Notes under the pieces: generated by a model
Database searches by the model: none
The model's input: the letters and a program-made list of their open reading frames with translations, nothing else
What the model was told of the DNA's origin: nothing
Assembly: GCF_013344685.1 (NCBI RefSeq)
Contig: NZ_CP050138.1
Coordinates: forward strand, 62,001 to 126,000
Length of the DNA stretch: 64,000 nucleotides
Origin: Sphingomonas sp. CL5.1
Lineage (GTDB): Bacteria; Pseudomonadota; Alphaproteobacteria; Sphingomonadales; Sphingomonadaceae
Direction: 5' to 3'
Shown here: positions 1 to 64,000 of the stretch, piece by piece
How the letters are laid out: each line of letters begins with the position of its first letter
Position numbering within the stretch: position 1 is the stretch's first letter
Program-made: the position numbers and the translations under genes

Positions 1-99
1 GGTCGCGAGGCTGAAGTGGGTGATCTTGGTGCCGCTCTGGGTGGTGCGGGCTTCCGGCGTGGCGCCGACATTGCCGGCGAGGATGACGAGGTTCTGCAT
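1..99 (-). CDS. ssb: Single-stranded DNA-binding protein, N-terminal part (cut by window edge)
   Basis: Only the first 33 codons are in the window; the gene continues beyond base 1. The frame begins MQNLVILAGNVGATPEA and goes on RTTQSGTKITHFSLAT, which is the first OB-fold strand of bacterial SSB proteins (V-x-L-x-G-x-x-G followed by the T-x-x-G-x-x-x-x-x-F-x-L-A-T strand). An AAGGAA Shine-Dalgarno lies just upstream of the ATG at 99. SSB binds ssDNA during plasmid replication and transfer. A second SSB gene sits at 13641-13961, so the two OB-fold genes bracket the backbone block. Confidence 0.85.
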   Translation of the reverse strand, partial: MQNLVILAGNVGATPEARTTQSGTKITHFSLAT

Positions 100-214
100 G
101 TCGAGGTTCCTTTTTTGGGTGCCGAAGGGACCGTCCCTTCGACTGACCCCCGAAAAAGGCGGGCATGGGCGGTGCTTCCACCGGAGCGCGTCAGCCGCGC
201 AGGGGAACGCCGAC

Positions 215-259
215 ACAAGGGGTGGTGCGGGCAGCCGTGGCACACGGCAACTCGGCCCG
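215..259. repeat. 45-bp exact direct repeat, copy 1
   Basis: This 45-bp stretch is identical to 2199-2243 and in the same orientation. On the minus strand it contains a GCCGTG-TGC-CACGGC hairpin. It lies in the leader of the ssb gene (start 99), whereas copy 2 lies in the leader of the SLOG-domain gene (start 2089). Both copies are therefore at matching places upstream of minus-strand genes, which suggests a shared 5' regulatory or structural element rather than a transposon end. Confidence 0.85.
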
Positions 260-300
260 AAGGGGAGCGGGTTGGAAGGACCGAACGACCGACTTAGGGA

Positions 301-915
301 TCAGGTCAAAAAGAAGGGATGGTCGACGCAGTGAGAGGCGTCGGCCACATCGAAGGGTGACGCTCCGGCCCGGAACAAGGCGTCGATCTGGTGGCGGCGA
401 TAGGCCGGCGAAAGGATCGCTGCGAGTTCCGGCAATTCTGGAGGCAGGCCCGACAGGCCCGCCTCCATCGCAAGCGCCAGGGCCTTTTCGAGGTCATGCC
501 GAATATGGACACGGTTCCAGTCGTCGGCGTAGCCGGCCTTCATCAGAAAGGCTTTGAGGCCGAGTTCGATCGCGATCGCCAGCGAATGTGCGGCACTCGC
601 GGGGGCGATCTTCACGCTACCCGCCGCACCGCGGGCAAATCCCACAGCATTCGCCATGAAAGTGGCGACCAGCGCCGGATCGGCGATCCCGGCGAAACGG
701 CGCGCGGCATCATCGAGCGTACCGGCAGGAAGCCCGATCAACCAGCGCGGTCCTGCGATATTGCGCAGATGGCGCAGATGCGCCGAACCCGGTTCATGGG
801 TGTCGGCGCCGGCCGACCAGCGTAGCAGCAGCGCGGCCTTCCAGCAGCGCCCGTGACGCTGCCGGAACGCCAGCAGAGCGCGCAGTTCCTCATCATGCAA
901 TTCGTGCATCATCAT
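301..915 (-). CDS. HEPN-like domain protein, plasmid conserved
   Basis: A 204-residue soluble protein with no signal peptide. Residues about 100-150 carry an AAHSLAIAIELGLKAFLMKAG stretch followed by HIRHDLEKALALA. This resembles the HEPN four-helix fold, where an A-x-E-x-x-L-K-A helix is followed by an H-x-L helix. HEPN proteins are often RNases or partners of nucleotidyltransferase toxins, but no partner nucleotidyltransferase is visible beside it. The start has three tandem ATG codons at 915, 912 and 909 behind a GAGAGA tract; the third has the best spacing. The family call rests on motif resemblance only, and the function is unknown. Confidence 0.6.
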   Translation of the reverse strand: MMMHELHDEELRALLAFRQRHGRCWKAALLLRWSAGADTHEPGSAHLRHLRNIAGPRWLIGLPAGTLDDAARRFAGIADPALVATFMANAVGFARGAAGSVKIAPASAAHSLAIAIELGLKAFLMKAGYADDWNRVHIRHDLEKALALAMEAGLSGLPPELPELAAILSPAYRRHQIDALFRAGASPFDVADASHCVDHPFFLT

Positions 916-1111
916 CTCTCTCTAGTTCGTGGTAAGGGCGACAGCCGGCGCAGCGTCGGCAACGCGGATGGCCGGTGGACTGCGAACCGCGTCCCGGCCG
1001 CCAAAACCGCCGACGGGTTCCAGTGCTGCTCAGCGACACCAGAAGGGCCTCGGCGCCCTCCCCTCTCGCCTGCGGGAATTCCGAGGGGACGACGGTGAAC
1101 GGAGCGAAAAA

Positions 1112-1135
1112 GGGCCGCCGGAAAACCGGCGGCCC
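1112..1135 (-). terminator. Rho-independent terminator after the SLOG-domain gene
   Basis: A perfect 10-bp stem (GGGCCGCCGG / CCGGCGGCCC) with a 4-nt loop is followed on the minus strand by TTTTT. It begins 7 bp beyond the stop codon of the gene ending at 1142. The 226-bp gap between that gene and the HEPN-like gene holds nothing else recognisable. Confidence 0.85.
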
Positions 1136-1141
1136 GCGGCT

Positions 1142-2089
1142 TCAGTCCGCACCGCGACGGGCAGCTGAAGGAGGGCTTCCCAATGGGCCGCGTCGATCAA
1201 CGACACGCAGTCCCCGAGCCTTGGCTTCGATGACAAGCCGCTCCGTCACGCCGTTGCCCTGGAAGGCGACCACGAACCGCGGCTTGAGCGAGAGCATCTG
1301 CTCGTTGCGACGGAAGCCCGCGCGATCCCCGAGTTTGCGATCGAGACCGAACCGCACCTGCTGGATGCCATTCTGCTCGGCCCAGGACGCTGCAAGACGC
1401 TCGATACCTTTCATATCGCCGCCGTGTACGAGATACATGTCGCCGACATGGGCGCGAACCTTGTTGAGGGTGGCCAGCAGGTTATCGGCGAACGTCTTCA
1501 TATCTTCGTCGTTAGCGAAGCTGAGGCGGCCACCGGCGAACACAACGGGCGTACCCTGCGCGGTGTTGGCGTTCAGAGCCCGCTCGCGGCGCGCTCGCAG
1601 GAAGGCATGGCCATCGACGATCCCGGCGGTGACGCCGAGCGAGATGCGGTTGCCGGACGATGGCACCCACGATCTCCCGGTCTCCCGGATATAGTGGGCG
1701 GCGGCGACATCGCGCATGATCTCGAAGGCACCAGCGGATTCCTCGACCTTCTTGGCGAGATCGATCTTCTCCTCAAGATTGGCCGTGCTGATTTCGGAGC
1801 CGTCCTGTTCGGCGAGGAGAAGGCGGATGTCGTCGGTCAATCGATCGACCAGCCCGTGTTTCTTGGCGGCGGCGCGGTGGAAGAGGTTCACCAGGCCCCA
1901 GCCCAGGTCTTCGATGTCGCGCTCCAGCGAGGTGTTTCCCATCGTCGTGAAGAGATCGCTCCAGATTGCGGTGACGGTGTGCTCCAGGGCCTCGGTTGGT
2001 GGCGGCGCCATGCCACTGAGGTCTTCAGCGCGGGGTTCGAGGTGCCCTAGCTCCAGTGCCGCGAGTGCGGCTGCAAGCGATGTGGACAT
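1142..2089 (-). CDS. DUF2493 / YspA-type SLOG domain protein
   Basis: A 315-residue protein. The C-terminal third (from about residue 190) carries VVFAGGRLSF, YLVHGGDMKGIERLAASW and FRRNEQML, then VVAFQGNG and VIEAKARGLRVV. These elements fit the DUF2493 (YspA, cpYpsA-related) branch of the SLOG superfamily, a Rossmann-like fold thought to bind nucleotide-derived ligands. The N-terminal region is helical and of unknown role. The ATG at 2089 (MSTSLAAALAALE) is chosen because an AAAGG element precedes it and the upstream in-frame extension is low-complexity. Transcription ends at the strong hairpin at 1112-1135. The plasmid role is not established. Confidence 0.8.
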   Translation of the reverse strand: MSTSLAAALAALELGHLEPRAEDLSGMAPPPTEALEHTVTAIWSDLFTTMGNTSLERDIEDLGWGLVNLFHRAAAKKHGLVDRLTDDIRLLLAEQDGSEISTANLEEKIDLAKKVEESAGAFEIMRDVAAAHYIRETGRSWVPSSGNRISLGVTAGIVDGHAFLRARRERALNANTAQGTPVVFAGGRLSFANDEDMKTFADNLLATLNKVRAHVGDMYLVHGGDMKGIERLAASWAEQNGIQQVRFGLDRKLGDRAGFRRNEQMLSLKPRFVVAFQGNGVTERLVIEAKARGLRVVDRRGPLGSPPSAARRGAD

Positions 2090-2198
2090 GATAGCGAGCC
2101 TTTCTGTCTGTGCCGGCGGCCTCTCCGCCGGATGCGCATCCTCCGGGCGCTCGCAAAAGAGGGGCTGGCACCGAGGCACAGCCGAGGGAAACTCGCGA

Positions 2199-2243
2199 AC
2201 AAGGGGTGGTGCGGGCAGCCGTGGCACACGGCAACTCGGCCCG
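2199..2243. repeat. 45-bp exact direct repeat, copy 2
   Basis: Identical to 215-259. It is located in the long leader between the gene at 2333-2779 and the start of the SLOG-domain gene. Downstream on the minus strand the same leader carries a further hairpin (CCGGAGGAT / ATGCGCATCCGG, around 2128-2146), so the leader looks heavily structured. Confidence 0.85.
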
Positions 2244-2332
2244 CCGTTCGCGGGTTGCCAGCGCCTCGCGGGCGCCCATATGCGGCATCCTCTGGCGGGG
2301 AGGTGTCGACACAGACCAGTTTCGCCTTGCCC

Positions 2333-2779
2333 TCAGCCTCTGCCGTCGATCCGGAACGGGGGTATCTCCATTTCCGCCGCTGCGAGATGCGACAGCACCG
2401 CCGCGTAGCTGCCGAGACCGCGCACCGTTTCCGCCGAGATGAGGATCTCGTCATCGTCCGAGGCGCTGAAACGCCGAACGGTCGTGCCGTCAAAGACCAC
2501 CCGCTCCGGGCCGAACGCCCCAGGAGCGCCGCCAGCCCAGCGGGCGAAGACAAGGGCATGATCGACACAGAAAGTCTCGATCGCCTCGAACCGGCCCCAG
2601 GCAACCTCATGATCGGCCAGGTACAGGGGAACGCTCGTATCGAGATCGTCCGGATCGAACGCGGTGCCCTCCCAATCCGTGAAGGCGCCGTCGCTCGCGA
2701 CAGCAGCGCAGAAGCCGGGAAGGAGGTCAGGGGACAGCGATCCGCCGATGCGGATCGCGACGGAAGCGCGATCGGCCAT
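2333..2779 (-). CDS. Conserved plasmid protein of unknown function
   Basis: A 148-residue acidic soluble protein beginning MADRASVAIRIGG. It has no signal peptide, membrane segment or catalytic motif that I recognise. Coding quality is good: codon bias matches the neighbours. It starts 27 bp after the stop codon of the frameshifted ATP-pyrophosphatase gene, so the two are probably cotranscribed. No function can be assigned. Confidence 0.65.
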   Translation of the reverse strand: MADRASVAIRIGGSLSPDLLPGFCAAVASDGAFTDWEGTAFDPDDLDTSVPLYLADHEVAWGRFEAIETFCVDHALVFARWAGGAPGAFGPERVVFDGTTVRRFSASDDDEILISAETVRGLGSYAAVLSHLAAAEMEIPPFRIDGRG

Positions 2780-2805
2780 GAGAGTCTCCGTAGCTAGTGA
2801 GGGGG

Positions 2806-3730
2806 TCAGCCTGCGGACTGACCTCGGTGGAATGCGTCGAGCCAGCGCGCCATCGACATGCGCTGCTCGACGGGTTTGCGCGCTTGCGCCGCCTGGAAAG
2901 CGACCAGCGCGAGCGGTGCATCCGCGACGATCCGATCAACCTCGCTCGGTGGCAGAAGGCCGAGCGCACGGATATACGCGGTGATATTGCCCGGTCTCGG
3001 TAACGCCCCGCCGCGCCCGACAACGGGCTTGCGCCAAAGGCCTTCGATCGTGCGCAAGCGCGGTTTTGCGCGGGCCTCCATCAGAACGATGGTGCGAAGC
3101 TCATCCTTGGAGAGCGCCTCCACTTCGTGCGGCCGCATTGCGGGACAGAAGAAACATGAGGATTTGGGCGGTACAGGGAGGCCCGCGCGCTCAATACGCG
3201 CAGCGCAATCCGCTCTGGTCCAGCCCAGTTCGCGAAGGGGATACCGATAGTCATAGCGAGGGTCGGCATATCCCTCGGCATGCGCATAGCGTCGCTGATC
3301 GGCACTGGAACAGTCATAGCCGATCAGTTTGACGACACGTCCGCCCTCTCCCCAGCACCGTATCGCGGGCGCCCATTGCGCCGTCCATTTGTCCTGCGGC
3401 GCCACCTTCCATTTGAGCGAGCACGACCCCCGCCCAAATGCCTTGGACGGCAGGGTAGCGTTGGTCAGCATGTTGGTGCCCAAGCTATCATAGGGCGGCC
3501 AATGCTTGAAATTTCGCGGTTCGTAGCGGACTATCTCGGACGCGACATCGTGACGGTCCATCCAACGACGAAAGACCGGAATGAACGCATAGGTATCGGT
3601 CTTCTCGGATCCGGTATCGGCGAACAACACCATATCGATCGGCTCGCCTCGCTCGACGGAAACCGATGATCATGGCGGTGGAATCGACGCCCGCGCCCCA
3701 GGCCGCGATCACTGGCGCGCGCTCAACCAT
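2806..3730 (-). pseudogene. PAPS-reductase-like ATP-pyrophosphatase gene with a 1-nt frameshift
   Basis: The first reading frame starts at ATG 3730 (MVERAPVIAAWGAGVDSTAMII). It contains the P-loop-like G-x-G-x-D-S-T motif of N-type ATP pyrophosphatases (PAPS reductase/DndC superfamily). The second frame continues VERGEPIDMVLFADTGSEKT, is open to 2806 and includes an SCFFCPAM C-x-x-C motif. The frames join if one C is removed from the minus-strand run opposite G3658-3659. Without that correction the protein is cut after about 25 residues. The ATG overlaps the end of the upstream gene by 8 nt, suggesting translational coupling. The lesion could be a real mutation or a base-calling error. Confidence 0.8.
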
Positions 3731-4332
3731 CGGTCGCGTCCTTCGGGACGATGGTCGGGTTGATAAGCCGGTATGCACGCGTCTTGAACTTTGCGATCCG
3801 GCACACGGCGCCGGTTATGGGATCGCGAAAGAGCGGTGCCTTGCCCTTCGGATTGGCAATGACCGTGAAGCGGTCGCGATCTTCGCCGTCATTGAAACGA
3901 AGGCTCGTCGAAGACGATGGTCTGTCCCGGCTTCGGGGCCGGCTTCGCGCGTTCGAGCTTGCGACGAACCAGGTTGGCACGACAGCGTGCGCGCCATTCG
4001 GAAGCGTAGATGCTGTCGGTCTCGGTCAATTCATCGAGAATTGCAGCGGGGCAGTCGCTTTCGCACGGTCCCATCGTTTCCGTCATATCTTTGTAGCCGA
4101 ACGTACAGCCGTCGCGCGCGCCGGTGCTTTGCTTGGTCAGGCACACGACGGCGAAGACGGCCCGAGCGCCGGACGCCTCGATCCGTTCGCACGCCGCGTA
4201 ATAGGTCGAACCGACCATCGAAGACGCGAGAACCGTGAGACGATGATCCGCGTGCGCATAGGTGAACTGGTTGTCGAGATAAGAGCGCGCAGTGGCGTAG
4301 CCATCCATATCGCGCATGAAGAGCCAACCCAT
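3723..4332 (-). pseudogene. DUF6927-like plasmid protein gene with a frameshift
   Basis: The gene starts at ATG 4332 (MGWLFMRDMDGYATARSYLD) behind an AGGAGA Shine-Dalgarno. It runs through GYKDMTETMGPCESDCPAAI and KPGQTIVFDE to a premature stop at 3889. The expected continuation (LRFNDGEDRDRF to FKTRAYRLINP) lies in another frame and ends at 3723. The frames meet around 3902-3904. Restoring two bases (CC to CCCC on the minus strand) would give IVFDEPLRFNDG, which matches the expected family sequence as I remember it. The family is common on alphaproteobacterial plasmids and has no assigned function. This is the second frameshift within 250 bp. Confidence 0.75.
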
Positions 4333-4357
4333 GAGGGATCTCCTGCAATTGGGGAGT

Positions 4358-4993
4358 TCAGGCGGCGGCGGCGAGGCGCACAGTGCCGATATCGCCGGGC
4401 GTGCCGGCAAGCCGACGCTGGAACGCGGCCACGTCGAGCAACTCGGAGATCGGCGCGCGGTGAGGCTTGCCAACCTCCTGCCCGTCGCGACAGCGGCTGA
4501 TCGATACCTCGCTGTCCGGGAGGAAGCCGCGCGGGACCACGCGAACGGCGAGATCCGCGTGGCGCAACTCCGTCGTGCCGTCTTCGTGATCGGCACCCAT
4601 GACGGTGTTGATACGGGCGTCGTCCGCGTCGAGGCCGATGGCCGCGGCGAGACGTGCAAGCGCGCGACGCGCCTGATAGTGGAAGGTACGTTTGGCGTGG
4701 TAGTTTCCGCCGACGCTCTTCCCGGCGATGTCGAGCAGCGCTGGCGCGGCGGCGACCGCCCGGCGATCCGCTTCGCAACGGAGGCGAAGGACGTTCACGC
4801 TGGGCGTATCGCGTTCGGCAACGTCTGCCAGATGGCGGATGAGAAGAAGGATTGCCGCGTCGCCGGCGACAGGCTTGCCGGCACGCTGACAATCGTCGAC
4901 GGCGGCGTTGAGGGCGTGGAGCGCCGCCGACAGATGGTCCAGACCGGCGGGGGAAAGGGCCTGATTGTGGCGGTAGAGCGTATCGTAGAGCAT
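4358..4993 (-). CDS. Conserved plasmid protein of unknown function
   Basis: A 211-residue soluble protein (MLYDTLYRHNQALSP). It has a strong AAGGAGG Shine-Dalgarno 6 nt before the ATG and codon use typical of the region. It is mostly helical, with an acidic middle and basic stretches such as YHAKRTFHYQARRAL. No enzymatic motif is recognised. It starts a short run of overlapping or closely spaced minus-strand genes (this gene, the DUF6927-like gene, the ATP-pyrophosphatase gene) and is preceded by a stem-loop leader at 5020-5050. Confidence 0.65.
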   Translation of the reverse strand: MLYDTLYRHNQALSPAGLDHLSAALHALNAAVDDCQRAGKPVAGDAAILLLIRHLADVAERDTPSVNVLRLRCEADRRAVAAAPALLDIAGKSVGGNYHAKRTFHYQARRALARLAAAIGLDADDARINTVMGADHEDGTTELRHADLAVRVVPRGFLPDSEVSISRCRDGQEVGKPHRAPISELLDVAAFQRRLAGTPGDIGTVRLAAAA

Positions 4994-5019
4994 GGGAGCC
5001 TCCTTCTGAGCGCTCTGGC

Positions 5020-5050
5020 GCGCTCAAAAAGCCGAAGGCTCCCTCTCCTC
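5020..5050 (-). promoter_or_regulatory. Recurring stem-loop leader element, copy 1
   Basis: On the minus strand a purine-rich block (GGAGAGGGAG) leads into an AGCC-TTC-GGCT mini-hairpin at 5030-5040 and then TTTTT. A second hairpin with GAGCGC/GCGCTC arms follows, just before the Shine-Dalgarno of the next gene. The same order recurs at 8310-8345 and 12630-12662. It could end the upstream transcript or act as a shared 5' regulatory element. Confidence 0.6.
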
Positions 5051-5124
5051 CCCTGTCCTTGCGTGGCTGAACGCTGCGGCGAACCGGCGGTAGCCGCCGG
5101 GGTCTGGGCGGGCGATCGCCGCGA

Positions 5125-6054
5125 TCATGCTGCTTCACGGATCTGTTCCTGGGCGACGTCCGGCGTGGCGAGGCCAGTTGCGCGGAGCAGAAAGGCGGCG
5201 GCCGCTTCGGCTTTTGCCGCAGCCGTCATGATGGCGCGGGAATCCTTGCGCAGCACCGCGAGCCACGAGCCGATATACGCTGCATGATCGTCGATATGGG
5301 CGGTCGGGAGGCCAAGATCCGCGCCAAGCAGGGCGGATGTCATCTCGGCGCAAAGCTCTTCGAAAGCATAGGCGTTGTCGCCGAATTTCCTGCCGAATTC
5401 TCGGTTGAGCCGGTCAGGATGGCCGGTCCAATGCCCTGCCTCATGCGCTAACGTCGAAGCGAAATAGGCACGGGTGGAAAACAACGCGACGGGCGGCATC
5501 GTGATGCTGTCGGCAACACGGTCGTAGAAGGCCCGATCGCCGCACTGGTGAACCCTCGCCGGAAGGGCATCGAGGAAGCGCTCTGCGCGAGCCGGCAGCT
5601 CGTCGTCGGGGGCGACAACGCTGAGGGGGCATGGATAAAACTTCTCCGGCAGCCCCTCGATCTGATCGGCATTGAAGACGGCATAAGATCGCAGCACGCG
5701 TCGCATTTCGTCCGTGGAGTCGCCGGTGACGGGCGACTCCACCGTCTTGCTGTAGGATTTGTAGAAGATGGCGATTTGCGACCGCTCGCCTTCGCGGACC
5801 TGGCCGCCCAGCGCCTGCGCCTGCTTATAGGTCATCCAGGTGCGAGAATGGTAGCCGGCGCCTTCGGCGCAGAGCCACAGCCAGAAGCAATTGATGCCCT
5901 TATACGGGTCGCCGGTCGCGCGAAGGGGACGGCCGCCAAGGCCCGGCCGCCATGGTTTCACCCAAGGGCGTACGCCCGCTTCGAGTTTGTCGATGATCGC
6001 GTTGGTGATGGTGTCGGCAGGCGAGGGTTTATCGGTGGTCTTTGCCACGGTCAT
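5125..6054 (-). CDS. ardC: ArdC-type antirestriction protein (ssDNA-binding domain plus metallopeptidase)
   Basis: A 309-residue cytosolic protein. Residues about 14-130 form the DUF1738 ssDNA-binding domain (IIDKLEAGVRPWVKPW, then GINCFWLW and YHSRTWMTYKQAQALGG). Residues about 150-290 form a zincin-like peptidase domain with the zinc motif HEAGH at 204-208. ArdC proteins protect incoming plasmid DNA during conjugation. The ATG at 6054 follows AGGAGA with short spacing. The longer frame to 6138 adds residues unlike the family and is not used. It lies between two DNA-metabolism genes in the backbone block. Confidence 0.85.
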   Translation of the reverse strand: MTVAKTTDKPSPADTITNAIIDKLEAGVRPWVKPWRPGLGGRPLRATGDPYKGINCFWLWLCAEGAGYHSRTWMTYKQAQALGGQVREGERSQIAIFYKSYSKTVESPVTGDSTDEMRRVLRSYAVFNADQIEGLPEKFYPCPLSVVAPDDELPARAERFLDALPARVHQCGDRAFYDRVADSITMPPVALFSTRAYFASTLAHEAGHWTGHPDRLNREFGRKFGDNAYAFEELCAEMTSALLGADLGLPTAHIDDHAAYIGSWLAVLRKDSRAIMTAAAKAEAAAAFLLRATGLATPDVAQEQIREAA

Positions 6055-6128
6055 TCTCCTGATCTGGTAGAGGCGATCCCGGACCAGCACCCTCCCCTCA
6101 GAGAGCCTGCCGCCGGGGCACAAAAGGA

Positions 6129-6158
6129 GGGGCGACACTCCGCGAAGAGTGCCGCCCC
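6129..6158 (-). terminator. Stem-loop after the large ParB-domain gene
   Basis: A 12-bp stem (GGGGCGGCACTC pairing with GAGTGTCGCCCC, one G-U) with a 6-nt loop lies 29 bp past the stop codon at 6187. On the minus strand it is followed by CTCCTTTTG. The U-tract is short, so it may be a weak terminator or a structured leader for ardC. Confidence 0.6.
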
Positions 6159-6186
6159 CAGTCGCCTCGAACCGTGCAAACGGGCG

Positions 6187-8250
6187 TCAGGCCGCCTCGC
6201 TCAAATCCTCCTGATCGTCGTGCGGCTCGTCCTCCAGATCCGACTCATCATCGATATCATCACCATCATCGCCGGGATCGACATCATCGGCCTCGTCGAT
6301 AAACGTCGAGCGCAGCGCGATGGTCTCGGGCTGCTCGATGGCGTCGAAGCGCATGGCATCAGGCAGCCAGGCCGTCGCCTTTTCGCGGATTTCGGCCTCG
6401 ACGATCCCCTGCCCGTTGCAGAGCGAGGCGCAGGTTGCGGCAAGGTCGCCCTTCTTGGCGTCCTTGTAGCGCCCGCGCAGGATCGGCCCGCCAATGTCCT
6501 CGAGCGCGGCGAGCATGACCTCCTTTTTGACGCGGCCGAAGAAATTTTCGGCCGTGGGGCGCCACCAATGCTCGACCTGAATGTCGAGCGCGCGACCAAG
6601 ATGGTCATGGAACCCGTTGGACCGTCCGCCCTCAGCAATGTTCAGGCTCGGTTCCAGCGTACGTGCGATCGAGAAGGCCACCCAACTGCCGCGGGCCTCG
6701 TCGTCGAGCGCACGAAAGGCTTCGAAGCGCTCGGTCATGGTCTTGTAACCGGCCCAACTCGTATCGAGACGCTGGCGCTGATCCTCGATGGTCTGCGACG
6801 CCATCGACCCTTCGTCGCGGAAGCCGAAGATCGGGAATTGCGCGCCGCCGGACTTGAGCGTCGAGTGATTGCGGACGTAATTCTGCTCGAAGACGACATT
6901 CTGCGCCATCAGGAAGATGGTGAGGTCCAGCGCCATCGCCGGATCGCTGGCGATATGGGCGACGAGGATTTGCCGGCGCTGGGTCGCCAGTTCGTCAATC
7001 AGCGTAGCGCTGAGCTTGGGTCCATGATCGATGTCGTCGGCGCCGTCTTCACCATTGGCACCGCCCGTCGCCTTGGGCGGAGCATTCGGATCGACAACGG
7101 GCTTCTCACTGAACATGCGGGTGTGAACGCGGGCTTCGCCATCGCCACCGATATAGACGAACGTCCCGATCTGCGCCCGGACCGCCGGATCGATCTCGCG
7201 ACGGGAATCCTCGATGCCCTCAAGCTCCCGTTCGATCTCGTCGAGGCGATCGTTCGCCGCTTCAGCTTCCGGCGTCCCGTCGGTCAGTTCACACTCAAGC
7301 TGCTCGACGAGTTGGTCATTTTCGGCCGAAAGCGCTTCGACACGCGCGCTTTCCTCCTCGCTGAGCGGCCGCGCGGGCGCGTGAAATTCATGAAGCTGAC
7401 GCTCGAGATCATAGGGAACGTGAGTGGCCGCGATTGGCGTCACGAACGCGAGGCCCTCCGCCTGCGCGAGTTGGGCAGCGGCCGCTTCCAGCTTTTTGCC
7501 GGCAAGATCTTCGAGAAGATCGACGTCGATCCAGTTCTCATCCCCCTCGGCGGCAAAGAGATCACCCTCGATGCGGCCGCCTGCCGCAACATAGGCATCG
7601 CGACCGACGAACCGCGCCTTGGCATCGTTCGCCTTGATCGTGCCGTTGAGGATCGCACGCCGGATGTTGTCGGGCTGATCGCCGTAATAGGAAGTGCTCA
7701 TCTGTGTGAAGACTCGCGCCTGACGATCGATGTCGCTCGTCACGGCATAGGCCTGGGCGACACCCAGGGTGATTTCGCCGGCGGCGAGCGCCTGGAACAC
7801 GCTCGGCGCGAGCTCGGCAAGCCGCACCCGCTGCTCGACGAAGCGGGTGGTGACGCCCTGTCGCTTGGCAACGTCCTCGGCGGTCATCCCCTTCTGGATG
7901 AGGAAGTTGAACGCGGTGCTTTCATCCGCCGGGTTCATCGGAACGCGCTGGAAGTTCTCGGTCAGGCTGGCCTCGACCGAGTTGTCGTCGTCGGTAAGGA
8001 CGAGGACAGGCACGACATGGTCGGCGGGCAACGTGCCCTGTTCGATCAGGCTCTGGAGTGCGCGCAGCCGGCGCCCGCCCGCCTTAACGGTGAAATGGCC
8101 CGCCTTCTTGAGCGGGGTAACGATGAGGTTCTGCAACAAGCCTTGCGTTGCGATGCTGGCAGCGAGGGCGTCGATACCGGCCTCACGGCTGGATTTGCGG
8201 ACATTGTCCTTGGACAGCGAGAGGTTCTTGACCTTCACGGACTGGATCAT
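6187..8250 (-). CDS. Large ParB/Srx-fold nuclease-like protein
   Basis: A 687-residue protein. The N-terminal ParB/Srx domain has the core GGRRLRALQ near residue 58 (the usual G-E-R-R box is G-G-R-R) and TENFQRVPMNPADE near residue 97. A KorB-like HTH follows (TAEDVAKRQGVTTRFVEQRV). The rest is a long helical region with an acidic tail (DPGDDGDDIDDESDLEDE). It is about twice the length of a partition ParB and is not beside a parA. Such proteins occur in conserved plasmid modules and may act in DNA processing. The true partition ParB of this replicon is at 17243-18259. A GGAGAC Shine-Dalgarno supports the start. Confidence 0.8.
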   Translation of the reverse strand: MIQSVKVKNLSLSKDNVRKSSREAGIDALAASIATQGLLQNLIVTPLKKAGHFTVKAGGRRLRALQSLIEQGTLPADHVVPVLVLTDDDNSVEASLTENFQRVPMNPADESTAFNFLIQKGMTAEDVAKRQGVTTRFVEQRVRLAELAPSVFQALAAGEITLGVAQAYAVTSDIDRQARVFTQMSTSYYGDQPDNIRRAILNGTIKANDAKARFVGRDAYVAAGGRIEGDLFAAEGDENWIDVDLLEDLAGKKLEAAAAQLAQAEGLAFVTPIAATHVPYDLERQLHEFHAPARPLSEEESARVEALSAENDQLVEQLECELTDGTPEAEAANDRLDEIERELEGIEDSRREIDPAVRAQIGTFVYIGGDGEARVHTRMFSEKPVVDPNAPPKATGGANGEDGADDIDHGPKLSATLIDELATQRRQILVAHIASDPAMALDLTIFLMAQNVVFEQNYVRNHSTLKSGGAQFPIFGFRDEGSMASQTIEDQRQRLDTSWAGYKTMTERFEAFRALDDEARGSWVAFSIARTLEPSLNIAEGGRSNGFHDHLGRALDIQVEHWWRPTAENFFGRVKKEVMLAALEDIGGPILRGRYKDAKKGDLAATCASLCNGQGIVEAEIREKATAWLPDAMRFDAIEQPETIALRSTFIDEADDVDPGDDGDDIDDESDLEDEPHDDQEDLSEAA

Positions 8251-8309
8251 CGGTCGTCTCCATCTGGAACTGGCGCGCCGCCTCGACGGTCACGCGAGCC
8301 TGCTCATCA

Positions 8310-8345
8310 GGCCCACAAAGCCGAAGGCTCCCTCCCCTCTCCTGC
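8310..8345 (-). promoter_or_regulatory. Recurring stem-loop leader element, copy 2
   Basis: The minus strand shows the same order as at 5020: a GGAGAGGGGAGGG block, the AGCC-TTC-GGCT mini-hairpin (8319-8329) and TTTGTG, then a second hairpin (GCCTG/CAGGC arms) before the start of the ParB-domain gene. The plus-strand 17-mer AAGCCGAAGGCTCCCTC is shared exactly with copy 1. Confidence 0.6.
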
Positions 8346-8373
8346 GCTGAGCGCGGAGAGAGGACCTGGATCG

Positions 8374-11300
8374 TCAGGCGGTGATGCGCTCGATGACGGC
8401 GGCGGCCTGCGCGACGGGGACGAACATCCGCGTCCTGTGCTGGATGATGTCGGTAAAACAGCCTGCCGCCTTGAGTTCGGCAAGCCGCGTGTGCGGCCAA
8501 TCGAGCAGTTCGAGGCGCTGCTGGCCGGCGACCAGGCTGCGCTTGAGCCGGTAGGCTCCGACGGACGATATCTCGCCGGTCGTCATCACATGCTTTGCGG
8601 TATCGTCGCCCGACACGGTGATGGCGGCATTGATCCCGAAGGCGTCCGCGAGCTTCGACACCAGCGGTGCAGGGACGATCCGGCCGAGGAAGGACTGGCC
8701 GTCATCGGTGTTCAGCCGCCAGACCTGAACATGATCGTCGGGCAGGCGATCCCAGACCGGCAGGAGCAGGCCCGCGACCAAATAGAGCGTGCTGGTGCGG
8801 GTCTTGTCCCGCATCTCCTCTACCTCGGCCTGCCACAGCGCCGAAAATTCCTTCTCGCTGGTCTCTTCCCACATCGTTTCGAGCAGCAAGTCTTGCCGCA
8901 TCCGCTCGGAACGGGTCGGTCGAACCAACTCGTAGCGGCGAACGATCTCGCCATCGTCGTCGGTGAGCGAATAGGTGCTGCACCGGATCGCGGCCCTGCC
9001 GGACTTGCGATTGACGATTGGGCGCGCGTCGTCGCCGAGGATCCGCAACGCGCGGTCCAGCGGGACCGGCTTGTAGCGCTCCTCCGTTTCGAGGCGCAGG
9101 ATCTCGGTTTCCGCGCCGCTCGTCTGGTCGCGCCGGATCACCGTGCGATCGAGGATCGTGATGCGTTCGGCATTGATGCTCTCGACACCAAGATCGAGCG
9201 TGCCGGCTTCGCGCGCCGCCTCGATCCGGGCCTCGATCAGACCGAGATACTCATCGAAGATTGCATTCTGCAGCGCGATCCGCAGCGCGAGAATGCGATT
9301 GAGCCAGCGCTGAATGGGCGGCAGCTCCTCCTTCAGCCCGCCGCCTTCGCCCTCCAGCTCAAGTCCGGTGAGGGTCTGGAATTCGTCGAGCGTGGTCGAG
9401 CGCAGCTTGCCGTCGGCCAAAAGGCGAAACCATGCCTCGAGGGATTCCTTGGCATAGTCGCTTTCAAGATTGTCCCGCGGGTCGAACAGACCCTGGCCGC
9501 CCGTCTGGCGCTGGCCCCGTGTCAGGGCGCCAAGGCTGTCGAGGCGGCGGGCGATCGTCGAGATGAAGCGCCGCTCGCCGCGGCAGTCCGTTGATACCGG
9601 ACGGAACAGCGGCGCGGTTGCCTGATGCGTGCGGTGGGTACGGCCAAGACCCTGGATGGCAGCGTCAGCGCGCCAACCAGGCTCGAGCAGATAATGGTTG
9701 CGGCGCGACTGGTTCTCGGCGGTGAGGCTGGCGTGATAGCTGCGCCCAGTGCCGCCAGCATCCGAGAAGATCAGGATCTTCTTCTCGTTCCGCATGAAGG
9801 CGTCGGTTTCGGCGAGGTTTGTTCGCGGCGAACGGCTCTCGATACGCTGGCGACCGTGCGCATCGACGACGATACGCCGGCTGCGTCCCGTAACCTCGGC
9901 GACCGCATCGCTCCCGAAATGCCCGATGATATGATCAAGGGCGGACCCTACGATCGGCAGGGAGCAGAACCGCTCGACGAGATTGTCGCGCATCTCGATC
10001 GCTTCCTGGCTGAAGATGGGACGGCCCTCCTCGTCGGACATCGGCTCGGAGCGGGTCTTGCCGGTGTCATCGACGAAGGTCTTCATCTGTCGGACAGGAA
10101 AGGCCGCCGTGAGATAGGACATGACGAACTCTTTGGGTGAAAGCTCGATGTCCAGATTCGCCCGGTCCTCGGCATTCAGCGCGGCCAGTGCCCGGTTGAG
10201 CATCGACTCGGACGTGGAGACCAGCTGGATCACGACGCTCTCGCCCCGGGCCAGATCGGCACGAATCGCCGGGATCAGCGACGGCAGCTTCATGCCGATC
10301 AGGATCTGGCCGAAGAAACGCTGCTTGGTAGATTCGAAGATCGACAGGGCAGCGGCCTTCGCGCCGCTGTTGTAGGTGTCGTTGGAGAAGCTGTCCGTCA
10401 CCCGGGTGGCATCGAGCGCGGTGCGCAAATTGGCGTGGATAATCGCCCACGCATCGGCATAGGCATCATAGACCTCGACCTGGTCGGGCGTAAGGCGATG
10501 TTCGAGGATGTCATATTCGACGCCGGCGAAACTGAGCGCCCTCGCGACATATAGGCCCTGCATCTTCAGGTCGCGAGCGATCAATTCCATGGCCGCGATC
10601 CCGCCACGACGCAAACTGTCGACGAAGGCGCGGCGATCGGCGAAGGCGGTGGTCGGACCCCACAGGCCAAGCCGGGTGGCATAAGCAAGATTGTTGACGT
10701 CCGACGCGCCGGTTGCGGACACGTAGAGGACGCGGGCGCGAGGCAGCAGGTTTTGCAGGCGCACGCCGGCGATGCCTTGATCGGAGCCGTCCTTGGTGCC
10801 GAAACGGCCTTCGCCGCCGGCGACACTCGCCATTTCGTGCGCCTCGTCGAACACCAGCATGCCGTCGAAATCGTCACCGACCCAGTCGAGAATCTGCTGA
10901 AGACGGGTGCCCTTGTCGCCGCGGTTGGAGCGCAGCGTCGCATAGGTGAGAAATAGCACGCCCTCGGCCGCGCCGATCGGCGTGCCGAGTTTCCACTGAT
11001 TGAGATGCTGGATGTCGAGCGCGAGACCGCCAACCGCGGTCCAGTCGCGCCGTGCATCCTCGAGCAGCGTCTCGGTCTTGGATATCCAGATATGCTTGCG
11101 GCGCCCCCGCAGCCACTGGTCGAGGATGATGGCCGCAACCTGACGGCCCTTGCCGGCACCCGTGCCGTCGCCAAGGAAGAACCCGGTCCGATAAGGTCGG
11201 CCGTCCTGGTCGGGCGCAAGCGACAATCCTTCCTCGGCCGCCTTGAACAGGCCAGAAATGTCTCGCTCGAAGGCGTCACCGGCATAGATCAGCGTTTCGA

Positions 11301-12591
11301 GCTGAGCGTCGGACAGCACCCGGTCTGCGACAACGCGGGTGGGCAGCTTGGGAACGTAAGAGGGCCGCGGTGCCGTAATCGAGCCCATGGCGCTCGATTC
11401 CACCAGAGCGGTCGGATGCGCGGATGCACAGGGAATGGCGATGCGGCTCGGCCGGTACGGCAAGTAGACACCGACCGCTTCGCCGGTTGGTACGGGTTCG
11501 GCAAAGACATCGTAGCCGATATCGAGCGCGCCGAGAGACGGGGCGGCCTTCGCGATCGGGGCCGAAAGCCGGGGCCTGCTCGAAAGACCGCCGAGCAGGG
11601 ATCTGTGCGCACGGGTTGGAGCAAGGCGCACTGGCGAGCATCGCGGTGTCGCCGTAAGGCTCGTTGCCGGTGTGCTGATCGCCGCAAGCACCTCGGCGAG
11701 CGAGTTGCACCGGATGAGGGCCACGTCGTCCTGGGAGCTTTTTTCCAGAACAATCAGCTTCACGACCTGGCTGGTGCCATGTTTGGCATAGGCTTTCGCG
11801 GGCAGTTCGACGTGGAGCGTGATCGCGCAACCCTCGGTCGCCTTTGTCCAGGCGCGGCTTGATGTATCCACGCGATCGGGAAGGATAGCAGCGCAGCGCC
11901 CCCCGGCACCAAGCCGCTTCAGGGCGGCGCGCAGATGACGGAACGCGGCAAGCGGGTCGGCATGCCTGCCCATGCTGCGGGAAAAGGGCGGGTTGATGAG
12001 CACGGCGGTCGGGCGGATCGACAGCGGCAGCAGATCGTGGATGAGTTCGCCATCGTGGCGACTGACCGGTGCGGTGGGAAATGCTGCCTCGAGCATAGCG
12101 GCACGCGCGGGATCGATCTCGTTGAGGACAAGCTTGGCGCCAACGCGGGCGGCGAATACCGCGAGGAGCCCGGTGCCGGCGGAGGGTTCCAGGACGGTAT
12201 CCGCGGCGGTAATGCGAGCGGCGAGCGTGGCAAGATAGCCAATCGCGGCCGGTGTAGAAAATTGCTGGAGCGCGATCTGTTCTTCGCTGCGCACGGTATG
12301 CGTCGGCAGGGATGCGGTGAGCGCGGTCAGGGCTGCAAGGCACTCAGCCGGCTCTTGCGGCAGGTCAAGCGTGGCGAGGTGCAGGACCTGGCCCAGCTCC
12401 AGCACATCATAGGCGTCGCGGAGTGACCAATGCCCATCGGCTGCGGTTGAACCATAGGCGGTTTCCATCGTCCGGAGCAAGCCAGGCCGGTCCAGGCCAT
12501 CGCCCTGGTGCAGCACGGCATGGATCGCCTTCGCCGCGGTGATGGATGGTTCGGTAAAATCGAGTTCGAGAGCAGCAGCTGAGGTGCGCAT
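8374..12591 (-). CDS. Methyltransferase plus Strawberry-notch-type helicase fusion protein
   Basis: A giant protein of 1405 residues. Residues about 100-300 form a class I methyltransferase domain with SAM motif EPSAGTG (135-141) and catalytic-type NPPF (200-203), as in N6-adenine methyltransferases. From about residue 430 a superfamily-2 helicase/NTPase domain of the Strawberry-notch family follows, with Walker A GDGTGAGKG (474-482) and Walker B DEAHE (582-586). The Sno C-terminal helicase half comes next (GGTGRSYHASLTAENQ, then LGRTHRTHQA). The start at 12591 follows a GGAGG Shine-Dalgarno that overlaps the alternative ATG at 12609. It probably acts on plasmid DNA, perhaps in modification or antidefence; this role is inferred. 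Confidence 0.88.
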   Translation of the reverse strand: MRTSAAALELDFTEPSITAAKAIHAVLHQGDGLDRPGLLRTMETAYGSTAADGHWSLRDAYDVLELGQVLHLATLDLPQEPAECLAALTALTASLPTHTVRSEEQIALQQFSTPAAIGYLATLAARITAADTVLEPSAGTGLLAVFAARVGAKLVLNEIDPARAAMLEAAFPTAPVSRHDGELIHDLLPLSIRPTAVLINPPFSRSMGRHADPLAAFRHLRAALKRLGAGGRCAAILPDRVDTSSRAWTKATEGCAITLHVELPAKAYAKHGTSQVVKLIVLEKSSQDDVALIRCNSLAEVLAAISTPATSLTATPRCSPVRLAPTRAHRSLLGGLSSRPRLSAPIAKAAPSLGALDIGYDVFAEPVPTGEAVGVYLPYRPSRIAIPCASAHPTALVESSAMGSITAPRPSYVPKLPTRVVADRVLSDAQLETLIYAGDAFERDISGLFKAAEEGLSLAPDQDGRPYRTGFFLGDGTGAGKGRQVAAIILDQWLRGRRKHIWISKTETLLEDARRDWTAVGGLALDIQHLNQWKLGTPIGAAEGVLFLTYATLRSNRGDKGTRLQQILDWVGDDFDGMLVFDEAHEMASVAGGEGRFGTKDGSDQGIAGVRLQNLLPRARVLYVSATGASDVNNLAYATRLGLWGPTTAFADRRAFVDSLRRGGIAAMELIARDLKMQGLYVARALSFAGVEYDILEHRLTPDQVEVYDAYADAWAIIHANLRTALDATRVTDSFSNDTYNSGAKAAALSIFESTKQRFFGQILIGMKLPSLIPAIRADLARGESVVIQLVSTSESMLNRALAALNAEDRANLDIELSPKEFVMSYLTAAFPVRQMKTFVDDTGKTRSEPMSDEEGRPIFSQEAIEMRDNLVERFCSLPIVGSALDHIIGHFGSDAVAEVTGRSRRIVVDAHGRQRIESRSPRTNLAETDAFMRNEKKILIFSDAGGTGRSYHASLTAENQSRRNHYLLEPGWRADAAIQGLGRTHRTHQATAPLFRPVSTDCRGERRFISTIARRLDSLGALTRGQRQTGGQGLFDPRDNLESDYAKESLEAWFRLLADGKLRSTTLDEFQTLTGLELEGEGGGLKEELPPIQRWLNRILALRIALQNAIFDEYLGLIEARIEAAREAGTLDLGVESINAERITILDRTVIRRDQTSGAETEILRLETEERYKPVPLDRALRILGDDARPIVNRKSGRAAIRCSTYSLTDDDGEIVRRYELVRPTRSERMRQDLLLETMWEETSEKEFSALWQAEVEEMRDKTRTSTLYLVAGLLLPVWDRLPDDHVQVWRLNTDDGQSFLGRIVPAPLVSKLADAFGINAAITVSGDDTAKHVMTTGEISSVGAYRLKRSLVAGQQRLELLDWPHTRLAELKAAGCFTDIIQHRTRMFVPVAQAAAVIERITA

Positions 12592-12629
12592 TGTAAGCCT
12601 CCATTGCATCGCCCGGTGCCCATCACCGG

Positions 12630-12662
12630 ATCAACAAGCCGGAGGCCTCCTCTCCTCTCTTC
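12630..12662 (-). promoter_or_regulatory. Recurring stem-loop leader element, copy 3
   Basis: The minus strand has the block GAGAGGAGAGGAGG, then the mini-hairpin AGGCCTCCGGCT (12637-12648) and TTGTTGATC. A CCGGTG/CACCGG hairpin follows immediately before the Shine-Dalgarno of the helicase gene. It is diverged from copies 1 and 2 but has the same order of parts. Confidence 0.5.
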
Positions 12663-13560
12663 AGTGGAAGTGCGTGTGAACCACGGGGCGAGGAACGGCG
12701 TTGCGGGCAAGCCGATCGCGCAGAGCATCGTTCCAATCGTCATGCTCGGATGGGAGCCATTCCTCGACCCTTCGCCCGTTGGCGCTGAGGTGCTCCCCTG
12801 CCCTCTTCAGGCAGATCTTCGCCGCCGTGTTCCGCTGGCCAAACACGATGACGCGCTTCACATGCGACGGTATGCCGACATGAGCGTAGCGCTCGGCACC
12901 AAGCACGGCCCAGACCGGCAATTGGAACCAGTCGATGGCGGACAAGGCATCTTCGATCCCCTCGGCAATGCCCAGAACGTCATCCGGCTCCCCAAAGCGC
13001 ACGCTGCCAGACCCGAGCAGACCCAGCGCCAGCTTGGGCTTGCGGAAGGGGCGCCGCAAAATGTCCGTGGGATCAAGGAAGGTCCGGTGGACCGCGACCA
13101 GGCCCAGCTCGTTTCTCACCGCAGCGATCATTGCGGGAAGACAGTGCCGATCCTTACCCTTCCCTATGATCGTCTGGGGGTTGAAGCGAAGGTCGGACGT
13201 TGGCGCGTAAAGGCCCCGGGCATGAAGATAGGCTTCAGCGGGTGTGCCGGCGATGGGGATGCTGTGCTGCCATAATGACCTGGCCAAGCCGCTCAGATCG
13301 CGCGCCGGAGCGCGTGGTTCGACGTGAACCGGCACCCGATCGTGCAAACCCTGACGATCCAGAGCCTTGAGGATATCGGTCGACGTGCATCCCGCGAAGC
13401 ATTTGAACAGGATCGCCTTGGTGCCCAGGCGGACCGAAAGGCTGGGGGAGTGATCGTCATGGGCGGGGCAGCGGCACTCTCCGCGCGATCCAGACCAGCG
13501 TCCGCCCAGGCTCTCGACGATTTGTTTGGCGCGGACTGCTGCATCGATGGTGGCGGGCAT
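12661..13560 (-). CDS. Toprim/primase-like plasmid protein with CHC2-like zinc finger
   Basis: A 299-residue protein. Residues about 25-62 form a primase-type zinc finger (CRCPAHDDHSPSLS followed by FKCFAGC). The C-terminal half has the Toprim-like glutamate motif GIAEGIEDALSA. The next Toprim strand, normally FxDxD in this family, reads VIVFGQRNTAA, so the two metal-binding aspartates are missing. It resembles the mobile-element Toprim proteins that cluster with Sno-type helicases. It could act as an accessory primase or a non-catalytic DNA binder. It lies between the second SSB gene and the helicase gene on the same strand. Confidence 0.8.
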   Translation of the reverse strand: MPATIDAAVRAKQIVESLGGRWSGSRGECRCPAHDDHSPSLSVRLGTKAILFKCFAGCTSTDILKALDRQGLHDRVPVHVEPRAPARDLSGLARSLWQHSIPIAGTPAEAYLHARGLYAPTSDLRFNPQTIIGKGKDRHCLPAMIAAVRNELGLVAVHRTFLDPTDILRRPFRKPKLALGLLGSGSVRFGEPDDVLGIAEGIEDALSAIDWFQLPVWAVLGAERYAHVGIPSHVKRVIVFGQRNTAAKICLKRAGEHLSANGRRVEEWLPSEHDDWNDALRDRLARNAVPRPVVHTHFH

Positions 13561-13640
13561 GGGCGAAACTCCAATCGAAATCCAAGGTCGCTCCGCGCAT
13601 GCCCCCTCTCCTCTTGCCGATCGGCGCTGCGTCCTGCGAT

Positions 13641-13961
13641 TTATGCCGCCTTTGCTGCGAGCACACCGAACTCTTCGACGATCCGGTCGGTCGTGTAGTG
13701 GGTGGTGCCGTCGCGCTCGTAGGAGGTATCACGGAGCCGTCCGGCAATCCGCACGAGATCGCCAACCTGGGCCTTCTCATCGATATATTTCCGCTGGCCG
13801 TCGCTGAAAATGACGACTCGGTTCCAGTAGCTATCCTCGATCCACTGATCGCCTTCTCCGCGGCGGCGATAGTTCGCGCATACCGAGATGTTTGTGACCT
13901 TGGGCTTGGCGTCGATTTCACCGATCCGTCCGATGATCTCGAATTTGGCAAAATTGATCAT
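13641..13961 (-). CDS. ssb: Single-stranded DNA-binding protein (short)
   Basis: A 106-residue OB-fold protein (MINFAKFEIIGRIGEIDAKPK, then SYWNRVVIFSDGQRKYI and VRIAGRLRDTSYERDG). This matches SSB-family strands, including the W-N-x-V/R-V and G-x-L-R motifs. It lacks the long acidic C-terminal tail of housekeeping SSB, so it may not recruit replication partners in the same way. A GAGGAGG Shine-Dalgarno precedes the ATG. It is the first minus-strand gene next to the replication origin and probably heads the backbone transcript. Confidence 0.85.
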   Translation of the reverse strand: MINFAKFEIIGRIGEIDAKPKVTNISVCANYRRRGEGDQWIEDSYWNRVVIFSDGQRKYIDEKAQVGDLVRIAGRLRDTSYERDGTTHYTTDRIVEEFGVLAAKAA

Positions 13962-14164
13962 GCAACCTCCTCACTGCGTCTGCCCAGCGGCGACGAGCGA
14001 TGATGCAGCTACGATCGTTCGCTGAGGATCTCGTCGCAGGGCGGAGCTGCCGAGGATCGAGACCGTGATGCTATCGTGGAACACCGATCTGGAGGTATCC
14101 CCCCAGCTAGGGGGATCGGTTACGCTGTCCGACCGGAGAGGCTCAGCGAATCGCCTGCTTGGTC

Positions 14165-14183
14165 TTTTAGAATCATTCTAAAA
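14165..14183. repeat. 19-bp palindrome in origin region
   Basis: TTTTAGAAT-C-ATTCTAAAA, a perfect inverted repeat with 9-bp arms. It is AT-rich in a GC-rich region and lies upstream of the iterons. It could be a duplex-opening element or an operator for the divergent ssb-side promoter. Confidence 0.7.
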
Positions 14184-14276
14184 CAACGCCGCTGCTCGCA
14201 GCGGAAGGATTCATGATTCTAAGTGATTCAGATTCGGTGCCGAAAAGGTCTGTAATTTCAATGATCTGTCGCGTTT

Positions 14277-14378
14277 ATCCTGACCACGCGGGGGATTTTG
14301 CCTGACCCGGCGGGGCGTCATCCTGACCGGTCGGGGGGAGATAGCTGACCTATTGGGGCTATCCTGACCGATTGGGGG
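14277..14378 (+). repeat. Five direct iterons upstream of repA
   Basis: The copies begin at 14277, 14299, 14320, 14343 and 14361 with the consensus ATCCTGACC-N4-GGGGG, spaced about 19-22 bp, i.e. roughly two helical turns. The fourth copy is the most diverged (AGCTGACC). A sixth copy is at 14524-14541. These are the expected RepA binding sites for replication initiation and copy-number control. Confidence 0.85.
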
Positions 14379-14523
14379 CGAGAGCATCTGGCGATCCCGC
14401 GCTTTGGAATGGTGGCATTCTGGCGCGTTTATCGCGCGTCAGCGAGCCGAAAACGGGCAGAGTGCGAATCGCATTGCGACTCGGCGGAATCTCACGGCTT
14501 TTCCAGAAGCGCCATATGATTCC

Positions 14524-14541
14524 AACCTGACCGGATGGGGG
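14524..14541 (+). repeat. Isolated sixth iteron near the repA start
   Basis: AACCTGACCGGATGGGGG, in the same orientation as the main array and about 97 bp upstream of the repA ATG. Its position suggests RepA autorepression of its own promoter. Confidence 0.8.
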
Positions 14542-14637
14542 CGACAAAAGTGTTTCAGCCTGCCCTGACTTGACGAGCGAGGACAGGTCAGGCAGCAATC
14601 AGGCGAATCTGCCCAACATGCGCTCGGCCTATATGAC

Positions 14638-15804
14638 ATGGAACATGCGGAAAATCTAAGCGCCGATACAGCGCAAGAGGCGCAAGCCGATTCGGCGCCA
14701 GGCCGTGCCATGCGTGTTGCAGCGGCCTTGCAGGCGAAGGGTGGCGAGGAATTCGCCAAACCCGGCAGCATCGTTGAGATCAAGTTCGTGAAAGGCCAAT
14801 CGCTCAGCCTGACGGCGTCCCGGTTGCTCGCGTTGATGATCCTGACCGCAGGCGGGGATGCCTGGCAGGACCGGCCTCATCGCATGCGCAAGGCGGATAT
14901 CCGCCGCGGTCATAAGGGTAACGAACGTATCTCCGACATGCTGGAGGAACTTCACCGCACCCTCTTCGCGATCGACGACCGATCATGGCGCGGCAAGAAA
15001 GCTACGCTGCGCTTTTCCCTGATCTCGTCGTCCCGCGAAGAGGCTGAAGATACAGACGGTGCGGATGCGGGGTGGATTGAATGGGAGTTTACGCCCGACG
15101 CGCGCAAGCTCATTCAGGAGTCCGAGAGCTATGCCGTCCTCAATCGACAGGCGGTGCTCGGCTTTCGATCGAGCTATGCCCTCAAGCTTTATGAGATCGG
15201 ATCGCTGCGGCTCCATCGTCGCCAGTCGACGTGGAAGGGCGATATGGCGGCGCTGCGCGCAGCGCTGGGCATATCGCCGGACGTGTATAAGGATTTCGCG
15301 CAGCTCCGCCGCAAGGTGCTCGAGAAGGCGAAGGCCGAGATCGACCAGCTGGCCCACTTCCGGGTGGAGTGGAAGGAGATACGACAGGGACGGACGGTAA
15401 CCGAGATCGAGTTTCGTTTCGAGCCGAAGGATGCGCCGGCGCAGATCGCGACCGTCGATGAGATCGAGCGGCACTCGACGGGGCGCAAGGCACGCCGGGA
15501 GGGCGCTGTCGAGACGGTCGCCGAAACGGTGGAAGTGGGATCGGTCGTGAAGGCCGCCATCAGCGCACTGGTCGCGCCGGAGAAAAGTTCGGAGATCGTC
15601 TTTCCACAAGGTACGATCCGGTTCAACGCGGAAGGCTTGGCGACCATCGCCCGGTCACATGGCGGTGGCTGGGATATCGATCTTATCGCTGACGCCTATC
15701 GCCAGCAGATGGGCGACCGTCTGGCGAAGCTCAAGGGCGCGAAACTCACCAGTTCGTGGACGGGCTTTTGCGAGAGCTTCGTCGCCCGACGGGGGCGACC
15801 ATAA
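14638..15804 (+). CDS. repA: Plasmid replication initiator RepA
   Basis: A 388-residue initiator of the Rep_3-like winged-helix class. Features include KFVKGQSLSLTASRLLALMIL in the first wing, AVLGFRSSYALKLYEIGSLRL in the central part, a second wing (MAALRAALGISPDVYKDFAQLRRKVL) and a C-terminal extension. It binds the upstream iterons to open the origin. The ATG at 14638 has a poor Shine-Dalgarno, which fits limited expression of an initiator. It is followed by a palindrome, an inverted iteron and parA in the same orientation. Confidence 0.88.
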   Translation: MEHAENLSADTAQEAQADSAPGRAMRVAAALQAKGGEEFAKPGSIVEIKFVKGQSLSLTASRLLALMILTAGGDAWQDRPHRMRKADIRRGHKGNERISDMLEELHRTLFAIDDRSWRGKKATLRFSLISSSREEAEDTDGADAGWIEWEFTPDARKLIQESESYAVLNRQAVLGFRSSYALKLYEIGSLRLHRRQSTWKGDMAALRAALGISPDVYKDFAQLRRKVLEKAKAEIDQLAHFRVEWKEIRQGRTVTEIEFRFEPKDAPAQIATVDEIERHSTGRKARREGAVETVAETVEVGSVVKAAISALVAPEKSSEIVFPQGTIRFNAEGLATIARSHGGGWDIDLIADAYRQQMGDRLAKLKGAKLTSSWTGFCESFVARRGRP

Positions 15805-15805
15805 G

Positions 15806-15829
15806 CGAAATTGCACCGGTGCAATTTCG
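15806..15829. promoter_or_regulatory. 24-bp perfect palindrome, candidate parS or par operator, copy 1
   Basis: Half-site CGAAATTGCACC followed by its exact reverse complement. It starts 2 bp after the repA stop codon and about 165 bp before parA. The core (AATTGCACC/GGTGCAATT) recurs at 17205-17222 just before parB. Two copies flanking parA fit a ParB binding site (centromere) or a ParA/ParB autoregulatory operator. Confidence 0.75.
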
Positions 15830-15834
15830 TCGTG

Positions 15835-15852
15835 CCCCCACCGAGTCAGGAT
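15835..15852 (-). repeat. Inverted iteron between repA and parA
   Basis: On the minus strand it reads ATCCTGACTCGGTGGGGG, matching the iteron consensus but opposite in orientation to the origin array. It lies 6 bp after the palindrome. A RepA site here could couple replication to par expression. Confidence 0.75.
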
Positions 15853-15993
15853 GGGCCGCCTGAAAGGCCATCGGCCGCCACTTTCGGCGCTATTGTCGTC
15901 CATAGGAGCGCCCTACTTTCGAAATTTCGCTTCTATTTGACGAAAAAGCGCAAGTAACGCTACTATGCCCCCAGTTTCGCAAAGGGGCGCCCT

Positions 15994-17196
15994 GTGGCAG
16001 CATCACTAGACATCGACGACACCCATGACCTTCTCTCGGTGGCGACGCTTGCCCAGCGTACCTCCTCGGTGCTGGAACGCCTCCGCGACTCTGCGCGCAG
16101 CGCACGGGCGGATGAACGCCGCGAGCCCACCTTCCCGATCGGAAAGGCCGCTGATCTGGTCGGGCGAACGCCTGCTGCAATCCGCGACGCCGAAAAGGAT
16201 GGGCGTCTTCCGCCACCACCGCGAACCGAGAATAATCGCAGGGTTGGTTACACCCTTGCTCAACTTAACGACATGCGAGGCCTGTTCGGCACCAGGCCCT
16301 GGCGGGCGGCTGACGATCCATGCTGTGTCGTCGCCGTCCAAAACTTCAAGGGCGGTGTCGGCAAATCGACCTTGTCGGTCCACCTTGCCCAATATCTCGC
16401 GATCCAGGGCTACCGCGTTGCCCTTATCGACTGCGACAGTCAGGCCTCCGCGACGACGTTGTTCGGCTATGTGCCTGATCTCGACCTGAGCGAGGAGGAC
16501 ACGCTTTACCCGTTCCTCAGGGAGGAGGAGATGACCTCGCTCGATTATGCGCTGCGCAAAACGCATTTCGACGGTCTCGAACTGATCCCGGCAAACTTGC
16601 GGCTGTTCCAGTCGGAATATGAGATCGCGGCTCGGATGGCGCGAGGGCAGGGCGGGCTTATCGATCGCCTCTCCGAGGGTATCGCCAGCATCTCCGATCG
16701 CTTTGATGTCATCGTCCTCGATCCGCCCCCGGCCCTCGGCGCCATCTCATTGTCGGTGTTACGCGCCGCGAACGCACTCGTCGTGCCGGTGCCCCCAACC
16801 GTGATGGACTTTTCCTCGACCGCGGCGTTTCTGGCGATGCTTGATGAGACCATCGAAACGCTGGCCGAACGCGGTTTCGCGCCGACGCTCAGATTCCTGC
16901 GCTTCGTCGCGTCCAAGGTCGATGAGAACAAGTCGATGCAGAAGGAACTGCTCAATCTGATGCGGACGCTGTTCGGTCAGGCGATGGTGCGCACTCCGCT
17001 CAAGGACTCGGCCGAAATCGACAACGCGACCGCCCGTTTGATGACGGTCTATGAGCTTGACGGTCCGGTGACGAGCAGCGCCGTCCGCAACCGCTGCCTC
17101 ACCTATCTCGATGGGGTGAATGCCGAACTCGAGTTGGATATTCGGGCGATGTGGCCCAGCCATTTGAGCCGTTTGCGCAAGGAAGGTCTGGCGTGA
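15994..17196 (+). CDS. parA: Partition ATPase ParA
   Basis: A 400-residue type Ia ParA. Residues about 45-100 form an N-terminal winged-HTH (IGKAADLVGRTPAAIRDAE), usually responsible for autorepression. The deviant Walker A FKGGVGKST is at 118-126, followed by DCDSQASAT and VIVLDPPPALG. The GTG start at 15994 follows an AAAGGGGCG element. ParA ATPase moves plasmid copies apart with ParB. parA is followed by a palindrome and then parB, all in one probable operon. Confidence 0.92.
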   Translation: MAASLDIDDTHDLLSVATLAQRTSSVLERLRDSARSARADERREPTFPIGKAADLVGRTPAAIRDAEKDGRLPPPPRTENNRRVGYTLAQLNDMRGLFGTRPWRAADDPCCVVAVQNFKGGVGKSTLSVHLAQYLAIQGYRVALIDCDSQASATTLFGYVPDLDLSEEDTLYPFLREEEMTSLDYALRKTHFDGLELIPANLRLFQSEYEIAARMARGQGGLIDRLSEGIASISDRFDVIVLDPPPALGAISLSVLRAANALVVPVPPTVMDFSSTAAFLAMLDETIETLAERGFAPTLRFLRFVASKVDENKSMQKELLNLMRTLFGQAMVRTPLKDSAEIDNATARLMTVYELDGPVTSSAVRNRCLTYLDGVNAELELDIRAMWPSHLSRLRKEGLA

Positions 17197-17204
17197 AACG
17201 GCAA

Positions 17205-17222
17205 AATTGCACCGGTGCAATT
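17205..17222. promoter_or_regulatory. 18-bp palindrome, candidate parS or operator, copy 2
   Basis: AATTGCACC followed by GGTGCAATT, identical to the core of the palindrome at 15806-15829. It starts 8 bp after the parA stop and lies 20 bp before the parB start. A site this close to parB would let ParB bind its own operon. Confidence 0.75.
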
Positions 17223-17242
17223 CCGGGTGAAGGAACGGCTTC

Positions 17243-18259
17243 ATGAGCAGAAAAAATGCGAGTTTCGCAGCAGAACTGGCCGCTGGAATCAATCCGCCCG
17301 AAGAGGGTGCGCCCGCGCCGCGCCGGCCTGGGTTGGGCGCCAATGTCCTAACAGGCCGGGAGAATCGATTGGCCGAACTGGCGGCGGGGACGGTCGTCAG
17401 CCGCACCCATGAATTGGTTGATCCCGCGCGTTGTCGGATGTGGGCTGGGCATAACCGCGAATATGCCTTGCTCAACGAAGAGCGGTGCGCCGATCTTATC
17501 GAGAGCATGAAGGCGCAAGGGCGGCAGGAGATGCCCGCAATTGTCCGCCGTGTGCGGGGCGAACCCGATTATGATTTCGAGGTGATCTGCGGCGCGCGGC
17601 GCCATTGGTCGATCAGCTGGCTGCGTAGCCACAATTATCCCGACTTCCGCTTTCTCGTCGATATTCGCGAACTGTCGGACGAGGAAGCGTTCCGCATAGC
17701 GGACATTGAGAACAGGGCGCGCGAAGACCTCAGCGATCTCGAGCGCGCGCGGGATTATCTACGCGCGCTGGAAGCCTATTATGAGGGCAGGCAGAAGGTC
17801 ATGGCCGAGCGGATCAATGTCACTGAAAGCTGGTTGAGCCGCTATCTCGACCTCGCGCGTCTGCCGACCGAATTGATGATCGCCTTTCCCAATCCACAGG
17901 ATTTGCGGATCAAGCACGTCACAACGATCAAGCCATTGCTGAAACCGGATGATCGTCGCCAGCGGGTATTTGCCGAAGCGGCGGCCTTGAGGGCGCGATC
18001 GGGAGGGGAGGGCGCTCCGGTCGCCGTGCCGGATATTATTCGTGCGCTGGCGCTGGCGGCTGATCCCCCCAAGAAGTCAGGATCCCCCAAGAGGTCAGGA
18101 TCGAGCGAAACCGTGGCGTCGCAGAACGGAAAGCCGTTGCTTCGGTTCGAAGGCAAGGATCGCAAGGGGGTTAGGATCACCTTGCTCCCGCATGCCGGCG
18201 GATCACGGGACGAAGCGGAGGCTGCTATCAAGACCCTGCTCGATACGCATTGGCGGTAG
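17243..18259 (+). CDS. parB: Partition protein ParB
   Basis: A 338-residue ParB. The N-terminal CTPase-type ParB domain has EVICGARRHWS (the usual GERR-R box) and IADIENRAREDLSDLERARDY. It is followed by the central HTH (MAERINVTESWLSRYLDLARLP) and a linker, then a short C-terminal dimerisation domain (RKGVRITLLPHAGG to the end). It binds the centromere and works with ParA. A GAAGGA Shine-Dalgarno precedes the ATG. The linker segment PPKKSGSPKRSGS is encoded by two inverted iterons (18065-18101). Confidence 0.9.
   Translation: MSRKNASFAAELAAGINPPEEGAPAPRRPGLGANVLTGRENRLAELAAGTVVSRTHELVDPARCRMWAGHNREYALLNEERCADLIESMKAQGRQEMPAIVRRVRGEPDYDFEVICGARRHWSISWLRSHNYPDFRFLVDIRELSDEEAFRIADIENRAREDLSDLERARDYLRALEAYYEGRQKVMAERINVTESWLSRYLDLARLPTELMIAFPNPQDLRIKHVTTIKPLLKPDDRRQRVFAEAAALRARSGGEGAPVAVPDIIRALALAADPPKKSGSPKRSGSSETVASQNGKPLLRFEGKDRKGVRITLLPHAGGSRDEAEAAIKTLLDTHWR
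18065..18101 (-). repeat. Two inverted iterons inside parB
   Basis: On the minus strand two tandem copies (18084-18101 and 18065-18083) read ATCCTGACCTCTTGGGGG and ATCCTGACTTCTTGGGGGG. They match the origin iterons but point the other way. They fall in the linker-coding part of parB, where the protein sequence is tolerant. Confidence 0.8.
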
Positions 18260-18266
18260 CGCTGCG

Positions 18267-19187
18267 TTACCCGAGTTTAGCCACCAGCTTGCGCGCCCCC
18301 TGCGGAGTAACGTCGAGAAGCCGCGCCACGGCAGACGGACGAAGCCCAGGATAGGCGAGCGCAAGCCGGGCAAGGAGTGGTGCCCGGCTTCGGCGCGTTG
18401 CGGACACTGCCAATGCCTTTGACCCCTGGCGCTCGATCCAGTCGAGATCCTTCAGGCCGGATTGGCAGGCAACGAGCAGTGACCGCGAAATGACATTGGT
18501 CAACTCACCTACGTCGGATGGCGGGAATTTCGGCAATAAAATGAGAGATGGCAGGATGCCCAGGGTAAGTCCGGCATGATGGAGCATGGCGGGGACATGG
18601 CTGGCCACCAACCAGGCGCGATCGCGCGCCCGCGGCTCAAGGGTGAGCGTCCGACCGTCGATCGCCGTCACGTCCACCGCAGACTGCTCGGCGACGACGA
18701 CCGTCTTGAGCATGGCGGCCATCCGATCGGCGACGGAGAGCAGCGAGGGAGAAGGGTAGGGGGCTTGTGCTTCGATGCGAGCCTGCCGCCACGCGGGACC
18801 GAAATAGGCCAGGTCGCTACCTGCCCAGACTTCGGCTTCGGATCGATCATCCAGCACAGTGCGAAAGACGTTGAGCGTCGCGCGCGCCAGCGGCCCGTTG
18901 TCGCCAACGCTGGCCTCGATTGCGAGATGAAACACCGCCGCCACCGAGACGGGATCGTTCAACCCTTCAGAGGCGCGAGGCGGGGATGTGCGTCCGCAAA
19001 TCCAGTCCTGCAGATGACGGACGTCGATAGGCACGCCGGCGAGGCCGGCCAGTTGGGCTGCGCCCTGCAACCGCGCACGGGCTAGCCAAATGTCAGCCCA
19101 TGGGCTGTTCTGCAGTCGTCCATCCAGTCGGCCGAGCAGGAGCATTGCCAGCTCGCTGGAGGCATGGGAAGGGGAGGGGGAAGCCAT
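18267..19187 (-). CDS. Conserved HTH protein next to parAB
   Basis: A 306-residue protein that converges on parB (stop codons 7 bp apart). The extreme C-terminus looks like a helix-turn-helix (YPGLRPSAVARLLDVTPQGARKLVAKL). The rest is mostly helical with a short sheet region and no enzymatic motif. It may belong to the RHE_PE00001/DUF1612-type proteins found near repABC genes in rhizobia, but that is only a resemblance. The ATG at 19187 is used. A TTG at 19223 would add 12 residues but has no Shine-Dalgarno. Confidence 0.65.
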   Translation of the reverse strand: MASPSPSHASSELAMLLLGRLDGRLQNSPWADIWLARARLQGAAQLAGLAGVPIDVRHLQDWICGRTSPPRASEGLNDPVSVAAVFHLAIEASVGDNGPLARATLNVFRTVLDDRSEAEVWAGSDLAYFGPAWRQARIEAQAPYPSPSLLSVADRMAAMLKTVVVAEQSAVDVTAIDGRTLTLEPRARDRAWLVASHVPAMLHHAGLTLGILPSLILLPKFPPSDVGELTNVISRSLLVACQSGLKDLDWIERQGSKALAVSATRRSRAPLLARLALAYPGLRPSAVARLLDVTPQGARKLVAKLG

Positions 19188-19353
19188 CAATCCAGATTCT
19201 ATCGCACCCTCTGGGGAAACCAAAGCGGACAGTTTGTTTCCATGTCCTACCTTATCGAAATATGGACATTTGATAATTGCAGTTATCGCATAAGCGGAAT
19301 TGACCGCCCTTTATAAGGTGACGTACAAGCGCGCCTGAGGAGCGTGGAGCGTC

Positions 19354-20592
19354 ATGAGCACCGAAACCGACTTGGAAGGGCCAGAAACCGCTCTAGCGGC
19401 GCGTGAGGCGGTCCTGCCGGCCGGCAGGGGCCCGACCGACCTTACGTGGACGATCGTGCAGATGCGCGCCGGCGAACGCATCACCGTCAACGAGGCGCTG
19501 ATCGCGGCGTATCAGGCCGCCTCGTCGTCCCACAGCATCCGCGCGCTTAAATCCGACGTCGAGGCGTTCGACGCCTGGTGCCAGCGCACCAATCGGATCG
19601 CGCTGCCGGCGACGGCCGAGACCGTGGCCGACTATCTCGATGCGCGGGCCGGGAAGGGGAGCCGTCCCGCGTCGTTGTCCCGCTACAAGGCGTCGATCGC
19701 CAAGATCCACCAGCTGCTCGATCTGAAGGATCCGACGCCGGCCCCGCTGGTCAAGCTGCGGCTGCAGGCGGTGCGCCGCGAGAAGGGGGCCGCGCAGAAG
19801 CAGGCGCGGCCGCTCCGGTTCAAGGGGCCGGTGCGCGACGTCGAGCGCGACAAGGCGCGCGGGCTCAATATCCGCGCTTTGCTCGAGAGCCGCGGAGACG
19901 ATCTGCCGGGGCTACGCGATCGCGCGCTGCTGTCTGCCGCCTACGACACCGGATTGCGCGCCTCCGAACTCGTGGCAGTGGCCGTCGAGCATATCGAAGA
20001 GGCGATCGATCCCGAGGCGCGGCTCCTGCAGATCCTGCGAAGCAAGGGCGACCAAGACGGGGAGGGGGCAACCGCCTATCTCAGCCCGCGTACCGTGTCG
20101 GCGATCGCGGCCTGGTGCGAGGCGGCCGAGATCATAGCGGGGCCTATATTCCGGCGGGTGCAGGTGCGGCGCTACAAGGCCCGCGCCGCCGTGCGGGGTC
20201 GGCCAATCGACAGCATCTCGGGCCGGGAGACCTGGGATCTGCGCAAGACGCTCTCCAAGCCCGCGGTGAAGGCGCGCGTCGAATATGACATTGGCACCGT
20301 CGCGCTGCATCCGGGATCAGTCGGGCCGATCTTCCGGTCGATCATCCAGCGGGCTTTCGATCTCGGCGCGCTGCCCGATCTGACAGCAGAGGATCTGGCG
20401 CGATTGCTCAAGGGCATCAGCGCGCACTCGACGCGGATTGGGCTCAATCAGGATCTGTTCACGAGCGGCGAGGATTTGGCTGGCATCATGGATGCACTGC
20501 GTTGGAAAAGCCCGCGCATGCCGCTTGCCTACAATCGGAATCTGGCGGCGGAGCAGGGGGCCGCAGGGCGACTGATGGCAAAAATCGGATAG
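19354..20592 (+). CDS. Tyrosine recombinase (XerC/D-like)
   Basis: A 412-residue site-specific recombinase. An N-terminal SAM-like core-binding domain (SIRALKSDVEAFDAWCQ) is followed by the catalytic domain. Arg-I is in YDTGLRASELVAV, the beta-hairpin Lys in SKGDQDGEG, the H-x-x-R box in SAHSTRIGLNQDL and the tyrosine in MPLAYNRN. A DIxxALRW-like segment (MDALRWKSP) replaces the usual second His. It may resolve plasmid multimers or integrate an element. It is the last gene before the transposase remnant, at the backbone/cargo junction. Confidence 0.85.
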   Translation: MSTETDLEGPETALAAREAVLPAGRGPTDLTWTIVQMRAGERITVNEALIAAYQAASSSHSIRALKSDVEAFDAWCQRTNRIALPATAETVADYLDARAGKGSRPASLSRYKASIAKIHQLLDLKDPTPAPLVKLRLQAVRREKGAAQKQARPLRFKGPVRDVERDKARGLNIRALLESRGDDLPGLRDRALLSAAYDTGLRASELVAVAVEHIEEAIDPEARLLQILRSKGDQDGEGATAYLSPRTVSAIAAWCEAAEIIAGPIFRRVQVRRYKARAAVRGRPIDSISGRETWDLRKTLSKPAVKARVEYDIGTVALHPGSVGPIFRSIIQRAFDLGALPDLTAEDLARLLKGISAHSTRIGLNQDLFTSGEDLAGIMDALRWKSPRMPLAYNRNLAAEQGAAGRLMAKIG

Positions 20593-20886
20593 GCGCCGAC
20601 CCAGAGCGTTACTGCCGCAGTCAGGAGCCTCAGCCCAGAGGCGCGATGGCGCTGCTTTCTCGAAGTTGTGGACGCGGAGTTCGCCGAGACGGTTGAAGAA
20701 GAGGCGCGTGCGGGCACCCTGTGGCCCTCGCCCTTGCTGAGGATGCTGCCGTTACGACGGCGCTGCTCGGGATTATCGAACCAGTCCAACATTGACGGGG
20801 TGCACTCAATTCTTCCGATCTCGCGCAATGCGTAGGCACCGGTTTTTGCTACGAAAACCCGTTTGTGGAGATGATCCGGTTCAAAG
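20593..20886 (-). pseudogene. Decayed 3' end of a Tn3-family transposase gene
   Basis: Translated on the minus strand in more than one frame, this segment gives FVAKTGAYALREIGRIE and MLDWFDNPEQRRR, then LFFNRLGELRVHNFEK and ASGLRLLTAAVTLW. These are the C-terminal signatures of Tn3-family TnpA (RAxFFNRLGE, then ASGLNLxxAAIxLWN). The pieces are in different frames and the N-terminal 800 or so residues are absent, so it is a relic. It fills the gap between the recombinase and the TauE-like gene and probably marks the event that brought in the cargo. Confidence 0.8.
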
Positions 20887-21660
20887 CGACGATGCCGTGA
20901 CGTAAGTTCCGATGGCGACAACGACGATGGCAAAACTGCGCTCCAAGAGTCCCTTGCGGGTGCCAAGTAACTTCCCAAGACCGATACCTGCGATCGTCCC
21001 GCCGACCCCGCCTGCAACCAGCAGCGCCGTCACGCTCCAATCGACCAGGCCGGACATGGCATAGGACGCGGCGGTGGTCACGCCCAACGCGCTGACGATG
21101 ACCAACGACGTGCCGATGGCAAAAGGTAGCGTCATCGCGGTCGCGAGGATAAGCCCTGGCACGATCAGAAATCCGCCCCCGATCCCAAAGAATCCGGCGG
21201 CCCATCCGACGCCCAGCCCGATCGGAATTAGTCGCGGCAGCAGTATCGCCGCGCTGTGGCGAGTCAGCCGCACGTCGGGTGCTTCCATCGCACGGCGCTT
21301 GCGCAGCATCGACAGGCCGACACCGATCATCAGCAGCCCGAACAGGATGAGAAGCCGCTTGCCGTCGAACGCCTTGCCGAGCTCCGCGCCCCCGGCTGCG
21401 CCGATCATGCCCGACACCGCGAAAACCCCCGCGCACCGCCATTTTACGCGGCCCGCACGCGCGTGGCCGATCAGGCTGGCTAGGGCATTGACCGTCACAG
21501 CAACCGCGGCCGTACCGATCGCGGCGTGCGGCGACCCGACGCCGACGACATAGATCAGGAGCGGCACGGCAAGGATCGAGCCGCCCCCGCCCACCAGGCC
21601 GAGGATCAGACCGATCACGCCTCCCGAGACGAGCGCGGCGATAATGGTGGCGGCGTCCAT
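20881..21660 (-). CDS. TauE/SafE-family sulfite/sulfur exporter
   Basis: A 259-residue inner-membrane protein with about eight transmembrane helices. It contains GLVGGGGSILAVPLLIY and GFFGIGGGFLIVPGLIL, the internally repeated glycine-rich motif of the TauE/SafE (DUF81) family. It is the last gene of a three-gene minus-strand set with the rhodanese and the BigR-like regulator, so it probably exports sulfite or another sulfur oxyanion produced during sulfide detoxification. The start is 8 bp from the rhodanese stop codon. Confidence 0.88.
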   Translation of the reverse strand: MDAATIIAALVSGGVIGLILGLVGGGGSILAVPLLIYVVGVGSPHAAIGTAAVAVTVNALASLIGHARAGRVKWRCAGVFAVSGMIGAAGGAELGKAFDGKRLLILFGLLMIGVGLSMLRKRRAMEAPDVRLTRHSAAILLPRLIPIGLGVGWAAGFFGIGGGFLIVPGLILATAMTLPFAIGTSLVIVSALGVTTAASYAMSGLVDWSVTALLVAGGVGGTIAGIGLGKLLGTRKGLLERSFAIVVVAIGTYVTASSL

Positions 21661-21667
21661 GATCGCC

Positions 21668-22186
21668 TCAGGCCGCCGCGCGCCGGTTCCACGGCATGAT
21701 GCGCAACAGATTGGCCACGCCGCACCACCCGGTCACACCGGCGAATATCAGCCCTGCCCCCACAAAGGCCGAGAGGCCGAAGAAACCTGGGGCGACGAAC
21801 AGACCGAGCAAAACACCGGTCAGCACCAGTGCACCGACGGTAATCTGCACCTGCCGCATGATTTCCAACGGCTGCGACCGATCGGCGGCGGTGCGGTGCC
21901 CAGCTGTCCGCCACGCATCAATGCCGCCTTCTAGGATATAGGCGGGCACATCGCCTGCTGCCGCATCAAGCTGCGCCGCATTGGCGGTGGTACGCATGCC
22001 TGACTTGCAGTGGAAGACGACCGGGCGACCGTCACGCCCAAGATCGCCGATCCGGTCGAGTGGCACGTTGATCGCACCGGGGATGCGCTCACGCGCATGT
22101 TCATCGGCACCGCGAATGTCGATCAGGCGCGCACCGGCATCGATCGCGGCGCGGGCGTCGGCGGGAGAAAGGGTTGTAAGCGTCAT
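21668..22186 (-). CDS. Rhodanese-domain protein with two C-terminal membrane helices
   Basis: A 172-residue protein. Residues 1-105 form a rhodanese domain with the active-site loop FHCKSGMRT (catalytic Cys). The C-terminal part (from about residue 110) has two membrane helices of the DUF2892 type (ITVGALVLTGVLLGLFVAP). It transfers sulfane sulfur near the membrane. The ATG at 22186 (MTLTTLSPADA) is preceded by AAGGA and lies 4 bp after the regulator stop, which indicates one operon. Confidence 0.88.
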   Translation of the reverse strand: MTLTTLSPADARAAIDAGARLIDIRGADEHARERIPGAINVPLDRIGDLGRDGRPVVFHCKSGMRTTANAAQLDAAAGDVPAYILEGGIDAWRTAGHRTAADRSQPLEIMRQVQITVGALVLTGVLLGLFVAPGFFGLSAFVGAGLIFAGVTGWCGVANLLRIMPWNRRAAA

Positions 22187-22190
22187 CGCA

Positions 22191-22505
22191 TCAATCCTTG
22201 CAATAGAGGTGGTAGAGGGTGGCGAGCAGCGTTTCGACGCGGGCATCCGCGATGGCGTACCAAAGCGTCTGGCTCTCCCGCCGATAAGTGACGAGCCCTT
22301 CGTCGCGCATTTTGGCCAAGTGCTGCGAGCATGCCGATTGCGACAAGCCGACATCGCGCGCCAGATCGCCGACCGTCACCTCGCCATGCTCGACCAGTTT
22401 GCACAGCAGCATCAATCGGCGCGCATTGCCGATCGCCTTCAGCGTGTCGGCGACCTGCCCGGCCTTCTCCTCGAAGATCGCCAGGTCCATCGGCGGTTTG
22501 AGCAT
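22191..22505 (-). CDS. bigR: ArsR-family repressor, BigR/SqrR type
   Basis: A 104-residue winged-HTH protein (DLARDVGLSQSACSQHLAKMRDEGLV). Two cysteines, in LMLLCKLVE near residue 35 and in YHLYCKD near residue 102, match the positions of the redox pair in BigR/SqrR sulfide sensors, which form a disulfide or polysulfide bridge. There is no C-x-C arsenic site. It is divergent from the persulfide dioxygenase-like gene and upstream of the rhodanese and TauE genes, as in known bigR loci. The family assignment is good; the ligand is inferred. Confidence 0.82.
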   Translation of the reverse strand: MLKPPMDLAIFEEKAGQVADTLKAIGNARRLMLLCKLVEHGEVTVGDLARDVGLSQSACSQHLAKMRDEGLVTYRRESQTLWYAIADARVETLLATLYHLYCKD

Positions 22506-22513
22506 CGTTCCAC

Positions 22514-22552
22514 TCCATTAGGTATTGCTTATGTAGTAACCTCTAATATATT
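22514..22552. promoter_or_regulatory. Divergent AT-rich operator region for the BigR-like repressor
   Basis: The 70-bp intergenic region between the repressor and the MBL gene contains an imperfect inverted repeat (ATTAGGT near 22517, ACCTCTAAT ending at 22549). It is AT-rich in GC-rich surroundings, as expected for a BigR operator controlling both directions. Confidence 0.6.
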
Positions 22553-22575
22553 GGCAAGAGCTAACGGAGGAAATC

Positions 22576-23451
22576 ATGACCCAGCCCTTCATCGAGGCAT
22601 TCTTCGACGAGCCGACCAACACGATCAGCTATCTCGTGGGCGATCCTACGACGCGGACAGCGGCGGTGATCGACCCGGTGCTCGACTTCAACATGGCGAG
22701 CGGCGCGGCCGATACGCGCTCGGCCGAACGCATCGTCGCCTTCGCGCGCGCGCATGACTGGCAGATTGCGATGGCGCTGGAGACGCACGCCCATGCCGAC
22801 CATCTGTCCGCCGCACCCTTCATCAAGGCTCACACCAGCGCGTGGATCGGGATCGGCGCGCATATCCGCGACGTGCAGAAAATCTTCCGCCCGGTGTTCG
22901 CCATGGACGACCTGAAGACGGATGGTTCGGACTTCGACCGATTGTTCGAGGATGGCGACCGCTTCGCGATCGGCGAACTGGAGGTCGAGGTGCTGCACGT
23001 CCCTGGCCACACCCCGGCTGACGTCGCCTATCTGATCGGCGATGCGGCGTTCGTCGGCGATACGCTATTTATGCCGGACTATGGTACAGCGCGCGCCGAT
23101 TTCCCCGGCGGGGATGCCCGCACGCTCTATCGCTCGATCCATCGGTTACTCGCGCTGCCGGACGCGACACGGTTGTTCCTGTGCCACGACTACAAGGCGC
23201 CGGGTCGAGATGACTATCGCTGGGAGACGACGGTGGGTGAACAGCGCCGGTCAAGTGTTCACGTCCATGACGGCGTGAGCGAAGACGATTTCGTCGCCAT
23301 GCGCGAGCAGCGCGACGCCGGGCTATCGGTCCCCAAGCTGCTGCTGCCCTCGATCCAGGTCAACATCCGCGCCGGTCATTTCGACAAAGCCGAGGCGAAC
23401 GGCGTCACCTACCTGCGTATTCCGGTCAAATGGCAAGCCGACCATCGGTGA
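22576..23451 (+). CDS. blh: Persulfide dioxygenase-like MBL-fold protein (Blh/ETHE1 type)
   Basis: A 291-residue metallo-beta-lactamase-fold protein. It has the metal motif THAHADH near residue 73, HVPGHTPADV near residue 140, and GDTLFMPDYGTARADFPGG, a hallmark of ETHE1-like persulfide dioxygenases. It oxidises glutathione persulfide to sulfite, which the TauE-like protein could export. It diverges from the BigR-like repressor. An ACGGAGG Shine-Dalgarno precedes the ATG. Confidence 0.88.
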   Translation: MTQPFIEAFFDEPTNTISYLVGDPTTRTAAVIDPVLDFNMASGAADTRSAERIVAFARAHDWQIAMALETHAHADHLSAAPFIKAHTSAWIGIGAHIRDVQKIFRPVFAMDDLKTDGSDFDRLFEDGDRFAIGELEVEVLHVPGHTPADVAYLIGDAAFVGDTLFMPDYGTARADFPGGDARTLYRSIHRLLALPDATRLFLCHDYKAPGRDDYRWETTVGEQRRSSVHVHDGVSEDDFVAMREQRDAGLSVPKLLLPSIQVNIRAGHFDKAEANGVTYLRIPVKWQADHR

Positions 23452-23514
23452 TGCCATACGATTCCCTCTAACGATCCCCTTTTCGGAAAGCTCTGGAACC
23501 ATCGGTATTTCGCG

Positions 23515-23856
23515 TTAGGTGGTCGGCACCGTTGCAGCACGCGGTCCGAGCAAAATGATGGCTGTGCCGACAAGGCAGACTGTGCCACCGATGAGGTCCC
23601 AGCGATCCGGGCGGACGCCTTCGACGGACCATAGCCAAAAAAGCGAGGCGCAGATGTAGACGCCGCCATAAGCTGCATAAGCTCGGCCTGCAGCGTCGCT
23701 ATCGACTAGGGTCAATAGCCAAGCGAACAGCGCCAGCGATATCACTCCAGGGACCAACCACAGTGGAGATTTTTCCAGGCGCAGCCATGCCCAGAATGAA
23801 AAGCAGCCGGCAATTTCCGCGAGAGCGGCGCCCATATAGGCAGCGATTGTGGGCAT
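23515..23856 (-). CDS. YnfA-family small membrane protein (UPF0060)
   Basis: A 113-residue protein with four membrane helices. It carries [14 protein letters not shown], then [16 protein letters not shown] and [14 protein letters not shown], characteristic of the YnfA family. Members resemble small multidrug-resistance transporters, but their substrates are unknown. It lies just downstream of the truncated MerR gene on the same strand, in a place often taken by metal or drug genes. Confidence 0.88.
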
Positions 23857-23862
23857 AGATCT

Positions 23863-24297
23863 TTAGACTCCGCGGCAGGTAGTTTGACGGTTCGAGGACA
23901 AGTCTTCGAGGATCACGCAGTCGGGGCCGGGGCCACCAGCACATTCCGCCGCGCAAACCTCGACGAATTAAGCGATGCTCTTCTCGAGCGCTTTGAGCTC
24001 ACGTAGTTTGCTGCGAATATCGGTGAGATGCGCTTGAGCGAGGTCCCGGGCCTCGGTGCAGGACCGCGAGCGATCCTGGACGAGAGATACCAATATCCGC
24101 ACCTGCTCGATCGAGAAGCCAAAATCACGGCAGCGGCGAATGAAGGTGAGGCGACGCACATCCTCTTCGCCATAACGCCGCTGATTTCCTTCTTGGCGAT
24201 CGGGCCGACGTAGGAGATTGATCTCCTCATAATAGCGTATCGTGGCCGCGCTCGTGCCGGTGCGCTCGGCCAATGTGCCGATCTTGTGTCCTGTCAT
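23863..24297 (-). pseudogene. MerR-family regulator gene interrupted by an in-frame stop codon
   Basis: The reading frame starts MTGHKIGTLAERTGTSAATIRYYE (MerR HTH) and includes FIRRCRDFGFSIEQVR. It stops at TAA 23968-23970 after 109 residues. Beyond the stop the same frame goes on with FVEVCAAECAGGPGPDC and VILEDLSS to a second stop at 23863, exactly the Cys-rich C-terminal metal loop expected of the family. A single base change would restore a 144-residue protein. The truncated form keeps the DNA-binding and dimer helix but loses three cysteines. A target promoter lies just upstream, divergent. Confidence 0.8.
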
Positions 24298-24318
24298 TGT
24301 AGGTCCTGAAATTAGCGC

Positions 24319-24349
24319 TTGAACCTCAAGTTACTTGAACTTGTATGGC
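24319..24349 (+). promoter_or_regulatory. MerR-type promoter for the 24399-25117 operon
   Basis: A -35 TTGAAC (24319-24324), a 19-bp spacer and -10 TATGGC (24344-24349). The spacer contains the perfect dyad TCAAGT-T-ACTTGA (24326-24338). The overlong spacer with a central dyad is the hallmark of MerR-activated promoters. It lies between the truncated MerR gene and the operon. Confidence 0.8.
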
Positions 24350-24398
24350 TTGGCCAGCAGCGATGCCGATGTCGCGGAAATATCAAGCTGGAGCAATT

Positions 24399-24761
24399 AT
24401 GAGCGAGACCGTCGACGCCGAGCCAATCATTTGCACGTTGGATGGCGGGAGCTTCAAGGCCCGGATGGTGTGGATCGCGGACCTCAACTCTCGCGCCTTG
24501 AAGAAGGCGCGTAGGCAGGATCTGCGCCTCGAACTCCAATATGCACCGTCCGCGATCGGCGATGTGCGTCAGATGATCGCGCAGGAGCAGGAGTGTTGCG
24601 CCTTCCTCTCGTTCGACCTGACGGTGCAGCGCCGGTCTCTCAAGCTCGTCATAACGGCGCCCGAAGCCGCTCGCGGTGCCGCCGAGACAGTGTTTGAACC
24701 GTTCCAAGAGAAGACACCGCAGCCGGCCGCCTGTGGTTGCACGGGAGGTTGCGGCGCATGA
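24399..24761 (+). CDS. Small Cys-rich protein under MerR-type control
   Basis: A 120-residue soluble protein with no signal peptide. It has an EQECCAFLSFDLT motif in the middle and a C-terminal cysteine cluster (CGCTGGCG) that could bind a soft metal. The ATG at 24399 (MSETVDAEPIICTL) follows GGAG. It overlaps the next gene by ATGA. It lies directly behind a MerR-type promoter, so a metal-handling role is likely, but I do not recognise a named family. Confidence 0.7.
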   Translation: MSETVDAEPIICTLDGGSFKARMVWIADLNSRALKKARRQDLRLELQYAPSAIGDVRQMIAQEQECCAFLSFDLTVQRRSLKLVITAPEAARGAAETVFEPFQEKTPQPAACGCTGGCGA

Positions 24762-25117
24762 AAACAGAGGTGAAACCGCAAGATAACCGCGCCGTCGGCG
24801 CAGTCGCTGCGACCGCATCCGTCGCTGCTCTCGCATGTGGCGTGTGTTGCGTGCTCCCTCTCGCCATACCGGCAGCGATGCTCGCGTCCGTTGGCGGCGT
24901 CCTCGCGTGGTTCTCGCATGCTTATAGCTGGATGACACCCATTGCCTGTGTTGCCGTCTTCGCGGGATGGTTCTGGGTTGCCTATCGATCATGGCGGTCG
25001 GGTAAGCGCCCGGCCAAGTCCACGCTCCTCATCATGGCCTTTGCGACGCTGATGATGGGGCTGGCCTATATGTGGCCGATGTTCGAAGGCCCGGTCGCGT
25101 CCATCCTTCGCCGCTGA
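24758..25117 (+). CDS. MerT/MerC-like small membrane protein
   Basis: A 119-residue membrane protein with three to four helices. A CGVCCVLPLAIPAA segment in the first helix resembles the C-C-x-x-P metal-entry motif of mercuric transporters. It is translationally coupled to the previous gene (ATGA overlap). It could carry a soft metal ion across the membrane to the Cys-rich partner. No mercuric reductase gene (merA) is present in the window, so mercury detoxification cannot be claimed. Confidence 0.65.
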   Translation: MKTEVKPQDNRAVGAVAATASVAALACGVCCVLPLAIPAAMLASVGGVLAWFSHAYSWMTPIACVAVFAGWFWVAYRSWRSGKRPAKSTLLIMAFATLMMGLAYMWPMFEGPVASILRR

Positions 25118-25145
25118 TCAAACTCGAATGCGACGATGATTGAAG

Positions 25146-25373
25146 CTAGCCGCAACAGCTGGCCCCCTTTCCCTCGATCTGGATAGGCGGACACGGAACG
25201 TTTCCATACGAACAAAATACACAACAATCGCCGAGCTTGGGCCGGAGCACGACTTTGCAGCCGGAACAGTCGTAGAAAAACTGACAGGCGTTCGTTGGCA
25301 TCTGCTCTGTTTTCACCGTGCCGCATTCGGGACAGGTGATCGTCGATCTTAGCTCTGGGATAATGTCAGACAT
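25146..25373 (-). CDS. GDCCVxC-domain protein
   Basis: A 75-residue protein with a zinc-ribbon-like start (TCPECG), the name-giving motif GDCCVFC and a C-terminal CCG, nine cysteines in all. Homologues are called GDCCVxC domain (seleno)proteins. Here all positions are Cys with no in-frame TGA. Its start overlaps the end of the MerT-like gene by 8 nt (ATGTCTGA), a strong coupling. It probably receives a thiophilic metal from the transporter; this is inferred. Confidence 0.82.
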   Translation of the reverse strand: MSDIIPELRSTITCPECGTVKTEQMPTNACQFFYDCSGCKVVLRPKLGDCCVFCSYGNVPCPPIQIEGKGASCCG

Positions 25374-25734
25374 AGATGTAGCCCAGCCAGAGCAGCACGG
25401 CACCGATCAACAGGCCGGTAAGGGTCAATAGCCGCGTTGTGCGAGAAGTGCATGCGCCGTCCGGTCCGCAACGGGCAGCGGCGGCTTGCTGACGAATGAG
25501 AAGCGCGGCTCCTGCCAGCAGGCATAATGCGCCGGAAACGAGCAACGGGACGCGATAGGGCACCGCGACATCGGCGACCCCGACCAGCCATGCCGATCCG
25601 ATGCCTAATGAGGCGAGCGTTACCGGCAGGCCGCAACAGGCCGCGACCGCAAAACTGGCCGCAATCCCACCGAGAGTGAGAGAGGCGGCGCCCACCCCCT
25701 TCGGCGCAGGCAGGTCGGGTAATGGCTCTGGCAT
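25366..25734 (-). CDS. merT: MerT-like mercuric/metal transporter
   Basis: A 122-residue protein with three membrane helices. AACCGLPVTLASLGIGSAW matches the first MerT helix (C-C-x-x-P, then SLGIGGAW). A second cysteine pair (RCGPDGAC) sits in the loop before the last helix, also as in MerT. It brings a soft metal into the cell. It is driven by the MerR-type promoter at 25763-25793 and followed by the coupled GDCCVxC gene. The absence of merP and merA makes this an incomplete mer set or a different uptake device. Confidence 0.75.
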   Translation of the reverse strand: MPEPLPDLPAPKGVGAASLTLGGIAASFAVAACCGLPVTLASLGIGSAWLVGVADVAVPYRVPLLVSGALCLLAGAALLIRQQAAAARCGPDGACTSRTTRLLTLTGLLIGAVLLWLGYIYV

Positions 25735-25762
25735 TGCGACTCCTTGTGATGGGTTCGCGACT

Positions 25763-25793
25763 GCCCTAGCGTCTGTAGTGACTACAGACTCAA
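25763..25793 (-). promoter_or_regulatory. MerR-type promoter for the merT-like operon
   Basis: On the minus strand: -35 TTGAGT (25788-25793), 19-bp spacer, -10 TAGGGC (25763-25768). A perfect 19-bp dyad GTCTGTAGT-G-ACTACAGAC (25771-25789) fills the spacer. The regulator gene is divergent and starts at 25804. Confidence 0.85.
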
Positions 25794-25803
25794 GCGGATT
25801 TTT

Positions 25804-26247
25804 ATGATAACGATATCCGGCACCACGATCCCGATCGGCGAACTCTCGCAGCGTACCGGCTGCAACATCGAGACGATCCGCTACTACGAGCGTATCGGCG
25901 TACTTCCGGTGCCACTGCGCCGTGGTCGATACCGCGCCTATGGACCGTCGGACGTGCGGCGACTGTCGTTCGTGCGACGTGCGCGTGAACTGGGCTTCCC
26001 GATCGACGCGGTACGAGCGCTGCTCGCGCTCGCTGATGGCGGCGGTGCTTCGTGTGCGCAGGCGCTAGATCTGGCGAGCCAGCATCTACGGGATGTTCGC
26101 GTGAAAATCGCCGATCTTCGCCGCATGGAACGAGCGCTTGGCGACACCGTCGATGCCTGTGAGGCGGGCGACACCATGGGCTGTCCCTTGCTAGAAACGC
26201 TTTGCACCGCGGAAGCGGTCGGGATCAGGTTAGGCGATCGATCGTGA
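25804..26247 (+). CDS. MerR-family metal-responsive regulator
   Basis: A 147-residue regulator. The HTH reads [20 protein letters not shown], followed by [20 protein letters not shown], and the C-terminal loop has three cysteines (C at about residue 81, then [11 protein letters not shown]). It is divergent from the merT-like operon with a perfect 9+1+9 operator between them. It converges with arsH and overlaps its 3' end by 18 bp. The Cys spacing fits the MerR/ZntR group, and the inducing metal is not evident. Confidence 0.85.
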
Positions 26248-26970
26248 TGCCAGGTCGTTCGCAGCGTCCCGCTTGGCTGCCGCAGACTTGCGCTCGGAAT
26301 AGCGATCGACAAGCTGGTCCGCATGGCCGCGCGTCAGCACGGTAAAACGGACCAGTTCCTCCATCACATCGACGATGCGGTCATAATAGCTGGACGGCCT
26401 CAAGCGACCTGCTTCGTCGAACTCCTTGAATGCCATCGCGATGCTCGACTGGTTCGGGATCGTGAACATCCGCATCCAGCGCCCGAGCAGGCGCAACGTG
26501 TTCACCGCGTTAAATGACTGCGATCCGCCCGATACCTGCATCACCGCGAGCGTCCGCCCCTGGGTGGGTCTCATACCGCCGAACTCGAGCGGCAAGTGGT
26601 CTATCTGTGCCTTAATGATGCCGGTGATCTGTCCATGCCGTTCCGGGCTGCACCAGACTTGGCCTTCCGACCACAGTGCATGCTGGCGCAATTCATGGAC
26701 GGCCGGGTGATCGTCGCCCTTGACCTGGTCGGGCAGTGGAAGATCGGACGGATCGAATATACGCACCTCGGCGCCGAACAGGACCAGCAGGCGCGCTGCT
26801 TCCTCGACCGCAAGCAGGCTGAATGAACGCTCGCGGAGCGAACCATAGAGCAGCAGGATCCGCGGTGGATGGTCGAGCGAGCCGAGGCCGTTTGCGAGAT
26901 CAAGGCGAACAACGTCACGATCGAGCGCTGGCATATGATCGGGGTCGGCAAGGCTACGAAGACGCGACAT
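26230..26970 (-). CDS. arsH: ArsH, NADPH-dependent FMN reductase of arsenic resistance
   Basis: A 246-residue flavodoxin-fold protein. The FMN-binding GSLRERSFS is near residue 44, followed by [21 protein letters not shown] and [10 protein letters not shown], all diagnostic of ArsH. ArsH oxidises trivalent organoarsenicals. Its start overlaps the arsN2 stop by one base (ATG at 26970), so they are coupled. The 3' end overlaps the convergent MerR gene. Confidence 0.92.
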
Positions 26971-27401
26971 CAGGTAATCCGCTTGAAGAGTGAGGCAGCG
27001 TTCGCCGGGCAGAGCGTTCGAAACTCGGCCGATCTGGCGACGGTGTCCGGCGCAGTGGAGCGCTCGGCGGTCTCATAGCCGTGCCGTCGGAAGAGCGGTT
27101 CAGCCGTGGTGGTGAGCAAATAGAGGGCGGCTACCCCTTCATCGGTTGCCAGCCGCTCGCTGGCGCCGAGGACGGCCGCGCCCAAACCGGCACCGCATCG
27201 CTCGGGCTTTACGATCAGGGAACGCAATAGCCGATCAGGCCCATCGCCTTCGATGCCGCCATAGCCAATGATGCCGCCGTCGTCCTCGAACCGAAAGAAG
27301 CGACGATCCGTTTCGGTAAGATCGCTGATCGGTAAGCCCGCGTCAGCGAGTTCGGCCGCCAGCTCGAACAATGATGCTGCGTTGAGAGGGCTCGCAATCA
27401 T
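26970..27401 (-). CDS. arsN2: ArsN2-type GNAT acetyltransferase
   Basis: A 143-residue GNAT protein. It has [26 protein letters not shown], then [15 protein letters not shown] (acetyl-CoA loop) and LFRRHGYE at the C-terminal strand, matching the ArsN2 group found in ars operons. The ATG at 27401 lies inside the truncated arsC frame and has no good Shine-Dalgarno. The first residues look shorter than usual, as if a deletion trimmed the 5' end. Confidence 0.82.
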
Positions 27402-27585
27402 GCTGGTATTCGATCCGCTCGAGCAGGGCGATGGCATCGGGATTGACCGCATCCTTGGGGAAGCTCCCGGCCGAAAAGGCGCGGAAGCGCCCTTCACCCA
27501 GCTTGTTGAGCGCGCTTTCCGCCAGGATCGAGCGTGCCGAATTGCCGGTGCACAGAAAGAGGATGTTGAGAATACGATCGGACAT
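27343..27585 (-). pseudogene. arsC: Truncated arsC (LMW phosphatase-type arsenate reductase)
   Basis: The frame begins MSDRILNILFLCTGNSARSI, with the catalytic P-loop C-x-x-N-S-x-R-S of thioredoxin-coupled arsenate reductases. Homology runs to about residue 60 (NPDAIALLERI). The frame then enters the arsN2 coding region out of frame and stops after 80 residues. The second half of the enzyme, including the D-P loop, is missing, so it is very likely inactive. The breakpoint is around 27400-27412. A GGAGACC Shine-Dalgarno remains upstream. Confidence 0.85.
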
Positions 27586-27596
27586 GATGGTCTCCA

Positions 27597-27929
27597 TTAG
27601 CAGCAGGGTATGAGTTCGGCGATCAGCGGCTCGCACAGCTCCGCCTTGCCGCCGCAGCAATCCTTGACGAGGAACAGAGTCAGCGCCTTCAACTGGTTGA
27701 GATTAACGCGATAGTTGATGATTCGGCTGCGCCGTTCCGCGCGGACCAGTCCGGCGCGCGCCAAGGTGGCGAGATGTACTGACATCGTGTTCTGCGGGAC
27801 ATCGAGTGCGCGCGCGACTTCGCCAGCGGCGAGCCCCTCTGGTTCGTGCCGAACCAGAAGCCGGAAAGCGTCGAGGCGAGTACCCTGTGCGAGTGCGCCT
27901 AAGGCCGCGATGGTTGATTGGGTATCCAT
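27597..27929 (-). CDS. arsR: ArsR-family arsenical repressor
   Basis: A 110-residue winged-HTH protein (EVARALDVPQNTMSVHLATLARAGLV). Metal-thiol clusters lie at the C-terminus (KDCCGG, ELCEP, PCC at the end), as in C-terminal-site ArsR proteins. The ATG at 27929 is one base from an operator-like dyad, so the mRNA leader is very short or absent. It is the first gene of the arsR-arsC'-arsN2-arsH operon; the arsC ATG lies 12 bp after its stop. Confidence 0.88.
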   Translation of the reverse strand: MDTQSTIAALGALAQGTRLDAFRLLVRHEPEGLAAGEVARALDVPQNTMSVHLATLARAGLVRAERRSRIINYRVNLNQLKALTLFLVKDCCGGKAELCEPLIAELIPCC

Positions 27930-27949
27930 ATATCTACTGTAGTGGATAT
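27930..27949 (-). promoter_or_regulatory. ArsR operator dyad
   Basis: An imperfect palindrome with half-sites ATATCTACT and ATATCCACT (reverse complement of the right arm), directly upstream of the arsR ATG. It matches the usual pattern of autoregulation in arsR operons. Confidence 0.6.
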
Positions 27950-28134
27950 TATGGATATGGCAATTGTGTTGTTTCTTCGAATTGGCTTTCGCTCTTGGAG
28001 CCTCGGACGGAAAAGTCTTCATCGCCAAGGGCAGTTTCCATAGCTGCTTAGCTCGGCAACGAGCCTTCCGTGGAAGGCCTAGAAGGTCATAGTTCGTGTC
28101 GGTGCCCGCCTTATGGCGCGGCCAACAAAGAAAA

Positions 28135-28162
28135 AGCCGGCCGAGCTTTCGCTCTGCCGGCT
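28135..28162 (-). terminator. Terminator after the HYEW-motif gene
   Basis: A 7-bp outer stem AGCCGGC/GCCGGCT with an inner GAGC/GCTC stem, followed on the minus strand by TTTTTC. It lies about 32 bp past the stop codon at 28194 and ends the 29059-28194 unit. Confidence 0.8.
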
Positions 28163-28193
28163 GTAGTGGACGTGGAGATCGGAAAAACGGGCT

Positions 28194-28571
28194 CTAGTTC
28201 TGGGCTCTCTCGGCCGCCATTGCCGCCATTTCAGTGGACGGAACCCAAGTGCGCACGGGTGTTCGGAGCGGCGCCCTTGGTCCATAATTGGGCAGCGCCC
28301 GCCATTCATAGTGGCCCGATCCGTCGTTCATCGCGAGCGCAACGACAGGCAGCTTTTGGGTCACAGGCTTGCCGTTCGCATCGACGAGAACACGAACCGG
28401 CGCCCGAAGAGGCATGCGCGGACCATATTGCGGTGACGCACGCCACTCATAATGATTGCCAGTGCTGACGTTGCTGACGTCCTGGGCGTTCGCGGCCGAG
28501 GGAACCGCGAGGGCAGCGAGCATCGACGTGGCGGACGCGAAGATGGCGGCGGTAGAAATGAACTTGGTCAT
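28194..28571 (-). CDS. Secreted HYEW-repeat protein (cassette 1, gene B)
   Basis: A 125-residue exported protein. The signal peptide covers about residues 1-29 (cleavage after SAANA). Two tandem copies of a motif follow: HYEWRASPQYGPRMPLRAPV and HYEWRALPNYGPRAPLRTPV, each continuing R-x-W/L-V. The same motif occurs once in the protein at 45908-46201. The ATG at 28571 follows AAGGA. It lies 110 bp after gene A (28682-29059) and before a terminator. I do not recognise a described family. The setting beside sigF/nrsF and the copy in the copper locus point to metal stress. Confidence 0.75.
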   Translation of the reverse strand: MTKFISTAAIFASATSMLAALAVPSAANAQDVSNVSTGNHYEWRASPQYGPRMPLRAPVRVLVDANGKPVTQKLPVVALAMNDGSGHYEWRALPNYGPRAPLRTPVRTWVPSTEMAAMAAERAQN

Positions 28572-28681
28572 GATAATCATCCTTTGAATTGAGCTTGAAG
28601 TGAGTTCGAACGGAGGGCGCGCGAGCTTCGTCGGGTGGATCGATCGCGATCCCCCACGGCGCATCCGCGCGTGTTACGAAT

Positions 28682-29059
28682 TCAGATCAGGCTCGGAGGA
28701 TGAGGCTCAGGACCGTCGGAGCGGCCGGCAAGAAACGAGACGGGCATGCGATGAAATATCTCAGGCGCGCGCGATACCGCCGCCGTTGATCCATGATTTT
28801 CGTTCAGAGCAACGAGAGTGGCGCAACTCATCTGTACTACGCAGTCGGAGGTCATCTTTTTGCAGGGCACGGAGTTCTCGCTCTTCGAGGCCGATTTCAT
28901 GGCCATCCCCGCGCAATCCATGCCGCCCATTCCTGCGCTTTGCTGCGCGACCGTTACCGGCCTTGCAAGCGCAGAGTTTTGCGCAAACGCCACTTGCTGA
29001 CCAAACAGGCCAATCCAGGCGCTGAGCAAAAGCAGCAAAGGGAACGCGCGTTTGAGCAC
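28682..29059 (-). CDS. Small secreted Met/Cys protein (cassette 1, gene A)
   Basis: A 125-residue protein starting MLKRAFPLLLLLSAWIGLFG, a clear signal peptide. The mature part has MGGMDCAGMAMK, then PCKKMTSDCVVQMSC and a C-terminal PEPHPPSLI. It aligns with the protein at 45431-45805, which starts VKRALPLFLLLGALIGLLG and has EDCMKMM, PCKGMTLAC and PEPEPPTLLG. Both precede an HYEW-motif gene. A metal-binding periplasmic role is likely from the Met and Cys residues. It is preceded by a GTAACC-N16-CGAA promoter. Confidence 0.72.
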   Translation of the reverse strand: MLKRAFPLLLLLSAWIGLFGQQVAFAQNSALARPVTVAQQSAGMGGMDCAGMAMKSASKSENSVPCKKMTSDCVVQMSCATLVALNENHGSTAAVSRAPEIFHRMPVSFLAGRSDGPEPHPPSLI

Positions 29060-29100
29060 TATCAGTTCCTGTCATGACCGATCAGCCGGTCATTGAGGAG

Positions 29101-29126
29101 TTCGTCGTCGAGGCCGAAAAGGTTAC
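29101..29126 (-). promoter_or_regulatory. Candidate SigF-dependent ECF promoter
   Basis: On the minus strand GTAACC (29121-29126), a 16-bp spacer, then CGAA (29101-29104), about 42 bp before the gene A start. This matches my recollection of the Caulobacter sigma-F promoter (GTAACC-N16-CGAA). The sigF and nrsF homologues lie immediately upstream at 29294-30495. Confidence 0.65.
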
Positions 29127-29293
29127 AATCCGCATCACGAAATAAAATTTGTCCTTGCTATCCCTGATAACAGCGAGGATAGCGAGCCATCGCCAGAATC
29201 GTGCTCGTCGTGCCGCCGCCTGAATCCCCCGGCATCCACTGTGCGCGTGTTCTCCGGGATCGCCGAATTGGCGCACGACGCGGTTGCCAGCTA

Positions 29294-29935
29294 TCACCAA
29301 CGCAGCAAACGCGGGCCCAGGAGCGCGCCGATCAGAGCGCACAGCAGGAGAGGGACACCGAACCAGATCGCGACGAACGCAAGTGATCCTCCTGGATGGT
29401 GCAGGGCGAATGCGGTGGTGCCAATTGCCCCGGCGACCAGACCGGCGACGCCGCCCGTCAGGCGAAGCCGTGTCGGAGCCTCGTCGCGAAGATACCACAC
29501 CAGCGCCACGAAGGGCGCAACGGCAGCCACCGGAATACACATGAGGCACGCGGCCCATTGCGGCCCGAAGATCATCGCTCGCCACTCCGCGGGGTTTTCC
29601 CGCGACAGAGCGACGCCGGCCGCCAGGACGAGACCGGAAAACAGCACGGCGATTGCCGTAAGCGCACCGCGGCCGACTTTGCCGGGCCGCGCGGCTATGC
29701 TTAGGAAGCGTGCACCGGCAATCGTCAAACTGAGGGTGAAGGCAAGCGTCAACGCGGTGAGCCCAAGGAAGCGTGCACCAAGAGCTTGGCCTGGCATGCC
29801 AAAGATGACGGCAACGAGGCAAAAAGCGGCTGCGGCGCCAATGCCGATGGCGCCCAGAAGCGCGACGCGCCGCTTGGCACCGTTTACGGTCTCGACATTC
29901 GTTCCCAGCATGTCGATAAGATCATCTGTCCTCAT
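29294..29935 (-). CDS. nrsF: NrsF-type (DUF1109) anti-sigma membrane protein
   Basis: A 213-residue protein with six predicted membrane helices after a short cytosolic start (MRTDDLIDMLGTNVETV). It matches the DUF1109/NrsF anti-sigma proteins that hold SigF-type sigma factors until chromium, cadmium or oxidative stress. Cysteines in WAACLMCIP and LLLCALIG could be the sensing pair. The start overlaps the sigma gene by ATGA, as in other sigF-nrsF pairs. Confidence 0.85.
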   Translation of the reverse strand: MRTDDLIDMLGTNVETVNGAKRRVALLGAIGIGAAAAFCLVAVIFGMPGQALGARFLGLTALTLAFTLSLTIAGARFLSIAARPGKVGRGALTAIAVLFSGLVLAAGVALSRENPAEWRAMIFGPQWAACLMCIPVAAVAPFVALVWYLRDEAPTRLRLTGGVAGLVAGAIGTTAFALHHPGGSLAFVAIWFGVPLLLCALIGALLGPRLLRW

Positions 29936-30495
29936 AGCGGATTCCTGTTGCTGACCAGCTGCGCCAGCGCCTTCAATCCGCGATGCACGGTCACTTTGAT
30001 CGCCGATTCCGACATGTTCGATCGCTCGGCCGCTTCGCTAACACTCAATCCGTCGAGCTTCACCAGTTGTATAACCTGCCGCGTCTTGGGCTTGAGCTGA
30101 CTGAGGAGATCTTCCAGGTCGAGGCGGCTTTCGATCCCGGGTGACTCTTCGTCGGCAATCAGATCTTCGGCATCCTCCACCGGGATGGCAAGGCGTACGC
30201 CCTTCGTTCGTCTCAAAAAGTCGATCATTCGATACCGCGCAATCGCATGCACCCAAGGCGTCAGCAATTGGCTGCGGTCGTAAGTGTGCCGACGCGTATG
30301 AAGCGCGATCAATGTCTCTTGAACAAGATCTTCTGCATCGGCGGCGCTGCGGCCTACTCGCTCGAACTGGCCGTTGAAGTAGCCGCGTAAATAGGCGCTC
30401 AGCCGCGACAGAAGTTTCTTATACGCAGCATCATCACCTTCCAGGCCGGCTAGCATCATCATGCGCAACAGCGGCTCTTCGGATCTTATGTTCAT
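29932..30495 (-). CDS. sigF: ECF sigma factor, SigF type
   Basis: A 187-residue ECF sigma factor. Region 2 is at GRSAADAEDLVQETLIALHT with TPWVHAIARYRMIDFLRR. Region 4 is at LKPKTRQVIQLVKLDGLSV and AAERSNMSESAIKVTVHRGL. It pairs with the coupled NrsF anti-sigma factor. A matching promoter (29101-29126) serves the adjacent cassette; no such motif was seen in front of sigF itself. Confidence 0.9.
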   Translation of the reverse strand: MNIRSEEPLLRMMMLAGLEGDDAAYKKLLSRLSAYLRGYFNGQFERVGRSAADAEDLVQETLIALHTRRHTYDRSQLLTPWVHAIARYRMIDFLRRTKGVRLAIPVEDAEDLIADEESPGIESRLDLEDLLSQLKPKTRQVIQLVKLDGLSVSEAAERSNMSESAIKVTVHRGLKALAQLVSNRNPL

Positions 30496-30688
30496 TTATG
30501 TCGCGCAGTCGCGCATGCCGATCGACATCATATATCCCCAAAGACCGTGAGCCTTGTCGGGCTATCATGGCAGCACGGTATCCAGCCAGCCCCTTAGCGC
30601 ACGCGCAGAAAGAGATTCTGCGATCACCCTAAGTCGGCGGTGCGCGGGCGACTGATCGATGGCCTATCAGTGTGCAAGCTAGGCCTGA

Positions 30689-31078
30689 TCATTTGGTTTG
30701 TAATGCGTCGATGATCGGACAATCTGGCCTTTCGTCCCCGTTGCAACGCTCGGCGAGGTCCAGCAGCGACCTTCTGAGTGCCTCTAATCCAAGCGCCTTG
30801 CGATGCAATTCGTCGGCACGGGTCAATGCGATGTGCTTTACGTCGGCACTTTCACGCGTACCGTCTGACCACAAGCTGAGCAGCGACCGAATATCCTCGA
30901 TCGGAAAGCCCAGGTCGCGGGCATTGGCAATGAACCGTAGTCGATGGAGATCGGCATCGGAATAATCGCGATAGCCAGACTGGCGGCGCGGCGCGGCACC
31001 GATCAGGCCGATCTTCTCATAATGGCGAATCATGCGCTGCGAAACGCCGCTGGCGCTCGATGCCTCGCCGATCTTCAT
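30689..31078 (-). CDS. cueR: CueR-type copper-responsive MerR regulator
   Basis: A 129-residue regulator. The HTH reads [21 protein letters not shown], followed by [16 protein letters not shown]. The C-terminal metal loop is CNGDERPDC, which has the C-x7-C spacing of Cu(I)/Ag(I) sensors. It overlaps the copper ATPase gene by ATGA, lying downstream of it on the same strand, so it is expressed from the promoter it probably activates (33466-33496). Confidence 0.88.
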
Positions 31079-33438
31079 AGCCTGGCCCGGTTGAGTCTGA
31101 GCGCATTGGTCACCACCGTGAAGCTCGACAGTGCCATCGCGGCGCCAGCGATCATCGGCGACAGTAAGATGCCGGCGATGGGGTAGAGGATACCGGCAGC
31201 GATCGGTACGCCGACCCCGTTGAAGACGAACGAGAAGAACAGGTTCTGCCGGATGTTGCGCATGGTGGCGACCGCGAGCCGGCGTGCACGAACCATCGCG
31301 GCGAGATCGCCCTTGGTCAGTGTCATGCCCGCGCTCTCGATGGCGACGTCAGTCCCGGTGCCCATGGCGACGCCGACATCCGCCGCCGCCAGCGCCGGGG
31401 CGTCGTTGATCCCGTCGCCGGCCATCGCGACCACTGCGCCTTTTGCTTTGAGTTCACCAATGATGCGGGCCTTGTCCTCGGGCTTCAGCCCGGCATGGAC
31501 TTCGTCAATGCCGCCGATCGCCCGCGCCACGGCATCGGCTGTCGCTCTCGCGTCGCCGGTCAGCATCACGATCCGCAGCCCTTCCTCGCGCAGGGCGGCG
31601 ATCGCGGAGGCCGCCGATGGCTTAATCGGATCTGCGACCACGAGGAGGCCGACCAGGTGGCCATCGATCGCTACGAGCATCACGCCCGCGCCCTCACTGC
31701 GGTGCTTGTCGGCTACGTTATCAAAGGACGACGGATCCACGCCAACGCGACGCATTTGTTCGGCATTGCCGACCACCACGTCGCGCCCGTCGGCCTTGCC
31801 ACTGACACCAAGCCCGGTCTGGGACTCGAACTGCTCGACTTTCGCAATCGGAAGCTCGGCTTTACGCGCGGCTTCGACGATGGCCTGGGCAAGCGGATGT
31901 TCCGATAGGGCTTCTACAGCGGCTGCGGCCGACAACACCATGTTGTGCTCATACCCCTCAGCCAACTCGATGGTCGTAAGGGCCGGGCGGCCTTCGGTCA
32001 GCGTGCCGGTCTTGTCGATCACCAGCGTGTCGACCTTCTCCATCATTTGCAGCGCTTCGGCATCCTTGACGAGCACACCGGCGCGCGCGCCGCGGCCGGT
32101 TCCTACCATGATCGACATTGGCGTCGCCAGGCCGAGCGCACAGGGACAGGCGATGATGAGCACGGCGATCGCATTGAGCAGGGCATGACCAAAGCGCGGC
32201 TCAGGACCGACGAAATTCCAGACAATGAATGTCGCGATCGCGATCGCGACGACGAGCGGCACGAACCAGCCCGATACGCGGTCAGCAACCGCCTGGATCG
32301 GCGCGCGACTGCGCTGGGCTTCCGCAACCATCTTCACGATCCGCGCCAAGACCGTATCCGTCCCGACCGCGCGCGCCTCGATCAACAGCGTTCCCGTGCC
32401 ATTGACGGTGCCGCCCGTGACAGTTGCGTCCTTCTCCTTGAGGACGGGGGCAGGTTCTCCCGTTATCATGGACTCGTCGACCGACGAGCGCCCGTCTATA
32501 ACAACGCCGTCGACCGGCACCGCCTCGCCTGGGCGCACGCGGGCATGGTCGCCGGCCATCACTTCGGCGAGATCTACCTCCACTTCTTTGCCCTCGGCAT
32601 CGATCCGCCGAGCGGTCTTGGGCGCAAGATCCATCAGCGCACGGATCGCGCGACCGGTCGCAGCTCGAGCTCGCAGTTCGAGCACCTGTCCGAGCAGGAC
32701 CAGCGTCACCACGACGCCTGCCGCCTCGTAATAAACGGGCACGATCCCGTGCATCTGGAAGGAGGGTGGAAACAGACCCGGCGCTACAGTGGCGACCACG
32801 CTATAGGCGAACGCCGCGCCGACGCCGATCGCCACGAGCGTGAACATGTTGAGGTGCCATGTCGCGATCGAAGTCCAACCGCGCTGGAAGAATGGCCAGC
32901 CTGCCCACAGGACGATCGGCGCCGTCAGCGCGAGTTGCACCCAGGACGACCATGTCGGCGGCACGAAATCCATGCCGAGCATCTCCGCGACCATTGAGAT
33001 TGCCAGCAGCGGGATGGCAAGAACAGCAGCCACCCAGGTTCTCCGGGTGAAGTCGACCAGCTCAGGATTGGGAGCATCATCAAGCGACGGCTCTTCGGGT
33101 TCGAGCGCCATGCCGCAGATCGGGCAGGTGCCCGGACCATCGCGACGAATTTCCGGGTGCATGGGGCACGTCCAGATCGCACCCGGCGCTGCGACCGCGG
33201 CCGTGTTGCCCTCGCCCGACAGATACCGCTTGGGGTCGGTGACAAACTTGGTGCGACAGCCTGCGCTACAGAAATGATAGTCCTCGCCGTGATGCGAGGC
33301 ATGATGAGGCGTTGCGGCCGGATCGACCATCATGCCACAAACCGGATCCTTGGCCGTCTTCGTGTCGCTGCCTTCGCCGTGCTTGCCGGCGCAGCAGCTG
33401 TGGGCGCCCGAATTGCTAGCAGGAACAGGGTCAGTCAC
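31075..33438 (-). CDS. Copper-translocating P-type ATPase with YHS and heavy-metal-binding domains
   Basis: A 787-residue P1B-type ATPase. The N-terminus has a Cys/His stretch ([10 protein letters not shown]), then a YHS domain ([10 protein letters not shown] to FCSAGC, about residues 31-73) and a [18 protein letters not shown] metal-binding domain (about 89-114). The core has the membrane CPC ([12 protein letters not shown]), phosphorylation DKTGT, GEP in the actuator loop and [11 protein letters not shown]. These mark a CopA/SilP-like Cu(I)/Ag(I) exporter. The GTG start at 33438 has an AAGGAGA Shine-Dalgarno. The gene is coupled to cueR. Confidence 0.92.
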
Positions 33439-33465
33439 AGGCTCGTCTCCTTATCGACGAAATGC

Positions 33466-33496
33466 AATCTGGGGTCTGACATCATGTCAGGGTCAA
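33466..33496 (-). promoter_or_regulatory. CueR-type promoter of the copper ATPase operon
   Basis: On the minus strand: -35 TTGACC (33491-33496), 19-bp spacer, -10 CAGATT (33466-33471). A perfect CTGACAT-C-ATGTCAG dyad (33476-33490) lies in the spacer. It is 28 bp from the GTG start, which gives a normal short leader. Confidence 0.85.
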
Positions 33497-33542
33497 GCCC
33501 GACCCACTTATTTTTTTGCTTGGCTCACCCAGCGCTGCCGCC

Positions 33543-34430
33543 TTAGCCCGACAACAGATTGTGGATGGCCGTCGCGGCCTTAGCCGCCTGACCTGCCGCC
33601 ACGGCAATTTGATCCAGCCCTTCAACCATGTCGCCGGCAGCAAACAGGCCGGCGACCGTCGTTTGCTGGTGCTCATCGACGACGACGCAACCTGTCGGGC
33701 TCAGCTCTGCGCCAGCAGTTCGCGCCAATTCCGAGCGAGGAGAGGTTCCGAGGGCAACATAAAGGGTGTCGAAATGGAGCAATTGGCCATCCGTCAGATT
33801 TGCGAGCAGGATTTCTCCATCAATTGACAGATCCCGAACCGGAGCGCGTTTGACGGCAATACCGCCTCGAGCGAGATTTGCCGTCTCGGATACCGACAGT
33901 TGCGAACTGTCTTGGGCGAGCAAGGTCACGGTGTCGCTGTAGCGGCGAACGAACAGAGCCTCGGCCGCGCCATGGTCGGAGCAACCCAACACAGCCACTC
34001 GCTTGCCGCGGACCTCATAGCCGTCGCAGATCGGGCAATAGCGTATCAGTCCTTGGGCGACGCCTCGATCATGCGTTTCCTGCGCCATTCGCGGTCGATG
34101 ATTTGTCACGCCTTGCGCAAGCAATATTGTCCGTGCGCTGAAAGTCTTGGCATTCGTATGGACGACGAAACCCGTCCCGACCCGGTCGATGCGATCGACG
34201 ACCCCAGTGACCAATTCGGCACCGTACTGCGCAGCATGTCGATGCATACGGACAAGCAAATCTTCGCCTGAGATACCGTCTGGAAAACCGAGGAGGTTAT
34301 GTGTCGTCGGGATGCGGGTGGCGCGGCCGTCGCCAGCGTCGATCACCAGCGTAGAACGCAGAAACCGGGCCAGGTAGGTGGCTGCTGTCAGCCCCGCGGG
34401 GCCGCCTCCGATGATTACGCAGTCGTACAT
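33543..34430 (-). CDS. Thioredoxin-reductase-like FAD/NAD(P)-dependent oxidoreductase
   Basis: A 295-residue flavoprotein. The FAD motif VIIGGGPAGLTAA is at about residues 6-18. The redox pair is in CPICDGYE, and the NADPH motif is VAVLGCSDHGAAEA. The C-terminal GLFAAGDMVEG also matches the TrxR fold. The C-x-x-C differs from the CATC of housekeeping TrxB. It resembles small thioredoxin-reductase-like proteins often found in metal islands. It is likely to reduce a disulfide partner. Confidence 0.85.
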   Translation of the reverse strand: MYDCVIIGGGPAGLTAATYLARFLRSTLVIDAGDGRATRIPTTHNLLGFPDGISGEDLLVRMHRHAAQYGAELVTGVVDRIDRVGTGFVVHTNAKTFSARTILLAQGVTNHRPRMAQETHDRGVAQGLIRYCPICDGYEVRGKRVAVLGCSDHGAAEALFVRRYSDTVTLLAQDSSQLSVSETANLARGGIAVKRAPVRDLSIDGEILLANLTDGQLLHFDTLYVALGTSPRSELARTAGAELSPTGCVVVDEHQQTTVAGLFAAGDMVEGLDQIAVAAGQAAKAATAIHNLLSG

Positions 34431-34747
34431 GCCTGCCTTTCGCTGACCTCGCTCGTCACTCCTATTACGCGGCACGCCCCTTCTTCCCTCGAAAGCCTGC
34501 GCGTTCTTCGAAAAAAAGCGGTGGGTCGCGAGGGGTAAACCGCGTCGCTGCGTAAATTCAGATGAAGACCATCGCCAAGCAGGATGGACAACTCAGGTGC
34601 CCACGGGTCGCAGCGTGGCGCGGGGGCGAGCGGATGTGGGGCAGACGGACGGGTATAAACCCGATCGCGCACCATGTTGCTCGCCCCCGCAACAACCACT
34701 GGTCGCAACGTCAGGGGGGCGACGACACCATCATCGACGGGGGAGAG
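34431..34747. other. Non-coding gap before the FliQ-like gene (317 bp)
   Basis: No credible frame was found on either strand. It contains a short inverted repeat (GGGT-ATAA-ACCC) near 34650 and a GCGGT/ACCGC pair near 34520-34550. It should hold the divergent promoters of the reductase and fliQ-like genes, but none is clear. Confidence 0.5.
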
Positions 34748-35020
34748 ATGGAGACCTACAGCCCTTTTTCGGTTTCGATGGGCAGAGCGCTTTGGGTGAT
34801 GATGCTCGTCGCTGGACCACCGCTTATAATCATGTTGGTGGTCGGACTCATTATCTCCATGATCCAGGCCGCGACGTCGATCAACGAACAGACCGTGAGC
34901 TTCGTCCCCAAGCTCCTGGCGTTCATCTTGTTTCTCGCGCTTTACGGGGCAACCGTTGGCGATCTTCTGATCGACTACACCCGTGACCTGCTGATGCATA
35001 TTCCCGACGACATCAGATGA
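34748..35020 (+). CDS. fliQ: Orphan FliQ-family export-gate protein
   Basis: A 90-residue protein with two membrane helices. GLIISMIQAATSINEQTVSF followed by VPKLLAF is the signature of FliQ (also EscS/YscS) of flagellar and type III export gates. Length equals the family norm (about 89 residues). The ATG at 34748 follows GGGGGAGAG. No other flagellar or type III gene is present in the window, so it is isolated and surrounded by metal and nuclease genes. It may be a displaced copy. Confidence 0.85.
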   Translation: METYSPFSVSMGRALWVMMLVAGPPLIIMLVVGLIISMIQAATSINEQTVSFVPKLLAFILFLALYGATVGDLLIDYTRDLLMHIPDDIR

Positions 35021-35105
35021 CGCGGGCCGCCTTTCGTCCTGGGCGGCCGCGCAAAAACTGTTCGTATACGGGGCGGAGTGCTAGCGTTGGAGAAGATCGA
35101 CGTGA

Positions 35106-36404
35106 GTGGGGGAACGGGGTTTGGCGGAATTTGAATTGCTTGCGCGGCAACTGATCCAACGATGGAAGGAAGACCCCAACGCGACCTATCAAAGCTGGTT
35201 TCTTTGGGACGAGCGCATCAAAAACTTCCGTTCGATCCGGCGTGGTCTGGCTCAGGTAGTGGCAGAGATCGAAGACGGTCGGTTTGGCGTGGCCTATCGG
35301 GGCTCTTCGCTGGAAACGGTCGTTCATTCAGTCGCGGAGCAGAGGCAGATATTCAAAGGCGCTGACCATGCGTTTCTCTGGAAGCCCAAATTGCGCATCC
35401 CTGACATCTATGAAAATCCAGCGAACCAACGCGCGTTCGGCCGGTTGCTCGATCACTGCGCCTGTTGCGACACTGCCGAAGAAATCATTGCAGGTATTCA
35501 CACGATCGATCGGCTGAACATCAAGGGGCTTGGGCCTGCGGTCGCCAATCTCCTCTACTTCCTGCATCCGACCCTCGTGCCGCCGTTCAACACGGCGATC
35601 GTCAACGGCTATAACAAGCTGACCGGTGGCAGGGTGAAGCTCGGAAGCTGGCAGCATTTTCTCGCGATGCGCTCGGGTGTGCTGGACCTGAACGAACGGT
35701 TTCGCGATCTGCTGTCGAACGATCTCGGCGCCATTGGCGGCCTCCTGTTCGATATCGGCTCGGGCCGCTACCCGGCGCCGCCGCGTGACGAGGAAGACCA
35801 GACGGTAGGATCGTGGGCGGTCCGTCTCGAACAGGCCAGGGCCGAAGCGCAAACGCTCAACAAGGCCCTTCAGAAACAGGGAGAGAGCGATCGAACCCAT
35901 TCGGAAATCCAGGCTTGGCTCCGCGATATAGGCCGTGCGTTGGGCTACGATATCTGGATAGCATCCAACGATCGGGGGCGACTTCACGATGGCGTGCGCT
36001 TGGGGGACGGGTGTCTTGAGAGCCTGCCAGCTTCAATTTCAACATCGACCGGCGCTGATGCCATCCGCCTTATCGATGTGCTTTGGCTCGAGCGAGGCGG
36101 GGACCGAGTCACGGCCGCCTTCGAAGTCGAGCATTCGACGTCGATTTATTCGGGCATCGTCCGGATGCTCGACCTTGCCTTGAGCGGGAGCGAACTGCAC
36201 GCCACAGCCGGACTGTTCCTTGTGGCCCCCGATGCACGGGAGAGCGAAGTGCGGGCACAACTCGCGCGGCCAGCATTCAGTCGCATCGCAGATCTTGAGA
36301 TTGCCTATCTTCCCTATGGCGAGCTCGAGCGCCACAGAGAGGCGATTGCCCGGTTCGGTTCGGGCCTTAAAGCAATCAAGGCCATATCGCGTGCTTTGCC
36401 GTAG
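35106..36404 (+). CDS. Orphan nuclease-like protein (HhH-like N-terminus, PD-(D/E)XK-like C-terminus)
   Basis: A 432-residue soluble protein. The N-terminal half has a helix-hairpin-helix-like GLGPAVANLLYFLHP. A coiled-coil linker (RLEQARAEAQTLNKALQKQG) leads to a C-terminal domain with HSEIQAWLRDIGRALGYD, IDVLWLERG and AFEVEHSTSIYSGIVRMLDL. The I-D and E-x-E pattern fits a restriction-endonuclease fold. No methyltransferase partner lies next to it. The GTG at 35106 is the likely start (GGAGAAGA upstream); a TTG at 35121 is possible. It might be a solitary defence nuclease; this is inferred from motif shape only. Confidence 0.7.
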   Translation: MGERGLAEFELLARQLIQRWKEDPNATYQSWFLWDERIKNFRSIRRGLAQVVAEIEDGRFGVAYRGSSLETVVHSVAEQRQIFKGADHAFLWKPKLRIPDIYENPANQRAFGRLLDHCACCDTAEEIIAGIHTIDRLNIKGLGPAVANLLYFLHPTLVPPFNTAIVNGYNKLTGGRVKLGSWQHFLAMRSGVLDLNERFRDLLSNDLGAIGGLLFDIGSGRYPAPPRDEEDQTVGSWAVRLEQARAEAQTLNKALQKQGESDRTHSEIQAWLRDIGRALGYDIWIASNDRGRLHDGVRLGDGCLESLPASISTSTGADAIRLIDVLWLERGGDRVTAAFEVEHSTSIYSGIVRMLDLALSGSELHATAGLFLVAPDARESEVRAQLARPAFSRIADLEIAYLPYGELERHREAIARFGSGLKAIKAISRALP

Positions 36405-36413
36405 GCAGCATGT

Positions 36414-37349
36414 CTACATCCCCGAAGCAGGGGGGGCCAATAATCCCAACCAGGCAACAAGCGCGAGAATGGTGAGCGCACAGCCGCTCTCGACAATGAG
36501 ACTGCGGCGAAGTGACCCGATCGCCGATGATATTTCCCCGGTTTCGATCGCTCCCGCCAGGGCAGGGGTAAGGAAGAAGCGATTAGCGGCGGCCAAGAAC
36601 AGCATCGCGCCGAACAGCACCAGTTTCACTGCCAGCAACATGCCGTAGAGGCTCGTAAAAAGCGCCGCCAGGTTGGACGGTCCTACCAGGATCCAACTGT
36701 TGATGAAGCCTGACAGGATGAGCAGACCCACGACGATCGATCCTACCTTTGCGAAGCCCTCCAACGCCCGGTGAGACAGGTGGACATGATCGATCGCCAT
36801 GCGGGCCGCTGGGCGAAAAATGAGCAGGCACAGGGCGGAGAGCGCTCCAATCCATATGCCTGCGGCCAACAGATGAGTGATGTCGGCGCCAAGATGGATC
36901 CATCCCCACAACCCTTCATCATCTGCGCCGTGACCAGTCCAGGCCAAAGTCGCGAGAGCGATCGCTGCCGTTACTGAAACTGACCAGAGCGCGAATGCAG
37001 GGCGTCGCCACCCGACAATGGAAAAGTACAGGACCAGTAAGAGTGCTGCCACCCGAACTTGCCAGACGGTGCCGATCGCTGTGCCCGATATCAAAAGATT
37101 GACAGTGGCGCGGTCCACTTGATCGACCGGCACACCGCCCATCGAGGCAGCCAAGGCTATCATGCCCAAGATCGATAATACGATGCCGGCGAGCGCGATC
37201 GTCGCCAACACCGAGCGAAAGCGCAGGACCGAGCCGGATGCTCGCTCGGTCCCGCGTAACGTATATAGGCCGAACATCGGCAACCCGAAAAGCAGCATGA
37301 GATCGAGATAAAGCCCTAGCCTGACCGCAATCGCTATGATGTCCGGCAC
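36414..37349 (-). CDS. copD: CopD-family copper membrane protein
   Basis: A 311-residue protein with about eight membrane helices. It carries WIHLGADITHLLAAGIWIGAL and LSHRALEGFAKVGSIVVG, typical CopD histidine-containing helices. It handles copper import or transfer across the inner membrane with CopC. The start is GTG 37349 (VPDIIAIAVRLGLY), 4 bp after the copC stop; no ATG is available in this position. The frame upstream of it is the copC gene in another phase. Confidence 0.85.
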   Translation of the reverse strand: MPDIIAIAVRLGLYLDLMLLFGLPMFGLYTLRGTERASGSVLRFRSVLATIALAGIVLSILGMIALAASMGGVPVDQVDRATVNLLISGTAIGTVWQVRVAALLLVLYFSIVGWRRPAFALWSVSVTAAIALATLAWTGHGADDEGLWGWIHLGADITHLLAAGIWIGALSALCLLIFRPAARMAIDHVHLSHRALEGFAKVGSIVVGLLILSGFINSWILVGPSNLAALFTSLYGMLLAVKLVLFGAMLFLAAANRFFLTPALAGAIETGEISSAIGSLRRSLIVESGCALTILALVAWLGLLAPPASGM

Positions 37350-37353
37350 GCTC

Positions 37354-37734
37354 TTACTGGACCTTGAAGGTATAGCTGCCCTGAATGCGATGGGTGTCGG
37401 TAGAGACGACGTGATAGTCGACCTTGTAGGTTCCAACCGGCAGCGGCTTGGCAAGCGTGGCTACGAGCGTCTTGCCATCTGCGGCCACGGTCGCCTTGAC
37501 ACCGTTCATCTTCATCGGCCCCATCTTCATGCCGGGCATTTCGGTCATCGTCAGGTCGATCCCGGAAAATTGCGCGACCAGTGCTGCGGAAAAGACGAGC
37601 TGAATTCTGGCCGGAGCCGAAACGGCGGCATCGGCCGCGGGCGTGGCATTGGTGAGTTTGGGGTGCGCCTGAACAGCGGTAGCGGCGAACACAGACGCCG
37701 CCATGGCGACGGCAAAAGCAGTTTTACGAAACAT
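37354..37734 (-). CDS. copC: Periplasmic copper chaperone CopC
   Basis: A 126-residue protein. The signal peptide (MFRKTAFAVAMAASVFAA) is cut after VQA, leaving mature HPKLTNATP, whose first His is the expected Cu(II) ligand. A Met-rich TEMPGMKMGPMKM loop and the C-terminal VDYHVVSTDTHRIQG with further His complete the CopC pattern. The ATG at 37734 follows GGAGA, and the in-frame ATG at 37746 overlaps that Shine-Dalgarno. It is followed by copD. Confidence 0.9.
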   Translation of the reverse strand: MFRKTAFAVAMAASVFAATAVQAHPKLTNATPAADAAVSAPARIQLVFSAALVAQFSGIDLTMTEMPGMKMGPMKMNGVKATVAADGKTLVATLAKPLPVGTYKVDYHVVSTDTHRIQGSYTFKVQ

Positions 37735-37793
37735 CGATTTCTCCATGGGTGGCGATACTGCCGACAAAGCGATTTACGCACCGCGCACCGTGA

Positions 37794-37873
37794 CCCCTCA
37801 TCCGACGGGCACGATTTCTTCGAATTCGGGGCGCCACTGGTGTGCGCCGCAGACCTGCGCGGCGGATGAGGGG
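37794..37873. repeat. 11-bp inverted repeat with 58-bp spacing
   Basis: CCCCTCATCCG at 37794-37804 and its exact complement CGGATGAGGGG at 37863-37873, between copC and the cytochrome gene. The spacing could form a long-armed hairpin (the sequence between is also GC-rich) or mark protein binding sites. No gene lies inside it. Confidence 0.6.
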
Positions 37874-37955
37874 TGGAAGCTCGCCGCGCGTATGATCAAG
37901 TGGATGGGTGCGACATCACCAATCGACTGAGAGCTTTTTGGCTGGGGAGGACGCG

Positions 37956-38552
37956 ATGGAAGATTCAAGGAAGGCATGGCTTCGGAAACATTTTCCGAGC
38001 GGCCCGTTCATCGCGGTCGCGGCGCTGGTCGGCGGTGCACTGGCTGGGATTGTCGTATATGTGGGCGCCTATGACATCGGGGCGGATTCGCCGCACACCA
38101 GACCGGTCTATTGGCTGATAGAGCAGCTTCGTGATCGCTCGATCGCCGTCCGGGCTCGCAACGTGGGCGTCCCAGCCAACCTAGCGGACGTGAAACGGCT
38201 GCAGAGCGGCGCAGGACTTTACACCGAGATGTGCAGCGGCTGCCATCTCGCACCGGGGCTGGAAAAGTCCGAGATCAGCCAAGGCCTTTATCCCAAGGCT
38301 CCCGAGCTTTTCCGGGAGCCACAGAGATCGGCAAAGGAGCAATTCTGGATCATCAAGCATGGGGTCAAGCTGACTGCGATGCCGGCTTGGGGTAAAACGC
38401 ATAGCGACGAATTGATTTGGGACATGGTGGCTTTCGTGCGGCAACTGCCCAAGATGACCCCGGCGCAATATCAGGCAGCACTTGCCAGTGCGCCTGAAGA
38501 CCATGACGCGATGATGAAGGATATGCCTGGCATGAAAAAGATGATGCCGTAA
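37956..38552 (+). CDS. Membrane-anchored monohaem cytochrome c
   Basis: A 198-residue protein with one N-terminal membrane helix (FIAVAALVGGALAGIVVYVG) and a single CSGCH haem motif near residue 90. The Met axial ligand is probably in KLTAMPAWGKTHSDE. The tail is Met-rich (MMKDMPGMKKMMP), as in copper-locus proteins. The ATG at 37956 follows GGGGAGG. It diverges from copC and precedes the CnrYXH-like genes. It may donate electrons in copper oxidation or respiration; this is inferred. Confidence 0.8.
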   Translation: MEDSRKAWLRKHFPSGPFIAVAALVGGALAGIVVYVGAYDIGADSPHTRPVYWLIEQLRDRSIAVRARNVGVPANLADVKRLQSGAGLYTEMCSGCHLAPGLEKSEISQGLYPKAPELFREPQRSAKEQFWIIKHGVKLTAMPAWGKTHSDELIWDMVAFVRQLPKMTPAQYQAALASAPEDHDAMMKDMPGMKKMMP

Positions 38553-38691
38553 CAATGTGTCCGCCTGCCGACAGGTCGCCGTTCAGCCAAACCGACCGCG
38601 GGGCACGCAATCCCTGAGGGCCGGTTGAGCGAACGGCAGAGGGGGCGGCACTCGTGCCAGCGCGCTGAACAGATAGAGATTGGGATTTGCG

Positions 38692-38973
38692 ATGAAAACA
38701 GACTTGGATGGGCTTTTGACCCGCTTGCGCAATGAACCGGATCATCCGGGCCTGATCGGTCTGGAGGAGGCCGTGTTCCAACGCATTGCGGCATTGCCGC
38801 AGGTTTCGGCCGCTTCTCAACTCCGGTTTGGTGCAGTGGCCGCCTTTGGAGCAGTGCTGCTCGGTATCGCCAGCAACGGATTTACGCCGCCTGCCGAGGC
38901 ATCGGTTACGCTCTCGCCGTTCGGGCCATCCAATCCGCTTGCCCCCTCGACGCTGCTGGTAGGCTCTCAATGA
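38692..38973 (+). CDS. CnrY-like single-helix anti-sigma protein
   Basis: A 93-residue protein. A short cytosolic N-terminus (MKTDLDGLLTRLRNEPDHPG) is followed by one transmembrane helix (FGAVAAFGAVLLGIA) and a periplasmic tail. It overlaps the CnrX-like gene by ATGA, and the sigma gene follows. Order and topology equal the cnrYXH system, in which CnrY traps sigma CnrH and CnrX senses metal. The sequence itself is too short for certainty. Confidence 0.68.
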   Translation: MKTDLDGLLTRLRNEPDHPGLIGLEEAVFQRIAALPQVSAASQLRFGAVAAFGAVLLGIASNGFTPPAEASVTLSPFGPSNPLAPSTLLVGSQ

Positions 38974-39407
38974 AGGCAAAGTTGCTTGTTTTGGTAGCTG
39001 TCGTCGCCTTCGTCGCAGCCGTTGCGGGCGTCTTCCTTGGGCGTCACTTCTTCCCCCAGCCCAAGGCGGCCGGTGTCGAACTCCACGACGTGTTGCACAG
39101 CAAGCTCGACCTGGACGACCGTCAGAAGGCGCAGATCGAACTGCTTGAGCAGCGCTTTGCCGTGCGTCGTCGCGCGCTGGAGCTCGAACTGAGAGCGGAC
39201 AACGCGCGTCTCGCGGCCGCGATCGAAGCCGAACATGGCAACGGACCGGGTGTCACGGCGGCCGTCGATCAGTCGCATCAGGCGATGGGCGAGCTGCAGA
39301 AGGAAACGCTTGGCCATATCTTCGCGATGCGCCAGATCTTGCGCCCTGATCAGGCCAAGACCTTCGATCAGGCGGTGGTACATGCGCTCACCGACGATGC
39401 ACGGTGA
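38970..39407 (+). CDS. Periplasmic metal sensor, CnrX/ZraP-like
   Basis: A 145-residue protein with a signal anchor (AKLLVLVAVVAFVAAVAGVF) and a helical periplasmic domain (HDVLHSKLDLDDRQKAQIE to HIFAMRQILRPDQAKTFD). It matches the heavy-metal resistance (CnrX/ZraP) fold. His-rich positions (LHDVLH, DQSHQ) could bind metal. It is coupled on both sides (ATGA with the CnrY-like gene, GTGA with the sigma gene). Confidence 0.82.
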   Translation: MKAKLLVLVAVVAFVAAVAGVFLGRHFFPQPKAAGVELHDVLHSKLDLDDRQKAQIELLEQRFAVRRRALELELRADNARLAAAIEAEHGNGPGVTAAVDQSHQAMGELQKETLGHIFAMRQILRPDQAKTFDQAVVHALTDDAR

Positions 39408-39976
39408 GTCTGGATCTTCGCGCGTGCTCGGACGGTGAACTTGCGGCGCTAACGCTCGCGGGTCGGCAGCCGGCCTTCGCAGAGATCATGCATCGGCACC
39501 AGGCTGCGATATTTCGACTGGTACGCGGCCTGGTGGGGAATGCCGAGGACGCGCTAGACCTCACCCAGGACTGCTTCGTCTCCGCGTTCAGCCATCTGCG
39601 AAAATATGATGGCGCGCGGCCGCTCCGGGCTTGGCTGTCCCGGATCGCGATTAACAAATGCCGCGACTGGCACCGCCGCCAGAAGGTGCGGCAGCTTTTC
39701 ACCTTCGGTTATGCAGCGTCCGACGCCGAGATCGAACAAGTGCCGGATGATGCACCCTCCGCGCATGCCAGCGCCGACTCAAAAATGGAGATCAAACGAA
39801 TGGCCGCCGCAATTAGCGCGCTACCGGTCTCGTTGCGGGAAGTTCTGTTGCTCCGCACAGTCGAAGGGCTGAATCAGTCGGAAGCGGCAACTGCGCTCTC
39901 GATAAGTGGCAAGGCGGTCGAGACGCGCCTTTACCGTGCGCGGTCGCGCCTTGCGGAAATCTTGGCCGAGGAATGA
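39404..39976 (+). CDS. ECF sigma factor, CnrH-like
   Basis: A 190-residue ECF sigma factor. Region 2 is AFAEIMHRHQAAIFRLVRGL, NAEDALDLTQDCFVSAF and RPLRAWLSRIAINKCRDW. Region 4 is LPVSLREVLLLRTVEGLNQ and ISGKAVETRLYRARSRL. It starts with GTG at 39404 overlapping the CnrX-like stop. It probably drives the copper genes that follow (copA from 40070), in response to periplasmic metal. It is the second ECF sigma factor in the window. Confidence 0.88.
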   Translation: MSLDLRACSDGELAALTLAGRQPAFAEIMHRHQAAIFRLVRGLVGNAEDALDLTQDCFVSAFSHLRKYDGARPLRAWLSRIAINKCRDWHRRQKVRQLFTFGYAASDAEIEQVPDDAPSAHASADSKMEIKRMAAAISALPVSLREVLLLRTVEGLNQSEAATALSISGKAVETRLYRARSRLAEILAEE

Positions 39977-40069
39977 GGGGTGCGCCCCGCTCGCGCGTAA
40001 GGACAGAGAGATACCGCGCTCGAGCGCCTTTGCGGACCCGGAGTGCTGCATGTTGAACAAGGAGATACT

Positions 40070-41965
40070 ATGCCCCCGGTATTGAACCGCCGCGACCTTT
40101 TCCGCGGTGCCGCATTGACCGGCGGTGGTCTGGCATTGTCGGCCTGGATGCCGGCATGGGCTCAGCCCGTTTCGGCCGGGATCGTGAAGCCGCTCCCGAT
40201 CGTCACCGGGAACGACATCACGCTCAAAATCGCCCATCAGATGATGATGATCGATGGCCGGGCAAGCCATGCCATTGGCATCAACGGCACGGTGCCGGCA
40301 CCCCTCATCCGGCTGCGCCAGGGCCAGACGGCGCGCCTGTCGGTGATCAACGATCTCGACGAAGACAGCTCGATCCACTGGCATGGCTTACTCGTACCAT
40401 TCCAGTTTGATGGCGTGCCCGGGATCAGCTTTCCCGGCATCAAGCCCAAGTCGACCTTCGTCTATGAGTTCCCGATCGTGCAGGCGGGGACCTACTGGTA
40501 TCATAGTCATTCGGGGTTGCAGGAGCAGATGGGCCATTATGGGCCGATCGTCATCGATCCGGAAGGCGAGGACCCGATCCGCTCGGATCGCGAGCATGTC
40601 GTCGTGCTGTCCGACCATAGCCAGATGCACCCCCACGCGATTTTCCGGAAGCTCAAGCAGGTCGGCGGGGGCTATTTCAACTATCAGCGCCAAACGCTGG
40701 CCGGTCTGCTGGCCAAGAAAGACCAACCACTCAAGGAACGTCTCGACTGGGGCAATATGCGTATGGACCCGACCGACGTTTCCGATGTCACGGGTTCGAC
40801 CTATACATACCTTGTGAACGGGCATGGCCCGCAGGACAATTGGACTGCGCTCTTCCGGCCCGGCGAGCGCGTCCGGCTGCGTTTCGTCAACGCCTCTGCG
40901 ATGACGACATTCAATGTCAGGATTCCCGGCCTCAAACTTACGGTCGTTCAGGCCGACGGGCTCAACGTCAGGCCTGTCGAGGTTGACGAGTTCCAGATCG
41001 CGGTGGCCGAGACTTACGACGTCATCGTCACACCGACTGATGATCGCGCCTATACGCTGGTCGGCGAATCCGTCGATCGGTCGGGCATGGCCCGCGCAAC
41101 CTTGGCTCCGCGCGAAGGCATGGCAGCTGAAGTGCCTGCGCTACGCAAACGTCCCCTCGCTAATATGAAAGACATGGGCATGGGGGACATGGATATGGGT
41201 GGCATGCAAGGCATGGACCACTCAGCGATGGAACATGACATGTCGGCAAGCGGGGCCGCCGCAGGCGGTATGGCTGGAATGAACATGGAATCCGGGGCCT
41301 CGATGCCCGCAATGGACAAGCCGGCCGATGGTTCGATGGCGAACATGCCTGGAATGGGTGCGCCTGCCGGCGACGCGATGGGCGGCATGGCGATGGGCGG
41401 AATGGGCGGCATGAATATGCGCGACGCCAGCAAAGCCCCGCAGGTCAAGATGGGGCCTGGCGTGCAGACGATCTCTCCTATGCCGATGGATCGCACGGGA
41501 GAGCCCGGACAGGGCCTTGACGATGTCGGGCACCGTGTTCTGGTCTATCGCGATCTCATGGCGGTCGACCGCAATCCCGACGTGCGGGCACCCGACCGCG
41601 CAATGGAGATTCATCTGACCGGAAACATGGAACGCTATATGTGGTCGTTCGACGGCGTGAAGCTGAGCGACAAGCGGGAGCCGATTCCGTTTCTCGAAAA
41701 TGAACGGGTGCGTGTCACGCTGGTGAACGACACGATGATGTCGCACCCGATCCATCTTCACGGACATTTTTTCGAGCTGGTCACGGGCCATGGCGAATAT
41801 TCGCCGCGCAAGCACACGGTGAACGTCGCGCCGGGCGGCAAGGTGAGCTTCGATCTCACCGCCAACGCCGTCGGAGATTGGGCCTTCCACTGCCATATGC
41901 TCTACCACATGCACGCCGGGATGATGCGCGTAGTCTCTGTCCGTCCCCGGGGAGAAGCCGCATGA
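40070..41965 (+). CDS. copA: Multicopper oxidase CopA
   Basis: A 631-residue periplasmic enzyme. A TAT signal (NRRDLFRGAALTGGGLA) is followed by three cupredoxin domains. Copper ligands are visible in HWHGLL, WYHSHSG, HPIHLHGHFFEL and HCHMLYHMHAGMMRV. A long Met-rich insert (about residues 366-460, with GMGDMDMGGMQGMDHSAM repeats) is typical of PcoA/CopA enzymes that oxidise Cu(I). The ATG at 40070 has the Shine-Dalgarno AAGGAGA. The stop overlaps copB by ATGA. Confidence 0.94.
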   Translation: MPPVLNRRDLFRGAALTGGGLALSAWMPAWAQPVSAGIVKPLPIVTGNDITLKIAHQMMMIDGRASHAIGINGTVPAPLIRLRQGQTARLSVINDLDEDSSIHWHGLLVPFQFDGVPGISFPGIKPKSTFVYEFPIVQAGTYWYHSHSGLQEQMGHYGPIVIDPEGEDPIRSDREHVVVLSDHSQMHPHAIFRKLKQVGGGYFNYQRQTLAGLLAKKDQPLKERLDWGNMRMDPTDVSDVTGSTYTYLVNGHGPQDNWTALFRPGERVRLRFVNASAMTTFNVRIPGLKLTVVQADGLNVRPVEVDEFQIAVAETYDVIVTPTDDRAYTLVGESVDRSGMARATLAPREGMAAEVPALRKRPLANMKDMGMGDMDMGGMQGMDHSAMEHDMSASGAAAGGMAGMNMESGASMPAMDKPADGSMANMPGMGAPAGDAMGGMAMGGMGGMNMRDASKAPQVKMGPGVQTISPMPMDRTGEPGQGLDDVGHRVLVYRDLMAVDRNPDVRAPDRAMEIHLTGNMERYMWSFDGVKLSDKREPIPFLENERVRVTLVNDTMMSHPIHLHGHFFELVTGHGEYSPRKHTVNVAPGGKVSFDLTANAVGDWAFHCHMLYHMHAGMMRVVSVRPRGEAA

Positions 41966-43224
41966 AGTCGCTTCTTCTCCTGATCAGCGCCGCGCCGCTC
42001 GCTTTCGCAGTACCGGCGAGCGCGCAATCCATGCAGAATATGCCGGGCATGAACATGCCTGCAGCCAAGGCGCCCGCGAAGAAAAGGCCTGCAGCAAAGC
42101 CCGCTACGCCCGCCAAGCGCAAAACGTCGGCCAAGCCGGCTACCAGACCAACACCCGCCAGGCGCGCGACACCTGCGGCGAAACCCAATGCCGCCGCCCA
42201 CGACATGTCGGGAATGGGCACCATGCCCGGAATGGATATGTCGGGAAAGACGGGAAGCGAGGCATCTCCGAAGGCCGATCCCCATGCCGGACATGACATG
42301 TCGAGCATGCCTGGCATGACAATGCCGGACACGGCGGGTGGCGCTATGAAACATGATATGCCCGGCATGAATATGCCTGCTGCTGGAAGTGGTCAGCCGA
42401 TGGAGCATGACATGTCGTCGATGCCCGGGATGGCGATGGATGGGCAGATGGCGGGGCATGGGGCAGGGGGCACGAGCCTTGTACCGGGCAACGCGCCGGC
42501 ACCATTGCCGCCGAGCGATCATTATGCGGATCGGATTTACCAGAACGGCGCGATGGCCGATTCCCGCGCTATGTTGCACAACGAACATGGCGGCAGCACA
42601 TCCTCGATGATCCTGTTCAACCTGGCCGAATATCAGGTCCGAAATGGTCGCGATGGCTATCGGTGGGATGGCGAAGCGTGGTTCGGCAAGGATCTCGATC
42701 GGCTCGTCGTAAAGACCGAGGGCGAGGGGGCTTTTCGAGAAGGCGTCGATAGCGCCGAAGTTCAGGCGCTCTACAGTCGCGCACTCGATCCCTACTGGAA
42801 TGTGCAGGCGGGTGTCCGCTACGATTTCAAGCCCAATCCCTCCCGCACCTACGCAACGATCGGCATCGAGGGCGTCGCGCCTTACTGGTTCGAAACAGAA
42901 GCAGCCGTGTTTCTATCGAACAAGGGCGAGGTGCTGGGACGGATCGAGGGCTATTACGATCAGCGCCTCACGCAGCGTTTGATCCTTCAGCCCCGCGTCG
43001 AATTGAATCTTTCGGCCCAGGATGTGCCCGAAACCCGGATCGGGTCGGGCCTCTCCAACGCGGAGCTGGGCTTGCGCCTGCGCTATGAGATTCGACGTGA
43101 GTTTGCGCCCTATATCGGCGTGTCCTACGATCGAAAATTCGGGCAGACTGCGGATTATGCCCGCGCCGATGGAAAAGGCGTCAAGGCGACCAGTTTCGTC
43201 ATTGGCGTGCGGACCTGGTTCTGA
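41962..43224 (+). CDS. copB: Outer-membrane copper resistance protein CopB
   Basis: A 420-residue protein. After a signal peptide (KSLLLLISAAPLAFAVPASA) comes a Met/Pro/Lys-rich segment (repeats of MPGM and HDMSSMPGM, about residues 25-170). The CopB beta-barrel domain follows, with MLHNEHGGSTSSMILFNLAEY, then NVQAGVRYDF and IGVSYDRKFG. It is coupled to copA. The Met-rich part is longer than in PcoB and probably holds several Cu ions. Confidence 0.92.
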   Translation: MKSLLLLISAAPLAFAVPASAQSMQNMPGMNMPAAKAPAKKRPAAKPATPAKRKTSAKPATRPTPARRATPAAKPNAAAHDMSGMGTMPGMDMSGKTGSEASPKADPHAGHDMSSMPGMTMPDTAGGAMKHDMPGMNMPAAGSGQPMEHDMSSMPGMAMDGQMAGHGAGGTSLVPGNAPAPLPPSDHYADRIYQNGAMADSRAMLHNEHGGSTSSMILFNLAEYQVRNGRDGYRWDGEAWFGKDLDRLVVKTEGEGAFREGVDSAEVQALYSRALDPYWNVQAGVRYDFKPNPSRTYATIGIEGVAPYWFETEAAVFLSNKGEVLGRIEGYYDQRLTQRLILQPRVELNLSAQDVPETRIGSGLSNAELGLRLRYEIRREFAPYIGVSYDRKFGQTADYARADGKGVKATSFVIGVRTWF

Positions 43225-43940
43225 GGAGCAACCGGCTTCGGCTCCACGTCGGGGCTAGCCGCGTCCACCGCTGGCTGGCTCTGATCATCGGTGTCCAGCT
43301 CTTGCTATGGTTTGCCAGCGGCCTGATCATGAGCGTGCTGCCGATCGACCGGGTTCGCGGTGAACGTCTCGTGGAGCGGGTATCGCCAGCGACGCTTGAT
43401 CAAGCTCGTCTCCGTGCACCGCTGGATATCGTGTTGCGCGAGGCGAACAAACCCGCGCGCGAGGTCCGATATCGTCTGCTGCTGGGACGCGAGGTCGCCG
43501 AGGTCGAGCTGGCCGATGGTGCGGTAGTGCTCCAGGATGCCGAGACTGGAAAGCGCATCCCTCCTCTAAATGCTGCAATGGCGCGAGCAGTCGCGGTCCA
43601 AGCCTATCGCGGCGTGGCGCCGACGCCGAACGTACGCGCCATTTTGACCGCCAGCACCGAATATAAGGCGACGCTGCCGGCATGGCGGGTCGATTTCCCG
43701 GACCGCGACGCGACCCGTATCTATGTTGCGCAAAACAGCGGTCGAATCGTCGCCGTCAGGAACGGCACCTGGCGTCTCTACGACTTCTTCTGGGGCCTCC
43801 ACATCATGGACTGGAAGAACCATGAGGATTTCAACACACCTTGGCTGATTGGATTCGCCGCTGGGGGGCTTGCGCTCGCGATCGCTGGTTCTGCCCTTTT
43901 GTATTTTCGCTGGCCGCGAAAACGCCGCCGCAAGAACTGA
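43221..43940 (+). CDS. PepSY-domain membrane protein (probable CTG or other rare start)
   Basis: A 239-residue reading with an N-terminal helix (RVHRWLALIIGVQLLLWFAS), a periplasmic PepSY-like domain (RYRLLLGREVAEVELADG, then VDFPDRDATRIYVAQNSGRI) and a C-terminal helix with a basic tail. Homologues as I recall begin with a form like MLRxNRLRxHV. In this frame the matching codon is CTG 43221, overlapping the copB stop as CTGA. An internal TTG (43302) or ATG (43329) would cut the helix. It may assist copper redox chemistry with CopA/CopB. Confidence 0.72.
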   Translation: MRSNRLRLHVGASRVHRWLALIIGVQLLLWFASGLIMSVLPIDRVRGERLVERVSPATLDQARLRAPLDIVLREANKPAREVRYRLLLGREVAEVELADGAVVLQDAETGKRIPPLNAAMARAVAVQAYRGVAPTPNVRAILTASTEYKATLPAWRVDFPDRDATRIYVAQNSGRIVAVRNGTWRLYDFFWGLHIMDWKNHEDFNTPWLIGFAAGGLALAIAGSALLYFRWPRKRRRKN

Positions 43941-43984
43941 ACGAACATGGGGAATTCTTGGGCGGGGGCCAAAGGAGACGACCG

Positions 43985-44431
43985 ATGATGAAGAATGCTT
44001 ATGCAAGCCTCGCGCTGCAGACGCTGGTCGGCGGCATCATCATGTATTTGGTGATGTTCGTCATGATCGACAGCTTGGGGAGCTTCTACAATAATCTCAA
44101 TATGGTCTACATGACGCTGATGATGGTCGCGCCGATGGTGGTGCTGATGATCCTCGCAATGGGTCATATGTTCCCATCAAAGGTGGCCAATGCTGCTCTT
44201 CTGGTCGGCTCGGTTGTGATATTTGCTGGATCGTTCGCCCTGATCCGCACGCAAACGACGATCGGTGACACGGCATTCCTGCGTTCGATGATCCCGCACC
44301 ATTCGGGGGCGATCCTCATGTGTCGCGAGGCGACCTTGAAGGACCCGGAAATCGTCCGGCTGTGCGGTGGCATCGAGGAATCCCAGCGGCGCGAGATTGA
44401 TGAGATGAAGGCTATTCTCGCCCGCAAGTAG
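43985..44431 (+). CDS. Membrane-anchored DUF305 protein
   Basis: A 148-residue protein with three N-terminal membrane helices (LVGGIIMYLVMFVMI, VAPMVVLMILAMGHM, LLVGSVVIFAGSFAL) and a short DUF305 core (FLRSMIPHHSGAILMCREAT). The HH and Met/Cys positions may bind metal. An AAAGGAGA element precedes the tandem ATG at 43985. It lies in the copper locus and precedes a second, secreted DUF305 protein. Confidence 0.82.
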   Translation: MMKNAYASLALQTLVGGIIMYLVMFVMIDSLGSFYNNLNMVYMTLMMVAPMVVLMILAMGHMFPSKVANAALLVGSVVIFAGSFALIRTQTTIGDTAFLRSMIPHHSGAILMCREATLKDPEIVRLCGGIEESQRREIDEMKAILARK

Positions 44432-44525
44432 GTTTCGCCATCCCATTCTCGAAAATTAGCGCAGGCTTGCGAGGGTATTGGCGCGCTCGCGCGTATTAAC
44501 AATGCGGGGCGATGAGGAGAGAATT

Positions 44526-44897
44526 GTGAAGAAAATAATCGCCGTCATGATCGTCGGATTGTTGACCACACCCGCGATCGCGCAAATGCAGGGCATGGAC
44601 CATTCGAAGATGGACATGGGCCAGATGATGAACCCTACGCCGGCCAACCCGTATCCGCCGGCCGAGATGGAGATGCATCAGAAGATGATGTCCGCCATGG
44701 GCGGCGACGCGACGGAAACCTGGGTTCGCAAGATGATCGAGCATCATCGCGGCGCGATCGCGATGTCACGCATCGTCTTGCGCGACACAAAGGACGCGCA
44801 GGTTCGAACGATGGCGACCAAGGCGATTACCGAGCAGACTCGGGAAGTGGGCGAGCTGCAGGGCTGGCTAAGGGCTCACCACAAGCGTGCGCAGTAG
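44526..44897 (+). CDS. Secreted DUF305 protein
   Basis: A 123-residue exported protein. The signal peptide (KKIIAVMIVGLLTTPAIA) starts at GTG 44526 behind GAGGAGAG. The mature part has MQGMDHSKMDMGQMM, then the DUF305 helix VRKMIEHHRGAIAMSRIVL with the conserved HH. It is a shorter, soluble partner of the previous gene, likely to handle copper in the periplasm. Confidence 0.82.
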   Translation: MKKIIAVMIVGLLTTPAIAQMQGMDHSKMDMGQMMNPTPANPYPPAEMEMHQKMMSAMGGDATETWVRKMIEHHRGAIAMSRIVLRDTKDAQVRTMATKAITEQTREVGELQGWLRAHHKRAQ

Positions 44898-44903
44898 AGA
44901 CTT

Positions 44904-44925
44904 TCCCCCGCCCAAGGGCGGGGGA
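44904..44925. repeat. Perfect 10-bp stem with 2-nt loop between metal genes
   Basis: TCCCCCGCCC at 44904-44913, AA, then GGGCGGGGGA at 44916-44925. It starts 6 bp after the stop of the secreted DUF305 gene and ends 15 bp before the DUF411 start. It lacks a U-tract, so it may stabilise or attenuate the mRNA rather than end it. Confidence 0.7.
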
Positions 44926-44940
44926 TAACTGAAGGTGTAT

Positions 44941-45384
44941 ATGCCACTGAAACTCGTTTTTGCTGCGTTCGCCGCGTCTGTCTCGGTCGCCAGTGCCGCG
45001 GCTGTACCTATCACAGTCCATCGCGATCCAGGATGTGGTTGCTGCGAGAAATGGGCCGCCCAGGTCCGCCAGCAATTCGGCCGGCGCGTGGCCATAATCG
45101 ATGATCAGCAACGATCTGCCTTTCAGCGCACGCACGGCGTGCCCGCTCGACTTTCATCGTGTCATACAGCGATCGTCGACGGCATGGTTTTCGAGGGACA
45201 CGTCCCTATCGCGGACATGAAGCGCGTTCTCGCGCAGCGTCCTCGTGGTGTGAGCGGTCTTGCCGTAACGGGCATGCCTCTCGGATCACCAGGCATGGAA
45301 GTTCCGGGACAGCCGGCCCAACCCTTCAATGTCATTGCTTTTGGTGCCGGTCGCGAAACTATCTACGCGCGGCACGGCGGATGA
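44941..45384 (+). CDS. DUF411 metal-binding periplasmic protein
   Basis: A 147-residue exported protein. The signal peptide (MPLKLVFAAFAASVSVASAA) is followed by the DUF411 core ITVHRDPGCGCCEKWAAQV with its C-x-C-C motif, then LSSCHTAIVDGMVFEGHVP and GLAVTGMPLGSPGME. DUF411 proteins are common in copper loci (CopG-like). The ATG at 44941 follows GAAGG; a GTG six bases upstream is possible. Confidence 0.85.
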   Translation: MPLKLVFAAFAASVSVASAAAVPITVHRDPGCGCCEKWAAQVRQQFGRRVAIIDDQQRSAFQRTHGVPARLSSCHTAIVDGMVFEGHVPIADMKRVLAQRPRGVSGLAVTGMPLGSPGMEVPGQPAQPFNVIAFGAGRETIYARHGG

Positions 45385-45430
45385 GCATGGCGTTGCTCTT
45401 GGATCAAGATTGGCGTATTCGGTTACAGCT

Positions 45431-45805
45431 GTGAAACGTGCGCTTCCCCTCTTTCTCCTGCTCGGAGCCCTGATCGGTCTGCTCGGCCAAGAAGCCGCCT
45501 TTGCGTCAGCACCGCCTGCAGTGTCCGTATCGATGGCGATGACCGGGACGGCCGATTCCGGCATGTCCGAAGACTGCATGAAGATGATGACGCAGCAACA
45601 ACAGCCCGCGCAGAAACCCTGCAAGGGCATGACGCTCGCCTGCATCGCCGCGATGGGCTGTGTCATTCCCATGGCGGTTCGCAATGACGCACCGACGCTT
45701 GCGGTGCGCGCGGCCGATCCGACCCTGGCCTTCTGGTCGACCACCACTGTCCTGCGCGGCAGTGACCTTGCTCCCGAACCGGAACCGCCGACTCTCCTTG
45801 GCTGA
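45431..45805 (+). CDS. Small secreted Met/Cys protein (cassette 2, gene A)
   Basis: A 124-residue protein starting at GTG 45431 (VKRALPLFLLLGALIGLLGQ), a signal peptide. The mature part has SEDCMKMMTQQQ, PCKGMTLACIAAMGC and the C-terminal PEPEPPTLLG. It is homologous to the protein at 28682-29059 in the same relative position, before an HYEW-motif gene. No described family is recognised. The setting here is the copper locus. Confidence 0.72.
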   Translation: MKRALPLFLLLGALIGLLGQEAAFASAPPAVSVSMAMTGTADSGMSEDCMKMMTQQQQPAQKPCKGMTLACIAAMGCVIPMAVRNDAPTLAVRAADPTLAFWSTTTVLRGSDLAPEPEPPTLLG

Positions 45806-45907
45806 TCGAACTCGGCCGTAAGGCTGGAAGGGTCGTTGCGCCTGTCGCGTATCGAACCTCCTGTCCAACCTGCGGCTACCCCGATGATTTGCCAAAGGAT
45901 TACAGTC

Positions 45908-46201
45908 ATGAAGAACCGTGTTTTCTATGCGCTGCTGGGCGTAGCCCTTGCCGCACCCGTCGCCGCATTCGCCGGCCAACCGGACCACAGCCAACAGTCC
46001 GGCCATTATGAGTGGAAGTCGGTCCCGCAATATGGACCGCGTGCGTCGCTCCAGGGACAGCGGCGCGTCTGGGTGCCTGATACCACGCAAGTGGTGGCGT
46101 GCGACTGCGACATGATGAAGATGAGCAGCGCCGACGCTGCTGATTGCATGAAGCAGATGCACAGCATGGCATCGCCTTCGTCGGCCCCGTCGGTCGGTTA
46201 G
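45908..46201 (+). CDS. Secreted HYEW-motif protein (cassette 2, gene B)
   Basis: A 97-residue exported protein. The signal peptide (KNRVFYALLGVALAAPVAAFA) is followed by one copy of the motif (HYEWKSVPQYGPRASLQGQR, then RVWVP). The C-terminal tail has CDCDMMKMSSADAADCMKQM, a Cys/Met cluster able to bind copper. It is related to 28194-28571, which has two motif copies and no Cys tail. AAAGGA precedes the ATG at 45908. Confidence 0.78.
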   Translation: MKNRVFYALLGVALAAPVAAFAGQPDHSQQSGHYEWKSVPQYGPRASLQGQRRVWVPDTTQVVACDCDMMKMSSADAADCMKQMHSMASPSSAPSVG

Positions 46202-46336
46202 GCAAAAGTTCTGGCCGCTTCAGGTCGCATAGACGGCTAGGCCAGCAGTGGCGGCGGAATGCCCCCCATTCCGCCGCCACTGATATGCCTGTCATGGTGT
46301 GCGCGGCCGATCCGGTCCTCCGATCAGGAGTTTTCC

Positions 46337-47566
46337 ATGCGATTGTTTGTTTGTGCGCCGCTGCTCGCGGCGATCCCCGGGATTGCGTTCGCCGGTCCGC
46401 TGACCTTCGATGCGGCGCTTCGCCAGGCTAAGCACGATGCTCCCTCCATTCGAGCGAAGACACTTGGCACTGATGCCGCGCGTTCGGCGCGTGGGGCCGC
46501 GGGAACGCTGCCCGATCCCACCCTCGCAGTGGGCGTAGACAGCTTCCCGATATCAGGACCGCTCGCGTTCGAGCCGCAGCGGGACAATTTTACCATGGCG
46601 CGGGTGGGCGTGTCTCAGGACATTCCCAACCTCGCCAAGCGCCATGCACAGCAGGCGCGCGCCGATAGCGACATCAGGGCGGCGGAGGCTGATACGGCGG
46701 TCGAGGCGCGCACCGTCGAGGTAGGTACGGCGTTGGCGTGGATCAATCTGGCCTATGCCGAGCGCAGGCTGGCCGCTCTCGACGACGTTCTGTCCCACCT
46801 CGAGCGTGTCGTAAGAACGACACCGAGCGCGATCGCATCGGGCAACGCCCGGCCGGCGCAATCACTTGCCGGTCAGCAGGCGGTCGCCATGATGCAGGAT
46901 CGCCGCAGCGAACTGGTCTCGAGCGTGGCGCGGGCCCGCGCTACACTGACCCGGTGGACCGGCGATCCGGCGCCTGAGATTGCCGGGCCAATCCCCGAAT
47001 TCCCGGTCGATGGGACCGAGCTTCGTGCTGGCCTCGATCGCCATCCCACCATCCAGATGATCGATGCCCAGGCTGGGCAAGCCGATGCCGATGTAAGGGT
47101 GGCGGATGCCGGTCGGCGTTCTGACTTCGGCGTGAATGTCGCCTATCAGCGCCGCGATCCCCGTTTCGGCGATTATGTCTCTGCTGGCGTGACGGTCAGC
47201 CTGCCGTTCTTCACCCGCAATCGTCAGAACGCCGGAATCGCCGCTGCCCAGGCCAATGCCGGGCGCGTTCTGGCCGAACGCGAAGCGGCGCGCCGCGCTC
47301 TTGCTGCCGACCTCGATGCCGATATCGCCGACCATGTCATGCACCACGAACAATGGATGCGCGCGCAAGGAACGCTGCAGCCGCTGGCCGAGCAGCGCGT
47401 GAAACTGGAGACCGCCAGCTACGGTGCTGGACGCGCCAGTCTTGTCGATGTCGCCGACGCTTATGCCGCGCTGGCCGACGCAACCCTCACTGTCCTCGAC
47501 CGCGAGGCGCTGGTTGCCGCTGACGGCGCGCGATTGACTCTCACATACCGGAGCGAAGATCGATGA
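46337..47566 (+). CDS. cusC: Outer-membrane efflux protein (TolC/CusC type)
   Basis: A 409-residue TolC-family protein with signal peptide (MRLFVCAPLLAAIPGIAFA). The repeated outer-membrane efflux pattern is visible (TFDAALRQAKHDAPSIRA, SLVDVADAYAALADATLTVLD). It forms the outer channel of the tripartite pump encoded with the next two genes. AGGAG precedes ATG 46337. The stop overlaps the adaptor gene by ATGA. Confidence 0.88.
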   Translation: MRLFVCAPLLAAIPGIAFAGPLTFDAALRQAKHDAPSIRAKTLGTDAARSARGAAGTLPDPTLAVGVDSFPISGPLAFEPQRDNFTMARVGVSQDIPNLAKRHAQQARADSDIRAAEADTAVEARTVEVGTALAWINLAYAERRLAALDDVLSHLERVVRTTPSAIASGNARPAQSLAGQQAVAMMQDRRSELVSSVARARATLTRWTGDPAPEIAGPIPEFPVDGTELRAGLDRHPTIQMIDAQAGQADADVRVADAGRRSDFGVNVAYQRRDPRFGDYVSAGVTVSLPFFTRNRQNAGIAAAQANAGRVLAEREAARRALAADLDADIADHVMHHEQWMRAQGTLQPLAEQRVKLETASYGAGRASLVDVADAYAALADATLTVLDREALVAADGARLTLTYRSEDR

Positions 47567-49053
47567 GCCTCGAGATATCACCGCGCGCCCGGCTGGGTCT
47601 TGCCGCCGCAGCGCTCGCCCTCGTCGCTGGTGGCGCAGGCTATGGCATCGCCCATCTCGGTGGGAGCGAAACCGCTCCTACGCAAACAGCCGATTCCGGT
47701 CGTAAGGCGCTTTACTGGTACGATCCTATGGTGCCGCAAGAGCACTACAACAATCCGGATACGCTTTCGTCGATGGGGATGAAGACCATCCCCAAATATG
47801 CCGATGAAGGCGGCGGCAACGCGCCGGGCATCCGCATCGATCCCGCTGCGTCCCAAACGCTGGGGCTGCGCGCGGTCGCCGTACGACGGGGACAACTGAC
47901 CAGCAGCCTGACCGCCACCGGCACGATCGACTTCAACCAGCGCGATGTCGCGATCGTCCAGGCGCGCGCTGGCGGGTTCGTTCAAAGGGTCTATGCCCGG
48001 GCGCCTGGCGACATCATTGGCGCCGGTGCCCCACTCGCCGACCTGCTCGTTCCCGAATGGGGTGGCGCACAGGCCGAGTTCCTGGCGGTCCGCCGCACCG
48101 GGAGCGCGGCTTTGATACAGGCAGCGCGCCAGCGGCTCATACTGCTTGGCATGCCGTCTGGTACGGTCGCATCGGTTGAGCGAACGGGTCGGCCGCACAA
48201 TGTCATCACGATTTCCACGCCAACCGGCGGCGTTATCAAGACGTTAGATGTGCGGGCCGGCATGACGATGACGGCAGGACAGACGCTTGCCGAGGTCAAC
48301 GGCCTTGGCACGGTCTGGCTCAATGCTGCCGTGCCCGAAGCCATCGCAGGACCGCTCAAGCCCGGACAAACCGTGCAGGCCACGCTTGCCGTATTCCCCG
48401 GCGAGACATTGTCGGGCCGTGTCTCGGCGATCCTGCCTACGACGCAGGCCGACAGCCGGACGCTCACCGTGCGGATCGAACTACCCAATCGTGGTGGTCG
48501 TCTGCGCCCGGGCATGTTCGCAACCGTGTCGTTCGGCGGCAGCGCACAGCCAGCATTGCTCGTACCCTCCGAGGCGCTGATCCGCACCGGCAAGCGGACC
48601 TTGGTGATGCTTGCGCTAGATAAGGGCCGCTACCGGCCGGCCGAGGTGCAAACCGGCAGGGAATCCGGGGACGACACCGAGATCCTCGCTGGGCTCTCCG
48701 AAGGCGAGAAGGTCATCGCTTCGGGCCAATTCCTGATCGACTCCGAGGCTAGTCTTTCCGGCGTGCAGGCACGGCCGATCGGTGGCGGTGTGCCGATGGC
48801 AGTTGGCAAACGCGCAGCTACGGCCGCGCTCTACGAGACCGTAGGCAAAATCGAGCAGCTTACCGCCAATTCGGTGACGCTGAGCCACGAGCCGGTGCCG
48901 GCGATTGGCTGGCCGGCGATGACGATGACCTTCCAGCTTCCCGATCCGAACGTCGCGCGCGGCCTGAAGACGGGCGATCGTGTCCGTTTCGGGTTCGATC
49001 AACCGCCGGCCGGACCGACCGTGCGGCGCATGGCGAAGGTGGCGGGGCAGTGA
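47563..49053 (+). CDS. cusB: RND periplasmic adaptor, CusB type with fused CusF-like domain
   Basis: A 496-residue membrane-fusion protein. After an N-terminal helix, a heavy-metal-binding domain ([21 protein letters not shown]) is followed by the lipoyl, beta-barrel and hairpin segments. The C-terminus (about residues 415-496) carries a CusF-like domain ([20 protein letters not shown] and [10 protein letters not shown]). It links the inner RND pump and the outer channel for Cu(I)/Ag(I). It is coupled to cusC and to cusA (GTGA). Confidence 0.92.
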
Positions 49054-52000
49054 TCGCCCATCTCATCCGCTGGTCGGTCAGGAACCGCTTCTTCGTCCTG
49101 ATCGGTGTATTGGCCCTTATCGGCGTGGGTGTCTGGGCGGTGCGATCAACCGCGATCGACGCGCTACCGGACCTCTCCGACACGCAGGTCATCATCCGCA
49201 CCAGCTATCCGGGACAGGCGCCGCAGATCGTCGAGAATCAGGTCACTTATCCGCTGACGACCACCATGCTGTCGGTGCCGGGTGCCAAGACGGTGCGCGG
49301 CTATTCCTTCTTCGGCGACAGCTTCGTCTATGTGATCTTCGAGGACGGCACCGATCTCTATTGGGCGCGCAGCCGCGTGCTCGAATATCTCAATCAGGTA
49401 CAGGGCCGCCTGCCGGCGAGCGCCCGCAGTGCGCTCGGTCCCGATGCAACCGGTGTCGGCTGGGTCTATGAATATGCCCTGGTCGATAAGACCGGCCAGC
49501 ACGATCTGGCCCAGCTTCGCGCGTTTCAGGACTGGTTCCTGCGCTACGAGCTGAAAACCGTTCCCGGTGTTGCCGAGGTCGCCAGCATCGGCGGCATGGT
49601 CAAGCAGTACCAGGTGCTGCTCGATCCGGTGAAGCTCGCCGCTTACGGTATCACGCACCAGCAGGCCGTGCAGGCGATCCAACAGGCCAATCAGGAAGCG
49701 GGCGGCTCCGTGCTGGAGATGGCCGAGGCCGAATATATGGTCCGTGCCTCGGGCTATCTGAAGACGCTCGACGATTTCCGGGCCATTCCCCTGCGGACCG
49801 CAATGGGCGGTGTGCCCGTGCGGCTAGGCGATGTCGCCACGGTCCAGATTGGCCCCGAGATGCGGCGCGGAATCGCCGAGTTAAACGGCGAAGGCGAGGT
49901 CGCCGGCGGCGTCGTGATCCTGCGGTCGGGCAAGAATGCGCGCGAAACCATCGCCGCGGTCAAGGACAAGCTCGCCACCCTGAAGGCGAGCCTGCCGCCC
50001 GGCGTCGAGATCGTCACCACCTATGACCGATCGCAGCTCATCGACCGTGCGGTCGATAACCTTACCCACAAGCTGATCGAGGAGTTTATCGTCGTCGCGA
50101 TCGTCTGCGGCCTGTTCCTCTGGCACGCCCGTTCGGCGCTGGTTGCGATCCTGACCCTGCCGATAGGCGTGCTGGCGGCGTTCGTCGTAATGCGGTTCCA
50201 GGGGGTAAACGCCAACATCATGTCGCTGGGCGGCATTGCCATCGCGATCGGCGCGATGGTCGATGCGGCGGTGGTCATGATCGAGAACGCGCACAAGAAG
50301 ATCGAGCGCTGGGAACATGACAACCCGCAGCAGCTGCTCGATAATCCGACCCGCTGGACCGTAGTCACAGATGCTGCAGCCGAGGTTGGCCCGGCGCTAT
50401 TCTTCAGCCTCTTGATCATCACACTTTCGTTCATTCCCGTGTTCACATTGGAGGGGCAGGAGGGCCGGCTATTCGCGCCACTCGCCTTCACCAAGACCTA
50501 TGCGATGGCATCGGCCGCGATCCTCTCGGTGACGCTGGTCCCCATCCTGATGGGGTATCTCATCCGGGGCCGCATTCCCGCCGAGCAGTCCAACCCGATC
50601 AATCGCTGGCTGACCAATATCTACCGGCCCGCCCTCGACTGGACGATGAAAAAGCCCAAGGCGGTGCTGCTGATTGCGGTTCTGGTCTTCGCAACGACGG
50701 CTTGGCCGCTCTCCCGGCTCGGCGGCGAGTTCATGCCGAATATGGACGAAGGCGACCTGCTCTATATGCCCTCGGCCTTGCCGGGACTGTCGGCGGCAAA
50801 GGCCTCGCAACTGCTCCAGCAGACCGACCGGCTGATCAAGACGGTGCCCGAGGTTGAGAGCGTGTTCGGCAAGGCGGGACGCGCCGAGACTGCCACCGAT
50901 CCCGCGCCGCTCGAAATGTTCGAGACCACCATCCAGTTCAAGCCGCGTGACCAATGGCGGCCCGGTATGACCACGGACAAGCTCGTTGAAGAGCTGGACC
51001 GCACGGTGAAGCTACCCGGCCTCGCCAATGTCTGGGTGCCGCCGATCCGTAACCGCATCGACATGCTCGCGACCGGCATCAAGAGTCCGATCGGGGTCAA
51101 GGTCTCGGGCGCCGACCTCGCCCAGCTCGACCGCATCGCCCATGATATCGAGACGGTCGCCAAGACCGTGCCGGGCGTCAGTTCGGCACTGGCCGAGCGA
51201 TTGACCGGCGGGCGCTATGTCGATGTCGATATCGATCGTGCCGCCGCCGCCCGCTTCGGGCTCAACATCGCCGACGTGCAGGCGATCGTTTCGGGCGCGA
51301 TCGGTGGCGAGACCATTGGCGAAACCGTCGAAGGCCTGGCGCGCTACCCGATCAGCGTGCGCTATCCACGTGAGCTGCGCGACAGCCTCGAAGGGCTGCG
51401 CACGCTTCCGGTCCTGACGCCTTCCGGCCAGCAAATCACCCTGGGCACCGTGGCGAAGGTTTCGATCGCCGAAGGGCCGCCGATGCTCAAGACCGAGAAT
51501 GCGCGGCCATCGACCTGGGTCTACGTCGATGTACGCGGCCGCGATCTCGCTTCGGTGGTAGGCGACCTGCAACGCGCGGTGGCGAAGGAGGTGAAGCTCT
51601 CGCCGGGCGTCAGCATCGCTTATTCCGGACAGTTCGAATATCTCCAGCGGGCCGTCGAAAAGCTCAAGCTGGTCGTGCCGGCCACGTTGCTGATCATCTT
51701 CGTACTGCTCTTCATGATTTTCGGTCGGTTCGACGAAGCCGCGCTGATCATGGGCACGCTCCCGTTCGCGCTCACCGGCGGTATCTGGACGCTTTACCTG
51801 CTCGGCTTCAACCAGTCGGTGGCGACGGGCGTCGGGTTCATCGCGCTGGCCGGCGTGTCGGCCGAGTTCGGCGTAGTCATGTTGATCTACCTCAAGAATG
51901 CGCTGGAAGAGCGTGGTGACGATCCTGATGCCGACCAGATCGAGGCGGCGGTCCGCGAAGGCGCGCTGCTCCGCGTCCGCCCCAAGGCAATGACAGTCGC

Positions 52001-52187
52001 AGTGATCCTCGCCGGCTTGTTGCCGATCCTGCTCGGCTCGGGCGCGGGCTCAGAGGTGATGAGCCGGATCGCCGCGCCTATGATCGGCGGCATGCTCACC
52101 GCACCACTGCTCTCGATGTTCGTCCTGCCCGCTGCCTATCTGTTGCTTCGGCGGCGGCGAGTAAAATCCCTCCACCAACCTGTTTAA
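49050..52187 (+). CDS. cusA: CusA-type heavy-metal RND efflux pump
   Basis: A 1045-residue pump with 12 membrane helices and two large periplasmic loops. It starts at GTG 49050 ([19 protein letters not shown]). It has [20 protein letters not shown], then [20 protein letters not shown] with the helix-4 acidic site typical of heavy-metal RNDs, and [16 protein letters not shown]. Met residues in the periplasmic cleft suggest Cu(I)/Ag(I). Confidence 0.94.
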
Positions 52188-52204
52188 TCTGCAAGGAGAA
52201 GACC

Positions 52205-52597
52205 ATGACTATGATACGACTGACCATTGCTCTCGGCCTCACCGCCCTGACCGCCGCCTGTGGCAAGAAAGCGGAGACGCCGGTTGCGGCCGAGACCAAT
52301 CAGGAGGCACCCGCCGCGGCCATGAGCGGCGACATGGGCAATATGGCGATGGCGCCGGCGGCGACTGCGCCGATCAAGGCCAAGGGCCACGGAAAGGTCA
52401 CCGCCATCGACAGGACCGCAGGCACGATCACGCTCGACCATGGCCCGATACCTGAAGCCAAATGGCCGGCGATGACCATGACGTTTAAGGCGGCACCTGT
52501 GGTCACCGACGCGGCAAAGATAGGCGAAAAGGTCGATTTCGACGTCACACTAACCGGCAGCGCCGGCGAGGTGACGGCGATCCAAAAGCAGCCCTGA
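52205..52597 (+). CDS. cusF: CusF-like periplasmic copper-binding lipoprotein
   Basis: A 130-residue protein with lipobox LTAAC (Cys near residue 19), a Met-rich linker (MSGDMGNMAMAP) and the CusF OB-fold domain. The metal motif is [12 protein letters not shown], with Trp and two Met ligands of Cu(I). It delivers copper to CusBA. AAGGAGA precedes the ATG. It ends the copper locus. Confidence 0.9.
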   Translation: MTMIRLTIALGLTALTAACGKKAETPVAAETNQEAPAAAMSGDMGNMAMAPAATAPIKAKGHGKVTAIDRTAGTITLDHGPIPEAKWPAMTMTFKAAPVVTDAAKIGEKVDFDVTLTGSAGEVTAIQKQP

Positions 52598-52727
52598 GCC
52601 GGCGATCGCCTTGGCGCATTAGCGTGTAATTAACCTTGTTCCGTCACGCTTCGGCAATGGAACAATTGAGATCCCGCGCCAAAACGCAAGCACAACTCGA
52701 CGCCCTATACATCGCGCGGTGGCAGTC

Positions 52728-53360
52728 ATGATTGCCACCGCCTTTGGCTGCCTCGCTCTCTTGTGCGTCGTGAGTTGGCCATTTTTCAACGATTACGGGA
52801 CGGTGATCAAAATCCAGAGCACCGGTGCGGCCGCATTCGCGCTCTATTTTCTTGCGCTGGGATCGCCCACGGCAGCGATGGCGTGTCTCATTTCGTGCTC
52901 GCAACTCATTATTTCTGCGGCTGTGCGAGACCGTTACGTGGTCATCAGGCTTTATGGTGCGAGCCTCATTCTTTTGGCCTTTCTCTCAATTGTGACGTGG
53001 CATGGCATCCCGTCTGCCTTGGCCTTGACCGGAAGCTCCTTGGGCACCCTCGCACGGCTGCAGACTTCAACCACGCGGATGAAAGGTTTCTTTCTTGTCG
53101 GTGCGCCATTCTGGCTTGCACATAATCTGATAGTCGGGGCGCTCTTTGCGCTGGGTACGGATCTCGTCTCGCTTGTATCCAACATCGCGAATCTTTCGAA
53201 ATTCCTGCTAAAGCAGCGGCGCGCCTCGGTGGGCGCTTCGGCGTCCGTCACATTGGTCACCACACAAGCGGCGCTTCTTGTCCGATCTGGACAGTCGAAG
53301 ATCATCCGCCTCAAGCCCCGGTGGATCGACCGTGACCTGCTTGTGAAAAATACCGTATAG
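52728..53360 (+). CDS. YgjV-family inner-membrane protein
   Basis: A 210-residue protein with five to six membrane helices, including VIKIQSTGAAAFALYFLALG and GFFLVGAPFWLAHNLIVGAL, which fit the YgjV family of unknown function. Either GTG 52719 or ATG 52728 could start it; the ATG follows GGTGG. The upstream 120-bp gap carries an AGCGTG/CACGCT inverted repeat. A link to metal resistance is not shown. Confidence 0.75.
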   Translation: MIATAFGCLALLCVVSWPFFNDYGTVIKIQSTGAAAFALYFLALGSPTAAMACLISCSQLIISAAVRDRYVVIRLYGASLILLAFLSIVTWHGIPSALALTGSSLGTLARLQTSTTRMKGFFLVGAPFWLAHNLIVGALFALGTDLVSLVSNIANLSKFLLKQRRASVGASASVTLVTTQAALLVRSGQSKIIRLKPRWIDRDLLVKNTV

Positions 53361-53406
53361 GGAGCATCCACGAGTCAGGTAGCATTCGTATGATGATCGC
53401 TCGCCA

Positions 53407-54465
53407 GTGAAGCAAAGCTCGGGTGCCGTACTGGCGATCCTGTCAGCACTATTGTTTGGCGCCAGTACACCGTTCGCGAAGCTCGTCCTTGGCAGAGGTG
53501 TAAACGCTTGGCTGCTCGCCGGCCTGCTTTATCTCGGATCGGGTTGCGGGCTTGCTCTCGTATATGCGTTGCGCAGAGCGATCGGACGCGGCGAGGGGGA
53601 AGCATCGCTCGCCCGATCCGACATGCCCTGGCTGGCGCTCGTCATCCTGTGCGGAGGCGGGATCGCACCGGTCTTGCTGATGGCGGGACTGGCAACGACG
53701 CCTGCGTCCACCGCGTCTCTTCTGCTCAATCTGGAAGGTCTTGCGACCCTCGCCATCGCTTGGCTGGTGTTCCGCGAAAATGTCGATCACCGTCTGTTGG
53801 TCGGCGCTGCGGCGATCCTCGGCGGCGCGGTGTTGCTATCGTGGCGTGGCGCTCCCGCGGGCGGTGGCCTCGGCATGTTGGCGATCGCCGGCGCTTGCCT
53901 CGCCTGGGGTATCGACAATAATCTCACCCGAAAGCTCAGCAGCGCCGATCCCGTCCAGATCGCGATGCTGAAAGGGCTGGCCGCAGGGACCGTCAATCTC
54001 GTCCTGGCGCTGACGCTTGGCGCATCCTTGCCAGCGATTCCGGTGGTTGCGGGTGCGGCGCTGATCGGCTTTCTTGGGTACGGCGTCAGCCTCGTGATGT
54101 TCGTGCTCGCGCTTCGGCACCTCGGCACGGCTCGGTCGGGAGCCTATTTCTCGACGGCACCGTTCATCGGTGCGTTGCTCGCGGTCGCGATGTTCGGCGA
54201 AACGGTCACCGTACCTTTCGTCATCGCCGGGATCCTGATGGCGATCGGCCTCTGGCTGCACCTGACCGAATCGCATGGCCACGAACATGCGCACGAACCT
54301 CTCGAACATGATCATCGCCATGTTCATGATAGCCATCATCAGCACCAACATTCGCCGGGCGTCGTTTCAGACAAACCCCACAGTCACTGGCATCGGCATG
54401 AGCGGATGACGCATCTCCATGCCCACTTTCCCGATTTGCACCACCGGCATAGGCACGATTTATAA
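53407..54465 (+). CDS. EamA/DMT-family transporter with long His-rich tail
   Basis: A 352-residue protein with ten membrane helices (two EamA repeats: ALLFGASTPFAKLVLG, and GMLAIAGACLAWGIDNNLT). The C-terminal about 65 residues (from EAHGHEHAHEPLEHD onward) are extremely His-rich and cytosolic. Such tails bind divalent metals, suggesting the transporter exports a metal or metal-linked metabolite. GTG 53407 is the start. It sits between the copper locus and the pbr-like set. Confidence 0.85.
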   Translation: MKQSSGAVLAILSALLFGASTPFAKLVLGRGVNAWLLAGLLYLGSGCGLALVYALRRAIGRGEGEASLARSDMPWLALVILCGGGIAPVLLMAGLATTPASTASLLLNLEGLATLAIAWLVFRENVDHRLLVGAAAILGGAVLLSWRGAPAGGGLGMLAIAGACLAWGIDNNLTRKLSSADPVQIAMLKGLAAGTVNLVLALTLGASLPAIPVVAGAALIGFLGYGVSLVMFVLALRHLGTARSGAYFSTAPFIGALLAVAMFGETVTVPFVIAGILMAIGLWLHLTESHGHEHAHEPLEHDHRHVHDSHHQHQHSPGVVSDKPHSHWHRHERMTHLHAHFPDLHHRHRHDL

Positions 54466-54555
54466 TTTCTGCAGGCAGCGCGGCGGCGAAACAGAGGCTG
54501 TTTGAACTCGTTCACACGATGTTCGGCCAGCTGTCTTTGGAAGGGCATTCGTGAC

Positions 54556-55776
54556 TTAGAAATAGTCTGCGAGGAGGAGTTCTCGCTCATCGCCCTTCTG
54601 GTCTCGCAAGGTAACGCGCGTGCCTGCCGGCCTGAAGCGCCACCGCCAATGCTGGCCTGAAATGTAAGATCCATCGATACTCCGACCGTTAAGCGCCCGA
54701 ATACGGTCTCCCACGGTCCAGCCAGCGGCAGCAGCTGGGCTGTTTGCCGCGACATGGACAATGGACAGTTCGTTTCCGGCGAGGGCCAGTCCGAAGCCGC
54801 TGTGGTCCTCCAGGATGGGCAATCCGTGCCGCGCTGGTCGCAGCCACACCTGGCCAGCCGAAAGGTCAAGCACCGTGTCAAACTGAGAGATTAGCGGAAA
54901 TCCGATGCTGCCCACGGCACTCGTGGACAGCCAGCTTGAAGGTGTGAGTGTAGGAATTGAGGGTACCGGGAATGAGGCTAACTGGACCATTTCAGCCATG
55001 AAGGCGGTCGCTAGCATGATACCATCTACTCCTCCGATCGCCGCGGTCGAACGCTTGATTCCTTCAAGGAGTCGATGCTCTTCAACATAGGCGCGGGCCA
55101 GCATCAGCGCTGTCGAACTGCCGAGATCGAAGACCATAGGCGCACTTGGCAGACCGGCCACGGAAGCCTGCACGAGCAACTCGCGATTTGCCCCAAGTGA
55201 AAGCGGGACGCGGCGCCAGTCCGGTCCTGCTGAAAACGAACCGCTCTCGGTGACAGCAATCCGACAATTGTCAAAGTCCAAGGCTATTGAACGCCCGGTA
55301 AGCATATCTGCGCCAAGCACTACATCGACATCGCGGCCTAAAGCGGCCGATACGGCTTTCAGATCGCTTATGATGACAAAGGGTGCGCGGCGCAGTTCGC
55401 CTGCAAACGCGATCTCTACATTGCGCGCAAGCTGTACGCTTGCCCGCGCGCCCACTCCGCGAATTGTCCTCCGCTCCGTCGACGAGAGTCCAAGTTTGGC
55501 TGCCAAAGACGAACTGAGGATCGTGGCAGCGCTACCGCTATCGAGAATAGCTTCAGCAGATGCGGCCGCCACGTCAATCGGGAGAACTATCGTGTCGCCT
55601 GTGACGAGGCTGAACGCCCGCCAACGAGGGGGGGCAGGAAACCCGTTCCAATCGCGCATTAACATCGCCGCTCCCGCGTACGCGGGCCGGTTCAGCGCGT
55701 CGGCCAATAAAGTCCCGCAGCAAAGAAGCCACGCACTAATATCACGGCGAGTAATCGTAGTCTTTCCCAACACCAA
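54556..55776 (-). CDS. Retropepsin-like aspartyl protease with PDZ domain
   Basis: A 406-residue protein with an N-terminal twin-Arg signal (ITRRDISAWLLCCGTLLADA). Two aspartyl-protease lobes follow: AEAILDSGSAATILS (catalytic D-S-G) near residue 75 and SAPMVFDLGSSTALML near residue 205, where D-L-G replaces the classical D-T-G. The C-terminal PDZ domain (SPAAAAGWTVGDRIRALNGR) may bind substrate tails. TTG 55776 or GTG 55773 is the start, behind GAAAGG. It is a periplasmic quality-control candidate. Confidence 0.8.
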   Translation of the reverse strand: MVLGKTTITRRDISAWLLCCGTLLADALNRPAYAGAAMLMRDWNGFPAPPRWRAFSLVTGDTIVLPIDVAAASAEAILDSGSAATILSSSLAAKLGLSSTERRTIRGVGARASVQLARNVEIAFAGELRRAPFVIISDLKAVSAALGRDVDVVLGADMLTGRSIALDFDNCRIAVTESGSFSAGPDWRRVPLSLGANRELLVQASVAGLPSAPMVFDLGSSTALMLARAYVEEHRLLEGIKRSTAAIGGVDGIMLATAFMAEMVQLASFPVPSIPTLTPSSWLSTSAVGSIGFPLISQFDTVLDLSAGQVWLRPARHGLPILEDHSGFGLALAGNELSIVHVAANSPAAAAGWTVGDRIRALNGRSIDGSYISGQHWRWRFRPAGTRVTLRDQKGDERELLLADYF

Positions 55777-55997
55777 CTCACTAGCCTTTCAATCTAGGCC
55801 GGGGATCCTTCCGACTCTAAGGGGCACATACATTCTATTTGATTAGCAATCCTGCCACGCTGTTCACCGAATGGGGTAGCGGTCTGTCATCGTACCGACC
55901 ATGCCATAGAAGCGCCTAACGTCGATGCGGCATTGAGGGGACCGCCATGCTCGGCTCTTCAGCGGCAACTGCGAAGCTGGCGGCCCGGGCGCGTGGT

Positions 55998-56870
55998 TCA
56001 AACGAGCCAGGCGTTGGCGGTCGCAACGAGCAAAAGAACGCCGAGCATTCCTCGATAGATGACGAACGGCCAGGCGGAGAACCGCTCAAGGACGCGCATC
56101 AGCGCCCAGATCGCGGCGAACGCAGAAACGGACGCGACAACCAGGCCGACCGCCAGAACGGACCAGCCATGCAGATCGAGATGAGCTTTGTGCAGCTCCC
56201 ATAATTCCTTCGATCCTGCCAGAGCGATCGCCGGAATGCCCAACAGGAATGAGAAGCGGGCCGCTTCCTCGCGCTTGAAGCCGAGCGCGAGCGCGGCGGT
56301 GAGGGACGATCCTGAGCGCGATACGCCGGGAATGAGAGCACCGACTTGCGCGAGCCCGACGAGCAGCGCATCAACCAGCGATGCCTTCTCGACACTGCGG
56401 CTGTGGCGCGCCAGAATCTCGCTGAGACCCATCAGCACCGCCATCGCGATGCACGCCCAGCCGATCACGGGCAGGGCACGAAAGGGCGAGTTGCACGTAT
56501 TGAGGCTGTTCGACAGCAGAGCACCCGCCAGCACGATCGGGACTGTCGCGAGAGCGATCCAGATCGCCAGACGGAGATTGGGATCTGCGAACTGTCGATG
56601 GCCGATGGCCGACACGGAACCGACCGCCAGACGGCGCACGTCCTGCCAGAAATAGCTGATCACGGCGGCGAGCGCGGCGAGCTGCATCGCGGCCGAAAAA
56701 GCGGAGCCGGGATCTCGCCAGCCCAAGAGGGCCGGCACGACGCGCATATGAGCCGTCGACGAAATCGGCAGAAGTTCGGTGATACCTTGCGCCACGCCCA
56801 ATATGGCGACCTTGGCATAGCCCAGTGTCACGAAGCCCGTGTCGACGCCTGCGGCACATTGTCCGGTCAT
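55998..56870 (-). CDS. uppP: Undecaprenyl-diphosphate phosphatase (UppP/PbrB type)
   Basis: A 290-residue membrane enzyme with about eight helices. GITELLPISSTAHM near the N-terminus and LIPGVSRSGSSLTAALALG in the second repeat are the two BacA/UppP motifs. In the pbr lead-resistance system PbrB is such a phosphatase, supplying phosphate that precipitates exported Pb(II). Here it directly follows the P-type ATPase (65-bp gap, same strand), which supports a PbrB role. Confidence 0.88.
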   Translation of the reverse strand: MTGQCAAGVDTGFVTLGYAKVAILGVAQGITELLPISSTAHMRVVPALLGWRDPGSAFSAAMQLAALAAVISYFWQDVRRLAVGSVSAIGHRQFADPNLRLAIWIALATVPIVLAGALLSNSLNTCNSPFRALPVIGWACIAMAVLMGLSEILARHSRSVEKASLVDALLVGLAQVGALIPGVSRSGSSLTAALALGFKREEAARFSFLLGIPAIALAGSKELWELHKAHLDLHGWSVLAVGLVVASVSAFAAIWALMRVLERFSAWPFVIYRGMLGVLLLVATANAWLV

Positions 56871-56935
56871 AGCAGTGCGGTCCTATTGGGTGGTGGATGA
56901 GCGTAGATCGTTGCTTCGCTGCCTGGGTGACCGGA

Positions 56936-59458
56936 TCATCGAACCCGCTGGTCGCGACCGACAAGACGCATACCATTGAGCACGACCAGGAGGGATGCGC
57001 CGACATCCGCCGCGATCGCGCCCCAGAGCGACGCCATGCCAAGCAGCGTCAAACCTGCGAAAACGAGTTTTATCGCCAGCGAGAAGCCGATGTTCTGCCG
57101 GATCACGGCCAGCGTCGCCCTCGAATGCCGGATGAGCCACGGCAGGCGAGAGAGATCGTCCTGCATCAGCGCGATATCCGCCGTCTCGATCGCCGCATCG
57201 CTGCCAATCGCGCCCATGGCGATGCCGAGGCCCGATCGCGCCATCGCCGGCGCATCATTGACGCCGTCACCGACCATGGCGACGAGGCCGTGCTGCGCTA
57301 CCAGCCTTTCAATCGCCTCGACCTTTTGTTCGGGAAGCAGCTCGGCGTGAACCTCATCCACGCCGGTCGCGCGCGCGATGGCCTGGGCAGGCGCGCGACT
57401 GTCTCCGGTCAGCATGACGATCTGCGCGATACCAAGTTCATGCAGTTGCGCGACGATCTGTCGGGCCTCGGGACGCATCGCGTCACCGACTGCAATTAAG
57501 CCGATGATGGCCTCCGCCTCACCGACAATAATCCCGGTCAGTCCCGCTGCGGCTATACGATGCAATTGGATGGCAAGCGCATCATCGCCGGCGTCCCCAA
57601 GCCGCTCTCCAAGATAGCCGGGAGATCCGACCCAGGCCTCGCGACCATCGATCGCGCCAACGACGCCTTTGCCGGGCAACGCCGTCACGGACTTTGCGGG
57701 GACCACCTCAACGCCGCGTTCCGCTGCGGCATCGAGGATCGCACGCGCAATCGGGTGCTCGCTTCGCGCTTCGATAGCAGCCGCAACCGCCAGCAGTTCC
57801 AGTTCGTCCCGGCCGCCAAGCGGGATCAGTTCGATCACCTTGGGACGTCCAAGCGTGAGCGTGCCCGTCTTGTCCATGGCGATCGCGGTGATGCGAGCGG
57901 GCGTTTCGAGATGGACGCCGCCCTTAATCAGAATTCCCTGCCGGGCCGCGCCGGTCAGCCCCGCGACGATGCTGACGGGGGTGGAGATGACCAAGGCGCA
58001 AGGGCAGGCGATGACAAGCAGCACCAGCGCCTGGTAAAACCAGGCGGCCCAACTACCTCCGAGCAGAAGCGGCGGCACTAAGAATACCGCCAGCGCAAGC
58101 GCCATCACGACCGGCGTGTAGATCCTTGCGAAGCGCTCCACCCACTGTTCGGTCGGCGCACGCTTGCTCTGCGCTTCACCGACCATCCGCACGATACGGG
58201 CGAGCGTCGTGTCGGAAGCTGGCCGGGTCGTTATGATCTCGATCGCGCCCATGCCGTTGATGGTCCCGGCAAAGACCGTTGCGCCTTGCTCGACGGTGAC
58301 GGGTACGCTTTCGCCTGTAATCGGCGCCTGATCGACCGCGCTGGTCCCCGCAACCACGCGCCCATCGAGCGGAATCTTGCCGCCGGGCGGAACGATCACC
58401 TGCGTTCCGACCGCGACCTCGGCGACCGGCACATCCTTCTCGACACCCGCGGCATCGCGTATCCGGGCAGAGTCGGGGGCGATATCCATGAGCGCCGCGA
58501 CGGCACGGCGGGCTCGTCCAAGGCTCCATGCCTCGAGGGCGAGGGCCAGTGCGAAGAAGAACGCGACCGTCGCGGCTTCGAACCATTGCCCAATGCCAAG
58601 GGCGCCTGCCACCGCTACGATCATGAGCAGGTTCATGTCCGGCCGGAGCCGTCGCGCCGCGAGGATCGCCTTGGGGGCGACGTACCGAACCGCCGCGAGG
58701 ATCGCCAGCGAATAGGCGAGCATGGCGAGGAGCGGAGGATGGGCCTCACGCGCCAGATTTTCGTGCAGCACCGCGGCGAGGCCGCTTGCGCGAACATGGA
58801 TCGCAAAGCCCACCACGACCAACACGCCGCTCGCGATCGTCAGCGCGGCCTGGATGCGGCGCCGACGCTGTTCGGCTTGCGCACCGGCACTGTTCTCGCC
58901 ATCTTTCCAGAGCTCGGCGCGCATGCCGGTGCGCTCGACCGCGTTCAATATCTCGGCGTGATGCACAGCGTCGGAAGCACCCGCGACCGACATGCGGCCA
59001 TTGATGAGATCGAACGATAGCTTCTCCAACCCGACGACCGGCCCGACTTCGCGCTTGAGCACCGCGACTTCGTCGCCGCAGTCCATGCCGTGGATCTTGA
59101 AGATGACGCTATTCGGACGGTCAGGACGTATCTGTTCGACAGGCATCGGTTCGCCCGAGCAGCCGCTGCAACCGCCAGCATCTGCTTTATCCTCTGCGAA
59201 CGCATCTGCGGTTTGCAATTCGGCTGTCATCCCGGTGGTCGAGACGGCCGCGATTACCGCCTCCACCTCGATGCCGGACTCGACATCGACGTCGAGGAGA
59301 CCGCGCTTCGGCTGGAATGACAACAGCTGTTCGTCCCCGACAAGCGGGACGAGGACTTCCTTGAGAAGCCGAACCTCATTCTGGCAGTCGAGCCCGTCAA
59401 CCTTGAAACGCCACCAGCGGTCCATCGCGATAGCGTGCGCGTCGGTATGCTCGACCAT
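56936..59458 (-). CDS. pbrA: Pb/Cd/Zn-translocating P-type ATPase (PbrA/ZntA type)
   Basis: An 840-residue P1B ATPase. It has two N-terminal HMA-like domains, each with C-x-x-E in place of C-x-x-C (GLDCQNE and GMDCGDE), and a CSGCSGE linker. It also has the membrane IACPCALVISTP, DKTGTLTLGRP and GDGVNDAPAMA. This fits a Zn/Cd/Pb pump. Start ATG 59458 is chosen: it has GAGGTGA at good spacing, whereas ATG 59482 lies at the predicted transcription start. It is divergent from pbrR. Confidence 0.9.
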   Translation of the reverse strand: MVEHTDAHAIAMDRWWRFKVDGLDCQNEVRLLKEVLVPLVGDEQLLSFQPKRGLLDVDVESGIEVEAVIAAVSTTGMTAELQTADAFAEDKADAGGCSGCSGEPMPVEQIRPDRPNSVIFKIHGMDCGDEVAVLKREVGPVVGLEKLSFDLINGRMSVAGASDAVHHAEILNAVERTGMRAELWKDGENSAGAQAEQRRRRIQAALTIASGVLVVVGFAIHVRASGLAAVLHENLAREAHPPLLAMLAYSLAILAAVRYVAPKAILAARRLRPDMNLLMIVAVAGALGIGQWFEAATVAFFFALALALEAWSLGRARRAVAALMDIAPDSARIRDAAGVEKDVPVAEVAVGTQVIVPPGGKIPLDGRVVAGTSAVDQAPITGESVPVTVEQGATVFAGTINGMGAIEIITTRPASDTTLARIVRMVGEAQSKRAPTEQWVERFARIYTPVVMALALAVFLVPPLLLGGSWAAWFYQALVLLVIACPCALVISTPVSIVAGLTGAARQGILIKGGVHLETPARITAIAMDKTGTLTLGRPKVIELIPLGGRDELELLAVAAAIEARSEHPIARAILDAAAERGVEVVPAKSVTALPGKGVVGAIDGREAWVGSPGYLGERLGDAGDDALAIQLHRIAAAGLTGIIVGEAEAIIGLIAVGDAMRPEARQIVAQLHELGIAQIVMLTGDSRAPAQAIARATGVDEVHAELLPEQKVEAIERLVAQHGLVAMVGDGVNDAPAMARSGLGIAMGAIGSDAAIETADIALMQDDLSRLPWLIRHSRATLAVIRQNIGFSLAIKLVFAGLTLLGMASLWGAIAADVGASLLVVLNGMRLVGRDQRVR

Positions 59459-59489
59459 ATCGTCACCTCGACTCTTCGACATGACACCC

Positions 59490-59520
59490 TCTATAAAGTC
59501 TGAAGTCACTAGAGGGTCAA
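59490..59520 (-). promoter_or_regulatory. PbrR/CadR-type promoter of the P-type ATPase
   Basis: On the minus strand: -35 TTGACC (59515-59520), 19-bp spacer with the imperfect dyad CTCTAGT-G-ACTTCAG, -10 TATAGA (59490-59495). The transcript should start near 59483. It is the weakest dyad of the three sister promoters. Confidence 0.8.
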
Positions 59521-59525
59521 CCGAT

Positions 59526-59945
59526 ATGTCCGTCGAGCTACTCAGCATTGGAAAGCTCGCGAAAGCGACAGGGACGAAGGTCGAGACAATTCGCTACTAT
59601 GAGAGCGTGGGCTTGCTTGCCCCGCCGGGGCGGACGAAGGGCAATTATCGGGCCTATTCCGCGCAGCATCTCGCACGGCTCAGCTTCATCCGCCGGGCAC
59701 GCGCGCTGGGTTTCTCGATCGACCAGGTCCAGGAGCTTCTCAAGCTCGCCGACCAGAAAGACATTTCGTGCAAGGCAGTCGACACGATCGCCCGCGAACA
59801 TCTCGCAGAGATCGACCGAAAGCTTCGGGATCTGAATACCCTCAGATCCGAACTGAGCAGCGTTATCGTCCAGTGCGGGCAGGGCACAATTTCCGAGTGC
59901 CGCATCATCGAGACGTTAGCGCCGGATTCCACAGCATTCAGTTAG
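59526..59945 (+). CDS. pbrR: PbrR/CadR-type MerR regulator
   Basis: A 139-residue regulator. The HTH is LSIGKLAKATGTKVETIRYYE, followed by FIRRARALGFSIDQVQELL. Three Cys (82, 117, 125; ISCKAV and VQCGQGTISEC) match the metal-binding cysteines of PbrR/CadR. The ATG at 59526 is 5 bp from the divergent -35 box, so pbrR must have its own promoter overlapping the operator. Likely targets are the ATPase, the FTR1-like gene and the CDF gene. Confidence 0.88.
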   Translation: MSVELLSIGKLAKATGTKVETIRYYESVGLLAPPGRTKGNYRAYSAQHLARLSFIRRARALGFSIDQVQELLKLADQKDISCKAVDTIAREHLAEIDRKLRDLNTLRSELSSVIVQCGQGTISECRIIETLAPDSTAFS

Positions 59946-60009
59946 GGGAGATGGTGTCCGATAATGCCCTCCGCACGCACGAGTTAATGCAAACGAGTCG
60001 CAAAACTGC

Positions 60010-60040
60010 TTGACCCTCTAGCTGCTAGAGGGTCTAAAGG
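60010..60040 (+). promoter_or_regulatory. PbrR/CadR-type promoter with perfect dyad before the FTR1-like gene
   Basis: -35 TTGACC (60010-60015), 19-bp spacer, -10 TAAAGG (60035-60040). A perfect 11+1+11 dyad (GACCCTCTAGC-T-GCTAGAGGGTC, 60012-60034) fills it. The -10 overlaps the AAAGGAGG Shine-Dalgarno of the gene starting at 60047. Confidence 0.85.
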
Positions 60041-60046
60041 AGGCGG

Positions 60047-62038
60047 ATGTTTACGTCCCCGACCCGCCTCCGCCTTTTGCCGATTCGCGTGCAAGCGCCT
60101 TCAGTCCGCCGATGGGTGCTCCGCATGATGGCGGTGCTTGGTGCCGTGGCCTGTACACTGGGTGCCAGCGCTATGGCCCATGCCGAAACGGCCGATGTCC
60201 AGACCGCATGGCGGCTTCTGGACTATATGTCGGTCGACTATGGTGGCGCGGTCTCCGGTGGCAGGATCAAGAGTGCCTCCGAATATGCCGAAATGACCGA
60301 GTTCGCGGCGTCGGTCTCCGCGCGCCTCGCGGTGTTGCCGCCAACGCCCGAACGCGTGAGGCTCATCGAGGGTGCGACACGGCTTCAGGCGGTCGTTGCC
60401 GCCAAGGGCTCGCCGAGCCAGGTTGCCGATCTTGCCCATGGTCTCGCCGCCGATCTGCTCAAAGCCTATCCGGTCCCGCTTGCTCCGGCCAGGGCACCCG
60501 ATTTCACCCGTGGTGCGACGCTCTTCGCCCAGAATTGCGCGAGTTGCCACGGTGCGGCCGGCGATGGTCGCGGCCCGAACGCCGCCAAGCTCGCCATCCC
60601 GCCTATCGCGTTCACCGACGTCGCCCGCGCTCGCCAGCGCAGCCCCTTCGCGCTCTATCAAGTGATCGACCAGGGTATCGACGGCACAGCGATGCAGAGC
60701 TTTTCGTCGCTGCCCACAGACGACCGCTGGGCGCTTGCCTTCTACGCGGGGAATTTCGCCTTTTCCGATGCGGCCGCTAAGGAAGGCGAACGGCTATGGA
60801 AAGCCGATCCCAGCCTTCGCCAACGGATTCCCGATCTGACGGCACTGGCCGGGCTGACCCCGGATACGCTCGCCAAGAGCATGGGGCCCGAGCAGGCCGA
60901 TGCGATCATCGCCTATCTGCGCCGCCACCCTGAAGCCGTGGTTCAGCAGGCACCGGGCTCGCTCGATGTGGCACGGGGCAAGCTGGCGCAGAGCCTCGCG
61001 GCTTATCGCGCGGGCAATCGCCATGCGGCGCAGGAATTAGCGCTGTCGGCCTATCTCGACGGGTTCGAGCCGCTCGAGCCGATGCTGACCGCGCGCGACG
61101 CAACGCTCATGGGTCATATCGAAAGCGCCATGGGCGAATTCCGCGCCTCGCTTCAGCAAGGTCGGCCCGCTGACGAGATAGCGACCCGTATCCAGGTGCT
61201 CGATGGCTTGTTCGATGACGCCGATGCGGCCTTGTCCCCGGACGCGGCGAGCAGCGCATCGACCTTTCTGGGCGCCTTCACCATCCTGCTGCGCGAGGGG
61301 CTCGAAGCCCTGCTGATCGTCGTTGCGATGATCGCCTTCCTGCGCAAGGCCGAGCGACCCGAGGTGCTGCCCTATGTCCATGGCGGCTGGATCGGCGCGC
61401 TGGCGGCGGGCGGCCTGACCTGGGCGGTTGCAACCTATGCGATCGGGATCAGCGGCGCGAGCCGGGAGCTCACCGAAGGGTTCGGATCGCTGTTCGCGGC
61501 CGTCGTCCTGCTCTCCGTGGGGATATGGATGCACGGCAAGGCGCAGGCGGACCAATGGCAGCGCTACATCCGCGAAAAGATGTCGCGCGCGCTGTCACGG
61601 CAATCGGCTTGGTTCCTCTTCGGCCTGGCCTTCATCGTCGTCTATCGCGAGGTGTTCGAGACCATCCTGTTTTATGCTGCGCTCTGGACCCAGGGCAATG
61701 GCGGTATCATGCTGGCTGGCGCCGGCTCGGCGGTCCTGCTGCTCGGCCTCATTGCCTGGGCGATGCTGCGCTACAGCCGCGACCTGCCGATCGCGAAGTT
61801 CTTCGCCTATAGCGCGTGGCTGATGGCGCTCCTCACCATCGTACTCGCCGGCAAGGGTGTGGCCGCGCTGCAGGAAGCCGGCATAGTCGACATTGCGCCG
61901 CTTGGCGGCGGAATTCGCGTCTCGGTGCTCGGCATCTTCCCGACCGTGCAGTCGATGGGCGCCCAGTTGCTGATGCTCGTCGCGGTGGCGGGCGGGTTCA
62001 TTCTCAACCGGCGCCGTGCCGTCGTGGCAACCACCTGA
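60047..62038 (+). CDS. pbrT: FTR1-family permease with cytochrome c domain (PbrT-like)
   Basis: A 663-residue membrane protein. After a signal or anchor (about residues 24-45) comes a periplasmic cytochrome c-type domain with CASCH (164-168) and a possible Met ligand further on. The FTR1 permease domain follows, with ILLREGLEALLI (REGLE 416-420) and VVYREVFETILF. PbrT of lead-resistance systems is an FTR1-like importer. It has a strong AAAGGAGG Shine-Dalgarno, but this overlaps the -10 box. A GTG at 60116 would give a cleaner signal peptide. Confidence 0.85.
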   Translation: MFTSPTRLRLLPIRVQAPSVRRWVLRMMAVLGAVACTLGASAMAHAETADVQTAWRLLDYMSVDYGGAVSGGRIKSASEYAEMTEFAASVSARLAVLPPTPERVRLIEGATRLQAVVAAKGSPSQVADLAHGLAADLLKAYPVPLAPARAPDFTRGATLFAQNCASCHGAAGDGRGPNAAKLAIPPIAFTDVARARQRSPFALYQVIDQGIDGTAMQSFSSLPTDDRWALAFYAGNFAFSDAAAKEGERLWKADPSLRQRIPDLTALAGLTPDTLAKSMGPEQADAIIAYLRRHPEAVVQQAPGSLDVARGKLAQSLAAYRAGNRHAAQELALSAYLDGFEPLEPMLTARDATLMGHIESAMGEFRASLQQGRPADEIATRIQVLDGLFDDADAALSPDAASSASTFLGAFTILLREGLEALLIVVAMIAFLRKAERPEVLPYVHGGWIGALAAGGLTWAVATYAIGISGASRELTEGFGSLFAAVVLLSVGIWMHGKAQADQWQRYIREKMSRALSRQSAWFLFGLAFIVVYREVFETILFYAALWTQGNGGIMLAGAGSAVLLLGLIAWAMLRYSRDLPIAKFFAYSAWLMALLTIVLAGKGVAALQEAGIVDIAPLGGGIRVSVLGIFPTVQSMGAQLLMLVAVAGGFILNRRRAVVATT

Positions 62039-62068
62039 TGAAGATCGGAGCAGGGAGCGATATTCGTC

Positions 62069-62099
62069 TTGACCCTCTAGTAGCTAGAGGGTGCATAAG
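62069..62099 (+). promoter_or_regulatory. PbrR/CadR-type promoter before the CDF transporter gene
   Basis: -35 TTGACC (62069-62074), 19-bp spacer with ACCCTCTAG-TAG-CTAGAGGGT (62072-62092), -10 CATAAG (62094-62099). It is the third sister of the same operator type within 2.6 kb. Confidence 0.85.
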
Positions 62100-62131
62100 G
62101 CTGCTCATGATGCTTGCGCGCGTGGATAATC

Positions 62132-62809
62132 ATGGTCTGTAGCAGCTGCCAGTCGGATGCGCCGGCGGCGCCCGATCCGCGTTGGCGCCGCGTGCTGTGG
62201 ATCGCTCTTGCGATCAATCTGACGATGTTCGCCGGCGAGATCGTCGCGGGTATCGCCTCGGGGTCGCGTTCGCTCCAGGCAGACGCGCTCGATTTTTTAG
62301 GTGACTCCGCAAATTATGCGATCAGCCTCGGGGTCGCGAGCATGGCGCTCGGCTGGCGGTCGCGTGCCGCATTGCTCAAAGGCGGCACCATCCTTGCCTT
62401 CGGCCTCTACGTCTTGATCACGACGCTGCTTGCCGCGCTGGGTGGGGGCATACCGCAGGCTGGGACGATGGGTATCGTCGGCGTGATCGCACTGGTCGCA
62501 AACGGCAGCGTTGCGCTCATGCTCTACCGCTATCGGAGCGGCGACGCGAACATGCGATCCGTGTGGATCTGCTCGCGTAACGACGCCATCGGTAATTTGG
62601 CAGTATTGATTGCCGCCGCAGGTGTGCTCGGCACGGGCACGGCCTGGCCGGATCTGACGGTAGCCCTGATCATGGCAGGGCTCGGCATTTGGGGTGGCCT
62701 TCAAATCATTATCCAGGCGCGGACGGAGCTATATCCCAAACCATCTGAGGATGCGTCGGCACAACTTCCGCTGACTTCTGGCAGCTTGCAGTTGCTGGAG
62801 CGCAAATAG
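62132..62809 (+). CDS. Cation diffusion facilitator family efflux protein
   Basis: A 225-residue protein with six membrane helices. It starts MVCSSCQSD. The CDF metal site is in GSRSLQADALDFLGDSANY and the later SRNDAIGNLAVLIAA, the two D-x-x-x-D-type pairs of CDF transporters. It lacks a long C-terminal domain. The ATG at 62132 has little Shine-Dalgarno; a TTG at 62114 would add 6 residues. It is controlled by the PbrR-type promoter. Confidence 0.85.
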   Translation: MVCSSCQSDAPAAPDPRWRRVLWIALAINLTMFAGEIVAGIASGSRSLQADALDFLGDSANYAISLGVASMALGWRSRAALLKGGTILAFGLYVLITTLLAALGGGIPQAGTMGIVGVIALVANGSVALMLYRYRSGDANMRSVWICSRNDAIGNLAVLIAAAGVLGTGTAWPDLTVALIMAGLGIWGGLQIIIQARTELYPKPSEDASAQLPLTSGSLQLLERK

Positions 62810-62868
62810 ATGCTTTCCATCGCAATCCGCCTTCGCGCAAGACCCGCCCGATCGCCCGAGTTTATGCG

Positions 62869-63288
62869 ATGACATCTCATTTCTTTATGCGATGTCGGGG
62901 CTATCCCGTTGTCGGCTTTCCTGTTAGTCGGTTGTCCGTGCGACGCTTGCTCAACATCCTTGCTTATTTGGCGATCGTCCTTTCCCTTGGGACGACGGCG
63001 ACGGCGCATGTGCTGGAACGGCCGGATGTAAGCGTTACATCTCAGGAAATAGGCGTGGACGAAGTTGCTCTAGGCCATGCGCCCGGCGACGCCGATCAAG
63101 TGCCCTCCGATGGTGACAAAGGGTATCCTCACCATCACGGCGGCTGCCACGGTGATCATGTCGCAGCGCCGGTCAAGATCTCCAATGCCGCGCTCACGCA
63201 CGACCTTCGGCTTGCCCCCATTTTCGCAAGTCATTCCATGCGGCCGCTCTCAACTGCCGATCCGGCGCTTAGGCCCCCACAAGCCTGA
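62869..63288 (+). CDS. Small His-rich secreted protein upstream of czcC-like gene
   Basis: A 139-residue protein with one hydrophobic N-terminal stretch (LLNILAYLAIVLSLGTTATA) and a His-rich mature part (PHHHGGCHGDHVAAP). It is of a kind often found directly before czc-type efflux operons, but with no defined function. It precedes the TolC-like gene by 65 bp. The start is uncertain because no Shine-Dalgarno is seen; an internal ATG at 62887 is possible. Confidence 0.65.
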   Translation: MTSHFFMRCRGYPVVGFPVSRLSVRRLLNILAYLAIVLSLGTTATAHVLERPDVSVTSQEIGVDEVALGHAPGDADQVPSDGDKGYPHHHGGCHGDHVAAPVKISNAALTHDLRLAPIFASHSMRPLSTADPALRPPQA

Positions 63289-63353
63289 CGATCCGCTGAC
63301 CTCGCCGGCCATTGCCGCGCGGGGCGAATCCGGTTCGTCAGGAGTCATCATCT

Positions 63354-64000
63354 ATGTATCGTACAATCGCGGCCGTTATGGTCGCGGCGACCTTGGCCAG
63401 TACGGCAGGGGCGCAGACAGCATTGCCGCCCGGCATTCCGGCGGCGAACCCTTCGTCACAAGCGGCAGACGCGTTCTCGCTTGAGAATGCGCTTGCTGCG
63501 GGCGGTATGCCATCAGCCCCGTCGGCCGCCGCCCGTAATGGCGCGGCATCGGGACCTGAGGGTAATGGTCCAGCCCCGCTTCCATCGGTCGCGGCGGCGA
63601 CGGCCGGCGTCGGCGCCGCGACAGCAGCACGGCGCGTTGCCGGCCTGCGCCCGAACCCCGAGTTTCAGGCACAAGTCGAGAATGTCGGCGGCACCGGCGT
63701 CTACAAGGGGCTGCGGAGCTCCGAAACGACGGTCGGTGTGGCGCTCCCGCTAGAGCTGGGTGGCAAGCGGCCGGCGCGTGTCGCGCTTGCAACCGCACGC
63801 CTCACTCGCGCGCAGGTCCAGGCTGAAATCGCGAGAGCGGATCTCCGCTTGCGGATTACGCAGCTTTACATCGAAGCGGCTGCTGCCGAGCGTCGGGCAG
63901 AGGTACTAAGCGAGCAGGCTGGGATCGCCAACAACGCGTTCCGCGTCTCTAGCGAGCGCGTCAAGGCCGGCGACGTCGGCCCGATCGAGCAACAACGGGC
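63354..64000 (+). CDS. czcC: TolC-family outer-membrane protein of a czc-type pump (cut by window edge)
   Basis: The first 215 codons are present and open at 64000. The signal peptide (MYRTIAAVMVAATLASTAGA) is followed by AFSLENALAAGG, a long Ala/Pro linker and LRPNPEFQAQVENVGG, then VGVALPLELGGKRPARV, characteristic of CzcC-like outer channels. AGGAG precedes the ATG at 63354. The pump and adaptor are expected to the right of the window. A separate cusC-like gene is at 46337. Confidence 0.85.
   Translation, partial: MYRTIAAVMVAATLASTAGAQTALPPGIPAANPSSQAADAFSLENALAAGGMPSAPSAAARNGAASGPEGNGPAPLPSVAAATAGVGAATAARRVAGLRPNPEFQAQVENVGGTGVYKGLRSSETTVGVALPLELGGKRPARVALATARLTRAQVQAEIARADLRLRITQLYIEAAAAERRAEVLSEQAGIANNAFRVSSERVKAGDVGPIEQQR

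Follow-up and report, generated by a model that had tools for sequence, protein, structure and literature searches.

A widespread pair of small genes in sphingomonads reads as a CutF-like regulatory leader with a predicted anti-Shine–Dalgarno in its last codons and an uncharacterised secreted-type target

In Rhodobacter capsulatus, the small protein CutF is described as a cis-acting copper sensor that is exported while it is being translated, and a stem-loop shields the Shine–Dalgarno (SD) sequence of the gene that follows (PMC9973294). The manner in which this next gene is opened has been worked out on the cutFOG operon (PMC9973294, PMC8456105): CutF ends in PEPEGPPPRL, and production of CutO requires both the Cys and the Pro motif of CutF (PMC8456105). 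CutF-like leaders are reported to be widespread, relatives of CutF often sit upstream of outer-membrane efflux protein (OEP) genes, and, when tested in a LepB fusion, the CutF PP motif did not cause strong stalling (PMC9973294). The same paper cites CopL of Xanthomonas and Stenotrophomonas, a small leader that is required in cis for a copper operon. In Caulobacter, GTAACC-N16-CGAA is the promoter of sigma-F (PMC3511200); copper induces the regulon of this factor, and a sigF mutant shows sensitivity to the metal (PMC8224329).

We analyse a stretch of 64,000 nucleotides from Sphingomonas sp. CL5.1 (contig NZ_CP050138.1, positions 62,001 to 126,000), hereafter the window, which is part of a 126.7 kb contig (C2) in a two-contig genome. 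A preliminary description reported a cassette of two small secreted-type genes, A and B, present twice in the same order. The cassette and its coordinates were confirmed (Table 1): A1 and A2 are homologous when A1 is searched against its own genome (E 2.9e-15, 38% identity; a third, weak match appears at E 0.011), and so are B2 and B1 (E 7.8e-9, with the second B1 motif copy at 6.8e-7). Profile searches of this genome at E <= 1e-3 place A at two sites and B at the same two, in three matches. Judged on sequence, the similarity between the two A genes and between the two B genes is far beyond chance. The two HYEW..P.YGPR copies of B1, and the single copy of B2 with its Cys/Met tail, were seen again. 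A further HYEW-coding match on the chromosome was set aside as an extra B: its frame carries no other B features. Overall, the A–B pair is real and widespread, and we read it as a regulatory leader followed by an uncharacterised target; the CutF-like kind of leader is known, and the predicted anti-SD within the leader's last codons is new.

Table 1. Features of the two A–B copies and their neighbours (window positions)
Feature	Position	Strand	Remarks
A1, CutF-like leader gene	28682-29059	-	GTG start, 125 aa; ends ...PEPHPPSLI-stop
B1, small secreted-type protein	28194-28571	-	125 aa; two HYEW-x5-YGPR units, without Cys/Met tail
A2, CutF-like leader gene	45431-45805	+	GTG start, 124 aa; ends ...PEPEPPTLLG-stop
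B2, small secreted-type protein	45908-46201	+	97 aa; one HYEW-x5-YGPR unit and CDCDMMK...DCMK tail
Sigma-F-type ECF promoter GTAACC-N16-CGAA, 5' of A1	29101-29126	-	exact match
Predicted anti-SD region of A1, His-Pro-Pro codons to just beyond stop	28676-28702	-	pairs with B1 SD
B1 SD, AAGGA	28580-28584	-	
Predicted anti-SD of A2, last codons CTC CTT GGC and stop TGA	45794-45805	+	complementary to B2 SD region
B2 SD region, GCCAAAGGA	45891-45899	+	
NrsF anti-sigma factor	29294-29935	-	Pfam NrsF E 1.5e-44
ECF sigma factor	29932-30495	-	Pfam Sigma70_r4_2 5.2e-14, Sigma70_r2 2.9e-12
Outer-membrane efflux protein, CusC type, next gene after B2	46331-47566	+	Pfam OEP 3.2e-33
CusB-type adaptor with C-terminal CusF domain	47563-49053	+	Pfam HlyD_D23 1.1e-67, CusF_Ec 4.2e-24
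Putative RND permease, CusA type	49050-52187	+	ORF; the gene at the same position is annotated RND permease in Sphingomonas bisphenolicum plasmid pBAR4

The two copies occupy different settings. Copy 2 is flanked by a DUF411 gene and by an OEP / CusB(F) / RND permease operon, and in the adaptor of this operon (47563-49053) CusF is fused to CusB. Copy 1 comes after an ECF sigma factor and its NrsF anti-sigma factor; in the window it stands alone. What was first called an ECF sigma pair does contain an ECF sigma factor, but Pfam identifies the partner as an NrsF-type anti-sigma factor. Beside copy 1 (25146-28028) lies a metal cluster resembling an arsenic/mercury region, with a MerT-like gene (below the Pfam cut-off), a MerR regulator, an FMN reductase, a GNAT acetyltransferase, and an HTH regulator. 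For B1, A2, and B2 we chose the starts that have a Shine–Dalgarno and a hydrophobic N terminus; a mechanical list of open reading frames gives earlier first starts for all three.

By analogy, A is most likely a cis-acting leader resembling the CutF-like copper-sensing nascent proteins. The published criteria for that class include length, position of the PP motif, and a downstream gene (PMC9973294), and the A proteins of the window agree on these three: 125 and 124 residues lie under the limit of 150; the ends PEPHPPSLI and PEPEPPTLLG place PP within the last 15 residues; and the gaps to B on the same strand, 110 nt from A1 to B1 and 102 nt from A2 to B2, fall within 1000 nt. The published criteria also name a cleavable Sec signal peptide; on this point, both proteins show by eye a positively charged start and a hydrophobic segment. 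Proteins of the A family have a common layout, with an export-type, hydrophobic N terminus, a stretch rich in Met, conserved Cys residues, and a C terminus of the form P-E-P-x-P-P. Conserved columns were initially counted on 22 chosen A and 22 chosen B proteins; Cys and PP were then recounted in full on 34 distinct A proteins. All four Cys columns are kept in 31/34 (L098, L101, and L102 each miss one), the spacing C-x6-C-x5-C occurs in 31/34, both window copies included, and CxxxC in 0/34. PP lies within the last 15 residues of 33/34, L102 being the exception, and exactly four residues follow it in 57 of 62 unique junctions, usually ending in Leu-Gly. An identity of A as a DUF2946 protein was rejected: the family is not among the Pfam matches and is absent from those of all 22 A proteins tested, up to E 10. 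Searched against PDB, the A profile gave one match, to a ribonuclease (E 0.017), which we take as chance.

The new element concerns the junction. We predict from sequence that a mask lies in the last codons and stop of A, which pair with the SD of B. In copy 2, the last codons and stop of A2 (CTCCTTGGCTGA) face the SD region of B2 (GCCAAAGGA), and in one relative (L113) the complement is perfect (CCTTGGCTGA/TCAGCCAAGG). We reduced 110 junctions to 62 unique ones and these to 25 divergent representatives, with B starts set by rule as the in-frame ATG with the best SD; L102, where no ATG passed the rule, was left out. Across the 62 unique junctions, partition-function folding predicts the B SD to be paired to the A end at 0.79 and unpaired at 0.17 on average; the values for pairing within the window are 0.83 for copy 2 and 0.79 for copy 1. 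Pairing exceeds 0.5 in 25/25 representatives, and it does so in 0/10 and 4/57 junctions of two control gene sets and in 3/25 at the junction that follows within these operons, from B to OEP. Relatedness among the sequences means that such counts are not independent draws.

Recoding and swapping address the codon choice at the A end and the match between the two arms. Under random synonymous recoding, the mean duplex was weaker in 61/62 junctions (p <= 0.05 singly in 19/62), and the SD was more exposed in 22/25, the mean rising from 0.18 to 0.32. Among the representatives, matched arms reached -15.75 kcal/mol versus -11.88 for swapped arms (0/20,000 permutations): leader ends pair better with their own SDs than with those of others, and hence the two arms co-vary. 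A leader's own SD ranked first in 4/25 and among the top three in 14/25, and poor ranks include those of window copy 1 (22/25), L167 (17), and L098 (15). In copy 1 the predicted anti-SD is shifted into the His-Pro-Pro codons; since it does well in folding (0.79) but poorly in the narrower duplex test (22/25), copy 1 is the weaker case. Compensatory changes are visible in individual pairs, such as CCTTGG/CCAAGG versus CCTCGG/CCGAGG and CTTGCTTGA/TCAAGCAAG, and by eye in the divergent L105 leader (CCTGATCTG/CAGATCAGG).

Predicted masking extends to leaders that precede other genes. Six leaders of the family that lack a recognised B were tested: in 5/6, the SD of the gene that follows, OEP-like by eye in most of the six, was predicted to be masked, the exception being L099 (0.00). 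Of two leaders tested outside the family, one was predicted to mask (0.72) and the other, L237, was not (0.11). Target starts for leaders without B were picked by eye; L092, which lies at a contig end, and the leaders L236 and L240 from outside the family were left out of this test.

The fixed distance between PP and stop permits a geometric reading. The leading edge of a ribosome lies 16 nt downstream. When the P site holds the second Pro of PP, a ribosome modelled with this edge reaches the first base of the A stop codon in 57/62 junctions. A ribosome paused there would thus sit on the anti-SD and free B. The modelled paused footprint blocks the 5' arm and raises SD accessibility in 58/62, the mean going only from 0.17 to 0.47.

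We propose the following sequence of events. At rest, base pairing between the last codons and stop of A (for example CTCCTTGGCTGA) and the B SD would hold B silent. As A emerges and is exported, its conserved Cys may bind copper or a similar soft metal, and metal-bound A would slow the ribosome on its C-terminal PExxPP-type motif. Once its SD is freed, B would be made and exported: a Cys/Met/His/Trp protein, probably binding Cu(I) in the periplasm, where it may support CusCBA-type efflux, the genes of which follow copy 2. Copy 1 would in addition be transcribed by the neighbouring ECF sigma factor upon release of the latter from NrsF. We regard it as probable that A is a cis-acting, metal-sensing, CutF-like leader and B its regulated target; the metal, the arrest, and the direction of control are inferred, as are export and the function of B. 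Evenly poised, in our judgment, is a fuller version in which the arrangement is a dual-code switch. The last codons of A would be selected both as the tail that follows the arrest motif and as the anti-SD, such that pausing and unmasking form one geometric event. The switch would move between targets (B or CusC), would in some family members operate beneath an ECF sigma factor, and would drive an unnamed family of secreted HYEW/Met-Cys metal-binding proteins.

Rival arrangements of the same parts deserve consideration. An SD masked by the end of the upstream gene is all that plain translational coupling requires: a ribosome finishing A would always open the SD of B, yielding a fixed ratio without metal sensing, with A an ordinary secreted protein. 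Such coupling does not need a C-terminal PP at a fixed distance from the stop (four residues in 57/62), nor conserved Cys (all four in 31/34), and leaders with the same tail stand before other genes too; we consider it unlikely. A and B could instead be secreted copper-binding partners that act in trans in the periplasm, with A a chaperone and with pairing at the junction tuning only their ratio. Signal-like N termini and Met/Cys motifs in both proteins agree with such a partnership, as does the original proposal of CutF as a chaperone (PMC8456105); yet the final A codons are fitted to the B SD, with which they co-vary, and cutF works in cis only (PMC9973294). We find this arrangement improbable.

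The sign of control might also be reversed, so that copper relieves a pause on A and downstream expression falls, as for CruR of Bordetella pertussis, which acts so with a Pro motif and CXXC (PMC9426467). Several features of the A–B loci make this the least probable of the three. The genes downstream are efflux genes, expected to be copper-induced; the junctions measure 64-110 nt and not 162 nt; the conserved element is a predicted anti-SD; and RAPP is not found in the window copies, while CxxC occurs in only 2/34 A proteins. The preferred reading, a CutF-like leader that opens B in response to metal, also recasts an earlier suggestion. The preliminary description had proposed that the cassette forms a metal- or redox-stress envelope system. 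A real, recurrent pair tied to copper efflux and, for copy 1, to an ECF sigma factor and NrsF is supported; A, however, is most likely a cis-acting leader and not a second component, as its likeness to CutF and the predicted SD masking indicate.

The B proteins have a signal-like N terminus. In alignments of single-motif B proteins (22 and 40 sequences), Gly, Glu, and Gly-Pro around HYEW..GPR are invariant and Trp is nearly so, and a CxC-MM...C tail is conserved; the 22-sequence alignment excludes the double-motif B1 type. An AlphaFold model of B2 suggests a beta hairpin (32-39/50-57) and a Cys/Met helix (67-86) at low confidence (mean pLDDT 61.6, pTM 0.29), and a search with this low-confidence model returned no PDB fold match at E <= 1e-3. 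No PDB sequence relative of B was found either, the three matches lying at E 0.27-0.63. From the composition of B, and from its position after a metal-sensing-type leader and before copper-type efflux genes, we infer that B may bind Cu(I) in the periplasm.

As the preliminary description had it, the A and B proteins of the window have no described function: they match no NCBIfam model and have a single chance match in Pfam, polyhedrin on B1 at E 0.02. A check on whether B is a fragment of a long-known enzyme, named there as a possible refutation, found no known enzyme in NCBIfam, Pfam, or PDB, and we reject that identity. Relatives of B give weak Pfam matches, the best being DUF4148 at E 0.003 in 5/22. 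Three other roles were considered and set aside. B does not behave as a second leader for cusC, as its end is predicted to pair with the cusC SD above 0.5 in 3/25 only. It is not needed as a stand-in for a missing CusF, because the CusB of the window already carries a CusF domain. Finally, a bufferin-type modified peptide was considered because ECF/NrsF occurs in bufferin clusters, and no modifying enzyme was present among the neighbours scanned.

The pair is common among relatives of this genome. Across a sample of 249 family genomes, searches with A1 detected A in 56 and searches with B2 detected B in 30. Four genomes had B without A at the survey threshold: in G245, G159, and G123 a divergent PP-tailed leader ends just upstream of B (two recognised by the A profile, one by eye), and in G025 B begins at the contig edge. 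In a class-wide sample of 289 genomes, few of them from the window's family, B was not found outside the window's own genome, and A was found in four genomes, three of them outside the family; these class surveys scored at most 18 (B) or 15 (A) candidates per genome. In three loci outside the family (L236, L237, and L238), an A-like leader is followed by a different small secreted-type protein, with YKFELV...KPV.DA in L237 and L238.

A profile check of whether A–B adjacency is widespread, suggested at the outset, found that it is. A GTDB scan with a six-sequence alignment of the B2 type yielded 89 relatives, of which the best 80 were kept; given this query and selection, the scan tells little about B1-type genes. 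The relatives are labelled as sphingomonads, save a few labelled bacterial or alphaproteobacterial. A lies directly upstream in 77 of these best 80 loci. Of the remaining three, two end at a contig edge, and one (L120) has A about 1.4 kb upstream; this wider gap possibly arose through insertion. The gene after the 77 pairs is a same-strand OEP gene in 73, with a contig end in two and something else in two, and a DUF411 gene precedes A in 31/77. In one genome with a normal A–B pair, a second, shorter B-like frame is present (L081, 10360-10579), with no leader by profile.

Plasmids carry the family as well. B2-like sequence occurs in 39 of 72,556 plasmid records, all from sphingomonad genera, and 26 of the 39 plasmids are predicted to be conjugative. 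The double-motif type is rarer: eight plasmid records match B1. On plasmid p1 of Sphingobium sp. CAP-1, a double-motif B is directly preceded by an A gene that carries no annotation (L188, about 4400-4780), and in Tardibacter plasmid pHSL4 both B types flank one cus operon. In the plasmid records H12, H22, H28, and H33-H37, B has no listed annotated feature in the PLSDB gene table, itself incomplete. In a protein database searched at E <= 1e-3, 803 proteins are A-like and 397 are B-like, the B search having scored the 7991 candidates with the most shared words; the names among the matches listed, 120 each for A and B, are 'hypothetical' or 'uncharacterized', with one 'cysteine rich repeat protein'. 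No paper on the A or B family was found in the open-access literature searched. Among the data searched, the B family is found only in sphingomonads.

A transcriptional layer is suggested for part of the family. An exact GTAACC-N16-CGAA lies just upstream of A1, within the given segment, which ends at 29126; copy 1 thus has the two marks we looked for in a sigma-F regulon member, the promoter motif and an ECF sigma/NrsF pair in the genome. Exact sites with a spacing of 15-17 stand upstream of 11 of 77 distinct leaders (a different set from the 77 A–B pairs), whereas 200 shuffles gave 0.045 on average and never more than 1; upstream of these leaders, neither the reversed pattern nor the opposite strand gave a match. 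The flanking DNA examined around the other ten site-bearing leaders contained no ECF/NrsF match. Genome-wide, the pattern is at chance level (10 versus 13 for the reversed control), and a second genome-wide count was not enriched either: the pattern stands out only by where it lies, 5' of leaders and close to nrsF. Six relatives (G155, G246, G224, G242, G085, and G200) have exact sigma-F-type sites within about 3 kb of nrsF. NrsF is present in 7/8 genomes with an exact leader site versus 7/16 without, one of the latter seven being a 23-residue fragment, and it is also present in G007, where the leader site has one mismatch. The presence of NrsF and that of a leader site are only loosely associated.

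The A–B family supplies dozens of naturally occurring variants whose predicted mask has co-varying arms and a nearly constant distance to PP, which makes silent codon changes a direct test of the CutF-like model. For the secreted-type B proteins, which the records examined list as 'hypothetical' or not at all, the pair provides a setting and a predicted role; 39 sphingomonad plasmid records carry this B family, mostly beside copper-type efflux genes. Lastly, the sigma-F-type sites near nrsF point to sphingomonad sigma-F regulons that could be mapped.

Each of the closest described systems shares part of this design. The sigma-F/NrsF system of Caulobacter (PMC3511200, PMC8224329) has the same promoter motif and the same ECF sigma factor with NrsF, and is induced by chromate, cadmium, and copper; in the A–B case the promoter precedes a leader, and the available portions of the Caulobacter description do not mention A–B genes. 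CopL resembles A as a small cis leader before copper genes, but the corresponding model (NCBIfam CopL_fam, NF033807) is matched by only 3/22 A relatives, at best with E 1.3e-4, and A1 and A2 match 0 families. The CruR (DUF2946) uORF of B. pertussis (PMC9426467) is likewise a small exported-type leader with Cys and Pro motifs and copper-related genes downstream; it differs in the opposite sign proposed for it, and A has no DUF2946 match, while CXXC and RAPP are both absent from the window copies. The likeness is closest to CutF of the R. capsulatus cutFOG operon (PMC9973294): a small exported-type leader with a Cys motif and a C-terminal PEP..PP, copper genes downstream, and a shielded SD of the next gene, in our case by prediction only (0.83 for A2, 0.79 for A1). 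The target there is the multicopper oxidase CutO, whereas here it would be B, followed in copy 2 by cusCBA. The Cys are spaced CxxxC in CutF and C-x6-C-x5-C in A. The CutF stem-loop, as far as its description in the available text goes, is intergenic, in a region of about 40 bp, whereas the predicted anti-SD of A is part of the leader gene itself, formed by its last codons and stop.
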